NCBI RefSeq assembly: GCF_040954835.1
Contig: NC_090707.1
Span: 17,378,570-17,442,569 of the forward strand
Source: Lepisosteus oculatus
Taxonomy: Eukaryota; Chordata; Actinopteri; Semionotiformes; Lepisosteidae
Direction: 5' to 3'
Length of the DNA: 64,000 nucleotides
The position numbers were made by a program, and so were the translations under genes. The notes beneath the pieces were generated by a model. It was given only the letters and a program-made list of their open reading frames with translations. It did not search any database and was not told the DNA's origin. This document shows positions 1-64,000 of the stretch, piece after piece. Every line of letters starts with the position of its first letter. Positions within the stretch are counted from its first letter, which is position 1.

Positions 1-1263
1 AGAAAATCTTTTGCCGTTCCTAAATGACAAGAATGTGAAAGGATACAATCACACATGTATACATACAGGGAATACGGGAACGATTTATAAGAAATTTCAG
101 CTCCTTCAGATAATCCCATTATCTGCAGAGTGAAGTAGCTCTGTTGGGAGTATTATGGAAAAATCGGGTTTGATTTAATGAGGCTGTTCACATGAGTGGA
201 ACATCAGCTTAACAAAAAAAAAAAGTCTACCCAGGACGTCCAAGTTACCAAACCGAAAACTGGAAATAGGACCATAAGGACGTGGCTTTTCAAAATCACT
301 TCAGGTAACGAAGAATACATTTAATTCTGTACAATCTATGCACCAAGAACAATGTTTTATGTACCAAGTCTCTTATCTGTCTCTTCTAATGACTTCCCTT
401 AGCGGGTTGTTAGCATTTGACAGCAGGTCTCTGTACTGGGAACTTTTTTTCCAATTCCACATTCAAAGGAGGTCCATCAAGGTACATGATTGGCAATTTT
501 CGTCATAATCTTCACATTATTAGCATCAAAATTGACATGGTGGTAGCAGTGCTGGGTTTGATGTGCCTTCTCCGAAGTTCAGGGAAGTCCCTTTAGCAGT
601 AGTGGTTTGGTGGAGTAAGCTTATTAAGCACCAGTGGCAGCTCTCAGAGGCAAGAAATGGCAAAAGCCATGTTAGCTCAAATTCTCATTATGCTTTGTTA
701 AAAAAAATCATGTTTCTTCGTGTATAGGCTATATATGTGTAATGTACATACATACAATTGGAGCTTGAATTAACCAGTAACGGATGCGTAAATACACATC
801 CTCTGTTGCTCTGTTCCGGCAAGAAGATGATTGATATTAAAAAAAAAAATCTTAATTTCATCACTAAAATAAGAGTGTTTTGCAAAACAAAAGAATAAAT
901 ACGTCATTTGTATGTGACTGGATTACTTGGATATTTAGTGAAGTCATAAATACTTCCTTAAAGGGACAAATCGAGGCATACTGTGGTTTGGAGAAATTAT
1001 TGACATGGCGAAAAAAAATGGTCATGAATCCCACAAAATAATGAAACGTAATCAAAGTTTTTGTTCTAGTAGAATGCAACTGTATTTCCTTGTTTCTCAT
1101 TCTGTATATCGCTTGAGTAGATATCCCTGGGATTGTGCTATAACAAAATACTACCCTTCAGAATATTATTAATTCGTCGAGCTTTATAAATAAACATAGA
1201 AAGAAATAGCAACATGACATCTCAGGGATGTTATCGACCCCTCGGAGCCACCAGATAGGTCAG
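1..1263. other. evx2 downstream flank, no gene seen
   Basis: This AT-rich stretch lies beyond the evx2 stop codon, which is read leftwards. It should carry the evx2 3' untranslated region. I see no canonical AATAAA signal on the minus strand here, so the mRNA end is unplaced. The open frames present are short and show no recognisable domain. No RNA gene or mobile element was recognised. Confidence 0.5.
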
Positions 1264-4018
1264 TTATCTGTTTAATGAAGCTTCTTCTCGCTGGTCTGGC
1301 GAAGGAACTGCAGTTTTACTCAGTACGGCGGCAGAATAGGGCAGAAACCCACTCTCGGACCTTTGCCCGGCTGCTGTGCAAGTAAAGTCTGCGCTGGCAC
1401 TTCTTGAGCCCAGGGCGCTCGCTGCCTGGCTACTGTGACAGCTGAGGCAGGAGCACGGGCCGGTGCCCGACGGTGCGCCCGCAGCTGCGGCCGCGGCTGC
1501 GGCTGCCGCTGCCGCGGAAGCCGCGGCCGAGCTGTTCAGCCCGGCAGGTGACTGGTAGAGTCCCGGGTGCCTGAAGCTACACAGCAGCTCTGGCCTCGAG
1601 TAAGGATGCGACAGCGCGCGGAAGGTGTCAAGAGGACGGATGGAGGTAGCAAAAGGTGACGCTGCAGCACCCGTTGCGGCCGCAGCGGCGGCTGCTGCTG
1701 TAACACCCACATGCGGGTAGTAGTGCAGAGGCATGTGGGAATGGAAAGGGTATGGTAGACTTCCGGTGGCAGCCGCGTGCGTCATCATGTAGGTGTAAAA
1801 ACTCGGGTCCGCTGGATGAGGCCAAGACATGGCCAGCCGCTGTCTCTTATCCTTCATCCGCCTGTTCTGGAACCATACCTGAAGAAGCAGAACGCACCCT
1901 TAAAACGACGGAATTTTATTCTCTATAAACACGGTTTTCAATAAGATAAAAAATGGTCTAATAATAACACCTTTACAAATTTACAAATATTTATATTTAA
2001 ATATATTATGCACCCTATTGATGTCTGTACCTTTGAGTTGATGTAATGTTTTGCTTCGGGTTTGAAATAAAAAAAAATGTCAGAAATGTCTTTCGTGAAC
2101 CGGTGTATTGTCATTTACCCCTAAGGAAATCAGGCATACATCACTAAGACGCTAGATTACAAATCATAACAAAAACGTAGATTTGTATAGGCCTGTGCGT
2201 TTAAAATCGAAGAGAAATGTTGCGCTGTGTAGCAAAAACAATAGCTTAATTCAAATTAATTCTAGGAACGTGTAAACTAATTTGTTTATATTTTAGGAAC
2301 ACAAACTTCCACTCAACAGTTCACAGGTATTTAAAATTATTCCTGAAGAATGTAATATTAATAGATAAAATAAAATAAATTGTATTTTCTCCTTTAAGGT
2401 AATATATTACTGAAAACGAGAATTTCATGAATATATTTTATCACACTTTAAATCTGAAGGCGACTAAAACACCGCATAAAATATGGGTATACCAGGTCTC
2501 GTTGCTCACAAGTATACGAAGATATACTTTTTCATAACATAGAACTAATATTAAATGCACGCTTACATATTTTTGTAAACTAATCTTTTAACCAAACATT
2601 TTAAATGTTAACAGAGAGAGTCACTGCGATACATGCGGCTGCACTTGATAACCTTCCTGATTTTTATTATTAACGTGACTTAATTGTCGCATGGAGATTT
2701 ATTTAAAACATTATGCACGGTTAAAAAATAAAACGTAGATTGAACCCAAACATGAAAATATTCGTGTTTGTCTTATGACAGGGTGCTGTGCTAATACAAT
2801 GCACACTGATATGCAAAACCGAGAAATGAATAAAAATGATGTTGTTTAACAAACCTTTATAGTGGTTTCTGGTAGATTTAAAGCTGCTGCCAGTTCACAT
2901 CTTCGTGGTCTTGAGACATAATTTTCTCTGTAGAACTCTTTTTCCAGTCTGGCTATTTGTTCTCTAGTGAAAGCAGTCCGGTACCTTCTCACCTGATCAG
3001 CACTCGAACTTGAGCTGCCTATCGAATTACCGTTTATGTTCAGACTGGATACTGAAGATGTGCTTGTGTTGGATGTTGCTGAGGTGCTGTCTGAAAAAAC
3101 TAGAAAAGACACGGTGTACGTAAACATTAGAAAACCATGCGTTGTTTTGTGTGAAAATATATTCTCGTGACATTTTAGCTACGGCGAAGTTCTTTCGATT
3201 TTACTGTGTGTGTGTGTGACAATATTTCAAAATATTATTCGCATTTGTTTTTTACATTTAAGTTAAGGGCACATGCGACTAAATGCCAGTGGCAATCTAC
3301 CAATTCGCTTAAAAACTTTTATTCCCTTTTCTGCCGTATATTCCGCAATGTGGACGATTTCCCCTTCCGCTATCGTTTGTACAAAATTTCAAGAAATCAC
3401 AAAACGAACAAAGAACATCAGCACAAAATGCTGGATGCATCGTTTTCTTATCAGCTACAAAAATCACAATTAGAAACAAGAGCATAAGCAATAAACCGAG
3501 CGAGTGCTATGTATAGAATTGCAGTAATTTTGTATATTTCCATGTTACAAAATCACAAATATCACATAACGTGCCTAGGGGAAATATCAAATACCTTTGC
3601 TGTTGTTTTCCTTGTGCTGGGTGGCACTGAGACTGTTTGGGGAGCGATGTGCTGAGCATCCCACCTCCACATCACTGTTCATGTCTGCCTCTTGAGCAAC
3701 TTCTGGGTACAGGGCGATTTTCTTCCTGTTTTCAGATGAAGAGATCTCTGAAGAGGAGGTATTGTCGTTATTCGGATGATGTGGATTGAATAGGCTCTCT
3801 ATTTCGAACTTGCCTTTAGCGGGGATATCCCCTAGATTGCCATGCAGAGATGCGGAAGTTAGTCTGGGGCTGAGACGACCACTGTGCTGTGAATTTTCAA
3901 GGGCCTCCAACACTGCATTTCCAGCTGAGTCTGACAAATTCGAAAGCCTTTTAGCAGCAGCGGGGCTGTGCAACCCCCTTTCCATCAGAATCATCTCCTT
4001 TCTTATTCTTTCCATCAT
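1264..4018 (-). CDS. evx2: Even-skipped-type homeobox protein Evx2, three exons
   Basis: Evx2 is a nuclear homeodomain regulator expressed with posterior HoxD genes in tail bud, appendages and spinal interneurons. Exons on the minus strand are 4018-3595, 3090-2855 and 1878-1264, giving 424 residues (human EVX2 about 476). The start at 4018 begins MMERIRKEM, the family N-terminus. All junctions are GT-AG and in phase: phase 1 at intron 1, phase 0 at intron 2. The homeodomain spans about residues 175-234, and intron 2 splits it between codons 46 (Lys) and 47 (Val), as in the Evx family. Exon 3 encodes the [12 protein letters not shown] stretch, the Evx-specific [14 protein letters not shown] segment, alanine runs near residues 281-288 and 335-350, and the family C-terminus ending EEASLNR. 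It is transcribed away from hoxd13, the conserved Evx2-HoxD arrangement. Confidence 0.97.
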
Positions 4019-4450
4019 CAGCTTTATAGAAAAAGCCAAAGTTGCCGGGTTGGTCCTCTGCTAATGATGAGTTGCGGTAGGGGCTAATTCACATTCAGCC
4101 CTGCAAGTGTCTCTAAATAATATTGTACCTTTTTGAGCAAGGCGCAAAATTGTGGGATGCCAAAGCCAGAGAATGACTGGTCAAAATGACCTGAGCATCT
4201 TTTCTAGTTCGAAATGTCATTCATCAAAAAGTAGTGCTCGTCATTAAGGTTCGAATGACGCCGCTCGAAAAAATCATTTATTGTAACAGGTTTATAAGCA
4301 AATAAATACAAGTGGCTGTCAGTGGATGATGAAGGCGGCCTGTGGTCAGACGAATACATCCAGGTAGAGAGATAGAGAAGAAGTGAGCAGTCGTGCTGCT
4401 TGTCCCGCGCTTGATCAGAGTCTGCTTAGACTGCTCCTGGGTTTGGCCTC
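4019..4450 (-). promoter_or_regulatory. evx2 5' untranslated and promoter region
   Basis: This is the sequence immediately upstream of the evx2 start. It is less AT-rich than the spacer beyond and holds several TGAC/GTCA and ATTA core motifs around 4160-4290, suggesting transcription factor binding. No clear TATA box was placed. The call is by position only; the transcription start is unknown. Confidence 0.4.
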
Positions 4451-6772
4451 TGGGGTGAAATTGACAGTCTGATTAATAAAATGAGCACTGCAAGATTTCC
4501 CTCTTCATTTAGGAATATCATTACGCTGTGATTTTCTATTGTTCCTCTCTTCTGTTCTTTCTGCTTTTGCTACACTGTCGAGGACTGCACGGCGAGATGG
4601 CAAAATTACGAAATCTTAAAGTTTCGTTTATTTAGTTCCATCATCTCTCAATCCTTGGTGATGAAATATACAGTTATTCTTAAATACGCATATGTACACA
4701 TTAGAGATTTTAAAGCACAGGATAAAACGTCAAAAGGACGTTTATATTTAGTACATAGTATTCTTTATTTTATTTCCTATTTTACATTTTTCGGGCTGAC
4801 GTTCACAAAACATTACACTATTTTCTATTCATTATAATAGTTAATTATTTAGTAGGATGCAAAGAAATTCACAATTATTACAACTTACAATTTCAGTTTG
4901 CATATGGATGTATTCTTTTGTGAAGAACGTTTTACAGGTATTAAGTTTACTAACAGAATGCTTTATTTTTTGGAGTAGTCTACACATCATTACAGAATAG
5001 TCGCAGTGTTTTCAAAGTGAGAATTCGGCAATTTTGAGGGAACACTTTTAAAAATGCGAGCTTTATTTTGGAAATCAAACTTGGATTAATTTATCGCTAC
5101 AGCGCTGAAATGAATCCACTAGACGACAGTAAAGGATTTTTAGGTGACCCTCGTTTGATAAACACAACCTTTCTTATTGTTAATTGTTCAAGAACTGATG
5201 ACGCAGATGACAACGATAATAATGAAGATTGAACTTTAGTTCGAATTTTCGGTGTGCATTCTGTACCCATTTTTAAACATTGAATGGCAAATTAAACAAA
5301 TCACATAGAAAAATTAAAGCTAAATTTCTGTTGACATTTGAAATTTAGGAGTCATAAACGTTTAGTATGATTTAGTATCGGAAGATATCATCTGAATGCC
5401 GCTGGCGCATTACTTGAAATATTTAAATATAACTAGACAGGTTTTGAACGTTGCTCTGTTAAGATATATGATTATTTTAAAGTTAATCTATTTGCACAAT
5501 AAAATGAGCCCCCTTCATTTTCTATCTACATGCTTCCTGCTCCAGTTTAGATATCTCCTTTTTCATTTTTTTTAATCATCGCGGTCCATTTCAAGTTGTG
5601 TAATGTCTCCTCTCAATGTTAACCTTTCGAATTTTTAGTTTTTGCTACAATTTCGGATGTAGGCAACGAAGACGCGAAGTATAATAAATAAGGCGAACAA
5701 TCAACGAGTGTCTGTTTCCCCAGTAAGCAGGCAGTGTGTGAGCATGGTTTGTGTTCGGGAGGTTTTGATGCAGAGAACGTGTGTGTGCGGGCTTCAAGAG
5801 AAAGCGGCTGGAGACGAGCGAACAGGTAAAGAAAACTGTTCTTCGGCGTCCTTTGGCGCCCCCAACAGTTTTTTTTTTCTGTTAAGGGTGCGAATTGAGA
5901 GGTGTGTTATTGAGAGGTGGTCAAAATAGGGCCATTGTTGATTATTTCGTTTTTACAATAAAATTAAGAGTGACAAACATGGACATACTTAATGGAATTT
6001 ATAAAACAGTGTACTAACTTCTTATAGAATTCACATAATTCTTGTTTTAGTTGGAGGTTTTTTTTTTCCCCCACAACACATTTTTATGAGAAATGGCTTT
6101 CTAGGCCTATGTTACATCGCTTTATAGTGTAATATAGAGTCAGAAATCCTAAATTAAATGTTTTAATCAAATCTGTAATACGCAAGTTGTATTAAATGGC
6201 GTTTTGGAAACTAAACAAAAACGTGGACATAATTCGTAATTATATATCATACATATAACTTTAATAACAAGGACATATTGCTCAAGTCTAATCACAAAAA
6301 CTGATACTGTAAAGCAGTATGGATGTCATTCAGGACATATCAAGCAGTGGTTGTAACACTGTTAGCAGGAATAATACTACCACAGTATGAGGCACTGTGG
6401 GTGCTAATTAATGGCGGAACATATCCTAAACTATAGGCTAGATTACAGCGCGGCATTTTATATTATAAATATATATTCATCCATTATTTAACACACATTT
6501 TAGATTTTTTGCCATTGTTGCCCACGATTTTCGTCGGCCTACAGGACCAGACAGAAAGTAAAGGCACGACACAGTATCAACCTTTTGTCATTACTTCGTA
6601 ACCAAAGCAGTCGCTAATGTCGCTCTGTCCTTGACTTTAGTAGAATAAGTATAATTTGCTGTCTCTCTAACTAAGTTTTATTGCCCAGTGTAGTGAGTTA
6701 AAAGCCATAAAAGCCCCACATTGGCTTGAAGCAAACGACAGAACGGGTTATAGATCACAATGATCGTCTGGT
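4451..6772. other. evx2-hoxd14 fossil spacer
   Basis: AT-rich spacer between evx2 and the hoxd14 remains. It contains short open frames without recognisable domains. No RNA gene, mobile element or long repeat was recognised. In other vertebrates the Evx2-HoxD13 interval carries regulatory and insulating sequences, but I cannot place any here by eye. Confidence 0.4.
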
Positions 6773-7995
6773 TTGGTTTCCTACACTTTAAATTTAGAAG
6801 TCATTCGAGCCCACAGGTGCTGCGTGTCGGAGCCTGCTTGCAAATTTAACATATTTTCGTCTTGTGTATTCAGCATGTTTTTGGATCCAGTTTCTCCACA
6901 GTGTAAACTCACAGAGCCATCTAGTGATTGCGGTGTAATATTGCAAGATGACATCTGGTGTAATGGAATGAGATTTTCTGACAACACTGGAGTTCCTTTG
7001 TCGTCACCATTTCACTTCTGAAGACCTCAACAGACTTTTAAGGATGATATTTTGCGGTGTGGAAGTAAACAAAGGGATGTTACTGGATTTCTGTACGAGT
7101 GTCTTCGATACATTTCCAATCCTATCCAGACAGCTGAAAATCGTAAATCTTCATTCTCTACATACAGTCCAACCAACTATAATCTTGCCAAGAACCCCGA
7201 ATGTTCTCCTCTCGATCACAACTGGCCCGCTAATGTATATCACCTGCATTTTTAAACCGATTCTCCTACCCACAGGAGGTTGCTCTAACCTAGTTACACT
7301 ACGGGACTTCACAGTATCATAGAGTACCCATTGAACCACATACTGTACCACAGGAATATATAGTGTCACAGGCCGTTAGATTTGAAATCCTTTTTGTTAA
7401 CGTGATATTGTACGTGAAATTAAATATACTTGAAACATATTATCAATATCTTTCAAATATAAAACTTTTAATGTATTGTTTAAATCCCTTGTATTCTTAA
7501 AGATGAGGAAAAATGGCATTTAACTTTCCCCGCTATGAGAATGATATTCCAGCGGTAAGTAACCTCCATCAGTTTTAAGCCTCAGGCAACATGTATACAT
7601 TGTGTGGATATCTCATTTTAAAAGCCAGTTTGCAATGACGGTTGATTGTTTTCCTTGCAGCATTAGATTTCGTCTCACATGTTTCTCGGTGCACACCTGC
7701 AAGGCAGGGAAAGAGATGAATCCCCTACAGCAAACATCTGACCGCTGAGCTTTGAGAAGGCATCCGAGAAGAATAGTTTTCTCCCTCCCGAAATTCGATT
7801 GAACTTTTCGCTAAAGCTTAAAGTTACCGAAAGGCAGGTGAGGCCCGCTGCTGTGATTCCAACAATAAAAAGATCTCATCAGGTCCTTGCGGAAAAAATA
7901 AATAAAGGTCAAAATTTGACACTTCTTTTTCTTTTTTTTCCTTTTAGGTTTAAATATGGTTTCAGAATCAGAAACAGAAAAGGCTTCACATCTGA
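6773..7995 (+). pseudogene. hoxd14: hoxd14 pseudogene with homeobox intron
   Basis: A dead Hox14-group gene sits exactly where hoxd14 lies in cartilaginous fishes. A probable exon 2 begins after a TTTTCCTTGCAG acceptor at 7661. Homeobox codons 1-44 run from 7705 to 7837, followed by a GT-AG intron at 7838-7947 (110 bp) and codons 45-57 from 7948 to 7986. Canonical residues fall in register: Leu16, Glu42, Arg43, Gln44, Ile47, Trp48, Phe49, Gln50 and Asn51. Breaks are a TGA at codon 5 (Arg in family members), one extra T at 7751-7753 between codons 16 and 17, and a TAA at codon 46 (Lys in most Hox proteins). Gln52 and Gln54 (WFQNQKQK) are unlike any other gene in the window and resemble my memory of Hox14 proteins. 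A single frame at 6773-7255, interrupted by one TGA at 7019, is the candidate exon 1. The homeobox assignment is firm; the exon 1 limits are not. Confidence 0.85.
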
Positions 7996-10310
7996 GCTAA
8001 CTTTGTATGCAGGCCTATGGCTCACTTTCTAAATACTAATTCCTTTGATTGGTTGGGTTTGCATGTGTCTGTCATCATAACCTTACTTAAAAGTAATTCG
8101 TTAATTGCTAACTATTTTTTTTTCCATTATGGGTTGTCTTTGTTACCTTAAAGAGAAAACGCAGCAGAAAATAGCCTATACCCATCAGGCCCTATCTTGG
8201 CATGACGGTAGTTAGAAGTCTACATATGTTGCAAGTTTGTATTTTTAAGTTCATTGTCAGAAGTTGATTCCTAATGGAGTGAGTGCTTCAGCTGATTTTG
8301 TTGCATTTGAGATATCACTAGTTGTAGCCGCCATTTTTTGTTACGTCTTATTATTTTTCCATTAAAAATTAAGGTGTGCAATCTTTTTTTTACTTTTCAA
8401 AGCACCACACGAAAGACACGTTTGCTATAGTATGGGCTTCTGAAATATTTTTGATGTCATCTAAGAAGGATCACCTGAAACACCCGAGGTACCACGATCT
8501 CTTCATTTCGCTATCAATGTAATATAATGTAAGTTATATGTCTATATTCCAAAATGTAGTTCGCTTGCATACCCTCGTAAACATTTCACATCTGAAACTT
8601 TATTTCGTTATGAAAAGACCTTACACGTGAATTTCGATCTACACGTTTTTTCTGGTTTTATCATGGATCTGCGGACTTTACGCACGTCTGTACAAACTGC
8701 TGTTCTTTTTTCATTATTAAAACTCCATATATAAATACAAATACTTAGTTCTATTAATATTCTCAAATTCTGAGTGAGTTCAGATCACCATTTTAGATAA
8801 TAAGTCTACATTGAGAAGGATTGTTTTATAAATTATATCTAATAAATCTTTAGTCTGCGTTCTGGCAGTTCATCGATGATTAATTCCGACTCAAATAAAG
8901 TTGAAAGCACTATATAATATATTGAAAGATTGGCTTTAATTCATAAGTCTGGCAAGGAACTTTTAGTCGAAGAATGATCTATTGTTACCTAAGCTATACG
9001 CAATCTATTTAAAAATTGAATTCCATAATTAAACGTATTAGGTCAGAGACGCATGTGTCCATGGTTAAAACATAATTTATTCCGAATTACAGAGTGTTTG
9101 TTCTTATTGTGTGAAAAATACTGGATGATATATGTAGAACAATTATTTTAAAGTTTATTTTGTATTGTGCTGTGGTTTCTTTATGTAGAAATGTTCATGT
9201 AAAAAACATTATCAAACTTACAATGCTTTGTAATAAGAATGGCTTACTGGTGAACTATGGTATATGAGTTCGATATATGATTAGATAGATTTAAAAAGAA
9301 TATTGAGAAATTTTGTCAGCATCCCCTTAACCACCCCAAGGGTATAAGTGAGGAATTGAAAAAAAGGCAATTATAAGTTTCAATATCGTTTACTTATATA
9401 ACAATGAGGGTTCGATATTTTTGTAAACCAAACCAAACCAAAATATATTTGACCTAAGGCCCAATGTTATATTTGTTAGTGTTATTTGGCACACAGTGTG
9501 ATTTCTTAAGTAGTATCTATAAAGATATTTTTCTTGACAGCTCTTCGAAGAAATGCAGACAATTCAGACTGTTTTGTACACTTAATAAATTCAGTTGTAA
9601 TCACAGATATTGCAATAATCTGTTAAATGGTTCTATACATCCTGTTTCACCAAATATGTTTAAATCGAAAGTGTTCCGCACTTTAGTCAAATTGACTAAA
9701 CTGTTTTAAATTATGTATGAAATCGGTTAGATTTGTTTGATCTTTATATAGTGTTTATATAGTGTTGGTTTAAAATACATTTTATTCTGAGAGGTACAAG
9801 AGGAACTGTTCACTGTACTTTCAAATATTAGTTGTATTCGTCTGTAAACTATGCTACATTTGCATTTTAGTTACGTCTTTTAAGAACATGTCCATATTGA
9901 AATCTTTAGGATCTATGCGCAGCTTGCCAAGGTGTTAAAAAACAAAAATTTGGAACTTGAACATATACTGTAGGTTCAGATAAGACGCACAAGGTATAAT
10001 TCAGTATACCTTGATAAAATGAACAAAACATAAATTAATCTATCTTTTTAAACAATTGTAAATGAGTCATCTGCTCTTGTTCCATTTTCAGCTATTGGAA
10101 ACTTCGTTTCAAGCAGAATATAAAAAGACAAACGTTTTTAAAAATGAACCGCATTTTCTCTCCTGTACGATTAGTCGACTCTCCGTCTGCGATTAATAAA
10201 GCTTGTAGTTCAGTTCAGTGCTATAAATTAAAATTTCTTTCCAATGAACATTTCTAAGGCCATATTCAGTTTATTGTAACTCTAGTTCTAATGTTCATGC
10301 TATTTGCATA
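7996..10310. other. hoxd14 fossil-hoxd13 spacer
   Basis: AT-rich spacer with no recognisable coding sequence beyond short chance frames. A few homeodomain-type TAAT cores are scattered, as expected from composition. Nothing else could be supported. Confidence 0.4.
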
Positions 10311-10389
10311 TCACGTGAAAGCGTCCGTCCAACCACAAACTCCATGTTCCCAGTACTGTAATTAGTTAGAAAAAAATACATATATATAA
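10311..10389 (+). promoter_or_regulatory. hoxd13 promoter with E-box and TATA-like box
   Basis: A perfect TCACGTGA E-box lies at 10311-10318. A TATATATAA box at 10381-10389 sits about 140 bases before the hoxd13 start codon. The 5' leader after it contains several short upstream ATGs. The start of transcription near 10410-10420 is inferred from the TATA position. Confidence 0.6.
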
Positions 10390-10529
10390 GGATAATTTGT
10401 CTTCATCAGTGACTGGGTTTTATGTTCCTTATTGCTCTGAGGTAACTTTAACACTACAGGAATGCCATGTCGTTTTCTGGAGTGATGTGAGGGGTTTTCA
10501 AAGGGGTTTTCGTCAGAAAATCACAGAAA

Positions 10530-12483
10530 ATGGAGGGATTGGGAGGGGATATCCCTTCATCACAGCGCAGGACTTTCTTTTCTACTGCTTTTGAGGCTCA
10601 TTCAAGCCGAGCTGCACCAGGCTCGTCGGTTTATTCATTTGGCGATAGATCAGACTCGCTCGGCCCAGATTCAATAAAACCCTATACGCCTCTTCAAAGT
10701 TCCGCAGCGTCCGCAAATACGTCTATCGGTTACAGCTGTCATTTTGGGAACAGTTATTATGGTTGCAAACTCCCACACAGTGCCGGATTTCAACGGAGCG
10801 TGATGAAACACAATGCACACGAGTCTGTTGGTGGACATTCCGAGGACATGTATATGGATATTTCAGGTTTTACCGGCAATAATATGCACTGCAGCGAATT
10901 TCCCGGGAGAGCAAAGGAATTTACCGTCTACCAAGGATATACAGGTTCCTACGCACGGTTCCCTGGCTATATCGATGTACCTGTAGCACCAAGAACTGGT
11001 GTTGGAGATTCAAGGCATGAGACTGTTTTACCGATTGAGGGTTATCAACCATGGACCTTGTCAAAGAGCTGGAACAGCCAACTTTATTGTGCCAAAGAAC
11101 AAATGCCCAACTCGCATATCTGGAAGTCGTCACTCACAGGTAGGCTGTAATTTCCTTGTGCATTTTGACCATGAAATAGAATAGATTCCATGTGTCTTAT
11201 AAAGAGAAACTACAGCGACAGAACTGTAAAAGACTGGTGTAAGACGACTTAAAACTACCCAAGTGTCTTAATTATACCGACAAATACTCAACTTTGACAT
11301 TTCTAAAGTAACTTACAAGATTTTGGCATAATGATTATGTTTGGGGAAATGAAAAATAAAGAAAATAAGGAATAAATCAGCACCGCGATTATCACCAGGA
11401 ATAGACAGTTAGAAAATGGATGTGTGGAATAAATACGTTTGTACCAATATAGGTGAACAAGGAAATGCATGTAATTTTTTTAGCATATACACAATATAAT
11501 AATAATAAACCTGGTGGAAATCTTACCGTGTAATAATACCGTGTTACTTATATTGTCCGGGCAATAGACTAATATACATTATGTATGGGTGACTGGAATA
11601 AACGTTCTGCGTTCAGTAGCAAGAACCTATAAAAGATTGAAAAAGCGTATTTTAAGGACACGATAAAACTTGTTTTGAGAAAAAAAAATCATGCCGTTTG
11701 AATAATGAGACTTTTCTTAAAGTCTCATCTGATTTTGAAGGTGCGATGAGCTTTAAAAGTAAAATAAAACGGGCTTGCGGACAGACTCAATACAACTTTA
11801 TCCGAATGACAGAATAGGAAATAATTACTTTTAAAAAATAACAGCAAGTCAGCCAAGTCCATCCTTGCGGTGATGTCCCTAGGCGCTCCGTAGGCCGAAT
11901 ACTGACTGATCCCCCATTGTCGTTTAAGTGTCGGATCTGCAAACTTCTTTTAGTAAATACGTTAAATAACATTAACTAATGTCATAACACAGAGCATATA
12001 TTTACGTGAGAAACCAGATTCAGTTGATGATACTTTAAAAAACAGCACGCTCACCGATTTTTTTTAAAAAAGTTTTAGGCCCTGAAAAGTTGCAAGAGTG
12101 TATTTAAAATCTTGAGGTGACGCTGGAGAATATTAAAAAATTAAGATATTGCAATAATATTGTCTTTTTTTCTCTCATTCTGGGGCTACGACGCAAAACA
12201 AACGGCTTTCCATTTTCGTCTTGAAGGAGACGTGGTGCTAAATCAAGCAGATGTCAGCGCGTACCGGCGTGGGAGGAAGAAAAGAGTGCCCTACACAAAA
12301 GGCCAGCTCAAGGAGCTTGAACGAGAGTACACCCTCAGTAAATTTATTACCAAAGATAAAAGACGGCGAATCGCTGCGTCAACCAACCTGTCTGAAAGAC
12401 AAGTCACAATTTGGTTTCAGAATCGCAGGGTTAAAGACAAGAAAATATTATCAAAACTCAAAGACTTTGAAAAGTATTCGTAA
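10530..12483 (+). CDS. hoxd13: Homeobox protein Hox-D13, two exons
   Basis: Hoxd13 is the most posterior live gene of the cluster and patterns distal appendages and the urogenital and tail region. Exons are 10530-11139 and 12227-12483, giving 288 residues across a 1087-bp phase-1 GT-AG intron. The start MEGLGGD matches the MDGL start of mammalian HoxD13. Group-13 signatures are seen in exon 1: the YxCHFGNxYYxCK region, MYMDISG, the YQGYTGxYxxxPGYIDV block and the [17 protein letters not shown] block ahead of the splice. The homeodomain is about residues 219-278, with the group-13 [14 protein letters not shown] third helix. The protein lacks the long N-terminal polyalanine tract of mammals, which explains its shorter length (human about 343). 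An AATAAA lies at 12812-12817. Confidence 0.97.
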
Positions 12484-15400
12484 ATCTCTTCGACTTATAC
12501 ACGACAAAGCTTTTAACTCTTTCTCTTATTTATTCAGTCAGCTTTAAAGTCAAGCGCTCTATTATGCGGAAAACGGTATTTGTCTACCATTATGAGCCAT
12601 TATTCTTTGTTGTACATGTGTGTGTGTATATATATGTTTATGTACTGTACAAAGGTTTTATACATGTATGCGTTGCTCCATGTCTGTTTTTGTGTCGATT
12701 TGTGACATTAAATCTATAGTGTGTAACAAGTATATGTGTACTGTAAAAATACATAACACCGTCTGTGACTATATATCTGCACACACACTTGTTTTGTGTT
12801 TGTTTGTAACATTAATAAATGTCTTACAAGAACTTTATTTGGTTTGTGGTTAATAGGATTTCCATATTGAATAGCAGTTGTTTTAGTTTAGGTTAATCCG
12901 AATATATAGTAATACTATGAGGTTATTACTTTTTCCGTCTTTAAGGGATATATTTTAGGTTGGTCCTTTTAACCCCATGTTTTTTTTCCTAAAAAGTGAA
13001 TTGGGAATAAAATCGGGTATGCCATTTTTCCATCTCGAATTGATCAGTAGTAAAATATTATATTTAATGTATTCCTGTGCTTTATCTGTAAAACAGAAAC
13101 ATTAATACTAATACTTAAATACAGACGCTAACGAAGAGAAACAATTAGCGTCTTTTTAATAATCACAATGAGGTTTCAAATTATTCAAAATCCTGTTTTC
13201 TTTGAAAATAAAAAAAAATATTCTAACATCCCTTCTTCAGTCTTTACGGTATTCTAATTACTTATATTTACGCTATGACTAATGGCCTGCATTTCAGTTT
13301 GATCAATATTTTGTAATCTAATGTTGGTATAAATACAAATACATATGTAGCATACATTTATATATGTAGTTCAGGTGGGTACTGTAGCTGCATCAGAATA
13401 CGTAGGCTGCAAAGGAACAAGTAATAGGTTTATTCCATGCTGAAAAGAGAAGAAAGAAAACAACGTTTCGTCCGTGGAGCGTTCTTCAGGCGTCAATATG
13501 TGTATATATAGCTGCTTACTAGTAAATGGGTTTTCATAGATTAGTTAATTTCGTAAAAACAATTAATTTATTAAATTTTACTAATCTAATATTTATTTTA
13601 GATATTAATTTCTGCCAACAATTAAAATTGCGAATAATATCTCAACTACAACTTCGGAACTTGAAGTGGAAAACTGTAAGATCCAGTCCAGTGATTTTCA
13701 AAAAGTTCTCCCTGCTAATGTGGATGTGTGTTTTAATTTAAATGTTAGATCGGCTGCTAAAATGTCCCTTTTCGAGGCTTTAATTTCAAACTTTTACATT
13801 ATTTATTCAATAAAACTATGTTCCTTAACCTTCCTTTTGCGTTCTTTTACAATTACACGCTCCTGGGATTAACTGTAAAAGTTGCAGGAACATGAAAACG
13901 ACGAAGAGTTATCCAAAATAAAAGTTATTTAAATAGTGGTTGTATTGAAAATATAATTTACATACCTTTGTAGCTATTCCAAACGAAATAATTTTATGCC
14001 GATTTCAGCTTCCTCTAAAGTTTATTTGAACTGAATTTAATCATGAAGATGGATAAATGTCCTATTCATTCACTTCTGAGGTTAACAATGTCCTGAAAAT
14101 AATATCCTTGTAAGTCTTATACTGATACAATAATTACGCACAGAATTGCTGTATCTTACACATTTACGAGTTGTTTTTAATTAACTACTTTTTTTCAAAT
14201 CATTTGCCTCTTTTAAAAACATATTCTTTAAATTTTTAAATGTGAGAATGCTGAAATGGTGTCTCTAAAGTAGTAGATTGTTCCGCCTCCTGGTATCCTC
14301 TTACTTTACCATTGACCTTGACATACATTTATAGTGTTTGACCTTGACTTTATTCCTATTCATGAATAACGAGCAGTCTACAATTCATGAGGCTATTTCG
14401 CCATCTACTGGTTCGGATGTGTCAAAGCTAAGAAATGGCTGTGGAGTGGTAATGTGGATGCAAAGAAACCGGTTCGGCATTATTAAGAAAAAGAACATCT
14501 ACACATATTGATATTTAAACCACTAAATTATCTGAAGCATATTTTGGTTTGTTTTTTTATATAATAAAAATAAATAAACACAAGATCAGTCGCTCTCTTT
14601 TATTTATTTTACGCACTGAAATGTCTTTATTTTTCAATATTAACATTGCCAATGTCTCCTTTGTTAAATATGTGAAAATATATATTTTTTTATACTTAAC
14701 ATTCTTCAAATTCGTTGTTTATTTTTCTTTACGGTTACATTCTCTTTGATTATTTTTTCCCGTTAAAACACATTTATTTTCCAGTTAAAAACAATAAAAT
14801 AGTTCAATACGAAATAAAGCAAGCTGATTTTTACTGAAAAACAAATAAAAGTACGTGTCGCTGAGAACTAATCTCAGTGCCCCCTTAACTCTCATATTTG
14901 TTACACATTTATTTCACTTGTTGAATAAGCAAGTATTTTATTTTTTCAACAAACAACATACAAAAATCAGAAGTCATAATTACAGAATTATAATTAATAA
15001 TTATAAGTTCTATAATTAAGAAGGAGCTGATCAAACAACGAATGACAATTGACATTTAAAGGGAAACAGTACGTCGGTGTAAAATAGTTGAAAAAAGTCG
15101 AGAAAGTGAGATCTGTGATATTGAACTACTAATTAAACTTAAAATTAACTTTATTAATGAAAAAATGAAACAATTAGAGTAAAACGATACACGTGTTTGT
15201 TTGTTTTTCTTCTGGTCTGTAGAGTTCACATGGAGTCTCAAAATTATTCCAGATTTTACAAGACTCGTGAAAACAATTTAGGCCTGACTGTCGCCTTTCT
15301 TTCCGGGGATGAGCTGATGACATATTGTCTCTTCTTGGAAAAGATTTTACCCTCTTTTCTTCATTTGTAAGTTAAAATTTATGTGAAGGATAAAATCACT

Positions 15401-16580
15401 CACAGAGGAAGTATAATTATGAGGTTATAAATAAATTCTCTTCTGATCCATTATTTTCGCGAGGAGAACATACTGAATTTTTCGTTCGGATCATAGTTCA
15501 ACAACTCAATGTAGCCTAAAATCCACCAGCCAGCTATAAACATTAATCTTTAGTCGTAAATTCGAATCCAATTGAATTTCGAAGTCTTGTAAGAAGGGTT
15601 TGTAAAGATGGATATTTCGTAGCTAATACTGGGGATGGGTTAAATAAAACCGTGTTTCTCATTATTATTAGCAATATAGATTTTTTTTTCTCCAGAACAG
15701 TTGCTCCAGAAAACTGTTGAACCAAACCCAGTCAGTTTAACTTGGAGTGTAACAGCTGCAGTTTTTATTTTCTGGTGCTGTATTTGTTGAGTGGAATTTG
15801 TCATTGGCAGTTGTTCATTTTTGTTAAAATGCAAGCTGAATAAGATGGGTTGGGAAGCACATTTTCTTAGTAATTACAAGAAACAGCTTTGACACGACGA
15901 CGATAGGCTGAGGATCATGTTTGCTTAACAAATAATAAACTACTTTAAAACGTATAAGAATGCACATTTCCTTTAAAAATATTAAAAACCCCGTAATAAG
16001 AATAATATTGATTATTTTGCTGTCGTTTTGTCAGTTTATAGTTAATGCATTTTAACCCATATAAATTCACCCTAAATATTGGTTAGATATCAGTAGGTTA
16101 ATATATTACGTATGCGAGCAAGCAGTGGTTAAGTCCAGACTGAAAGCTACAAAGAAAACACATCAGGTGTGCGATACATTTCTTATAATAACTTAAAATC
16201 GGGTTAGCATTTGGAAAAGATTTTGTAAGAAAAAAATACTTGAAGGCTTTTTGAACCTAAAAAATAAACCATTTGGATCAATTGTTGCGGAAGAGGAAAA
16301 ACGCAAACATTATGTACGAAGTTAAATTTGGTAAATTAAAAGTTAAATAGCTTAGCAAGGAATTGTACTTTGACTTTAGAGTGACTGATAGAAAACTAGT
16401 GCATGCTTGCTTTTGGAGCTTGTCCTACCCCAATGCATTTTGAGACATTTTCTTCGGTAAAAAGTACTAAAAAATGAACCGTATTCTCCAATCCTTAGAG
16501 GCCTCAGAACAATTTAAGTGGCATGTTTTGCAGCAATTAGAGTAAACAATGCCGTGAGCTTTTAATAATCACTTTCATTT
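12484..16580. other. hoxd13-hoxd12 spacer
   Basis: The first 350 bases probably hold the hoxd13 3' untranslated region (AATAAA at 12812). The rest is strongly AT-rich. One probable interspersed-repeat fragment lies at 13374-13493, and an AT-rich imperfect inverted repeat lies around 14980-15020. No coding sequence was recognised. Confidence 0.45.
13374..13493. repeat. probable interspersed repeat fragment
   Basis: This 120-base block differs in texture from its surroundings. It carries an AACGTTTCGTCCGTGGAGCG core followed by TTCTTCAGG, and the phrase AATAGGTTTATTCCATGCTG. I recall such modules as part of a dispersed repeat in non-teleost fish genomes, but I cannot name the family or confirm copies elsewhere. 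No target-site duplication or open frame was identified. Confidence 0.45.
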
Positions 16581-16581
16581 T

Positions 16582-16588
16582 TATAAAA
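16582..16588 (+). promoter_or_regulatory. hoxd12 TATA box
   Basis: TATAAAA lies about 250 bases before the hoxd12 start codon. This predicts transcription starting near 16612 and a leader of roughly 225 bases. Confidence 0.55.
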
Positions 16589-16638
16589 GTATATTTTTTA
16601 TCGTTGTTTTATTTGTTTGTTGAACAAAAGTGAAAGAG

Positions 16639-16887
16639 ATGATATCGGATGAGTTTCTTTACACCACAGACAACAGTAAAGCCACGAGCATGAAGCTGGA
16701 AGAGGGGGTTAAGGCGGAGCTGAAAAGCAACGTTTGCAGAGCACGTGACGCACGTTTAGCAAATCATCAATTACCTTCTTTAATTCTTGAGGAGCAGCTA
16801 AAAAGGGCCATGAGAAGGCTTTGTGCAGCTCCTCGGAAATGTGTGAGCGCAATCTTCTCAATTCTGGCTATGTTGGGTCTCTGTTGA
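16639..16887 (+). other. upstream ORF overlapping the hoxd12 start
   Basis: An ATG at 16639 (purine at -3) opens an 82-codon frame that ends with TGA at 16885-16887, 49 bases past the hoxd12 ATG and in a different frame. If transcription starts at the TATA box at 16582, this uORF lies within the mRNA and would limit initiation at the hoxd12 start. The peptide resembles no known protein, so it is judged regulatory or incidental. Confidence 0.4.
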
Positions 16888-17935
16888 ATTTCCCCTCTCC
16901 GGACTCCTTTTATTTCCCAAGTTTGCGGGGGAATGGAGCGCAGCTTGCTGGTCTTCCCCCGATATCCTACACCCGGAGAGAGGTGTGCTCGCTCCCGTGG
17001 ACTTCCCCAAGTTCGTGCGCATCTCCGCCACAGAGCCGCGCCTACAGCGGCTATTGTCAGTCCTTTCTGACCAATTCATTACCTCTAAGTACCAATCCTA
17101 ACCACCACAACAAGGGACCACTGGAAGAATCGAGTAAATACTACTTCCAGGATGCAGACCTCAAAGCAGAGGAGCGATGTAGACAAGCGCCATCTTTTGC
17201 CGGTGAACAAGGAGTTATCAGCTCTTCCATCTCCACTAAATCCGAATTTTCTAACTTGGATAGACAAATGCAGAGATCAGCAGTCCATGCTGACCTGAGC
17301 ATCAGTGGCCAACCAATTACAGATGGCATCAAGCCGGCTTTCAACTTAGATATGACAATGCAGTCATCTTCAGGTCATTCATGTGCAAGAGCAACCGTTG
17401 CCGATGGTACGAACTTCTTCATCAACATTTTCTAAACTTGATGTCAACCTTAAAGAACACACAGCTCCTTTTGTGTGGGTATGTTTGTGTATGTAGGATG
17501 AAACTGTTTGAAATACAGTAAGACGACTGCTTACGAAGGCTGTTTGTACATTTGACTGTATCTGAATATGCAAGTGGAGCTGAATTGAATATCTTTGTGG
17601 CATTTTCCTGCAACTATATAGACACGTGGAGTGAAAGAGTGAGAAGCAGAACGCAATTATTGACCTATTTTCACGAAATTGTTTTCATGTTTACAGGTCC
17701 GCCTTGGTGTCCTTCGCAAATGAGGACGAGAAAGAAACGGAAACCTTATACAAAACAACAGATTGCTGAACTTGAGAGTGAATTCCTGCTGAACGAATTT
17801 ATCAATAGGCAGAAAAGGAAGGAGCTTTCGGACAGGCTGAATTTAAGCGATCAACAAGTCAAAATCTGGTTTCAGAATCGGAGGATGAAAAAGAAAAGAC
17901 TTGTCACGCGAGAGCATGCACTCTCGATATACTAA
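16839..17935 (+). CDS. hoxd12: Homeobox protein Hox-D12, two exons
   Basis: Hoxd12 acts with hoxd11 and hoxd13 in distal fin/limb and tail patterning. Exons are 16839-17406 and 17697-17935, 268 residues (human about 270-280), with a short 290-bp phase-1 intron. The start was placed at [17 protein letters not shown], the conserved HoxD12 N-terminus. An in-frame ATG 18 bases upstream (16821 frame, MCSSSE) is not conserved. The SPDSFYF and QLAxLPPISY motifs follow. The homeodomain spans about residues 200-259 and carries the group-12 features [20 protein letters not shown] and [19 protein letters not shown]. An AATAAA lies at 18468-18473. Exon 1 overlaps the end of an upstream ORF. Confidence 0.97.
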
Positions 17936-20900
17936 ATCATAAATGACCACACTGCAAGAGACTCATTTCCAGTACAGGAAATATTTTCGAGAGCCAGATG
18001 TATGTACCACAGACAAATATATTTGGTAAAATATTTTGTCTGAAACTCTTCATAACGTGTAAAAATACTAGAATCATAAAAGTAACAATTAATCAGAAGA
18101 GTTTTACACCTCACAGGTGCTGCTGTATCTTAAAAGCTGGGAAATGGGTACCTGTCATTTAATTATAATTGTGCCATTCTGTTGTTTTTTTTATTATTCT
18201 GATGTAGGAATGAAGTAGGAATCTATGTTTATATTATGCGAATTTAAGTTAAAAAATATTTTTAGTCAGGCATGCAATCTGTATTTAACTATATAACACA
18301 TTTTTTACACTTTCTTTTACTTTGCAAAACTGTTTGCAAAATATTACGAAATATTTAATTGTAATTTAAACTGAATGTGCTGATTGCACGTCTGTTACCT
18401 GTATCTACATTTGCAAGCTATCGTTATATTCGCTGTCTTTGTATTTTAAACACTTTTTTTTGGAAAAAATAAAGACAATAAGAAGTATGAGAGAAACGCA
18501 GACCAAGAAACTCTTTAAAATTCATTACTTCTAATCATGTTTATTATTTTGAAAAGTACATGACATATATGTTTGAATGTTTTATAGTAAGCTTTTGTCT
18601 GTCAGTAATTCCTATTTTACCATTATTTGATCCACCTCAGATTAAAAGGAAAACGTCTGACCATCAATTTATTTAGTATTATGGAAATTGAAGGGTCTCT
18701 TGTCTAAATGATGTGTTAAACTAAACAATTATGATTCTGGTATGAAGATAATTTGTTTAATGCAATATGTTTTTAGGTTCATGGATGGCGTCAATGTCAG
18801 GTGCATAAATCGTTAAGACATTGGAAATGAAATTAATTTTCCGCCATCTCCAAATATCCCGTGCTTAGTGCAATATGTACAATTAATTTCCGGTCAGTGC
18901 CGGTTAGTGGTTTTCCAGTGTGTTTATTTTGACTAAAATGAGATTCTTTTTCTAAGGCCAGTTTCATTTTAGAGATCTCATGTTTAAAATAAATCTCTTT
19001 TAATCGATACAGGTTCACGTACGTGTGCGTGGTGTCATCTATCACTGTGTTCGCGTTACGTTCGAGGTTTTGATTCATGTATCATTTTTCTTTAATCTTA
19101 ATATTCGTCTTAAAATATTTTTTATGGCTGTTATAGAAATTTGATCACGAAAACATTAACAATTAAATATAACATCAATATCTGTTGTTAGACTGAAACT
19201 CACAGCAAACATGACCTTAGAACTGATATATTCTAACACACCAGGTATCATTAATACAACCCTTTCGGTCAATTCTTACATATTAGTATTTTATTTACAT
19301 ATTACCCTTGCACATTCTGGCAAAATCAAAGGAATTTGATTAATTTTACCTTCCTTTTTAGATTCATATATTTAAAATTCAGATCCAAAGAGCGAATAAT
19401 CTGTTTATGTAGTAACAGAAATAGCAAAAGATCCGTTGATCACATCATCTAACAGCATTTTGCAGCATTTTAACTTGATGAGACTCATATTCTTACTTAA
19501 ATAGATACAATTAAATATTAGTTACTTTCTAGGGGTTTTTTTTAGACTTAGAAAGGAAAAAAATGTATCACAGATCTTGTATCTACACGAAAAATGCATA
19601 CTAAACATTATTTTAATCGATTCGGTTATTGTGTATTATTCCTGCTTTCCAGTATTATGTCCGACTGTAGCTGGGAGTTAAATCTTAGTATTAAATTATT
19701 GTTTTTAACTGTTTCTACCCTTTGAGTGCCTTGTGGATACACAAATGCAAGTGTGTTTTAGTAATGCATACAATTATTTTAAAGATAATCAAATTAAATA
19801 TATTTTTAAACGAAACAAATTCTAAGCACAAGTGTTGTAACGTATTATTTTTCTTATTGGGTGTCTTTGATTTTTTTTTCAATCAAACAACATCTTCGTA
19901 TCTATGTGTGTATGAACATTTCTAGATGGGACGAACGCCTACATATTTCCATACATGTAAATAGCATGTAAACGGTTATCATAAAAAAATCCTATTCCGT
20001 TTAAAAAACAAAAGAGCAAAGATAACATTTATAGCTATGAGTGCACATTGAGATACAAACGAAGGCCATATTCTAACAGACAAAGCAACCACAAACAAAT
20101 ATATAACATCATTAAACAATGTGCAAGTTATAAAAGACGGGACATGACGTAGTTGTCCTGCACCTCTGTCATGGAAAAGCGTAATTTTAGCTGCATAATT
20201 GTGAAATGAAAAAAAATGGAGACAGATTTTCTATCATGGGGTCTCTTAATGTGAACTGCCAGACGGTGTCTGTTCATGTTCTGCAGATACTGGGGGCGCC
20301 ATAACAAAGTTAAGGTCAAGTTAGTGTCTTATCCTGTAGTGAAAAAAAGGCGAGTACACCTTGCCTTGTTTTTACTGACAACCCAGTTTTTAAACCTGCC
20401 TCGTGTGTCATGAAAATCTGACTCAGTGCCCCAGGTGTAGATCCAATTCTAATCCTCCTGTAGAAAAGTATTTATTATTATTTATTAATAATATGGTTAA
20501 TTATTATTATTTGGTATAATTCATTCAAAATTATTAAATAATTTCTCAAATGAAAACACAACAAGTATCCAGTATCTTTTGTGCTTCTTGTACTTTATTT
20601 AAAATAATACAGATCACTGTGGTTACAAGGATTGCTTTGGTAAATGTGTATATGTAGGTGACCTGACTACTTGAAATAGGTAATTGCACACGTTTAATGT
20701 CCTGGTTCTGGCGAGTAGATAATTAGAAATAACTTGATTGCATCTTGTTACTTTTGTAAAAAAAAATAAGGATGAAAATCAACTGTGCCTCTTACAGTTC
20801 CAGTTCAGATTTTATAAGTAGATGAATACATTAATGTTGAAAACTAACCACGAGTATCCCGGAGAGCAATGGACACGCGCGCGCACCAATCAGTATGGGT

Positions 20901-23377
20901 AGTTTTTACAATTGCTTTAACTACATTTCCAGTTATTGCTCCCATCTTCATTCTCCTCACGTTCTCACAACCAATTTCCAACCTATTAATTATGAATACA
21001 TTCGTTGTTTCTATGGGAAAATACAGAACCGCATTCCGCGGCTATCACAAATAGTTGATGTGCTTCTTGTGAACGGGTTACTTTAATCTGCCTAAATTGT
21101 ATTTCGATTGCGTTGGATTTAATTTAGTGGTTTTGAACAAAAATGAAGCCCGGTTCGGAAATCTTCCACTTCTAACAGCCCTGTTGCCTTTCGGTTACTA
21201 ACGAGCACGTCGCGGGATTTCCAGGCACAATTATTTCTGAAAGCATTAATCAAAGTAATTAAACAACTATTAAATAGTTTAAGTATATAATAGTGACTGT
21301 GGGTATCAGTTAAGCAAATAAACAACCGCAGTTTCTACAGTCTAAGTGTTTTTCCAACGTGTTTCAGGGCCAGGGGTGTAGTTATGTGTTTTACAATTTT
21401 GAGCAATTGCAAAAAGGCTCCGAAATAACACATATAATATACGAAATAATAACAAATAGATAAAATAAAACAGCAAAAAATAAAAAAACGACTTTTGCCG
21501 CTTTTGAAGGTATTTATGTATAAGGTACAATTTATTAAAAATGTGCGCGTATACGCATCTACATTTTTTATTCGATTTCGCTCCAATCAGTTGTCTCCAA
21601 TCAAGACAAAATCACTATTCTGCTTGCTAAAATCTAGAGGGTTTCAGTCAGGGTTTCGTTTTATCTGTTACGCATAGTTTAAATAATTATTTTGGTTCAT
21701 TGGTTTCCACCTCCTTAAGAAGCTGTTTTCCTCCAACTTCAACTCAAAATATCCTTTCTTGTCATGCACTTAAACTAGAACGCTTCCTTTTGTCTGAGCA
21801 ATAAACTCGTTTGAGGGCTGACGGTTATTGTTGATTGTGGGTTGCGCATCGTCTCAGACCAAAGACGTTCAAAGCCAGGAGACTTGTTTTGTACTTGGCA
21901 GTGCGACTCCATTTCCAGCTATTCTGATACTGAACTCCCGGCGGGTAATTGCTGCGTTGATTTCGGAATTCTGGGAAAACTAACCCAATTTTATCAAGAT
22001 TATATAACTCCAGCATTTAACGAAGGTTAAAGTACATTGGGGGTAAAGTACATTTTCCTGTTTTGTATGACTGGAAACAGAAATTGCCTACCTAGAATGC
22101 TTAAAACAACAAAGTTGTTTATATTGATATATTAACGTGCGTTTACTATGGTAACCGATATAATATAAATCAAGTTTCCACTTTATCTTTGTACATGCTC
22201 TTGTTTTTGATGAGTGAGAGTTGCATTCTAATTTTATAAATATATGTTTAAGTGTTGTGTACGATATTAATACATACTGTATAAATACCGTAAACAATAC
22301 CGTGATATATCGTAAACAATAGTATTTTATATGACAATGACTTATATATTCTGTCAGAAAAAAGGGGGCGAAACTCAGAATGTATGTCTTTCAGGGAACA
22401 CAAGCTTCATCTGTTTTGCTATTTACGAATATTTCCGTTCTGTAGAAATTAATTTCACCAATTTATTTCACTATATGTAAAATATAATAGAGTTTATGTT
22501 ACCATAACACAAAAGTAATGCATTTTATTTTTTGCTTGTTAACAAATCGTTTTGCAACATTGGGTATCTGAAAATATTTGTGGGTTTAGTAAGATCCTTA
22601 TGAAATACAAAAATGTTGGGATATATTTTCATGTGGAATTCTTAATAGTACAGCTGCAGTAGAAATTATGCCATTCTTGAAGTATGCTCATGCTATCTGT
22701 TGAAATGAATTGCAAATGTCCTAAAGACTCGCACATACCTTTCACGTGTCTGTAGTTGTTTTTAAATAATTCAGAAAGGAAGGTATTATTTGAATTTTGC
22801 TTTATACTTAAAACTGAAATGTCTTCCCATTTTGATAAGCAATCCTATATATAATACAAGACTGACGACGTTTTATTAAGTAGTATGCTGGACAAAAGTA
22901 TTTCAAAACATATGACTAATATTTTTATAAAGTTTTTATCTCATATACTGTTTTACCTAAACAGAAATTTACAAAATATTTAGCAAGGGTGTAGCCTTTG
23001 GACAGGAGAAATGGGCAAAGTTTTGCTAAAAATCCTCATCTCTTTTTATTTCTGGGATTGTTTACACCATCTTAATTCGTGGAAAAAAATGTAAGACTTA
23101 GATTGGATTTTCTGCAAGATCAGGCAACCAATGAACTCACTGGTACGCTCGCATACGGGTTGCTTAAGATACTTCTTAATGACTGATATTGATATATGGT
23201 AATTTCTTTACTGGATCACATGACACAATTACCTCAAGAATCGATCAAGATGAATTGCACGTCAGCTTACGTTTCCGACTTTTTTCCCCTCTCGGGTCCT
23301 GTCCACACGCCTATAGTGCAATAGATGGACAAAGTTTAACACACTCAACACTGCTACTCACAAAGCGAGAAGAAGAA
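17936..23377. other. hoxd12-hoxd11 spacer
   Basis: The hoxd12 3' untranslated region probably ends near 18500. The rest is AT-rich and lacks recognisable genes. Segments at about 18780-19080 and 21830-22030 are less AT-rich and may be conserved regulatory elements. An AT-only tract with ATT and TAA repeats sits near 20465-20545. The last 250 bases should hold the hoxd11 promoter and leader. Confidence 0.4.
21830..22030. promoter_or_regulatory. candidate conserved element, hoxd12-hoxd11
   Basis: This GC- and CpG-richer 200-base island sits in an AT-rich spacer. Both strands stay open by chance for about 60 codons, and the sequence contains GGGTAATTG and CAATTTTATC type homeodomain-like cores. 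There is no coding signature. The call rests on texture only. Confidence 0.25.
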
Positions 23378-24806
23378 ATGACGGAGTATGATGATCGCAG
23401 CAACTGTGCGTCAAATATGTATTTGCCGAGTTGCACCTATTATGTATCAGCGCCCGATTTTTCGTCTGTCTCTTCGTTTTTACCTCAGACTACATCATGT
23501 CAAATCAATTTTCCTTATTCTTCTAATATCACACAAGTGCAACCTGTTCGAGAAGTTCCTTTCAGAGACTATGCTCTGGATCATCCAACTAAATGGCCTT
23601 ACACTAGCAGTTTCGCTTCCTACTATTCAGCGGACGAGATAATGCATAGAGATCTACTGCAGTCGCCGAGCAGGACGGAAATGATATTCAAAAATGACTC
23701 CGTCTACAGCCATCACGGCAGCTCAAATCCTTCAGGTAATTTGTTCACCAGTGTTGGCAGAAATGGAATTCTTCCTCAAGGGTTTGATCAGTTTTTCGAG
23801 ACTGGAAATACTCATCCCGAGAAGTCCAACTCCGACCACTTCAAACAAAAAACAGAGCCCAGTTTCCCCGGAGATGCTGGGAGCAACAGACTGACTTCGG
23901 ATAGTTCACAGCAGAAGAAACAGGATCCAGCTGAAAACATCGAGGACGATTCCTCTTCATCTAACTGCGCGGAGGAGAAAAACATCGCCTCAAGTAAGTA
24001 TAAGAATTGAATCAGGGTTATAGAGGACATGTCTAGTACTTTGTCGGGCTGATTTTACGTGCAACTTTATAAGCATGCAAAGGTTTTTATATACCCTATA
24101 AGATTTGCTTTACTGTTGTAAAAATATTTACGATGGGAAAACAATTTAGGTGGGCTTCACCGATATTACTAATACATATTGCTTCTCAAAACACTATCTA
24201 ATGGGCGTTTCAAAATATGTGGCAAGACATGTGCGAATTTTTACATTAAGGAAATAAGCCTTAACACCTAATAATATATATTTCTCTGTAGAAATGTATT
24301 CTGTAGAAATTCGAGCCACATTTTCTTTAACGATATGATTTCCTCCTCACTTTTAATAATGTGTATTGAATATTGTATTGTCTCTATACAGACATACAGA
24401 GGTTATATATATATATGTTATGGATAGACAGATACATGCATACAAAGACATAAATTGTGTTGGGTTATGAGACGTAATGAGCCTTTTTATACTGATTAAT
24501 TCATTTCATTTTACTTTTAAAATAATTGCATTTTCTATGGCGACCATTGATTTTGATACACTTTCTTTCTTAGGTTCTTTGAAGTCGAGAAAGAAACGAT
24601 GTCCATATTCCAAATACCAGATTCGAGAACTTGAACGAGAGTTCTTTTTCAACGTGTACATTAACAAAGAAAAGCGCCTGCAGCTGTCCAGAATGTTAAA
24701 CCTAACAGATCGACAAGTGAAAATCTGGTTCCAGAACCGAAGAATGAAAGAAAAAAAGCTCAACAGGGATCGGTTACAGTATTTCACTGGAAACCCTTTA
24801 TTCTGA
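23378..24806 (+). CDS. hoxd11: Homeobox protein Hox-D11, two exons
   Basis: Hoxd11 patterns the forearm-equivalent and posterior trunk. Exons are 23378-23993 and 24574-24806, 282 residues (human about 338, which has extra glycine and alanine tracts), with a 580-bp phase-1 GT-AG intron. The chosen start MTEYDDRSN precedes the conserved [12 protein letters not shown] segment. The reading frame is open for 63 codons further upstream but has no ATG there. Further group-11 motifs are [21 protein letters not shown], and [16 protein letters not shown]. The homeodomain is about residues 210-269, with [20 protein letters not shown], and the C-terminus [10 protein letters not shown] is diagnostic of HoxD11. 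Residue 9 of the homeodomain is Ser (CPYSKYQ), where mammalian HoxD11 has Thr. AATAAA at 25305 is a possible 3' end. Confidence 0.97.
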
Positions 24807-25739
24807 CAATTTGAACCCTGATGAAAGCGCACATACTGCCTGCACCTCCAAAAATGGGATTGGTTTTATTTGTTGCGGTATCCTAAATACAGGATTTTAA
24901 GAACACGACCTTTTAACTCAGCTAAGTACTTTGAAAATTAAAACCTGACTTAATTCTATTTCCTATGCAAACCTCAGAGCGTGTGGTACGAGCAGGTTAA
25001 CACTTTTACCTCGAGACGGAAGCGGATTCATTACCCAGATTTTAATTTAATTGATTCTGAATTTCTCTCAAGCAAACAATTAAGTAATGACAATCCACGT
25101 GTTATGTCTTTGATAAAAAGCTGGTGAACGCCGGTCTTTGTATTATTGTTGTGTATTCTGTTTTCTATTTATTTTATCGATTTATTTCATTGACCATCTT
25201 GCAACAAGAGACATTTATGTTCATGGCAATGCCCAGTGTGTACTTTTATTATGGTATGTAAACATTTATTTCATTGACGCATGTGACTTGTACAAAATTA
25301 TTAAAATAAAGTTTAAAGGAGGATTATTTAAGATGTGTGAATCAGCCGAAGCACTGGCTGCAACGACGCTCACTCCACTACACACACTTTTTCAAAGCAA
25401 CTTTTTGAAACGGTTCATTTACTTCACGCGTAATGCAAGACAGCACTAGGCTGTGTGGCAAAACGTCAGTAGCTTTAACGTACGGAAGAAACAAGGGTGT
25501 AACAAACGTGTTTGAAGTTCAATATTATGAGTAAAAAAGAGGAACAAAACAGCACGTAGGTGAATATTCCCGATCTGTGGAAGTTAGTTGGCCTACATTA
25601 ATGGCAGAAGTCTTTCCCCTCTTTATATTGTTGTGGCAGTGAAGCTATTTACAAAACCTTGAACCGTCTAGACAATACAATAAAGACCCTAGTTGTAAAT
25701 GGCTAAATTGGGGGTTATTGCACCTTCTGGTCACTCCAA

Positions 25740-26280
25740 AAAGACCTTCCGTATTCGGCTCACTCTAAGAACCCGAGGGGATGAAGAAAAGCAGGCTCAC
25801 ATTGCGAAACGTTAACGGAAATTTAGACACAACGTCTGGATATATGCATCGAATCACGTGAAACGGGGGATCGAAGTCTCCGGTCTCCAGACAGTAATTG
25901 CATACAAATGAAAAATCCCCGTAACGTCGATAGGCACGTCTAAGAACAAAGGCGGATTCGAATATTAGGTTTCATAACGAGGGACATTTTTCAGAACTTA
26001 TAAGTTGGCAACATTTTTTAGAATTTGTCTTTGAACTTCCGTAACGTCAAGGTCGTCACCTTTAACCCTTCTGAAAAGTAGGCGCCTTTTGGCTGTTCTC
26101 GTAGTTAGACGACTCCCTCCGAACAATATCTGCACTGCAGCTAAGGGCGTCCGAATTGCGTGATAACGGCGTGTCCCGACGGATTAAGGTGCACAATCTT
26201 TACAACAGTAATACAGTCTTGCCAAGAGAAGTCTGATTTCATATGGTTACCTTCAGTTAAGGATAAAAGCACGTTTTGGA
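25740..26280. promoter_or_regulatory. candidate CpG-rich conserved element, hoxd11-hoxd10
   Basis: CpG dinucleotides are frequent here compared with the surrounding AT-rich DNA. A perfect TCACGTGA E-box sits at 25854-25861. The motif CCGTAACGTC occurs twice, near 25919 and 26039. No coding frame is visible. I infer an enhancer or cryptic promoter; only alignment with other fishes could show conservation. Confidence 0.35.
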
Positions 26281-27159
26281 CAACGAACTCTGCCATTATT
26301 TCATACTACTGACTGTCAGTATGAAAAACCGTCATTTCCAACCCGCACACAAATGGAACATGAGTGTTGTCAATTCACAATACAAATTTTAAAAGTTTAT
26401 TTTCTTTTTCATATTATGCACGGCATTGCACAAAACCAACACGTGACAAACGAAGAATATTTGTGGGAGCGTGTGCTTTTACGTGTATTTCTGTTGATAG
26501 GTTTTTGCAGATGTGAGCCATCTTAATTTCGAAAAAATCATTTGTTTTCATGTATTTAATGTTTTGTAGCACGTAAAACACTTATATTTTAACCAGAGGT
26601 TTTTTTTCCCAATCCTACATATTTTGGTGCAAAATAATGGAGTAATGGATGTAAATAAATGATTTGAATGGTTTCAGAGAAATGTGGCAGGTTTGGAAAC
26701 GGAACAAATGATTGTCAGCGTACAGGAAATGTTTGTAAAATACACGTATCCCTTGTAAGTAGCTATGGTCGTGAAGGTAGAGATCCTGGCTACACACGAA
26801 GAGACGCACACAAACAAAAAAGTGGACAGAAAAATTAGAAAGAAAAATAGGTGATCCGAATTTATGTCCCAGTGTGTGCTAAATAGAAGTAGGAAACTAC
26901 TACAAAATAGGCCTAAGTAAGCTTTGCAATGTGCAGCCTTGACTAAGACGTACCAAGTTTATTTTTACAGCATATTGAGTCAATAGAGCTTTGATATTTA
27001 ACAGGGTTTTTGTTTTTGCTTTAAATAGTATTTTACCCACGTCTTTTTGCAGCAGGCTCTCGTAAACTGCTGCTATATATAGAAGTCAATATTTATTTTA
27101 TCCACACGAGGGCGTGCTTCCAGCGAAATTAATAATCTGAAATAAAAGAACCCCCTTTC

Positions 27160-27204
<45 letters not shown>
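27160..27204. repeat. (ATT)n microsatellite
   Basis: About 15 uninterrupted ATT units. Confidence 0.95.
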
Positions 27205-28264
27205 GTTTGGTGTTTGGTGATTTGTCTAATAGGAAGTATTCTACCATAACACGGATGAGGTTCTTTGTGCTGTATTTTGTGCTATATTGCAACCGGTATT
27301 TTCATTTCTGCCTGAAGAACCCCGGCTGTTTTTAGCTTCTTTTAAAACAGGGTTATCCTGTATCGTTTCCATCTGTATTGAGCCATTTTTGAGCAGTGTC
27401 TAAGCTTGGTGACATTAAAAGCATGAAAGACACCTCAGCGTTTTCCCCGTTAACACGAAACTAAAACATAAAATTATAAGTTGCAAAATTCTAATACATT
27501 AACCCGTATAAACACTTTAATATACAGGTAATATACCTTAAGTTTATTTCTCAAGACTAAATATTATTAGGGAATGTTTTGAGGCGAGCTACAAAGTACA
27601 TACCGGTGTATTTGAAGGACATTAGGCGCCGCTGTTTAAAGGCCTTTTTGAATTATAACTTATTTAAAATAACCTTTTTTAATTCCGAAAATTATTTAAT
27701 TTCATTACGTTAATTGATACTAAATGCTGTTTATCGTACGCCTAAGGTAATATATTTATTTCGGCATTAATATTATTTTCAATAACAAGTTATTTTTAAA
27801 AGGATTACATTTAAAACAAATCTATATTCTCTTAAAAGCACCAAGACGTCAGCCCCACCGGCGTCAATTTTTAGAATAAGGAAAAATTAATCCAACAAGA
27901 AATTAAAAGCAAGCACACGGAGGCATTAGCCAATATTTGCCCGTCAACGAAGTCCTAAACGATAATGCACGTCTATTCAAAATCGATTATTTTTTTAAAT
28001 ATTTATGCATATGATTTTCGTTTAAATAATTTAAATGAGTACAATATCTGAAACGAAATGCAAAAAACAAGAAATTATACTGTTCTAACATTCAATAAAA
28101 ATGTATCCTGTTTCCTATATATACATCCTATTATTTTCTATTTAAGAATCTAATTGTAGATGTGATTTTTTTCGATGATATTTGGATGGGTAATCCCGAA
28201 TGTGCAGACAATGCACATTGTATACACACTGTTTAGGAATTATTTATATTGAAAATAAAAGTTA

Positions 28265-28284
28265 CTGTTGTTGTTGTTGTTGTT
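28265..28284. repeat. (GTT)n short tandem repeat
   Basis: About six to seven TTG/GTT units in a row. Confidence 0.8.
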
Positions 28285-30309
28285 TTGGTCAGCAAGACGC
28301 ATAAGGTACTTTTAATTTTCGAGAAAAGCATTTTATTTCATTGGAAGGAAAATGTTGAATTCTCACACGAAGAGCGTTACGTATTCGTTGCGTTAACAAT
28401 ATTAATGTGGGAAATCAAACTAAAATGTATTCAACAACGAGAAGCTGACTTTGTTATTTTTTTCTAACGTTTTTTTTCCCGTAGTGACCCTTCATTTTCG
28501 ATTTGAAAGGGAATTTCGACACTGTAATGAACTTCTAGTAGTTTCACATGTGTCTGATTTTTTTAAACCTTTGGCACGACCTACACTCTCCTACATTTGT
28601 TTTAAAAGTGTTTCCTCTGTCATTAGTATTGTTATCTGAGGTTAACTTTAAGCCATGGTTATTAAATTGTTGGTCGTGTATCCTTCTGTAGTTTATGATA
28701 TGGGTAGGCGTTGAGTAATAAAGAATTCAATCTTGGCATCAGTTCAGAAGTATTTTAAAACCTCAGCACATCATAGCGTTCTGCACTGGGACACTGGGGC
28801 AATTTATTTTTTTAAGTTGAAACTAAACAGTGGTTTCATCTGGACTTTGTATATTATTTATTATCTCTGTACTTTTGCTCTGCCCAGTTTGCCGATTAAA
28901 AAGAGAAAACCCTCGTCCACTTAAAGAATGTTTTTTTTTTATGTTCGCACTCCGAGGAACACTAAGAAAAGAAAAACTAGGAGGAAATTTAACTGGGTGT
29001 TGTGCGATTTTAACCACAAAGCACGTGGTGAAAACTCAACCCAGTATTTGTGCCAGTGTCTAATTTTGGGTTGTTGTAATGCTAATTTAAATTTCTTTTT
29101 CTTACGTGACACCTTTTCAGAAACGTGAAGGTAATGCTTTGCACGCAGAGCGTACATTTTTGCTATACGTCCGCAATGCATCAAAGAATTTAAGAATAAT
29201 AATATGATAGTTTATAAAGAACTGCAACAAGTATAGTTTACAATATATTGCCTATTTGGGGATATGCATATATTAAGATACACGTAATGCAGAAGTACCA
29301 TTGATATCATTCTCTGCAAAAGCACTCACAATCTTTTAAAATATTGATTGAAATAATTTGCTGCTTTAGGTGTGGCGTTCAATCTAATTTAAATTGCGCT
29401 ACGAATATAGAAAATCGGGCTTTTCACGTCCGAATGCAAAATTGTATCTTACTAGACTTAGCTTTTTGTTTCCTTAAAACAGTCAAGCCATCTCTTCAGA
29501 GAAATCAATATGATATATTTCAATAATCCATAAGGTGAACACCATTTTGTGAATTTTAAGCTATTAATCTTATCTTTTACAAAGTCACAATTGATTTCTT
29601 CATAAAATAAGCTGAACGTGTGCTTTAACTAGGGGTATAATTCTATGAAAGCTTCAAGTGCAGAAAATTACATGGAAGCTCTGGAATGCAGATGAGAAAT
29701 ATATTGATCGGCCTGATTCTCCTTAATATGTTTTAATAAATTCAGCAACCTTTGATACTCCGGAAGTGTCTGGCACAAATGCTTTTACTTAGTCTATAAA
29801 AGCAAATGTATATTCACTTCAGAATTATAACAGAAATGGCGGAGTTCACAGAACTATAATAAACGCACTTGCATTCCAAACTATCCCATTCCAAAAGAAC
29901 AGATTTGTTTATTTTATTTTTTCTTCCCGTGTATATTCCGTAATACAGATAACATATAAAATGTTCTGTGCCTTTTCCCCATATAATACTTAATACTAAC
30001 AAAAAAAACACCAATCTTTTGGATATTCCAAGTAAATGTATCTTGCATTAACACCGAAATGGTATAAGGAACATTTTCAGATTGAACTTGAGGATTTTAA
30101 AATGAACAGCTGAGGGTCTGTCTCAAGCATATTTCCTGAACGTTTTCATGAATACATTTCACCGTGCCCTCCACGCGTAAAAACATGATATATTTTTATT
30201 TCTTTCGTCAAGTGAAAAGTGTTCAGTGCTGGAACAGTCTTTTGTCCGTCTTTAAAATCAATTTCAAGTCCGCGTTCTAGGTGTCGCTGTTGACCACACT
30301 TGAGATCCT

Positions 30310-30489
30310 CATCAAGTTCCACTGCGCCCACGTGACGTTAAAGGAGGCTGCGTCTCAAGGCCATTTTCAAATTTCATTGGTTTGGTTGTCATGTGGTAGC
30401 GGAGAGGCATCCCGAGTTACACGGGGATTGTTTTGCTAGATATGTCAGCCTACAAAGGACATCTCTCTCTTCTTTAAAACCTCTCCAAA
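30310..30489 (+). promoter_or_regulatory. hoxd10 proximal promoter and leader
   Basis: The 180 bases before the hoxd10 ATG are GC-richer than the spacer. They contain a CCCACGTGACG E-box-like site near 30328 and an inverted CCAAT box (ATTGG, 30376-30380). An 11-codon upstream ORF runs from 30442 to 30477 and ends before the hoxd10 ATG at 30490. No TATA box is evident. Confidence 0.5.
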
Positions 30490-32577
30490 ATGTCCTTTCC
30501 CAACAGCTCTCCTGCTGCTAGTACGTTTCTAGTAGACTCCTTGATCGGTGCTTGCCGAACTGATAGTTTTTATTCCAGCAGCAATATGTACATGTCATCC
30601 AGCACAGAAATGGGAAGTTATGGAATGCAAACCTGTGGACTTCTGCCTTCTCTCGGCAAAAGGGGGGAAGTTAGCCACCAAAATATGGGCATGAATGTCC
30701 ATTCCTACATACCTCAGATAGATAACTGGGCAGATCCGAGCAGATCGTGCAGAATAGAGCAACCTACCACCCAACAAATGCCCACTTGCACTTTTCCACC
30801 AAATATAAAAGAAGAAAGTAATTGCTGCATGTATTCCGACAAGAGAGCAAAGGTCAACTCTTCAGAAATTCCCGCTTATCCGAGCCTGATTCCCGAATCA
30901 TGCTCAGTTGATAGTCCCGAAATCCCTGTGCCGGGATATTTCAGACTGAGCCAAACTTACGCATCTGGGAAAAATCAAGAATACAGCAATGCCTCTGAAA
31001 CGAGTTCAAACACAATCCTGCAACTGAGCAGAGTTAATCCCAAATCGCAACTGTCTACTCTTGCTGAGGTGCAAAAGAAAATAACTGAAATTCCGAATAA
31101 CCGAGATACCGCCAAGACGCCAACTCCTGTACAGAGCCCAGAACCAAAGTCGAGCTCGCAAGAGGAGAAGAACTGTTCTACTGAAGCGTCTGCCTCCAGC
31201 CCAGAAGTACCAGACAAGGACGCTAAAGGTAGGCATAATAAAAGGATTAATCGTGTCGTGGTGTGATACGAACGCGCCAGCATCATAAAACCCAATATAA
31301 AACACAAACAACCCTAAAGTCGTAATGTTTAATGAGAGCCTTACTCAAGTTGCAGTAAAACGTGTTAACAGAGTATTTAAATAGTCTTCTCCCTTGCATC
31401 CGTGTGTATATAAATGTATCTGTTGGTATGCCTACTTTCAGCTAGACAACATTATATTATCTGCACCTTTTTCCGTTTTCTTCTGGATTTGAACATAAGG
31501 TTACCGTATTGTGGTATGATTTCTTTTATATTTTAAACGCACATCCAAATTAAGATACGTATGAAAAAATCGTTTGCTTCAGTGTTACCCGTTTAACAGG
31601 ATACTTAAACATAATGCTACAGTCGCTGACCTTAAGCTGACTTTATTTGAACTTCTTTATTTTTATTTTTTTCAGGTCGCTGGGTTAATTGCTAGCCAAA
31701 TTTCACAAAAGAAAAATGTAAAAATTGTTATTTATATGCTTAGAAAGAGAAACGAACAAACAACAAACTAAACGCCTATTTGATATTTTTTTCATTCTTA
31801 AAGGTGCTTCCGATTTGCAGAGTAAAGGTGTAATAATTCACATAACATACAGTATATTGCATAAAATGTGTTTTAAGTTTGATAATAATAAAATTCTAAC
31901 TACAGCTGCTGGTTACAATAATAATATTTTAGCAGATGTTAAGTGCGTTTTCTTGTTTATGATTCAAATGTTTTTATTGATTCAAAACCCCAATATATAT
32001 ATACATACACAGTACATAAACAGTTAATCATACATATCTAGATGGTCTTATTGTCGCATTGTCGCAGTCAATAACCCGCACTTTCCTAAAGAAATATTAG
32101 ATAGAGAGATGCCTTATCATGTGATGAAATTCGTCTGCAGTCTGATCATTGCCATATGCTTGTTTGTTTTTTTTTCGAAGCTCGTCTGTTCAAATATAAG
32201 GGTTTTCCAAAGTAAAGATCAAGGTATTACAACATGTGAAAATAATAATTGCTACTTTGGCTTGTTTTGTTCATTGCGTTTCTTCGTACCTTGTTCTTGC
32301 AGAATGCAAAGCTGAAGCACCAACAAGCAACTGGTTAACTGCAAAAAGTGGAAGGAAGAAAAGATGCCCTTACACAAAGCACCAGACGCTGGAATTAGAA
32401 AAGGAGTTTTTATTCAACATGTACCTTACTCGAGAGCGCCGTCTAGAGATCAGCAAAAGTGTCAACCTCACCGACAGGCAGGTCAAGATCTGGTTTCAAA
32501 ACCGCAGAATGAAGTTAAAGAAGATGAGCAGGGAGAACCGAATCCGGGAACTTACCTCCAATCTCACCTTCTCGTGA
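30490..32577 (+). CDS. hoxd10: Homeobox protein Hox-D10, two exons
   Basis: Hoxd10 specifies lumbar-level trunk, motor neuron and appendage identity. Exons are 30490-31228 and 32303-32577, 337 residues (human 340), with a 1074-bp phase-1 intron. The start [20 protein letters not shown] is the group-10 N-terminus. The [18 protein letters not shown] and YIPQIDNW segments follow. Exon 2 supplies the [20 protein letters not shown] motif with the conserved Trp (about residue 257) used for Pbx contact by group 9-10 proteins. The homeodomain spans about residues 263-322, and the C-terminus [17 protein letters not shown] is characteristic. The first AATAAA downstream is at 33117-33122. Confidence 0.97.
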
Positions 32578-35500
32578 GGGAGGACATGAATGTACAATCG
32601 TTCTTTTTCGTTCTTTGTCAGATGTAAGATGCACTGGGGACTTGGACATCTTGGTTTTTTTTTTCATATTTGGAAACTGTGACGTGTACCTGCTACTTTT
32701 GTTTGAGCTCTTGGTTGTGTTTCATTTCTGGTTTTCTAAAAGTGCCGCATTCTGTAATTTAAATATGTGTTATCACAGGGTATAATACGGACTGGTTTTG
32801 TCTCGGGTCTTAAATTATTAAAATGTTGCAGACACCATTGTGGGAAGATTGTTTTTTCGCTGAGTTGAAAAAAAAAATCTGTAACCGTACACGAAATACA
32901 CAGTTTTAAATTCTTATTAGACCATGACTTTGAACATGAAAGCACATCTATTGTTAGTAATTAGAAAAAAAACATATAAGAGCATCCACCTTAGAGTAGA
33001 ATAGTCCCATTTAAGTAAATCTTGAAGAGTTAGAAATGTTCCTGTATAGTAAATGTGGTAAGTACTGTCATCATATGGGTGTAAATCTGATGCATGTTTT
33101 GTGGCATGTACACTGCAATAAATTATATATGTACAAAAATGATGTTTTTGATGTCCAAAATATAATGCCTATTCATTGTTTCATTTTAGGAAGCAACCAG
33201 TGTAAACGTGTTATTTTTTCACCCAACCATCTGCAACAGCCTAAACACCACAGACAACTAAAGTCATTTACTAAGAAATATATTTATGAAACAGTGTGTT
33301 TCTTCCTACTGAAAAAAAAACAACAACACCAATTGTATTGCCTTTTGATTCTGAACCTTTTACATGTAAACGTCTTGTGTTAATAATACATTTTCGGTCG
33401 AGTGCATCCAAAAATATCCCTGTAATTTTTTTAAATCTAATTTTATTTCTACATTTCTCTCTAGGGTCAGCTGAGATTAAACTAACTCAACAGCCAGTTT
33501 AAAGATACTGCGTTTAATATGTCAGAAATTTCGAAATTTAGAATGAGTGAAATTTCATTTTGAATTCTAGAATTCTCTGTTGAAGTCCCGACAACAGATA
33601 TGAGATGGGGGAGGGGGCATATTTTAATATTATGCCTAATTGTAAAATAATCCATCCTATAAGGACTTGGTACACGATCACTAATGTCTGAAACATTTGT
33701 GCTCTTCTCGAAGAATCTGTTTTTTTTGGGAAAAGGACCACAACAATAATTAAAATAATAAGATCATTTTCAGAACAATACGTACAAAATAATATAAAGG
33801 TATAAAAACTTTAAAATAAAGTAATTTAGACTGTTTGCAAGAATACATTTTTATGAGATCGTTGTTATGAAATTGAATTCTTAGATTAAAATTTCGAATC
33901 GGACTCCTGGATTGTAGAAACCGCCGTTATACTACCGCAACATTTGACTAACGTTAATTTAACACATCGGTTTTGTAAACATACTACTAAGCAAACGACG
34001 ATTAAAGTTTTAGATTACTAGCATTGTAAGTTATTTTCTAAACTTAAATTCTGAATGTTTGCGGTGTAATTCAAAAGCTTAATTCGAGTTTTATTTTCAC
34101 ATATTTTAGGTTTCACAGATTCCTTAAAGAAAGAATTTGAACATACGGCATATTACTGAATTTATACGTACAGAAAGCGGTATGCTTTCAGGTTCAAGAA
34201 AATTGCTAGAAGGAAAATAAGCTTGAAGTAACCTAAATGTTTGTATTTTCTTTAAAAGGTGATTCGTTCTTTACCGATATATTTAAATCTAAAAGAAAGC
34301 TTATGGTCGCCGACAATCTTCAGACTTTTAAATTTATCAACAGTTACATGTTCTCCAGTAAGGTCACATAAAGACGAAAGCTCTCAGTAAGAATATAGTA
34401 GTCGAGTCCCAAAATATTTCACGCACGAAACCAAATTCGAAATAACTGTCCAACGGGGACATAGAATGCTGCTTAAATTAGTCCGCTAAAGGGTTTCGAA
34501 AAAATAAACCTTCCTCCGCTCATTGGAAACGAGTAGCCAACCCAACATGTTAAAATTTAAATGGAAACCAGTACTGCGGCAGAAAAATAATCTTGTTGGA
34601 CCATGTTTGTAAGCACATCTGTATTCCAGAAAGAGTTTAGTCTATAACATGTAAATAAAAACTAATCCCAGTGGGCTTTTTTATTCATGAATGCGTTTGT
34701 CAAGGTGAAACCACTAGGCAAGTGAGACCAAACCGCTTCCAAATACAGGAGTTAAAACAGCAATTACACAAAACTCGGTTGACAGTGGAGCGCCTTTTGC
34801 AAAGTCAAGCACAAGTTGATCAGTGATCTTTTTGATCTTTGACCGTAAGCTTCATTTGCGACCATTGTCCCGTTTAAGAAGCCTGTAGAACATGTGTTGT
34901 GGACTTTATTGTCACTTAAAATGTTTAGTTTCCATTTCAATCCTCTGATTTCGAGTTTAATCATTTCCACCGGACTATCTGGAGCAGAAGGAGGAGACCA
35001 AAGAAAGAAGCAGAATACAGAGTAATAATAATAAAAACCACTGGTGCTGGCAGTGTGAAGCCATACACATTAAATAATCTTTGTAATATGAGGAGGGAAA
35101 TGCATTTCTATTTTGCCAGGTCTTATGACTTAAATTTATAGCTCTATGTACACAAAAGAATGGACGCATCGTTAAAAATCAATAAAAAACAACCTATAAA
35201 AGGCTTGCTCAGAAGCAGACAATTTAAAACACAACTACATTAAGGCTGGTATTAAGAAATACATTTCCCCCACGTTTATCCATAAAACCATTAGTATAAC
35301 AAAAGGGAATATGGAGAACGTAAACTAATTTACATGTCTAATTCAATTTTACTTGTACGTAAAGGAGAGGGTAGCTGCAATTCGACTCTTGAAATCTTAC
35401 AAATATTCAGAAAGATCGTACAAGATTCACTCTTCCCCGAAGAAGACTAACCATACATCATTTCAGGGCAGATTCACTTTGTTACGCCAAGAATCCGTTT

Positions 35501-36099
35501 TATTAAGGGCACATTAATGTATAATCAAATGCACCTCATAAAAATTTTATTGATAGACATAAAAACATTATGGCGGTCTTCTTAATAAATAGAACAGTAC
35601 ACAACAATTATTTTCTATTCCAAATATACAACAACACCGAAACAAATATATACTGTTGCACGTCGTGCAGCACTACAAGAAATTCAAATCTTAAAAATTC
35701 TCATAGCAACGGTATTCTTGATTTTATTGCATGTTTTATGTTTACGAGGAGTTACAATTACAGTAGTCTATAAAACATATTTTACAAGCGTAGAGTGTGC
35801 GACATACCTTATGACGATTTCTGCTTAGATTTTACACACGTTTTTTAAAATATTTGCTCATAGCACCAGTGCATGACTGCAGGTTATGAAATACCCTAAA
35901 TGGGTGTATTAATTTGCGCACGTAAAGAAATAGTCCCGACTCTCCCCTGCTGCAGTAAAGGTTAAAACCATCCAGATCCTCCAAACGGCTTACATTTTAA
36001 CGTTTTCTTCCTTTCCTAATACTATACTGTTGATGATAGTTGCTCAAAATGCGGAAATTAAGCTTATCGCAATCTGCGGATTGATTTACTCACTGTATT
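32578..36099. other. hoxd10-hoxd9 spacer
   Basis: An AT-rich spacer that begins with the hoxd10 3' untranslated region. I looked for a mir-196 hairpin, which sits between groups 9 and 10 in the A, B and C clusters, and saw no match to its mature TAGGTAGTTTCATG start. That fits the usual absence from HoxD. One candidate element lies at 34500-34960. Confidence 0.4.
34500..34960. promoter_or_regulatory. candidate conserved element, hoxd10-hoxd9
   Basis: This segment is less AT-rich than its flanks. It holds a TTTATTCATGAATG homeodomain-type palindrome near 34680 and a cluster of GATC and CTTTGA motifs around 34818-34843 that resembles TCF/LEF half-sites. There is no coding frame. The assignment is inference from texture and motifs. 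Confidence 0.3.
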
Positions 36100-36227
36100 G
36101 GTAAATATGATCACGTGATTCATGCAACCAATCACTGGAGATGAAGCCAGCAAAAATACTATGATTGTTCAGAAGGAAGGTATCTATAACAGTGTAACCT
36201 TTTATATGACTACGAAGGGCTCCAAAA
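36100..36227 (+). promoter_or_regulatory. hoxd9 proximal promoter
   Basis: A perfect TCACGTGA E-box (36111-36118) and a CCAAT box (36128-36132) lie about 100 bases before the hoxd9 ATG. A TATATGAC motif near 36202 is too close to the ATG to be a likely TATA box. The transcription start is not placed. Confidence 0.5.
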
Positions 36228-37360
36228 ATGTCGACCACTGGTACACTTAGTAACTATTATGTGGACTCTATAATAGGGCACGAAGCAGAGGACGTGTATG
36301 GGGCTCGCTTTGTCCAAGGAGCACACAGCACGACCTCAAGGCCATCAGGTGTAGCAGATAATGCTGATTTTTCGTCCTGCAGCTTTGCCCCCAAGTCCGC
36401 CGTCTTTCCCACGTCTTGGTCGTCGGTTCACCCTCAGTCGACAGCCGCAGTATCAGGGATTTATCATCCCTACGTGCACCAGTCTCACCTTGCTGCCACG
36501 GACGGCAGATACGTACGGTCCTGGATAGAGCCCCTCTCCAACTCGGTTTCTTTTTCCGGCTTTCATCCAAACCCTCGGCATTACGGGACAAAGCCAGAAA
36601 GTCTGCCTTCTAAAAGGACAGAGTGTTCTTCTTTTGAGGCACAAACTCCAACTCTTCCCGACTTCACGAGCGGGGCATTTTCAGAAAGCAAGGTTAAAGG
36701 CACCAAAGAAGCCACTGGCAGCGACATTTCGAATCACAGCGAGCCCAAAGAGGACAAGACGCAGCAACTTGACCCAAGTAAGTAAAAGAAATTGCTCTGT
36801 GATTTACAGCCCAGAAACTGTACGAGCGGGGTGTGTAAAGCTGAAGGTTTTACAAACCTATAAAACTGTCCAGACGTTTACCATAGTCCAAAAAAAACCT
36901 ACACACGGCTATAAATGGTAAATTGTGTACAAAATCTTTAAAATCATTCTGACCACAGTTCACAGTTCTCAGCCCTTGGCGCAGACTATCTTTGTTTCAA
37001 TGCAAAAGTAAAACTTACATTTAACGTTTTTCAATAGCAAATGTTTCATAGTTACACCAAAGTACCGATTTTTGTAAGAAGTATTTTATTTAGTTATATT
37101 CTTGCTCTGTTTCAGGCAACCCTGCGGCAAATTGGATCCATGCACGTTCCACAAGGAAGAAGCGGTGTCCTTATACAAAATATCAGACATTAGAACTGGA
37201 AAAAGAATTTCTTTATAACATGTACCTCACAAGAGACCGTCGATACGAAGTTGCTAGAATTTTGAATTTAACCGAAAGGCAGGTAAAAATCTGGTTCCAA
37301 AACAGAAGAATGAAAATGAAAAAGATGAACAGAGAAAAGGGCACTAAGGAGCAACACTGA
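36228..37360 (+). CDS. hoxd9: Homeobox protein Hox-D9, two exons
   Basis: Hoxd9 acts in the thoracolumbar trunk and in proximal appendages. Exons are 36228-36777 and 37116-37360, 264 residues, with a 338-bp phase-1 intron. Human HoxD9 is about 350 residues because of glycine, alanine and serine tracts that are absent here. The N-terminus [19 protein letters not shown] is the group-9 start. [29 protein letters not shown] and RHYGTKPE follow. Exon 2 opens with [20 protein letters not shown], with the conserved Trp at about residue 190. The homeodomain spans about residues 196-255, with the group-9 [19 protein letters not shown] stretch. AATAAA signals lie at 37443 and 37583. Confidence 0.97.
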
Positions 37361-40300
37361 CTAACCCGGGAATGAAAACTGCAGTGCACTGGACTATGTA
37401 GTGCTTCATCTTTGATGTAAATGTGGTCACGCCATGTGCTAGAATAAACTTTAATAGGAGCCTGTGTATTAAATATGTCTGTTCCATTGTCTTTGTTAAA
37501 AAAAACCCTGTGCCCCAAAGAATTGGTTTTGTGGAAGGATAAAAGTGACATTTTGTTTGTATCTGTTCTTCCTAAAACACAAAATAAATGTTTAACGAGT
37601 CTTAATTGGACCACAACATATATTCGACATAAAGATCCAAGAAACGGTAAGATACAGGTATGAAGGTATCCATTAGTGTATCAGCAATGATGCCGTTGAA
37701 TAATTATTTTTTTCAGTAGGCGAATGTATTTCAGGATTTACAGTAGCTAATTCTTTTTATTATTATTGCTCGCTATTGATTTTTCCCGAGAAAAGAAAAC
37801 AAGACTTATTGTTTTAAAAAGATTCCAAAAAATGCTATAGGACGATTTTTAGACAATACAAATATTCTCTGATATGTGAGTATGTGGCCAGAAATTGTAG
37901 TATGAAGGTCTGTTCGATTGCAGATATGCTAATGATTAACTTAAATAGTTAAATGTTCTATGTAATTATTTTTTTTGTATTAAAAACATACCGGCTCACA
38001 GCAGGACCTGTTTCGTAAAATATGAAAAGCTTTCATTTTATTATTATTGGAAGAAAAATAATTTTATTCAGGTAATATAAAATGTAACTTATTTTTAAGT
38101 TGTCAGGAAACTATTAACGATTGCATGCGCTGTAATATATGTGTTTAAAGTGTGTTCACATAGCGTCTGAATAACAAGAAATGTATAGCGAACTATCATT
38201 TTGCCTTGAACTGGTTGGTCTGCAATTTATTAAGAGAATGAAAAACATATGTACGTGCGAACGTTTACTCAAGAAAGAAAGCACAAGCCATACACTGATT
38301 GTGGGCTATTAGAAAACATTTAATGTGAGTTACTTTTCGTAAATGTACATATCAGTTTGGAACAAGTGTGAAACATATACAGAGCATACCGAAGAATTAG
38401 CTTCGCACTTGTGTTATGGCGCTCGAAGTTGATTTCGTGATCTGTTCAATACAGGAAAAAAAATGACCAGGCTGAAGTTGCATCTTATTTATGGAATTCC
38501 TCTCTGACCGAAAGCGATTTCTATATGCCTACCCAGAAATGGAATAATAATAGTTTAAACATTTTAATATAGGTTATTCGTGAATTCCACTGATTTCATT
38601 GTCCTTGTTCAATTTAGTTTCAAAATACATATTCAACAACAGCGACTGAAACAGTAAACAGTTGCTGGTATTTAACCGCAGTGAGTTCAGTTCACATATG
38701 AATAAAGTTCGAAAATTGACAAGCTGCGTTTAATACCTTTAAACCTCAGTTTTAACATTAGTATTTTATCTTTGAAAAACCGCAGTCTTAATGCGTAATG
38801 GCATGGACCTTTGAGATCTGCTGAAGTTAAATTTGGAGCCATTGTTGTAGGATTTCCCACTAATAAAGTGTTTACGATTGGAAAAGGTGTTGCACGGATC
38901 TGAATTTATTGTGTAACCTTTACCTATAATGAGTTTAAAGCAGGAAGAAACGCGGTACAATAAAGCTATAGAGTTGACTAGACGTCTGGTCTTAATGAGT
39001 TTATGGGCGATGGTTGTAATTGTACCCTTCTTTCAAACCTCCTTATTTAGGTGTTTGTGTCTGTTGCTGACAAACAAAAATGCAGACACGTTACTACAAG
39101 GGTGTCTGGTCGATAAATTATGTGTCCGAAAGATCGAAAGGGAAACGAAAAAGTTCCCCGACTACAGGGAAAGTCACGTTTATTCGAGGTCGGCGTTTGT
39201 TCTTAGAAATCCATCAGACTGAACAGTATTTTGCAATTTGTGATGTTGTAAAATAAAGGGCTGTTTAAAAGAATACTTTGGATTTAGCAAGTTGATTTTG
39301 CACCTGTATTAGAAACTAAACGTAGACGTTTTTACAAGGAGAATAACATATCCAATTCGATCATTTTATATATATATACATTTCTGAACATTAATATTAG
39401 CTTCTCAATATAGTTGTTATATTATGAATTGCAACAACAATTTGCAAAAATTGAACCGGATATCTAACGGTCCATTATTTGCAACGTAACTATCGAATAC
39501 TTTAACTATATAAATAAATCAGCCGATTTCCATTTCAATAAAGAATATATAAAATTTTTATTTGAATGTAAGACAGATTTATGGAAATTCGATTATCTGT
39601 TTAGGTGAAAAGTTATAACATTTCTGGTCACTTGATGGCGCTGTTGTTTCATATAATACAGGAGGCAAAGACAGGCGACAAGGGAAAGGGAGGTTTAATT
39701 AACAGAACATTTCAGAGTACCTCCACCCTGCACAATATGAATCATCGTATCATAGCATATTATGTTTATTTTTACGTTAATAAACGATCTTTTCAGTGGG
39801 TCCTTTTAATTAACGAAATATTAAAATGTTAGTGCAGACGTAAATAGCTTCAGCTCCTCACTCCTCTCCCACCAGCCCCACACTCACACACCCACAGAAA
39901 CTAGATTCATAGCTGTCTGATTTATCTCGGTGAAGCCAGAAATATTAGCAATATGTTGTTCAAACGTAGTAAAGAAAAAAAAGTGTATCGTTTGTTTAGG
40001 TAAGAGCAGGAAGTCAAATCTGAAGGGGCTATAAGAAATCCCGAGATTTAAGTGGAAAGCCTGATTCTATATGAGCTTCTAAGGGTGTAAAGATGGTTAG
40101 AGCCGGCACATAAACGCATAAAACTGTAATAAAAGAACAATAAATAGGCCATTTAAACACTAGGTGGTGTGTATTTATTAAAAATAAATACTTTGGCAGT
40201 GGTGGCTGTGTTCTGGCTTTTGCAAAGGCAATTCAACCTTTCTTTTCTCGAAACCGTGATGTTGCCGCGTTGTTATTGTTGAATATACGCTATATACACG

Positions 40301-41972
40301 TAGGCTCGTAGAAACAGTCATTTGCAGAACAATTATGTCTACAATACAACACCGTGTTAAATACCTGCATTTCCCTTTCCGTTTCGATTACAGCTGGTAA
40401 CCAACCCTGTAAACGATTTACAGGAGTAAGAAGAAAGGCCTTTTCAGTATCTTTTCAAAAACAAAGCAGACGCATTTCTAAACAGCAAAGGTTCTACAGT
40501 ACGCACACGAACACAAAGCAGAGAAATATTAGCAGCATTTAAAATCTTTCAACAACAAATAACAAACGGAAAATACAGGATATTATTATTGTAGTCGGTG
40601 GTATAATCATAAGGCTATGTTGTGAGAGAAGCGGAAAAACATCACCAAGACGGAGTAGGTCGGTTATATAAAATAGTTTTCAAGTATTTGGCTTTTAAAA
40701 TGTTGCAATGTTAAAATATCAAACGTACTGTAGGTCTATTAACCGTTTTCTATCCACTGCTAAACAATTTCTCTTTGTTCTTTGGTCAGAATTCCGGAGT
40801 AATGTCAAGCGTCATGCTCTCCTGAATATGCAAGATCTTCGGTTCAGTAGTGACGTTTCTGAAGGGTGAAATAATAGGAAACTTATTCATAGCCATGATT
40901 TTCATTAGGCAGTAATTAACCTTACAGATTCGTGACTTATTTGTTTTCACCTGGTCAAGGGTAAACGTTTTGCTCACTTTTTTTCGCACAACAGTTTTAA
41001 TTTCGGGATGTTTTATAGAGAGGATAATATTTCTTTGAGTATCCTTTTATAAAAGTGTGTTGAATACAATACGATTAGGGACACCTCTATTATGTAGTTT
41101 CATCTAACAATCTAACAATAGTGCTACGTTGCTCATGTTAAATGATATTTGTTGTGTGCTGTTGCACACTACATATGTAGGCTATATATTGGGATTTATA
41201 CAGTTAGGTTATACATATACGTAGGCAACACCACATCAAATTACAATAAGCAAGTACTGTCTAATACATACGCTACACAACCAGTTTCCATTAGCCTATG
41301 ACATAGTTGTACACTAACCAGTACATGTGTATGTTTAACGTTAACTACATATTGTAGCGCATATCGTACAGACACAAAACATATTTTTCACATTCATTTA
41401 CAACAGAAACTGACAAATTTAGAACGGAAACAACAATAATTGTCAATGGAAGCGATAGGTTAGAGAAATATCATTTTTTCTTTCCCTTTTCAAAACTGTG
41501 ACCTTGATACCCTATTGAGGGTATAGTTTTAGTTTTAGTCTTGTTTCTGTCATAGAAATGCCTCCAAATGCGTAGGCATTTTAAGAGCACTTCCAACTAG
41601 TTGTACTGCAGTGACTGTGCTGGTTGGATATATTATTAGTCTGCCAATTATCTTAACCCAATCTCTATGGTCAGAGGTTTTCGAAACAAAATTATATTCA
41701 GAACACAGAGGGGGGTGTTTGTTTGCCTCAGGATCAGTAAATGTAAAACGAAGCAAAAGATTTTCCAAACAGGCAGAGCTTTCACTCGGCTCTGTGATTA
41801 AAAGGAAACAACAAAAGCCTAGAGGTAGAGATTATATTCTACACAAGTCCTCAGTGACCACTGGATTGGAATAACCACTATGAGTACTAAGTAGACTACT
41901 GGATGACAGACCTCTTCAATCAATTTTTTATTTGTTATTTTGAGTCACCTGATTAACAATTTGAAAGCACAA
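37361..41972. other. hoxd9-hoxd8 spacer
   Basis: After the hoxd9 3' untranslated region this is AT-rich spacer. Segments at about 38780-38900 and 40180-40250 look less random and may be regulatory. The hoxd8 leader and promoter should lie in the last few hundred bases, but no TATA or CCAAT box was placed with confidence. No other gene or mobile element was recognised. Confidence 0.4.
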
Positions 41973-42902
41973 ATGAGCTCATATTTTGTAAATCCCTTCT
42001 ACCCAAAGTACAAGCCTGGTGAAGCAATAGTTCCAGCGTACTTCGACTCTCCTTTTTCACAAGATGTTAACAGTAGACACGCAATGTACGGAAACACTGC
42101 AGGTTTCCAGCACCCAGCACAAGTGCAAGAATTTTATCATCACGGGACCGCCGCAATACCGAACGCAAGTTATCAACCGAATCCTTGTGGAATTACGTGT
42201 CACAGCGACCCCTCTAAATTTTACGGATACGATAACTTACAGAGACAGCAGCTCTTTACGACGCAGCAAGAAGCTGAGCTGCTACAATACCCTGACTGTA
42301 AATCGTCCGGTAGTAATACTGGCGAGGAACCAGAACACTTAAATCAGAACCCTTCTCCGTCTCAGATGTTTCCCTGGATGAGACCTCAAGGTTGGATGTA
42401 ATAAAAATTTGCTTCCAAATCACGTATAGATGTGTAGGCTACTTAAATAGTGACTTTTGCAGACACCATGAAAACGGTCTCTTGTCTAGTTTTACCTTTC
42501 ACAAAAACTCGTATTCTGTTTGCTGAAGCTTCGTTTTCATTGCAAGCTGCGTGCCTTTGTGAAAGCTGACAGTAACTAGAAGCGCTACATTCTAATAACT
42601 CGCTGTTTTCTTTCTCCTTAGCTCCTGGCAGAAGAAGAGGCAGACAGACTTACAGTCGATTTCAAACTTTGGAACTCGAGAAAGAATTTCTTTTTAACCC
42701 CTATCTGACAAGAAAGCGAAGAATCGAGGTGTCCCACGCACTGGCTTTGACGGAGAGGCAGGTTAAAATCTGGTTCCAGAACAGAAGAATGAAATGGAAA
42801 AAAGAAAACAACAAGGATAAATTTCCAGCGTCACGTCCAGACGAAGCAGAAATAAAAATGGAAGGCGATAGCTTTGAACATGAAAAGGAAGAATCTGATT
42901 GA
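41973..42902 (+). CDS. hoxd8: Homeobox protein Hox-D8, two exons
   Basis: Hoxd8 is a mid-trunk Antennapedia-class factor. Exons are 41973-42390 and 42622-42902, 232 residues (human about 290), with a 231-bp phase-1 intron. The start was set at [18 protein letters not shown], the group-8 N-terminus. The frame runs open upstream of it but has no ATG there. The Pbx-contacting hexapeptide FPWMRP lies at about residues 133-138, next to the splice. The homeodomain spans about residues 143-202 ([20 protein letters not shown]). The tail is acidic (EKEESD), as in group 8. AATAAA signals lie at 43173 and 43402. Zebrafish lacks hoxd8, so its presence argues against a typical teleost. Confidence 0.97.
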
Positions 42903-45149
42903 CTGTAGACTATAAGCAACCTGTCTTGCCGAAATATTTGCAAAATCGAAAGTAGTGGGCTTTAGTTTTACCACGTTTCCCTTGTAATCGAATACATGTA
43001 AATATATAGGTTATTTTTCGCTGATTTATGATTTCTTAACGGCTTTTATCTCAATTGTTGTGTGAGCACGTAGTCTATTTAGTTTCTGAAAACATCGCAG
43101 GCCTTCTATGAACCATGTAAGTTAGAAGAATTATTTCACATTTGCGGATTCTACTGATTTTAAGATCTTGACAATAAAAGAAAAGTACGTGTACAGTACA
43201 CGCAGACCGAACAAAATGAAGCCACGAATCGAAAGCAGACTACACTTGAAACGTCTTCTCGATCTTTTTTTGCGTGAAATTAAAATGATATATTACACAA
43301 TTAGACAGGTAAAGTTTTTGTCCTGTAACTATTAAATGATTTGTTTTAATGATTCGATGTATTTTGTATTAAAAATAACGATGTCCACGATTTGTAAGAG
43401 AAATAAATATCAAATGTTTAATCTTATTTCTTTTTTGTTTCAAGTTGTTTTATTCTCAATCATCATATTTATAAGAAAAATATGAATGCTGTAGGATTTA
43501 CCTTAGTCAGATAAATCGCTAAATAAAATTAATAAATTAACTAGAAAATAGATTTTTTTATCTATTTACTCCTTTAATTTGGGACATTATACATTTTTAA
43601 TATTTGATAACTGGGAAATGGGGAAATGTAACTTTGTAAAAACCTTTAAAACGCTGTTCAACCGGATGATTCGAACCATTCATAATGTTTATATTTTACT
43701 GGTATTCAAAACTTAAATATTAGAATTTCGTCGTTTATTTCAAAGATAATTCTTTTAAAATACATTTTAAAAACATAGGATAGATGTGATAGTAATTAAA
43801 TTTTAATATTAGAAGTTCATATACGTTCATTTTATTTTAAATAATTTGTTGTTACAATGTAAGTCATTATTATTTTCTTAGGAGAAAATTATTGAATAAT
43901 TATTTTCTTAGGAGAAAACAATTAATGTAAAAATTGAACAGATCTCAAAATATGTGAAACAAAGAGTTTTTTAAAAAAAATAATATGTCATAAGTTGCGA
44001 TATGTCCTGTTTATATCTTACCAATATTAAAATGCCAACCCAAATGATCTTTGTAACACTTCGGCCTGTAGGAATAACCGTAGTCCTTAAACATTAAAGA
44101 GAACTATTTAAAATGGAAACAAAATGCCGTCTTTTCTTCTATATAAACCACGATCTGAAATCACATGAAAAGGTTGGAAAAATATGCAATCTACTACAGG
44201 CGACTTGCCAGATAACTCATGATCTGTATATAAAAAACATTCAAACTATGTTAATCACACCTCACAATTCTTATTATTTATATCCGCGTGACGCTAATCG
44301 TTCTGAAAGTCATTGCTGAAATATTCACAAGTGAAAATGGTTTGTTCCCTAACCGAAAAGAATGCTGTTGCACGGATGTAACCGAAAGTATTTTTAAATC
44401 ACAGGCCTTCAGAACAACTGGTGGTGTTAGTTGCCTATTATTGATAAGCACCGCAGTTTTCGTTGTGGTACTCCGATGTTAATGCTGTGTCAGTGCCAAT
44501 CCTGGTTGACAGCGTTTCCTCTAATTCTTCAACATTTTTTCTTCATTTCCCTATATTTAGTGGTATATCCCCCTGGGTCTTAATTGTGTTGGGCAAATTA
44601 AGAATAGAGTCTGTATACCTGTATGTGTGCTTGTCCTTTCTTTCCGACGAAAAGAATACAAAGGTTAATTCCAGTTATCACACAACTCATTTACAAGTTC
44701 AACCGCACATAATATACAAACGTGTATAATGTTAAGGAACACATCTGGTTACATATATGAATATTTTAAACGCATTATAAAGAAGAAAGTAAATACGCTC
44801 CAAAGACTTTTAGAATTCCCCCCCTCCCAAAAGCAAACACTTCTTTTCAAGACGTAGGTTATGTGGTAAAAGCTCTGACATTGAGAACACATTTCATTAC
44901 AGATTTCTTTGTCAAGGACATTCAAAGGTTGAAGCATTTCTTATATAGGTTATGGCATGATATTTAACACAGTATTTTTTTTTTATTAAAACGGATTCTA
45001 GCTGCAGTCTTAATAAAACTGCACAATCTTGGTTCTTTTCAGTTCGCTTTTCGTATTATAAAGCTCAATGGGCTTTCAACTGGAGAAGCAAATGGCTTTT
45101 GCAACCATTATGCGCAAAACCCGAAAGGAATTGCAGTAAATTCCTTTTT

Positions 45150-45350
45150 GTTAGAAGACAATTTACAACTTGGTAATAGACCTTTTTATGAGCAAGTATC
45201 GTCTGTCATTGGATGGCACTGGTCATGTGCATGAGGCTAACGTTTTCATGGCCCTTTTCCTGATTTCCCTAGCGATTTTTTCACTGCATTCCGCTGTTAA
45301 AGCGCCTCAACTCGTCCTTTCTGTCTCCTCTCGTTTTAATATAGGAGGCA
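45150..45350. promoter_or_regulatory. candidate conserved element, hoxd8-hoxd4 (1)
   Basis: A less AT-rich block with a TTTTTATGAG posterior-Hox/Cdx-type motif near 45182, CATTGGATGG near 45209 and TCATGTGCATG near 45223. There is no coding signature. The call rests on texture only. Confidence 0.25.
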
Positions 45351-45937
45351 TGGAAGTGTTAAGATAGTAATCCATTCCAGGGATTCTAAGCTTTGATGTT
45401 GTTTCCTTGATAGTGTTAGATAACTCTGGCGGTATGATGGAGAGTAAAACGGAGTTAAACGTGGTAGTGAACTAAACATTTGCAGTTCCCTTATTAGGTA
45501 CTCACATTTGTGTTTAAATTCGACTTTATGTTAAAGTGCCAAAATATTGAAGAAAATGGATTATTCGAATCAACTCACATACAGACCGGAGCTAGTCATC
45601 AAGGGTAAGTGTACTTTTACCTGATGAATATCACCTGAGCATGTACTTTTCCCTGCTTTACATAGTGCCAATTATAGGGTTGTGGTGCTTGTTGTCAGAA
45701 CTATAGCTTGATAACGTTGAGCTGTAAGTGAAATTCTTCTAAAGTTCGTACTGCAGGGCGGCATAGTTCGAATCAACTTTGTCTTTTTATATCTTGTTTT
45801 TTTACGCTATTATCAATAACATGTTGTGTATTTTTTATTTCTCAGTATACAGGTGTTTATGATGTCTTTAATCGCAGTATGACAGATTATTTTGTCTCCT
45901 TTAATTTGTTTAATTTTAGATGCCCATTTGTTAGAAC

Positions 45938-45991
45938 ATGAAGTGTTGAAGTGTTTTTAACACTATGAAATGTTGAAGTGTTTTTAACAAT
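45938..45991. repeat. tandem duplication, two 27-base units
   Basis: Two adjacent copies share TGTTGAAGTGTTTTTAACA and differ at two or three positions. This is a local duplication with no known role. Confidence 0.85.
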
Positions 45992-46220
45992 ATGAAATAG
46001 GAGATACCCCTATCTCACTTAGCACTCACACTGTGGTTAAAAGAAATGACAAAGTGAAACGAGTCTGAAAGTATAAGTTGGGTATTCTTCGATTTTAAAA
46101 TGTCTAAGCTAAAACTGACCGATAGACTTTCTTTTTTAATGATTTGTCATATTGCAGTGTTCAGTTTTCAAAAATATCATTGTCTTCTTCAAATGTGACA
46201 GGAAAGTAACACCATATAAC

Positions 46221-46248
46221 ACTGGTGTAAGATGCATCTTACACCAGT
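46221..46248. repeat. perfect 28-base palindrome
   Basis: The 14-base arm ACTGGTGTAAGATG is followed immediately by its exact reverse complement, with no loop. The flanking bases do not extend the symmetry. Confidence 0.95.
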
Positions 46249-47129
46249 AAGAATATGAAGTAGTGAACAATAGAAAAACGCTTGCTACAATACCTTCTTA
46301 AACTTTGTCCAATGCGTTTTCAAAAGAGAAAATGTAATTCAGTTATGCAGTTGTGTAGACAAATATGAGAGATTTCTTGACTCCAAAGAACATATTTTTA
46401 TAAAGTAATAAAATCGTTTATATAACTAGTGGCAGTTCCAAATTTATTGGAGAGCCGAACTGTATCACCACCACCATCTTTGTAATGGTTTCAATACTGT
46501 GTAATTACAGATTGTAAGATTTCGCCACAAACCCACCTCCTTAAACAATAGCACTTATAATAAGAAGGATGTAGTCCTGTCAAATGTAGTGAAATGCAAT
46601 ATTAAAAATGCAATACTTTATCAGCATTTCCCTAAGGACCACACATGTATTTGCACAATATAATAGTTCAATTGTTGTTTCTCTGTGTTTTCTGTATGCA
46701 AAATATATAAAAATATATTTGTATGTGTGCAAAACCTATTAATTAGTTCATGGGTGTAAAAGGCGGGTTCTCGCATGATCCCTTGTTTGCATAGATTAGA
46801 CCTGGGATTTAATGTAAACCCTTTGTGAAGAATGAGAGATTTGGATAGGGACTGGTACTTTTGCGTTTTCTGATCTCAATGGAACTGGATTTTCTCAGAT
46901 TTCTGTTGTGTGTTTCAATTATTTTTTAATTAATGGCATCTCTTCTGCACCTTGAAAAAAAAGATTGCACCTGTTTTTATTTTTGTACATTTTGAATGAC
47001 AAAGTGATTGAGCAGTGACAGATAGTCTCGCATTTAATTAAAAAAAATTAACTTTCCTTGCACTTTTCCAATAGGCTAATAAGATATTTTGGAGTGTTTG
47101 CTGAAGGATCTGCTTGAGAGACTAGTTTA

Positions 47130-47300
47130 CAGCCGCTTGAAAATGCGCGTTTCAGAACAAAGACAGTATTTCACTACTGGCTGGCAGGCAGCTGCTAAAG
47201 TATTTACGGCCTTACTGCAATGCGGCAAGGGATTGTAGCCTGAGAGATTGCAATGAGGCAAACACGTTAAAGACTAAATGAAATATCAGAAGGTTCATCT
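47130..47300. promoter_or_regulatory. candidate conserved element, hoxd8-hoxd4 (2)
   Basis: A GC-richer island with repeated GGCAGG, GCAATG and GCGGCAAGG-type words between about 47180 and 47260. No coding frame is seen. It is inferred to be regulatory from composition. Confidence 0.25.
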
Positions 47301-47599
47301 ATCGAATAAAATAATAAAACCTCTGCTTGTAAACAAGGAAGAAATTGAATCATAACGAATACGACGGGAACATATCAAAACCAAATCGTGTTTTGAGTAT
47401 ATGCAATATCTTTTTTTGTAAATGCTTTTATGTGCTGTATAACCTACCAATGGGGTTAGTCATAGTTCATTAATCTCACACGTCATGTAGTGTACATGTG
47501 AACATGAAGAAACGTACCTAAACTGTTTGCTAAATAAACGAATGGATAATTACACAAAATGGTTACAAATGCTTTTGCAGCTGCAAAAAGTGGACAACA

Positions 47600-47690
47600 A
47601 TCTTTTCGAATGATAACGGATACGTCACAGGTCACGTGCTCGGTGGCCCCCGTTATATAATCACGTGAAAGCAATGAAAAAACTGTGGAA
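47600..47690. promoter_or_regulatory. double E-box with TATA-like core
   Basis: Two CACGTG boxes (47633-47638 and 47662-47667, the second a perfect TCACGTGA) flank a GC-rich stretch and a TTATATAA box at about 47653-47660. This looks like a compact promoter or enhancer module, yet no gene start follows on either strand. A relic promoter of a lost group 5-7 gene is one speculative reading. Confidence 0.3.
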
Positions 47691-48299
47691 CAAAATTTAT
47701 TAACAACGTTCGCTTTATTAAGAATAACAACTATAAGTGTTTTTGCATTACAGCTAACAAGGAACAAATCAGCCCATTCTCGTACCCACACAACAGTATT
47801 TAGATATGAATATACAACTGTAAACTGAGTAGGGGGAAGGGAATTATTTTTAATGAAATAAAATTTTAATGAAATAAGAAATAAGTAAAAGAGCTAAGTA
47901 AATATAAAAAAAACAGTGTTCGATTTAATGACAATAACAAACACAATGCCAGATAGATGATTTAATCAGAAAAAAAAGTTCTGTTTTATGAAAATAGAAA
48001 TGTTGATGTATTTTCCCCGAGAAGAACATAACTGTATGTTCAGGTTATGTTCAATAACTCGGCTATACGGAATTCAGTAAGAAACGTTTGTATAAGGTGA
48101 GGTGGAACAACAAACTGACATAATAAAAATAGATTAAAATGATCAATGCTGAAATACAAAATAACAGTCTTTTCAAATAATGTTTGGTTTTTTTTCCTTT
48201 ACTGAATTCCACGTATTTATCCCAAGTATAGAAACGGTGTTTTCAGACTTTTATTAACATAGGCCCAATATATAATATATCATATAATGCATCGATATA

Positions 48300-48540
48300 A
48301 AATATTGCGTGTGTGTTTACTGCTGTGCGTATTTGTTCCAGGAGAAGGCGCTGTTGTACAACGTTCGTACTCAATCCTTGTCTTCCTTCCGCATCCTTTA
48401 CTCCAAAGGTCATTCAAAGGAGAGTTAATATTGATGTCCAGACACGTGACTTCGGATCTTTCGCTGCTTGCCAGTTTGCTTATTTGAGCATTATGTTGAA
48501 CAATTGCCTGTGTGCAAACGTATAATGGATTCAAGGTAAA
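48300..48540. promoter_or_regulatory. candidate conserved element, hoxd8-hoxd4 (3)
   Basis: A GC-richer block containing CCAAAGGTCATTCAAAGG near 48403 (a nuclear-receptor-like half site), TTAATATTGATGTC near 48424 and an ACACGTGAC E-box near 48442. The minus strand happens to stay open for about 90 codons, but the peptide is not recognisable. Confidence 0.3.
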
Positions 48541-49283
48541 AGCAGAAAAATAAGTCACAAGATGCTGTCAATTATTACGATGGGTACATTACAGGTTGTA
48601 AGAAAATCATCCTCCCAGTATTTATTGTTAATAATAATTACAACACTAAGAATTATTGACATCTCCATTCTTTCGGCATTTCAGAAATCAACATTACACT
48701 GTGCGTGCCTGTTGTGTACAGTACTCAACTTACTAAAGACCCTAATTTGTGTGCTTTGGAAAATGTATACTCCTATGGAAACGCTATAATCAAAGCATAA
48801 TTAGAGGGTGCAGTAATGTATACACAAAATGGCTCATTTATAACTTTTTATTTCAACAGCATCTATTGAACTACGATTCAATTAATTAATCGACGACTAA
48901 ATATTGTCTAAGAATTAACGAAACAGCGAGTGTTTTGCTGAAAATGTCTTGTCAACATTTCAGTGTCTGGTTCAGATTTTCTTTTAGTGCATTTAATATT
49001 TACGTATTGTAAATACGTATTGTAGAGTTAAGGCGTTTTTACACGTTTTGAAGTTTGGTTTTACTCTATGAGAGAAAAATAGATTCGACCTTGAACAATT
49101 GCAGTAAAAAACACAACACCACAGACAAAGTTCTTTTTTTTGTAGCTAGGAGGAAAATAAATGTCATTTACAAGTTATATGTCTCCTTTTGTGGAGCCAA
49201 ATTACAATTAAACATTACATCATCAGTGCAAGGGGATTGTAAATTGCATTAATAGAAATCCTTACGTGAGAGCATTTTAATGA

Positions 49284-49364
<81 letters not shown>
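49284..49364. repeat. (ATT)n microsatellite
   Basis: About 27 uninterrupted ATT units, the longest of the three ATT tracts in the window. Confidence 0.97.
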
Positions 49365-49366
<2 letters not shown>

Positions 49367-50989
49367 CTACCCTGTTTGTGTTAGCTTGTCCACATTAAGA
49401 TTAAATTAATTAATTAAATTTAAAATTGATTAGGAGTAAGTCTCGGCATTTAACATAAATAAGACTAAAATTGGAAACCATTAGTGCAAAGTAAGATACT
49501 TCGTTATTTCAAACAAACGAATAAAGTGTTTTCTCACATCCGGATTTTATTGTTTTATTACCTTAAACATCCAAGGTGTAGGCATCCAAGAACACCCGCC
49601 AAGATGTTTAAAGCGTCTCACACATGAAGGGTCATAAAATGTTTTCCTTCCTTTCAAATAGAAACTTATTCTGAATATCACGCCTGAGTTCTCCCACATC
49701 ACGACTGTGACTATATTTCTAAATCTATTTCAATATGGAAACTAGCAAAATAGTTATAAGGGCGCTAAAAAATCGATATAGAAAGGAAACATCGCATATA
49801 ACATCGTAAATACTGTTAACAGAATTTTAATCTTATACTAGGGAGAGCAAAACAAATACATATTGATTCTGTATCAGACCAGGAACGTATTCAAATAAAT
49901 AGTGTACTTAGATATTATTAAAACCAAAACTAACCTGCACATAACCCTTTGCAGTCTTAGCTTTTCTTGCTATGTTTAGATTAGCGCGTAGGCTGCTAAA
50001 AAGCAGAAAAGTGTTGCCTAAATTCTGTGGTGACATCAATGTAACCGCCATTATTGAATAAGTTTTCAACTTCCAAGATTATTTATGGTACTTAGGAGCG
50101 GTGTCATGAATGGCTATGGAGAAGCACGTGATTCCATTAAACTTTGTTTTATGGCTAGGGAGTTGACAAGCCAAAATTTAATTCACATTGTGTATTAGCA
50201 CAGAAGTGCTGATGGTTTAGCATTTCTCAGCGATCTTTGAATAACTGAAAGCAAGGATTAACCTCTGGTTGCTAGCATCATGACAGTGTATCTCTGCTAC
50301 CACCTTCTTCACAACAGTGTTCCTCGAAGTAAGCTTTCTCTCTATAAATGTTTCTATTGCAGAACTTTCAGGGAAGTGAGTATTTTGATGCACCTGATCT
50401 GTAGGGCGCATGTTTTTTTTATGAAAGCAGACTAGACATTTTAAGAACTATTTTGTGGAAGAAGAAAACATTGATACAATTATATTATATTGTGTTGATT
50501 TACAGCTTTACCTTAACATCAAGAGCTGATATCTTATACTTCTGTGTACAGCAGGAACTCGTTTGAAGTGTGTACATACCTTTACTGAAAACCCGTTTTA
50601 TTCTTTCTTGAAACACTTTGTGTAATTTAAGTATTATGTTAACGTTTATTACAGTATTAAGATAAAAATAGACTGTAAAGTCTTGTAGTTTATTGGTTTC
50701 TTTCAAATGCTGTTAAAATTACAAGTTTTAAATAAGATATCTGAAAAGCTACAACAAGATAGTTATTATTTCGAATTCGTTACTAATTTGCATCCTGCAA
50801 ACGGAGCTAAACCTTTTTACAAGGTGTTTCACCCAGGTGGATGATTGTTTGAAGCCACGTGAAGCGTAAATCTCATTTAATTTTTTTTATAATTATAAGT
50901 CTTATTTTATTCTTACTTTTTATTGTGTAGGTTAGTAAAAAGCAGCACAGGTAGACCTTTTAATTATATTACGGGATTTTGTTTTAACT

Positions 50990-51200
50990 GAGATCAGTCT
51001 TATTCCGTGTCGATATCGATTAATTTGCCTATCCGATCTTTTTCTTTATCTACCCATGAATGTAGAGGCCTTTGATTGTCTCCTTTAAAAACCTCGATCT
51101 GCTGCAGCGCCCCCAAGCGTATAGCAAGGTGTTCAAACAAAAGGTTTACTGCATGATCTTCACATAGAATGTTCTTACTGTCTGAACCATTTTTAAAGTC
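50990..51200. promoter_or_regulatory. candidate conserved element, hoxd8-hoxd4 (4)
   Basis: A less AT-rich block with a TGCAGCGCCCCCAAGCG core near 51103 and TCGATATCGATTAATTTG near 51010. The minus strand stays open for 74 codons without a recognisable domain. It is inferred to be regulatory. Confidence 0.28.
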
Positions 51201-52419
51201 AATACAGAGAGAGAAAAAGACCAACTAAACAGCAAATGTACATTTTCGATATTCATTTTCACTGACAGAAAATTATAACCTACAAAAGGAAATCATACAT
51301 TCTCACTCTTGATCATTTTTTGTAATCTGTGGAAATCTGTGGAACAGGATAGGCTAGATATACACTTGTAAATGATTTAAATCACGTATTTAAGATTCCT
51401 TTGATAAAATGTAATCATTTACAGATAAAAGGTATAATCTGAACTGAAAAAAACTTGCACATTAGACGCCTGTTTTTTTTATTGACTGTTTAGTTCAACA
51501 ACAAAAAATGAAAATACAGAAATTAGCTATTATTGTTTTCTTTACTTCCGATGATTTTGCCTGAGAAGACTCGCACTGCAAAAAAAAACGTTTTATTTGT
51601 CTTTAATGTTAGGATTTTTTTTTCTAATAGCAAACGCAACTATCCTTATTGAACAAAAAATATTAAAATGTTCAACGTTCTCGTTAGGCTTTATGGCTTC
51701 TTCGATTGTGAATGATACAACCAAACAAGGTTTCTATTAATCCATCCAAATGAGCTGCACCAAAAATGAACAAATATACATATATTATTTTCCTCAAATG
51801 ATAATGTTTTAGAATAAAATTAGATACATTTAAAGAAGGAAAGGAAGAGAAACGAAAAACAAAACAAATCTGGATAATTTCTAAGATATAAAAGATGAAA
51901 AGAATGAGTGATTTTTAAAATCTTTTGTTCATCAGTTACTCTGGCTTTGACCCGTCTGAACAAGTCGCGGAATAAGGTGAAACACAGGTCACAGTGTCTA
52001 ACAAATATGAAAATGCGAACTACCCAACTGAGATACTATTATACACTTACAGGTTATTTATATGTAGTAATACTAATTCATTATCATCCTATTGCTATAC
52101 GAAACTCACAAATTCGATATAATTTTTTTGCTCACATATAATTTTACATATGTATTACATGTAAATTAGAATGTTATCATTAAGAAGCTCCTTGTGTTGT
52201 ATTCTGCATTCTTCCTGCTTGTATGTACGCAAAACATAGAAATTTACTTTTTTGTAATATTTGAATTATTTCAAAACGAGGTACATGTCTCCATATGTTA
52301 GTCGGAAATGAAGATTAGAAATATGTAGAACGAAACGCGCAAACGAATATTTTTGAGCATATATATATACAATACTGTATTTTTCTTTCTAAAATGAAAC
52401 TTACGCTGATTTCGTTTAC

Positions 52420-52650
52420 CTTTGGGCGACTCTGCAATATTCCTTTCTTGGAAACAAACTTCTGTCTGGTCAGCAGGCTTTGACCAGGGAACTTGGGTAT
52501 CAGTTGGGTCATGCAGAATTCATGAACTTTTGTACGCCTCGTGCTCGGCTGTCGCCTACGAAAAAATAATGAAACTTTGTGATATGTTTGTAAATGATTT
52601 AGTTTGACCTCGTGCCCTTTACCCTCTGCCTTATATGCGACCAGTCTATA
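52420..52650. promoter_or_regulatory. candidate conserved element upstream of mir-10b
   Basis: A GC-richer island about 450-700 bases before the mir-10b hairpin. It holds GGCTTTGACCAGG and a TTTGACCTCG half-site. The position would suit the promoter or an enhancer of the mir-10b primary transcript and hoxd4. There is no coding signature. Confidence 0.3.
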
Positions 52651-53070
52651 GCAAATCTGGGAACATTTGATAGAGACAATGCTGGTTAAACTTATATTCA
52701 GAGAAACATCCAAACGTAAGTATTCAGTATTATTTTAATTATCGTGCAGTTGCAGCAATAGATAGTCACTTCAATTGGTACATGTGGACCTGTCAGTTTT
52801 GTTTTAAAAAATAACAATACCATAGTAGCATAATTCGTTTGATCTGGTCAGGGCGTAGAAGAATCGAGATGTGTATTATTAAAAAATAAAATTGTAAAAT
52901 GGAAGACCCTCGCCAGTATCCTTCATCGCATGTTTTTTTACATCGAAATTTGGAAAGCTCTATTCGAAAGGATTTTCAGGAACAATTGGACACAGACACA
53001 ATCTATTTCATAACATGGATATTATATATGAGTCACAGGTGAGGATAAAAAAATATTGAGTATACCCCCG

Positions 53071-53185
53071 TTGTAGAGACTTATATTCCGTCGTCTATAT
53101 ATACCCTGTAGAACCGAATTTGTGTGATATAAACACAGTCACAGATTCGATTCTAGGGGAGTATATGGTCGATGCAAAAACTTCG
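53071..53185 (+). ncRNA. mir10b: mir-10b hairpin
   Basis: The mature 5p arm, starting TACCCTGTAGAACCGAAT, lies at 53102-53124 and is identical to vertebrate miR-10b. The 3p arm, starting ACAGATTCGATTCTAGGGGA, lies at 53141-53162. The loop between them is 16 bases, and the flanking stem sequences (GTCTATATATACC and GTATATGGTCGATGC) pair as in the human precursor. It sits about 1.2 kb upstream of hoxd4, the conserved site, and is probably co-transcribed with the hoxd4 upstream transcript. miR-10 is known to target Hox mRNAs in other vertebrates. Confidence 0.97.
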
Positions 53186-53699
53186 AATTTTACAACGTTA
53201 CTCAGTTTCTTTTTCTTCATGAATCTTAAAATCATATTATGATAACCATCGCAATTGCTTCGCAAATTTTTCAGTGCCTAAGTGTCCATGTTCCTCTTTA
53301 AAAAAAATGGAGACGGTAAATTATAGATATGGATGAACTGCCGCAAATATTAATATTTGTTTGTTTAAGCCACGAGTGAATGAAGCATATTTCAATTATC
53401 CTACAATGACGTGCTTCAGTGTATTATTTCACAAATAGCGGTCAGGTGGGTTTGGTTAATGAAAATATACTCGTATTTTCGCATTTTGTGAAATATTTAA
53501 TTACTGCATGTATCAATCTGTCGAAGGAGAAAGAACCTTGCATTAGATATACATTTCACATCGGTAATTTTAGTTTTCATTAAAATTTCTTTGTTATTCC
53601 TCGGTATCCCTGATGCTATATGGAATCAGTGCAATTGAAAACTTTATAATTATTTAATGAGACCAGATATTTTTTTAAAAAATAATAATATCATATGTC

Positions 53700-53850
53700 G
53701 TGTGTTAATGTCTGTGGTCACTCTCTTCTATTTATCACCAAGGTCTTTGGTTTGCCTTCAAAGGGATAGAACAGGGATGAAATGATGAGATTCTTGTAAC
53801 TTTTGGATGACCCCAGTTTGACAAAGACAGTCCCAATCAATTGTCCTCGG
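53700..53850 (+). promoter_or_regulatory. candidate element with DR5-like half-sites, upstream of hoxd4
   Basis: TGACCC (53808-53813) and TGACAA (53819-53824) form an imperfect direct repeat spaced by five bases, about 540 bases before hoxd4. The surrounding block is less AT-rich and carries a TGATGAGATT Hox/Pbx-like word. This is weak evidence for retinoid control. Confidence 0.25.
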
Positions 53851-54234
53851 GCTTTATTCTACTCTTTTCTGTGAAACTGGACTTTTGTATCTTTGTTTCT
53901 CTATTGTAGCTCATCAGCTATAGTTCAATGTAACGCAATACAACGTAAATAAAAATTAAAACAACTTAACAGCAAAAAAACACACACACACACACAAAAT
54001 CTTGATTCTATTCCTAAACCCGTTGTTTAATTAAGAAGACCGGCAGGGGTTAAAATCCAGTTATTATAATGATCACGGATAGGATGCTTGTTATCTGCTG
54101 TTTATAGCATCTGCGCATATTTAATCACTGTTGCATTACTGAAATGTACCATTTTATTCCAAACAATCTGAATATTTAGCAAACTTTGTGAAAATTGCTG
54201 CTAGGTGTATGCTTAACCGTTAATAGACTCCCTT

Positions 54235-54363
54235 TAGCTCCATTGGCTAATCCAGTCACATGGGTGCCCAACTTTATTCAGTTGACAGCAAGTAGGAGGG
54301 CTTTATGGAAGGAGAAAAAAAGACAACTCGAGAAAAATTAGTATTTTCTACCTTCAGAAATTA
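54235..54363 (+). promoter_or_regulatory. hoxd4 proximal promoter and leader
   Basis: An inverted CCAAT box (ATTGG, 54242-54246) is followed by a CACATGGGTG E-box-like word and a purine-rich leader ending at the ATG at 54364. A short CA repeat lies upstream at about 53980-53997. Confidence 0.45.
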
Positions 54364-55488
54364 ATGGCCATGAGTTCGTATATGGTGAACTCCAAGTATG
54401 TGGATCCAAAATTTCCTCCTTGTGAGGAATATTCGCAGAATAGCTATATACCTGACCAGAGTACAGGGTATTACAGTCCATCGCAGGGCACAGATTTCCA
54501 GCATCCAGGAATCTATTCACGGTCAAACTACACCGAGCAATCCTTTAGCTGTAACACTGATCAGGGATCTACAGTGCAGCCGCGGGGTCATGTGCAGGAG
54601 CAGCCCAGCCAACAGAGTCCTTTCACGGCTCAAAGTGAGCAGTGCCCGCCGGTCCAAATATCTGGGACACGGTCTTGCAACCAGCAGCAAAGCACCAAGA
54701 ACCAAAACGGGATACAAGCCAAACAGCCAGCAATAGTTTATCCCTGGATGAAGAAAGTCCATGTTACCACGGGTAAGACTGACTTTCCTGTTTCTCACTC
54801 CAGCCCCTTTTGGGCCAGTTGTGTTGTACTATTTTTTTTCCTCTGAAGAATCGTTCCTTGAAATATTTATGGGTTCTTTTGAAGGGGCCGCCAATTACAC
54901 CAGTCATAAATTTTTATTGCTTAGGAAATAGGCCGCTAGCCATGTGGTCGGCTTTCAAAACAATTGAAAACTCCAGTGGACTGCTGGTATGATTTTGAGG
55001 TTGTCTTTTCTATTCTTAAACTTTAAAAAATAATCCAGTAACAACCTTCCTATTGCATATCGATCCTGCATAAGCTATCCCTTACACTATTTCCAGGATA
55101 TTAGAAATATAATCTTTGTGAAGTACACAGTGTTGAGAAAGACTATGACACTAATGCTAACTTCGGTATTTTCTTTATTCTTCCAGTGAATCCAGATTAT
55201 TCAGGAGGGGAACCTAAACGATCACGGACAGCTTATACAAGACAGCAGGTTTTAGAACTGGAGAAAGAATTTCATTTTAACAGGTATCTTACGAGGCGGC
55301 GTCGTATTGAAATCGCGCATACCCTGTGTCTTTCTGAGCGACAGATCAAAATCTGGTTTCAGAACAGAAGAATGAAATGGAAAAAAGACCACAAACTTCC
55401 AAACACAAAAGGCAGATCTTCGTCTGCGCCTAGCCAGCATTTACAGACTGTGCAGAAGGACAACCAAACTGATATCACAACTTTGTAA
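54364..55488 (+). CDS. hoxd4: Homeobox protein Hox-D4, two exons
   Basis: Hoxd4 patterns the posterior hindbrain and cervical region. Exons are 54364-54772 and 55187-55488, 236 residues (human 255), with a 414-bp phase-1 intron. The start [20 protein letters not shown] matches group 4 closely; an internal Met at codon 3 is also conserved. The hexapeptide YPWMKK is at about residues 126-131, followed by VHV. The homeodomain spans about residues 146-205 ([20 protein letters not shown]) with the group-4 helix [20 protein letters not shown]. The C-terminus ends in DITTL. The human serine-rich tract after the homeodomain is reduced here to a few serines. AATAAA signals lie at 56061 and 56662. Confidence 0.98.
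54881..54960 (+). promoter_or_regulatory. hoxd4 intronic homeodomain-site cluster (HB1-like)
   Basis: Within the hoxd4 intron, CCAATTAC, TCATAAATTTTTATTG and GCTAGCCATG lie within about 70 bases. Clustered homeodomain sites (HB1 elements) and a neural enhancer are known from introns of Hox4 and Hox7 genes. The match here is by position and motif type, not by alignment. Confidence 0.35.
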
Positions 55489-57039
55489 GAGATGGACATT
55501 GCATTTTCTCCACTCTTCCGCAAAGAACTGTATATAATAGACACTGTTCATCAGAATTTGCATGATCCAGAAACCTGACTTTTTTGGTTGTTCCCATTAA
55601 TGTAAAACGAAAGCAAACATAACAAAAATGTCGTCATCTGGAGCTGCAATATGAGGACTTTGTACTGATTTACCATCACGCCGACCATAGTAACTTTTTA
55701 GGTGGTGCAGAAGATGAACCTTCACTTGCTTCAACGAGGTACAGTAGTTCACTAGAAACGAAAACATACAATATTGGACAATATTGCTATCCTTTAATTT
55801 TATAATGAATGTCCGGTGCTTTCTTGTGGTAATATTGTTTACTCTGATATTCTACGTGTACTTTTGGGTCAAGTCTTCCTCACGTGCATTTCAGCAGGTA
55901 CGAGAAATTGGCCTGTGGTTTAATGTTTTTATTTAATTGAGAAAAGGAAAGAAGTATATGTGAAGCTTATTGTGCTTATGAAGTTGCTAGTGGTATGTGA
56001 TCCAATTTTGCATTTTTTTTCCTTAAAAAGATACCAAAATTGATGCACATAATTTTAAATAATAAAATTAGATATTACATATGAAAAAAACTCAGTTGCC
56101 TGTAGTTTCATTTATAAATGTATATTAAGCACAAAATTAAGTATTATTTTAGTTTGAAAAGGTGTAAATCAATATTTGTCTCTTATATTGTGGATTTATT
56201 CGGTTCTACAATCTAACGCCTTGTTCATATATATATTACATACATAATATATATCTATGCTATAGAGGCTATATACTTATATAATTTTAAAATATCAAAC
56301 ATGAAACTGTTTTGAGAAGTATACCAGCGTTTAACATGCTTTGTATGATTTTATGGGGAAAAAATATTTTGGAAGCAGCACCATAAGACACTCCACTGTG
56401 TTTTGCAACGACTCTGACTTGCATTACTGAAACTGTAAATCGTTTGCTGACAAGTTTGGAAACAGCCTACATTTAAAGAGGCTATGTGTCTGCTTTGTGG
56501 ATTTATGCTTGCTGAATCCGAATGTGTTTGGTGTGTGACTGAAGAAACGATGTCTCACATTTCTATCACGTTTGACCTGTTTTTGTTATACTTGTGTTTC
56601 CGTGTGTATATGTAGATATATACAGGTACTTTCTAAGCTATTTTAACTATCATCCAAAATGAATAAAGAAAGTTTATTGTAAAAGCACGTATGTCATAAT
56701 AAATCGCCCCAAACTCTTCAAAGAATAAATGTTTTTAAATAAATTAAAATACTGAACCTTTATCATTAATTTCACAAAGATCCAATAGAGCAACTCGGAA
56801 GTATTTTCTTGAATTGTATTGCTATTGTGCACATCAGATTTCTAGAAAGCAAACAACGATTGAAAATTCGTGTTTAGAAATTTCTCAGCTGTCATACCGA
56901 TCGTTTTATTGTCGATGTTGTTTCCTGAGAGTAGCAATTAAAAAAAAAACATTATAATATATAGATACAAGAATGGATATTCTTGTATTCTTTACATCTT
57001 TGTTTCTATGGCAAAAAGCAGAGAGCTCACGCATAGCAA

Positions 57040-57260
57040 AGATATCTTCTTTCTGACGCCTTCACGTTGAGAAGCTGAAAAGGTATTTTACTGAAGTTCG
57101 GCAAAGCAGCAGAAGCCCGGTTCATCCAGGGGACAAATTTTCTATTCGATTAGCCGTATTTCAGCCGGGAGGACTGACCTCTAAACCCTTGACCTGTTGG
57201 ACCCATAGCCTTTTCTACTGCAGACAGGATTCACATTCAGGTTTTAGTAAATGAGTTTCT
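57040..57260 (+). promoter_or_regulatory. candidate hoxd4 3' retinoid-responsive enhancer
   Basis: GGTTCA (57119-57124) and GGGACA (57130-57135) form a DR5-type retinoic acid response element with one mismatch to the RGKTCA consensus in the second half. Two exact TGACCT half-sites follow at 57175-57180 and 57190-57195. Group-4 Hox genes of mammals carry a retinoid-dependent neural enhancer downstream of the gene, and this lies about 1.6 kb past the hoxd4 stop. Function is inferred. Confidence 0.4.
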
Positions 57261-57966
57261 TTTGGCATATGGATTGCACGGTTAATACTGTAATTAACAT
57301 ATTACGGTTAAAGGAATATCACGAGCATTTTCATAGTTTTCATGTCATGAAAATTACAGCTCCACCGGATTGAAACAAATATTTAACGCTTACTATTAAA
57401 GAAAATAGATGTAGAATCATTACATAGTGTTATAAAGTGTTCTTGTATGTGTCGGTGATATTATGCGCATTGTATCATATTAGTAAACCACGTTTGATTG
57501 CACAAAAAGGCGAGTCTAGTTTCCAAACTGCAAACAATATGTCCATGTGTTGTTACATTGCAATTCGGATTTTGTACTACGTTTATTACATGGTAACAAA
57601 ACATTCAATTATATTATTAATAAAAACAGACTTCGCTAAGTTAGTAAGCAAGTATTATAACTCAAACATGCTCCACATTCAATTTCAAATAATACCTTGA
57701 AATTCCGAACAGTATCACGAAGTATTGACATGTATGTGCACAAAACGAAAATAGATAAAAAATATTTTGTGAAATAGTTTATATAATTAATGGACACAGT
57801 ATTAAAGCCACCCCCGGCCCCCCCCAAAAAACTCGGAGCAATTGCATACAAAACACACTTACATTTATTAATGTTCTTTCCAAGTCTGCATTCAGAAAAA
57901 GAACAGTATACATGAATGCTGAATATAAATATTAAAAGTTTTGCGTCGATGGTAAATCACTTCCAA

Positions 57967-58035
<69 letters not shown>
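57967..58035. repeat. (ATT)n microsatellite
   Basis: About 23 uninterrupted ATT units. Confidence 0.97.
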
Positions 58036-59039
58036 GCGGCATTATTAAAGATGTTGATAAAAATACAAAAGAGCACTTTCGCATTTCTCGCCATCTTTAA
58101 AGGTGTCTCAATCGATAGCATATACACATTTAAAACTCGTAATATAGGTTCCAAAAGAAATTGAGGTTGGATAACCAGGAGTCGAATTTCCATATAGACC
58201 TAATTACAATCAAACAGAAATGTATATTTGCCGGAGGTATTTGCCAGAGAAACACTGCATAAAAAGATTTCGTATTTTAAGGATTTCTTTGTTTGTTCTG
58301 GTATAATTGAGAAATACAATATGCATAACTGCATGTGTAAGTGTATATACGCCTGTGTGTCAGCGCGCCTGTGAAAGCCGTGTGAATGTGTGTGAATGCT
58401 TTCGTGGGCACGTGAGTCTTTAAGCGTGCAATACGCTTCTACAAAGTAAAAATAAGATTCAAATAAACATTTCGTTCTCCTCAGCTGACGCTACCATATG
58501 TCAGGTCAACATTACACACCAAGACAAAGGTGAAGATTTTACAATTCGACTTAAAAACCTTACGAGAAACACCTTTACCTCAGCTCTTCTTGTGTACAGT
58601 GTGAGAAAGAAAACAAAGAGACATACACAAATATGTATGTGTAGGCCTGCTGGTCACTAGACTTTCAAAGACTGTCAACCACCTAAAAATCTTGTTGAAA
58701 TGTTCATGAATGAACATGAATTTAATACTGACTTCTTAATGCATAGTATTAATTCATGCCTGACGCAATCTTTCATCCATCGTTTTTTTGCATTGCAATG
58801 AAGGTATTTAAGTAACTTTTTACAGGTACCGATTATAAAAAAAACATTGTATGAATGGATATATTCCACTTTACTTTTTCATCTGTAAAATATTGTGCAA
58901 GACAAGCACTGAACTATCAGGTGTGTTTTATTATTCCTTATTATTCACAGTGTGCCATTTTGTTTCCTATGGTTCAAAATCTAGCTGTTGCGTATTGTAA
59001 ATGTTAAGATGAGAAATTGATTTTTTGTGAGCTATTTTT

Positions 59040-59340
59040 TGAATGTATTTTCACTACTGACTTTACTGCTGGTGGGAATGAAATAAACGGATGTATAGGC
59101 TGTGCCACTAGCAATGACACGGCATTGAACACACCAGAGGCAGACCCACAATGGCTCACAAACGGCCATGTTTGATTTCCAGCTGTTCGCAGAACTGTCC
59201 TAGTCGTGCCAGACGGCTGTTTAAGATATAGCAAACTGCAGTCGCCATCTGAAGATTTAACTAGGAGAATATAAGAAGCTTTCTTCTTTTTTAAAAAAAA
59301 ACTTGATTTGACCACGTGATTTGCTAAATAATTAATGCAG
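59040..59340. promoter_or_regulatory. candidate conserved element, hoxd4-hoxd3 (1)
   Basis: A GC-richer island containing CCACAATGGCTCACAAACGG near 59146 and GATTTCCAGCTGTTCGCAG near 59174, and ending near an ACCACGTGAT E-box at 59311. The minus strand is open for about 100 codons, without a recognisable domain. It is inferred to be regulatory. Confidence 0.28.
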
Positions 59341-60409
59341 TACGTCCCCTAGAAACACGGCGTCGTCATTAATCGCCCAAGCAAAGGACTCTATCAGACT
59401 TGAAAACTGAAGAGATCCCAAGAAAATAATATACAAACGGGCCGGTTTCCTACGCTACTTTAGCCAGCACTTTTGTATAGCATCTCAACAAATGGAAGCT
59501 AGGTAGGTAAACATTTAAGTTTCATTTTGAGTAAGACGGTAAATGAACTTAACTGTCACATATTTGATAAATAGTGCCCTTTGATACGTGCACTGTGCTC
59601 CCATCAGACAGCCTGAAGTTGTAATGGGCTGTTATACTGACCTTATTTTGCTGAATCCCTCCTTTTAATATCGTGTGAAATTGTATAAAAATTAAAGGAA
59701 AATATGTTTCACGTTCATTTAAAATAAAGGGGCAATAGTTTCGTTTAAACGTCTTATTTCAAAAGCTATGGCGCTTTTCGAATATTGTAGAACAATGCAA
59801 TGGTGTATAGAGCTATTGCCTCTTTCTGGCTGCACGTAAGGGCCACAAAATACGGGCTTGACATACATTAAGATTGGTGTAATAAACAAGGTATTTGATT
59901 AATTAATGTATTCTACTGTATATAAGAGGTGAATGCATTTTAAACAATCTTCATAGTTTGCATTAATTTATCTCTGGGTTTTATGATAGGCTGAATGCAT
60001 GTTTCGTGTGACTGTAGGTGTAAAAATCTGGCAGCAAAGCATGTAATGATTCTGTTGGATGTGATTATTTACTCGGAGTTGTTCCTTCTCCTGGTTTTAA
60101 AACCAAGGCTTCGTGTTTGTCATCGAGTCCCATTAAAGAATTACAAACCCAGCTCTAGCAAAGGTGTGGACCGTGGAAGGGAATCGGGGATTATTCACTG
60201 CCATGATCCTCTCCTTTCAGAAAATGTCAGAAAGGTCCAAACTTAAGAGGAGGACTGAAAGAACGTCAGTCATATTTGGAATAATCTCAAAGCATTAACG
60301 GTACACAGTAATAGGGATTTTATTTAAGAAATGAGTAGGAGGTATTTTAGCAGATTGGCAGTTGCTTTCATTGTTGTAAATCATTCCAAGTAATTCCTGA
60401 AAGGGTGTG

Positions 60410-60630
60410 AGTCTGCTGGGGGCCGGGCGCAGACTGTAAATCTTTCAGTTTTATTGCTCTATGAACATATGCTGTGATGGTAGAAGTCTTGCATACTATT
60501 CTCAGGACAAGCTCCCGCTTAGCTAGGTTCCCTCCATCGGCGAAGATGATCATCGTCTTGCTCGGCTTCCTATGTCCTGCCTTCAGTGTGCTAGCTTTCT
60601 CGGGGAACGAATTGTCCTTTGAACACATTG
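60410..60630. promoter_or_regulatory. candidate conserved element, hoxd4-hoxd3 (2)
   Basis: A distinctive island combining TTTTATTGCTCTATGAACAT (60450-60470) with a GC-rich part up to about 60610. The minus strand is open for 86 codons, but the peptide is not recognisable. Sharp edges against AT-rich flanks suggest selection. Confidence 0.3.
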
Positions 60631-61729
60631 CTTAAATGCACAACAAAAACACCAGTAGGACAGAACGTAGTGTTTTCAGGAATTTATTTGCTGTGACAAT
60701 ATAGAAATATCATGTTTACATATTTACAACTTTTTCCATTTTTCAATAGCATCTCCGTATGCAAGCACACGTATCACACATTTCGCACTACATATCACAC
60801 ATTTTGGAGTAAGGGAAACAGAGAGAGGCTGTTCATTATCATTATTATTTTGATTCTTAATTTCTTCATTAGGAATCAATCTAACATTTTTCGCACTTGC
60901 ATGACAGCAGCATAACAATATGAAGAGTTCTATAAACATCTATACATCTCACTAGATGTTAACAGAATGCTATTGACGCGAAATGTAAACGGTTGAAGTT
61001 AACGATAAGCGAATGGAAACGCGTGCTATATTCTTTGTAAAAGCATCCTTTAAGAAAGAAGGATGAGTGTTTTTTTCAGATTTGTGTTCTTCTAATGCAC
61101 ATAAACAAAGGTCATTAAGTAAAATGTTACTAGAATCCTGTACATTAACAAGCCTTACAAAATTGGATTTCACAGCTACACGGTTTGCTAAATTATCCAG
61201 CAGAACAAAACGAAAAAAAGGAGCAACGTTTTCCTAAACTCACCGATGCAAATCCTTCTGATGAATTCCCCTACATTGTCTCATTCATGGGAAAAGAAAA
61301 GCTAAATAAACCCCCAAAAATGCGGCAGATGATACACAAACCAAACATATTAAAACCACCTCCAGTCCATTTAGTTCTTGTTATAGAAATGCAGAATATA
61401 CTTAGTTTTGTGAAATCACAGACACAAGTATGTTTAAAACTGCAGATCGATTACTGTTTTCAAAACAATGCGCTCCTTAAATCATTAAAAAAAATATATA
61501 TGTTCCGAAAAAATAACTTGGAACATCCAGGTCTGCCTTTTTGTATACCGGATTTCAAATCTGTACGAAATCTAAATTTGTTGTTTTCAAATAATGTATA
61601 GGTTGAATTCAATTCGCCATATTGTAATATCAGCTGATGCCCTTTTCTTTTGGAAACGAAATACATTGAATTGATCAATATTCGTCAAGTGTTAATATTT
61701 ACCTTCACGTTTATATAAGCATGTATCAC

Positions 61730-61900
61730 CAGAGCTATCCTAAGCGCGCTCCCTTATAAAAATGGATTTGTGAGGTAGGGCTTTGTTGAAGTTCCAGCCT
61801 CAATCAGAACAATCTGGTATCCAGATCACGTGAACAAATATGCTTGTATTTTAAGGCAGCGCCTTTATTTGTCATTATAAAAGGTTTCCGTTACACTACC
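61730..61900 (+). promoter_or_regulatory. candidate hoxd3 upstream promoter
   Basis: A compact module with a perfect TCACGTGA E-box (61826-61833), a GGCAGCGCCTTTATTTGTCA stretch near 61855 and a TTATAAAAGG TATA-like box near 61877. It would fit a promoter reading rightwards towards hoxd3, which lies beyond the window. Confidence 0.35.
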
Positions 61901-62214
61901 AAAATCATAATTTGTGACTTTAAAAATTATACCTGGTGGTGTAAACTCTTTTTATCCCTGGGTGGTTGATTACGAGCAATATTTTAGAACAGGGGTACAA
62001 AACTGTATTCGCTTTTTATTGGTAGTTGAGTGTGAGTGTGTTTCCATTCTATCGGGAATACTGTCTGCATTGGTATATGGAAATGTCTGTAAAACCGCAA
62101 GATCAGGTTTAGGACAGTATTGTCTGCAGACAAAGGGTGAAGGATATATTCTAGAGACTGCAGGCGAAGAAATTGAGACTGAGAAGCCCAGGTTTATGAT
62201 AAATTGATTCACAG
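61901..62214 (+). other. possible hoxd3 5' non-coding exon
   Basis: Downstream of the TATA-like box near 61877, the stretch ends in a strong splice donor, CAG|GTAAGC at 62212-62220. Hox3 genes are known to have upstream non-coding exons. The open frame inside it (97 codons, with a chance YPWV) has no recognisable homology. This is an inference without transcript support. Confidence 0.25.
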
Positions 62215-62220
62215 GTAAGC

Positions 62221-64000
62221 AATTGCATGGCAAAATGCAACCTTTAACCATGGGTTTACATAATGCGAGGGTATAAATATGATTTATTCCATTTAAAGGG
62301 GTGATCTTTATTAATGTCGCTTTTGCCAGCATAACCAAGCAAGCACGTTTTAGAAACAAAAATATGTAATTTATAAGACGAGTTTACAGTTTTTAGCAAC
62401 CATGGGCACTTTCGAAAGGTTAGACCGGACACATGTCCTGCACATACATTTTGACGTCGGTTTTCAGCTGATTTTGCGGTTTTGTGAAAAAAGGAGAAGG
62501 AAATAAAAGGGGAAAGAGGCACAAGAACTTTTCATGTTGTCATATAGAAAGTTAGATCATAAATCACATTAATTTGTTGTCTTATCGTCAGGGTATAGTT
62601 GGACTTGATTTATGTGATTTAAAGTATATTGCTATGTAAACCTATAACGTAACAATATATATTTTAATTGCTTTCGTCATTTTCGTTGCATTCGTTAGAA
62701 TAAAAACTGGTAGTGCGATCTGTTCCTGTTTCTAGTTTGTAACAGAATAACTGCTGTATTTTGCATGTTTTTATTTGTTTTGTGAAAAAAACACAATCTG
62801 GTCTTACAAGATGCACTTTCGTCATAAATGATGAGATATCGGAATTATATTATTTTGATAACTCAAAAGTAATATTTGTGAATATTCCTTTTTGCCATTT
62901 TTACATTTGATTGAAAATTACGTTTCAGTTTAAGTTGACTTTTTTTCTCTAAAACAAGGTTTTTGTCGTGTCTAAGTAAAAGTGGAATTCAGCTCTGTGG
63001 TATACAATCTTTGATGATTGCATGCTTTTTACAATGTTTTTATTTTCTTGAAGTGTAATATGATTTGTGTTCTTTAAGCAGATAAATCCAATAAATGAAT
63101 AAAAAATAACTTTTGCGTTTGCAAATATACATTTTAACAATGGCGATCGAAGAAGTTATTTTTAATGTATTTTTATACTTATGTTTTCTCTATTTCAGTA
63201 CGTGTATCACTCTTTTTGGTTACCTTTCTCCGGGATTAAGATCTTTTTTCTTTATTAATCCTCTCCGTATCAATTCACTCAATAAAAATAAATAGCTATA
63301 TATACATATAAAACATGAAAAAAAGTTTTATTAGAGAAAAGGTATGGGCTTTGTTTAAGTACACAACATCGGATTGTTCAGACGTTTTTCATAGCAACAT
63401 GCCTTCAAGCTACGGGCCTGCCAATTTAGTAAACTGAATCCAATTACGGAGAACAGCACTTCATTTGGCTGGATAGATACACTTACTTATAACTTCACCT
63501 AAAATTTCTGCAACACCTTTACGGGTTCCATCCTTAAATGAAATCCACGAAAGAGAAACTTTGCGTCTGAAGCTTTTCTAACCAAGCAGGTATTTGGTCA
63601 GGACCCACCGCGTACTGAAAAATAGCAGAAGGAAAAAAAAGAAGATAATTCTTCGATATCAGTGCCTTGAAGGAATAACATACCGATTTACACTTTGGAA
63701 AAGATAAATATTTCCACCTGGAACGTATATTGGAACGGTATTGAAGAAAATATTTGCTAAAGGAAAACGAAACGATAGCTTAAGATAACGACTCATTGTA
63801 GCTACATTAGTAGCTGCCTATTGTGTTATTATATATAACAACTTACCGTAACAACGCGTGGGCGAGAAACATTGTCGCCTAAGAAAAGCGAACCACACCA
63901 AATAATAGAAATCAAAGTAATTAAGTCCATCATTAGATATATATTGAACAGGATGCACTCATTCCTCTTGTCCGACGTTGATTCAGTTTTAAGACTTTTA
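62221..64000. other. right edge, spacer or intron before hoxd3
   Basis: AT-rich sequence without recognisable coding regions, RNA genes or repeats. If the proposed exon at 61901-62214 is real, this is its intron. Confidence 0.35.

Follow-up and report, generated by a model that had tools for sequence, protein, structure and literature searches.

We analysed a 64-kb stretch of DNA (hereafter the window) that covers a HoxD cluster. On its + strand, we observed the homeoboxes of hoxd13, d12, d11, d10, d9, d8 and d4, each of which is continuous, and the homeobox exons of these seven genes and of evx2 are all open. Gene names in the window were assigned by order and sequence. A mir-10 precursor is located upstream of hoxd4, as expected for a HoxD cluster. 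Between evx2, which is on the − strand, and hoxd13 lies a further homeobox (7661-7995), broken, split by an intron and oriented as hoxd13 (Table 1).

Table 1. Coordinates of the relic, of its flanking genes and of other features in the 64-kb window
Feature	Position	Strand	Remarks
evx2 homeobox exon	2852..2989	-	flanking gene, open; homeobox intron after codon 46, not 44
Exon 1 start, very weak candidate	6882..6897	+	similarity to paddlefish HoxD14beta forward primer, not significant
Predicted splice acceptor AG, exon 2 start	7659..7660	+	well formed, TTGTTTTCCTTGCAG, as read from the sequence
hoxd14 relic exon 2	7661..7837	+	homeodomain codons 1-44 (7705-7837) and upstream codons
Homeobox intron	7838..7947	+	110 bases, GT-AG, GTGAGG...TTTTAG, after codon 44
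hoxd14 relic exon 3	7948..7995	+	homeodomain codons 45-60, WFQNQK motif
hoxd13 homeobox	12274..12444	+	flanking gene, open, homeobox without intron
mir-10 precursor	53095-53169		upstream of hoxd4; Rfam match, 74.8 bits

The broken homeobox can be read in pieces. IPYSKHLTAEL corresponds to homeodomain codons 6-16 (7720-7752) and is followed by a single extra T at 7753, which shifts the frame and sits in a run of only three T. Beyond this base, EKASEKNSFLPPEIRLNFSLKLKVTERQ, which ends with KVTERQ, corresponds to codons 17-44 (7754-7837), and V*IWFQNQKQKRL, on the other side of the intron, to codons 45-57 (7948-7986). An earlier reading made from the letters alone (the sequence-only reading) had described the pieces IPYSKHLTAEL, KVTERQ and IWFQNQKQKRL together with one extra T and one intron, and all of these are present in the place that it gave. 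The stops that it placed at codons 5 and 46 were confirmed as TGA (7717-7719) and TAA (7951-7953), respectively. An in-frame TGA at codon 60 (7993-7995) is additional to that reading and could mark either the original end of the gene or a stop acquired later. The reading frame is therefore disabled by stops at codons 5, 46 and 60, and by one extra base after codon 16. Residues 20 and 53 are unlike those of all eight sequences compared, i.e. the window's Hox homeodomains and evx2. The acceptor of exon 2 and both ends of the homeobox intron, as read from the sequence, appear to be still in form.

Statistical support for a homeobox came from alignment by dynamic programming in which frameshifts, stops and GT-AG introns were allowed; the profile was built solely from the seven intact Hox homeodomains of the window. 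The stretch between evx2 and hoxd13 (4501-10450) scored 81.6 on the + strand compared to 26.1 on the − strand. Chance was excluded, because none of the 283 dinucleotide shuffles of this 5950-base stretch attained the observed score (mean 27.5, sd 3.1, max 38.5). Without prior input, and with an intron permitted anywhere, the alignment recovered the extra base as well as the stops and the intron. The X-masked reading of the relic also matched the Pfam Homeodomain family (E 2.9e-08; 33.9 bits, cut-off 22.9), and the 28-residue piece of exon 2 alone gave no Pfam match. Among solved structures, 93 distinct sequences matched the relic at E ≤ 0.1, with Hox-A9 at the top (4.3e-08) followed by Hox-C9 and Hox-B13; there was no Hox14 among the best 60 of these 93 matches.

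Exon 1 was not found: the best gapped match between evx2 and the relic to the forward primer of paddlefish HoxD14beta (Table 1), one of the primers published for this gene in the available text of PMC4778128, was equalled by 28 of the 500 shuffles, and the − strand of the window gave a slightly better match. Many stops are present in all three frames from 6875 to 7660. GTAAGT at 7555 was considered as the exon 1 donor and was rejected by eye, as its frame cannot be carried into exon 2 without meeting a stop close by.

The homeobox of the relic is split after codon 44, which we take to be the split position of Hox14 homeoboxes. None of the window's seven Hox homeoboxes has an intron at this position, and the split of evx2 is two codons further on. 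The presumed split at codon 44 fits the reverse primer of paddlefish HoxD14beta, whose end is just past TERQ. According to the available part of PMC3707753, split homeoboxes are found among vertebrates in Hox14 and in lamprey Hox13beta, and also in amphioxus posterior genes, the split position of Hox14 being common to other posterior genes.

A degenerate primer for ENRFLTPE is given as a paralog-group-14-specific one in the accessible portion of PMC3038165. In the window, a single site has ≤3 mismatches to it; this site lies at 7769-7791, in register with the homeobox (0.14 sites were expected, and 14 of the 100 shuffles had any match). The residues at this position (codons 22-29) read KNSFLPPE and agree with ENRFLTPE at 5/8, which is the top value among the nine window sequences compared; hoxd10 and hoxd4 agree at 4/8. 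The hallmark of Hox14, WFQNQR, reads WFQNQK in the relic, so that Q at position 52 is common to both and position 53 is K and not R.

For the paddlefish reverse primer, the top ungapped site in the window is at 7824-7845, where 17/22 bases match from TERQ across the splice donor, and the next-best ungapped sites match at 16/22 in two places in the window. Its gapped score was equalled by 2 of the 500 shuffles and once on the window's − strand; owing to this equal score on the − strand, the primer counts because of its register and not because of its score. We also observed that this primer, reportedly designed from a transcriptome, appears to extend eight bases beyond the splice donor (GTGAG...). 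If this alignment holds, the intron was still present in the transcript used for the paddlefish probe, and the homeodomain would be interrupted there past codon 44.

The plain identity of the relic is 18-26/56 to the window's seven Hox homeodomains and 12/56 to evx2. The nearest of them is hoxd10 (26/56), and hoxd13 (20/56) is among the lower ones. As the identity to the window homeodomains is low, the relic is no recent copy of a neighbour. A figure legend in the available text of PMC8423624 places Hox14 paralogs between evx2 and hoxd13. We assigned the relic to hoxd14 because its position, its orientation, the position of its intron, its near-hallmark WFQNQK, the two primer sites in register and the lack of a close paralog point that way. 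Speaking against the assignment are K for R in the hallmark, the agreement with ENRFLTPE at 5/8, the greater identity to hoxd10 than to hoxd13 and the missing exon 1. Judged from these markers and from synteny, and not from a tree, it probably represents hoxd14 and not a different Hox gene that was lost. The same features support the proposal of the sequence-only reading, which had described a fossil hoxd14 between evx2 and hoxd13.

When the entire 1.2-Gb genome was searched at the protein level, 72 matches were obtained, among which the relic locus was the sole strong one (E 7.5e-11). The remaining 71 matches were 29-53% identical, the next E value being 0.0063, and those of the 71 that were checked against the list of homeobox loci sit at loci of that list. 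No intact copy of hoxd14 was observed elsewhere in this search of the 1.2-Gb genome, the assembly of which may be incomplete.

Runs of Hox-type homeoboxes were located on four contigs, with at least 11 on C10, at least 10 on C12, at least 11 on C1 and at least 10 on C31 (evx excluded; 150 of the 372 candidates were scored). The cluster names for C10 (A), C1 (C) and C31 (B) were deduced from order and evx neighbours. The presence of four Hox clusters argues against teleosts with their extra duplication. It also argues against sterlet, for which eight are reported (PMC7269910), and against paddlefish, in which seven were found (PMC8042750), as far as the accessible parts of these papers go. The genome looks like that of a non-teleost ray-finned fish, as the sequence-only reading had it.

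Other Hox14 relics were searched for with a profile that included the relic (13 loci, both strands), in stretches upstream from Hox13 homeoboxes: C10:490200-522100 (31.9 kb) for the A cluster, C31:9381000-9420699 (39.7 kb) for B and C1:19111000-19152000 (41 kb) for C. The profile scan of these stretches revealed nothing near hoxa13, hoxb13 or hoxc13 that could convincingly be taken for a second Hox14 relic. The peaks that rose far over the background came from the three Hox13 homeoboxes themselves, from intron-linked shadow peaks next to them and from a two-exon evx-type homeobox. Outside hoxa13, the maximum in the A-cluster stretches was 33.1, a level attained by 15 of the 493 shuffles. A peak located ∼33 kb upstream of hoxc13 (C1 ∼19118400, + strand; positions ∼7388-7460 of the scanned stretch) reached 39.7, a level that none of the 493 shuffles reached. 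On tracing, it scored 38.6, or 47.7 (uncalibrated) when the relic alone was used as the profile. As a Hox14 relic, this peak was rejected by eye, its alignment having a false intron of >3 kb at codon 31 and Tyr in place of Trp48; there is also a stop at Asn51 where the trace extends that far. We judged it to be a chance alignment. The intron penalty was too lenient at long range and led to false secondary + strand peaks beside real genes (the main match uses a 110-base intron). Because these false peaks filled it, the + strand list of the shuffle-calibrated scan is uninformative on this locus. The absence of a second Hox14 relic agrees with the earlier loss of hoxa14 and hoxb14 described in the available text of PMC7269910.

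The two-exon evx-type homeobox lies at C31 ∼9409570 to 9410400 on the + strand; one exon carries PETTIK and the other has an evx2-like tail. It is located ∼28-29 kb upstream of the cluster's Hox13 and in the opposite orientation, as is evx2 beside hoxd13, and it is probably evx3 beside HoxB. Another observation from the assembly is that contig C14, at 60.0 Mb, is out of size order, its neighbours by number being 37.6 and 34.3 Mb long. The accessible part of a 2026 preprint (PMC13320880) names spotted gar as a potentially novel sex chromosome case.

The locus is almost certainly a unitary hoxd14 pseudogene, the 5′-most member of HoxD, in a gar, the spotted gar being the likeliest species. The gene would once have coded for a transcription factor of the posterior Hox type, its homeobox being split by the intron after codon 44. 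Under ordinary decay, which is the most likely account, the stops, the frameshift and the changes at core residues would have accumulated in it. With these stops, this frameshift and the altered core residues (20 and 53), no homeodomain can be made from the decayed locus, and the relic would lack protein function. It appears to have survived in place in a recognisable form, with its splice signals still in form.

A homeodomain that is otherwise fairly well preserved and intact splice sites are also what would be seen in a live hoxd14 in which errors of assembly or sequencing had produced the stops and the shift. This is very improbable, as three stops, two of them inside the homeodomain and the other at codon 60, occur together with one shift in ∼280 bases, while the neighbouring homeobox exons of evx2 and of the seven hoxd genes are all open. 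The run of T that holds the extra base is only three long, none of the eight compared sequences has the relic's residue at position 20 or 53, and gar hoxd14 has independently been reported as a pseudogene (PMC8423624, available in part). It is scarcely conceivable that the relic is a degenerate duplicate of some other homeobox gene, be it hoxd13, one of hoxd9-d11 or evx2. The closest sequence in the window, hoxd10, has 26/56 residues in common with it, but the identity is low to all of the window homeodomains. Moreover, the seven Hox homeoboxes of the window lack the codon-44 intron, with evx2 split after codon 46, the Hox14 primer sites fall in register, and the location is that given for hoxd14 in other fishes in the available text of PMC8423624.

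It is also possible, though unlikely, that only the protein is dead and that the locus has been kept as a transcribed non-coding RNA or as a regulatory element of HoxD in fins. The analogy comes from bowfin, whose hoxd14 is described in the accessible part of PMC8423624 as a likely pseudogene that lies in open chromatin and yet is highly transcribed, gives spliced products and is expressed in fin bud, vent and tailbud; the authors raise a regulatory role for this transcribed relic. In the gar relic, the acceptor of exon 2 and the splice sites between exons 2 and 3 are still well formed, as such a retention would have it. Against it, the same text reports gar hoxd14 to be without evidence of transcription, and no Rfam family was above the threshold at the relic, mir-10 being the sole match in the window. 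On the bowfin analogy, there is a small chance that both holostean lineages kept the locus after the loss of the protein, the gar perhaps as a spliced non-coding transcript or as a cis-element of HoxD in fins. A hoxd14 pseudogene left by ordinary decay is the reading that we prefer.

The relic is already known. In PMC8423624, as far as its available text goes, gar hoxd14 is a pseudogene with no evidence of transcription, the spotted gar genome (Braasch et al. 2016) being cited. Compared by description, the published pseudogene of spotted gar and the relic are the same gene in the same state, and they are very probably the same locus, here in a newer assembly. Bowfin hoxd14, from the same source, is like the relic in having stops in the coding region and in the homeodomain, in keeping the split junction and in its location between evx2 and hoxd13. 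It keeps WFQNQR, however, and gives a spliced transcript in fin buds, whereas the gar relic has WFQNQK and gar hoxd14 is reported to be without evidence of transcription.

Paddlefish HoxD14beta is the same gene by name, and its reverse primer (PMC4778128) aligns to the relic at 7824-7845; it differs in being a retained gene (PMC3707753) and in being expressed in fins (PMC4778128), as these partly available papers describe. The mention in the sequence-only reading of a dead hoxd14 in paddlefish and gar holds for gar (PMC8423624) and needs correcting for paddlefish; the dead copies reported are those of gar and bowfin (PMC8423624) and one of sterlet. Sterlet hoxd14 is again the same gene by name, and one hoxd14 gene of this fish is reported to be a pseudogene in the available part of PMC7269910. 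The homeobox intron, ENRFLTPE and WFQNQR are described for HoxD14 of shark and chimaera, HoxA14 of coelacanth and lungfish, and Hox14alpha of lamprey (accessible portions of PMC3038165 and PMC3707753). These are presented there as genes, unlike the broken relic of gar, and the comparison was made through published motifs and primers. In teleosts, paralog group 14 is reported to be absent (PMC8423624, in its available text).

The relic adds no new kind of thing, and its 60-codon broken homeobox was recognisable in raw sequence by a reading made without tools. Taken together with the parts of the published accounts that are available, it records how paralog group 14 disappeared in the ray-finned lineage: cartilaginous fishes have it, paddlefish express it, in gar and bowfin it is dead, and from teleosts it is reported to be missing.
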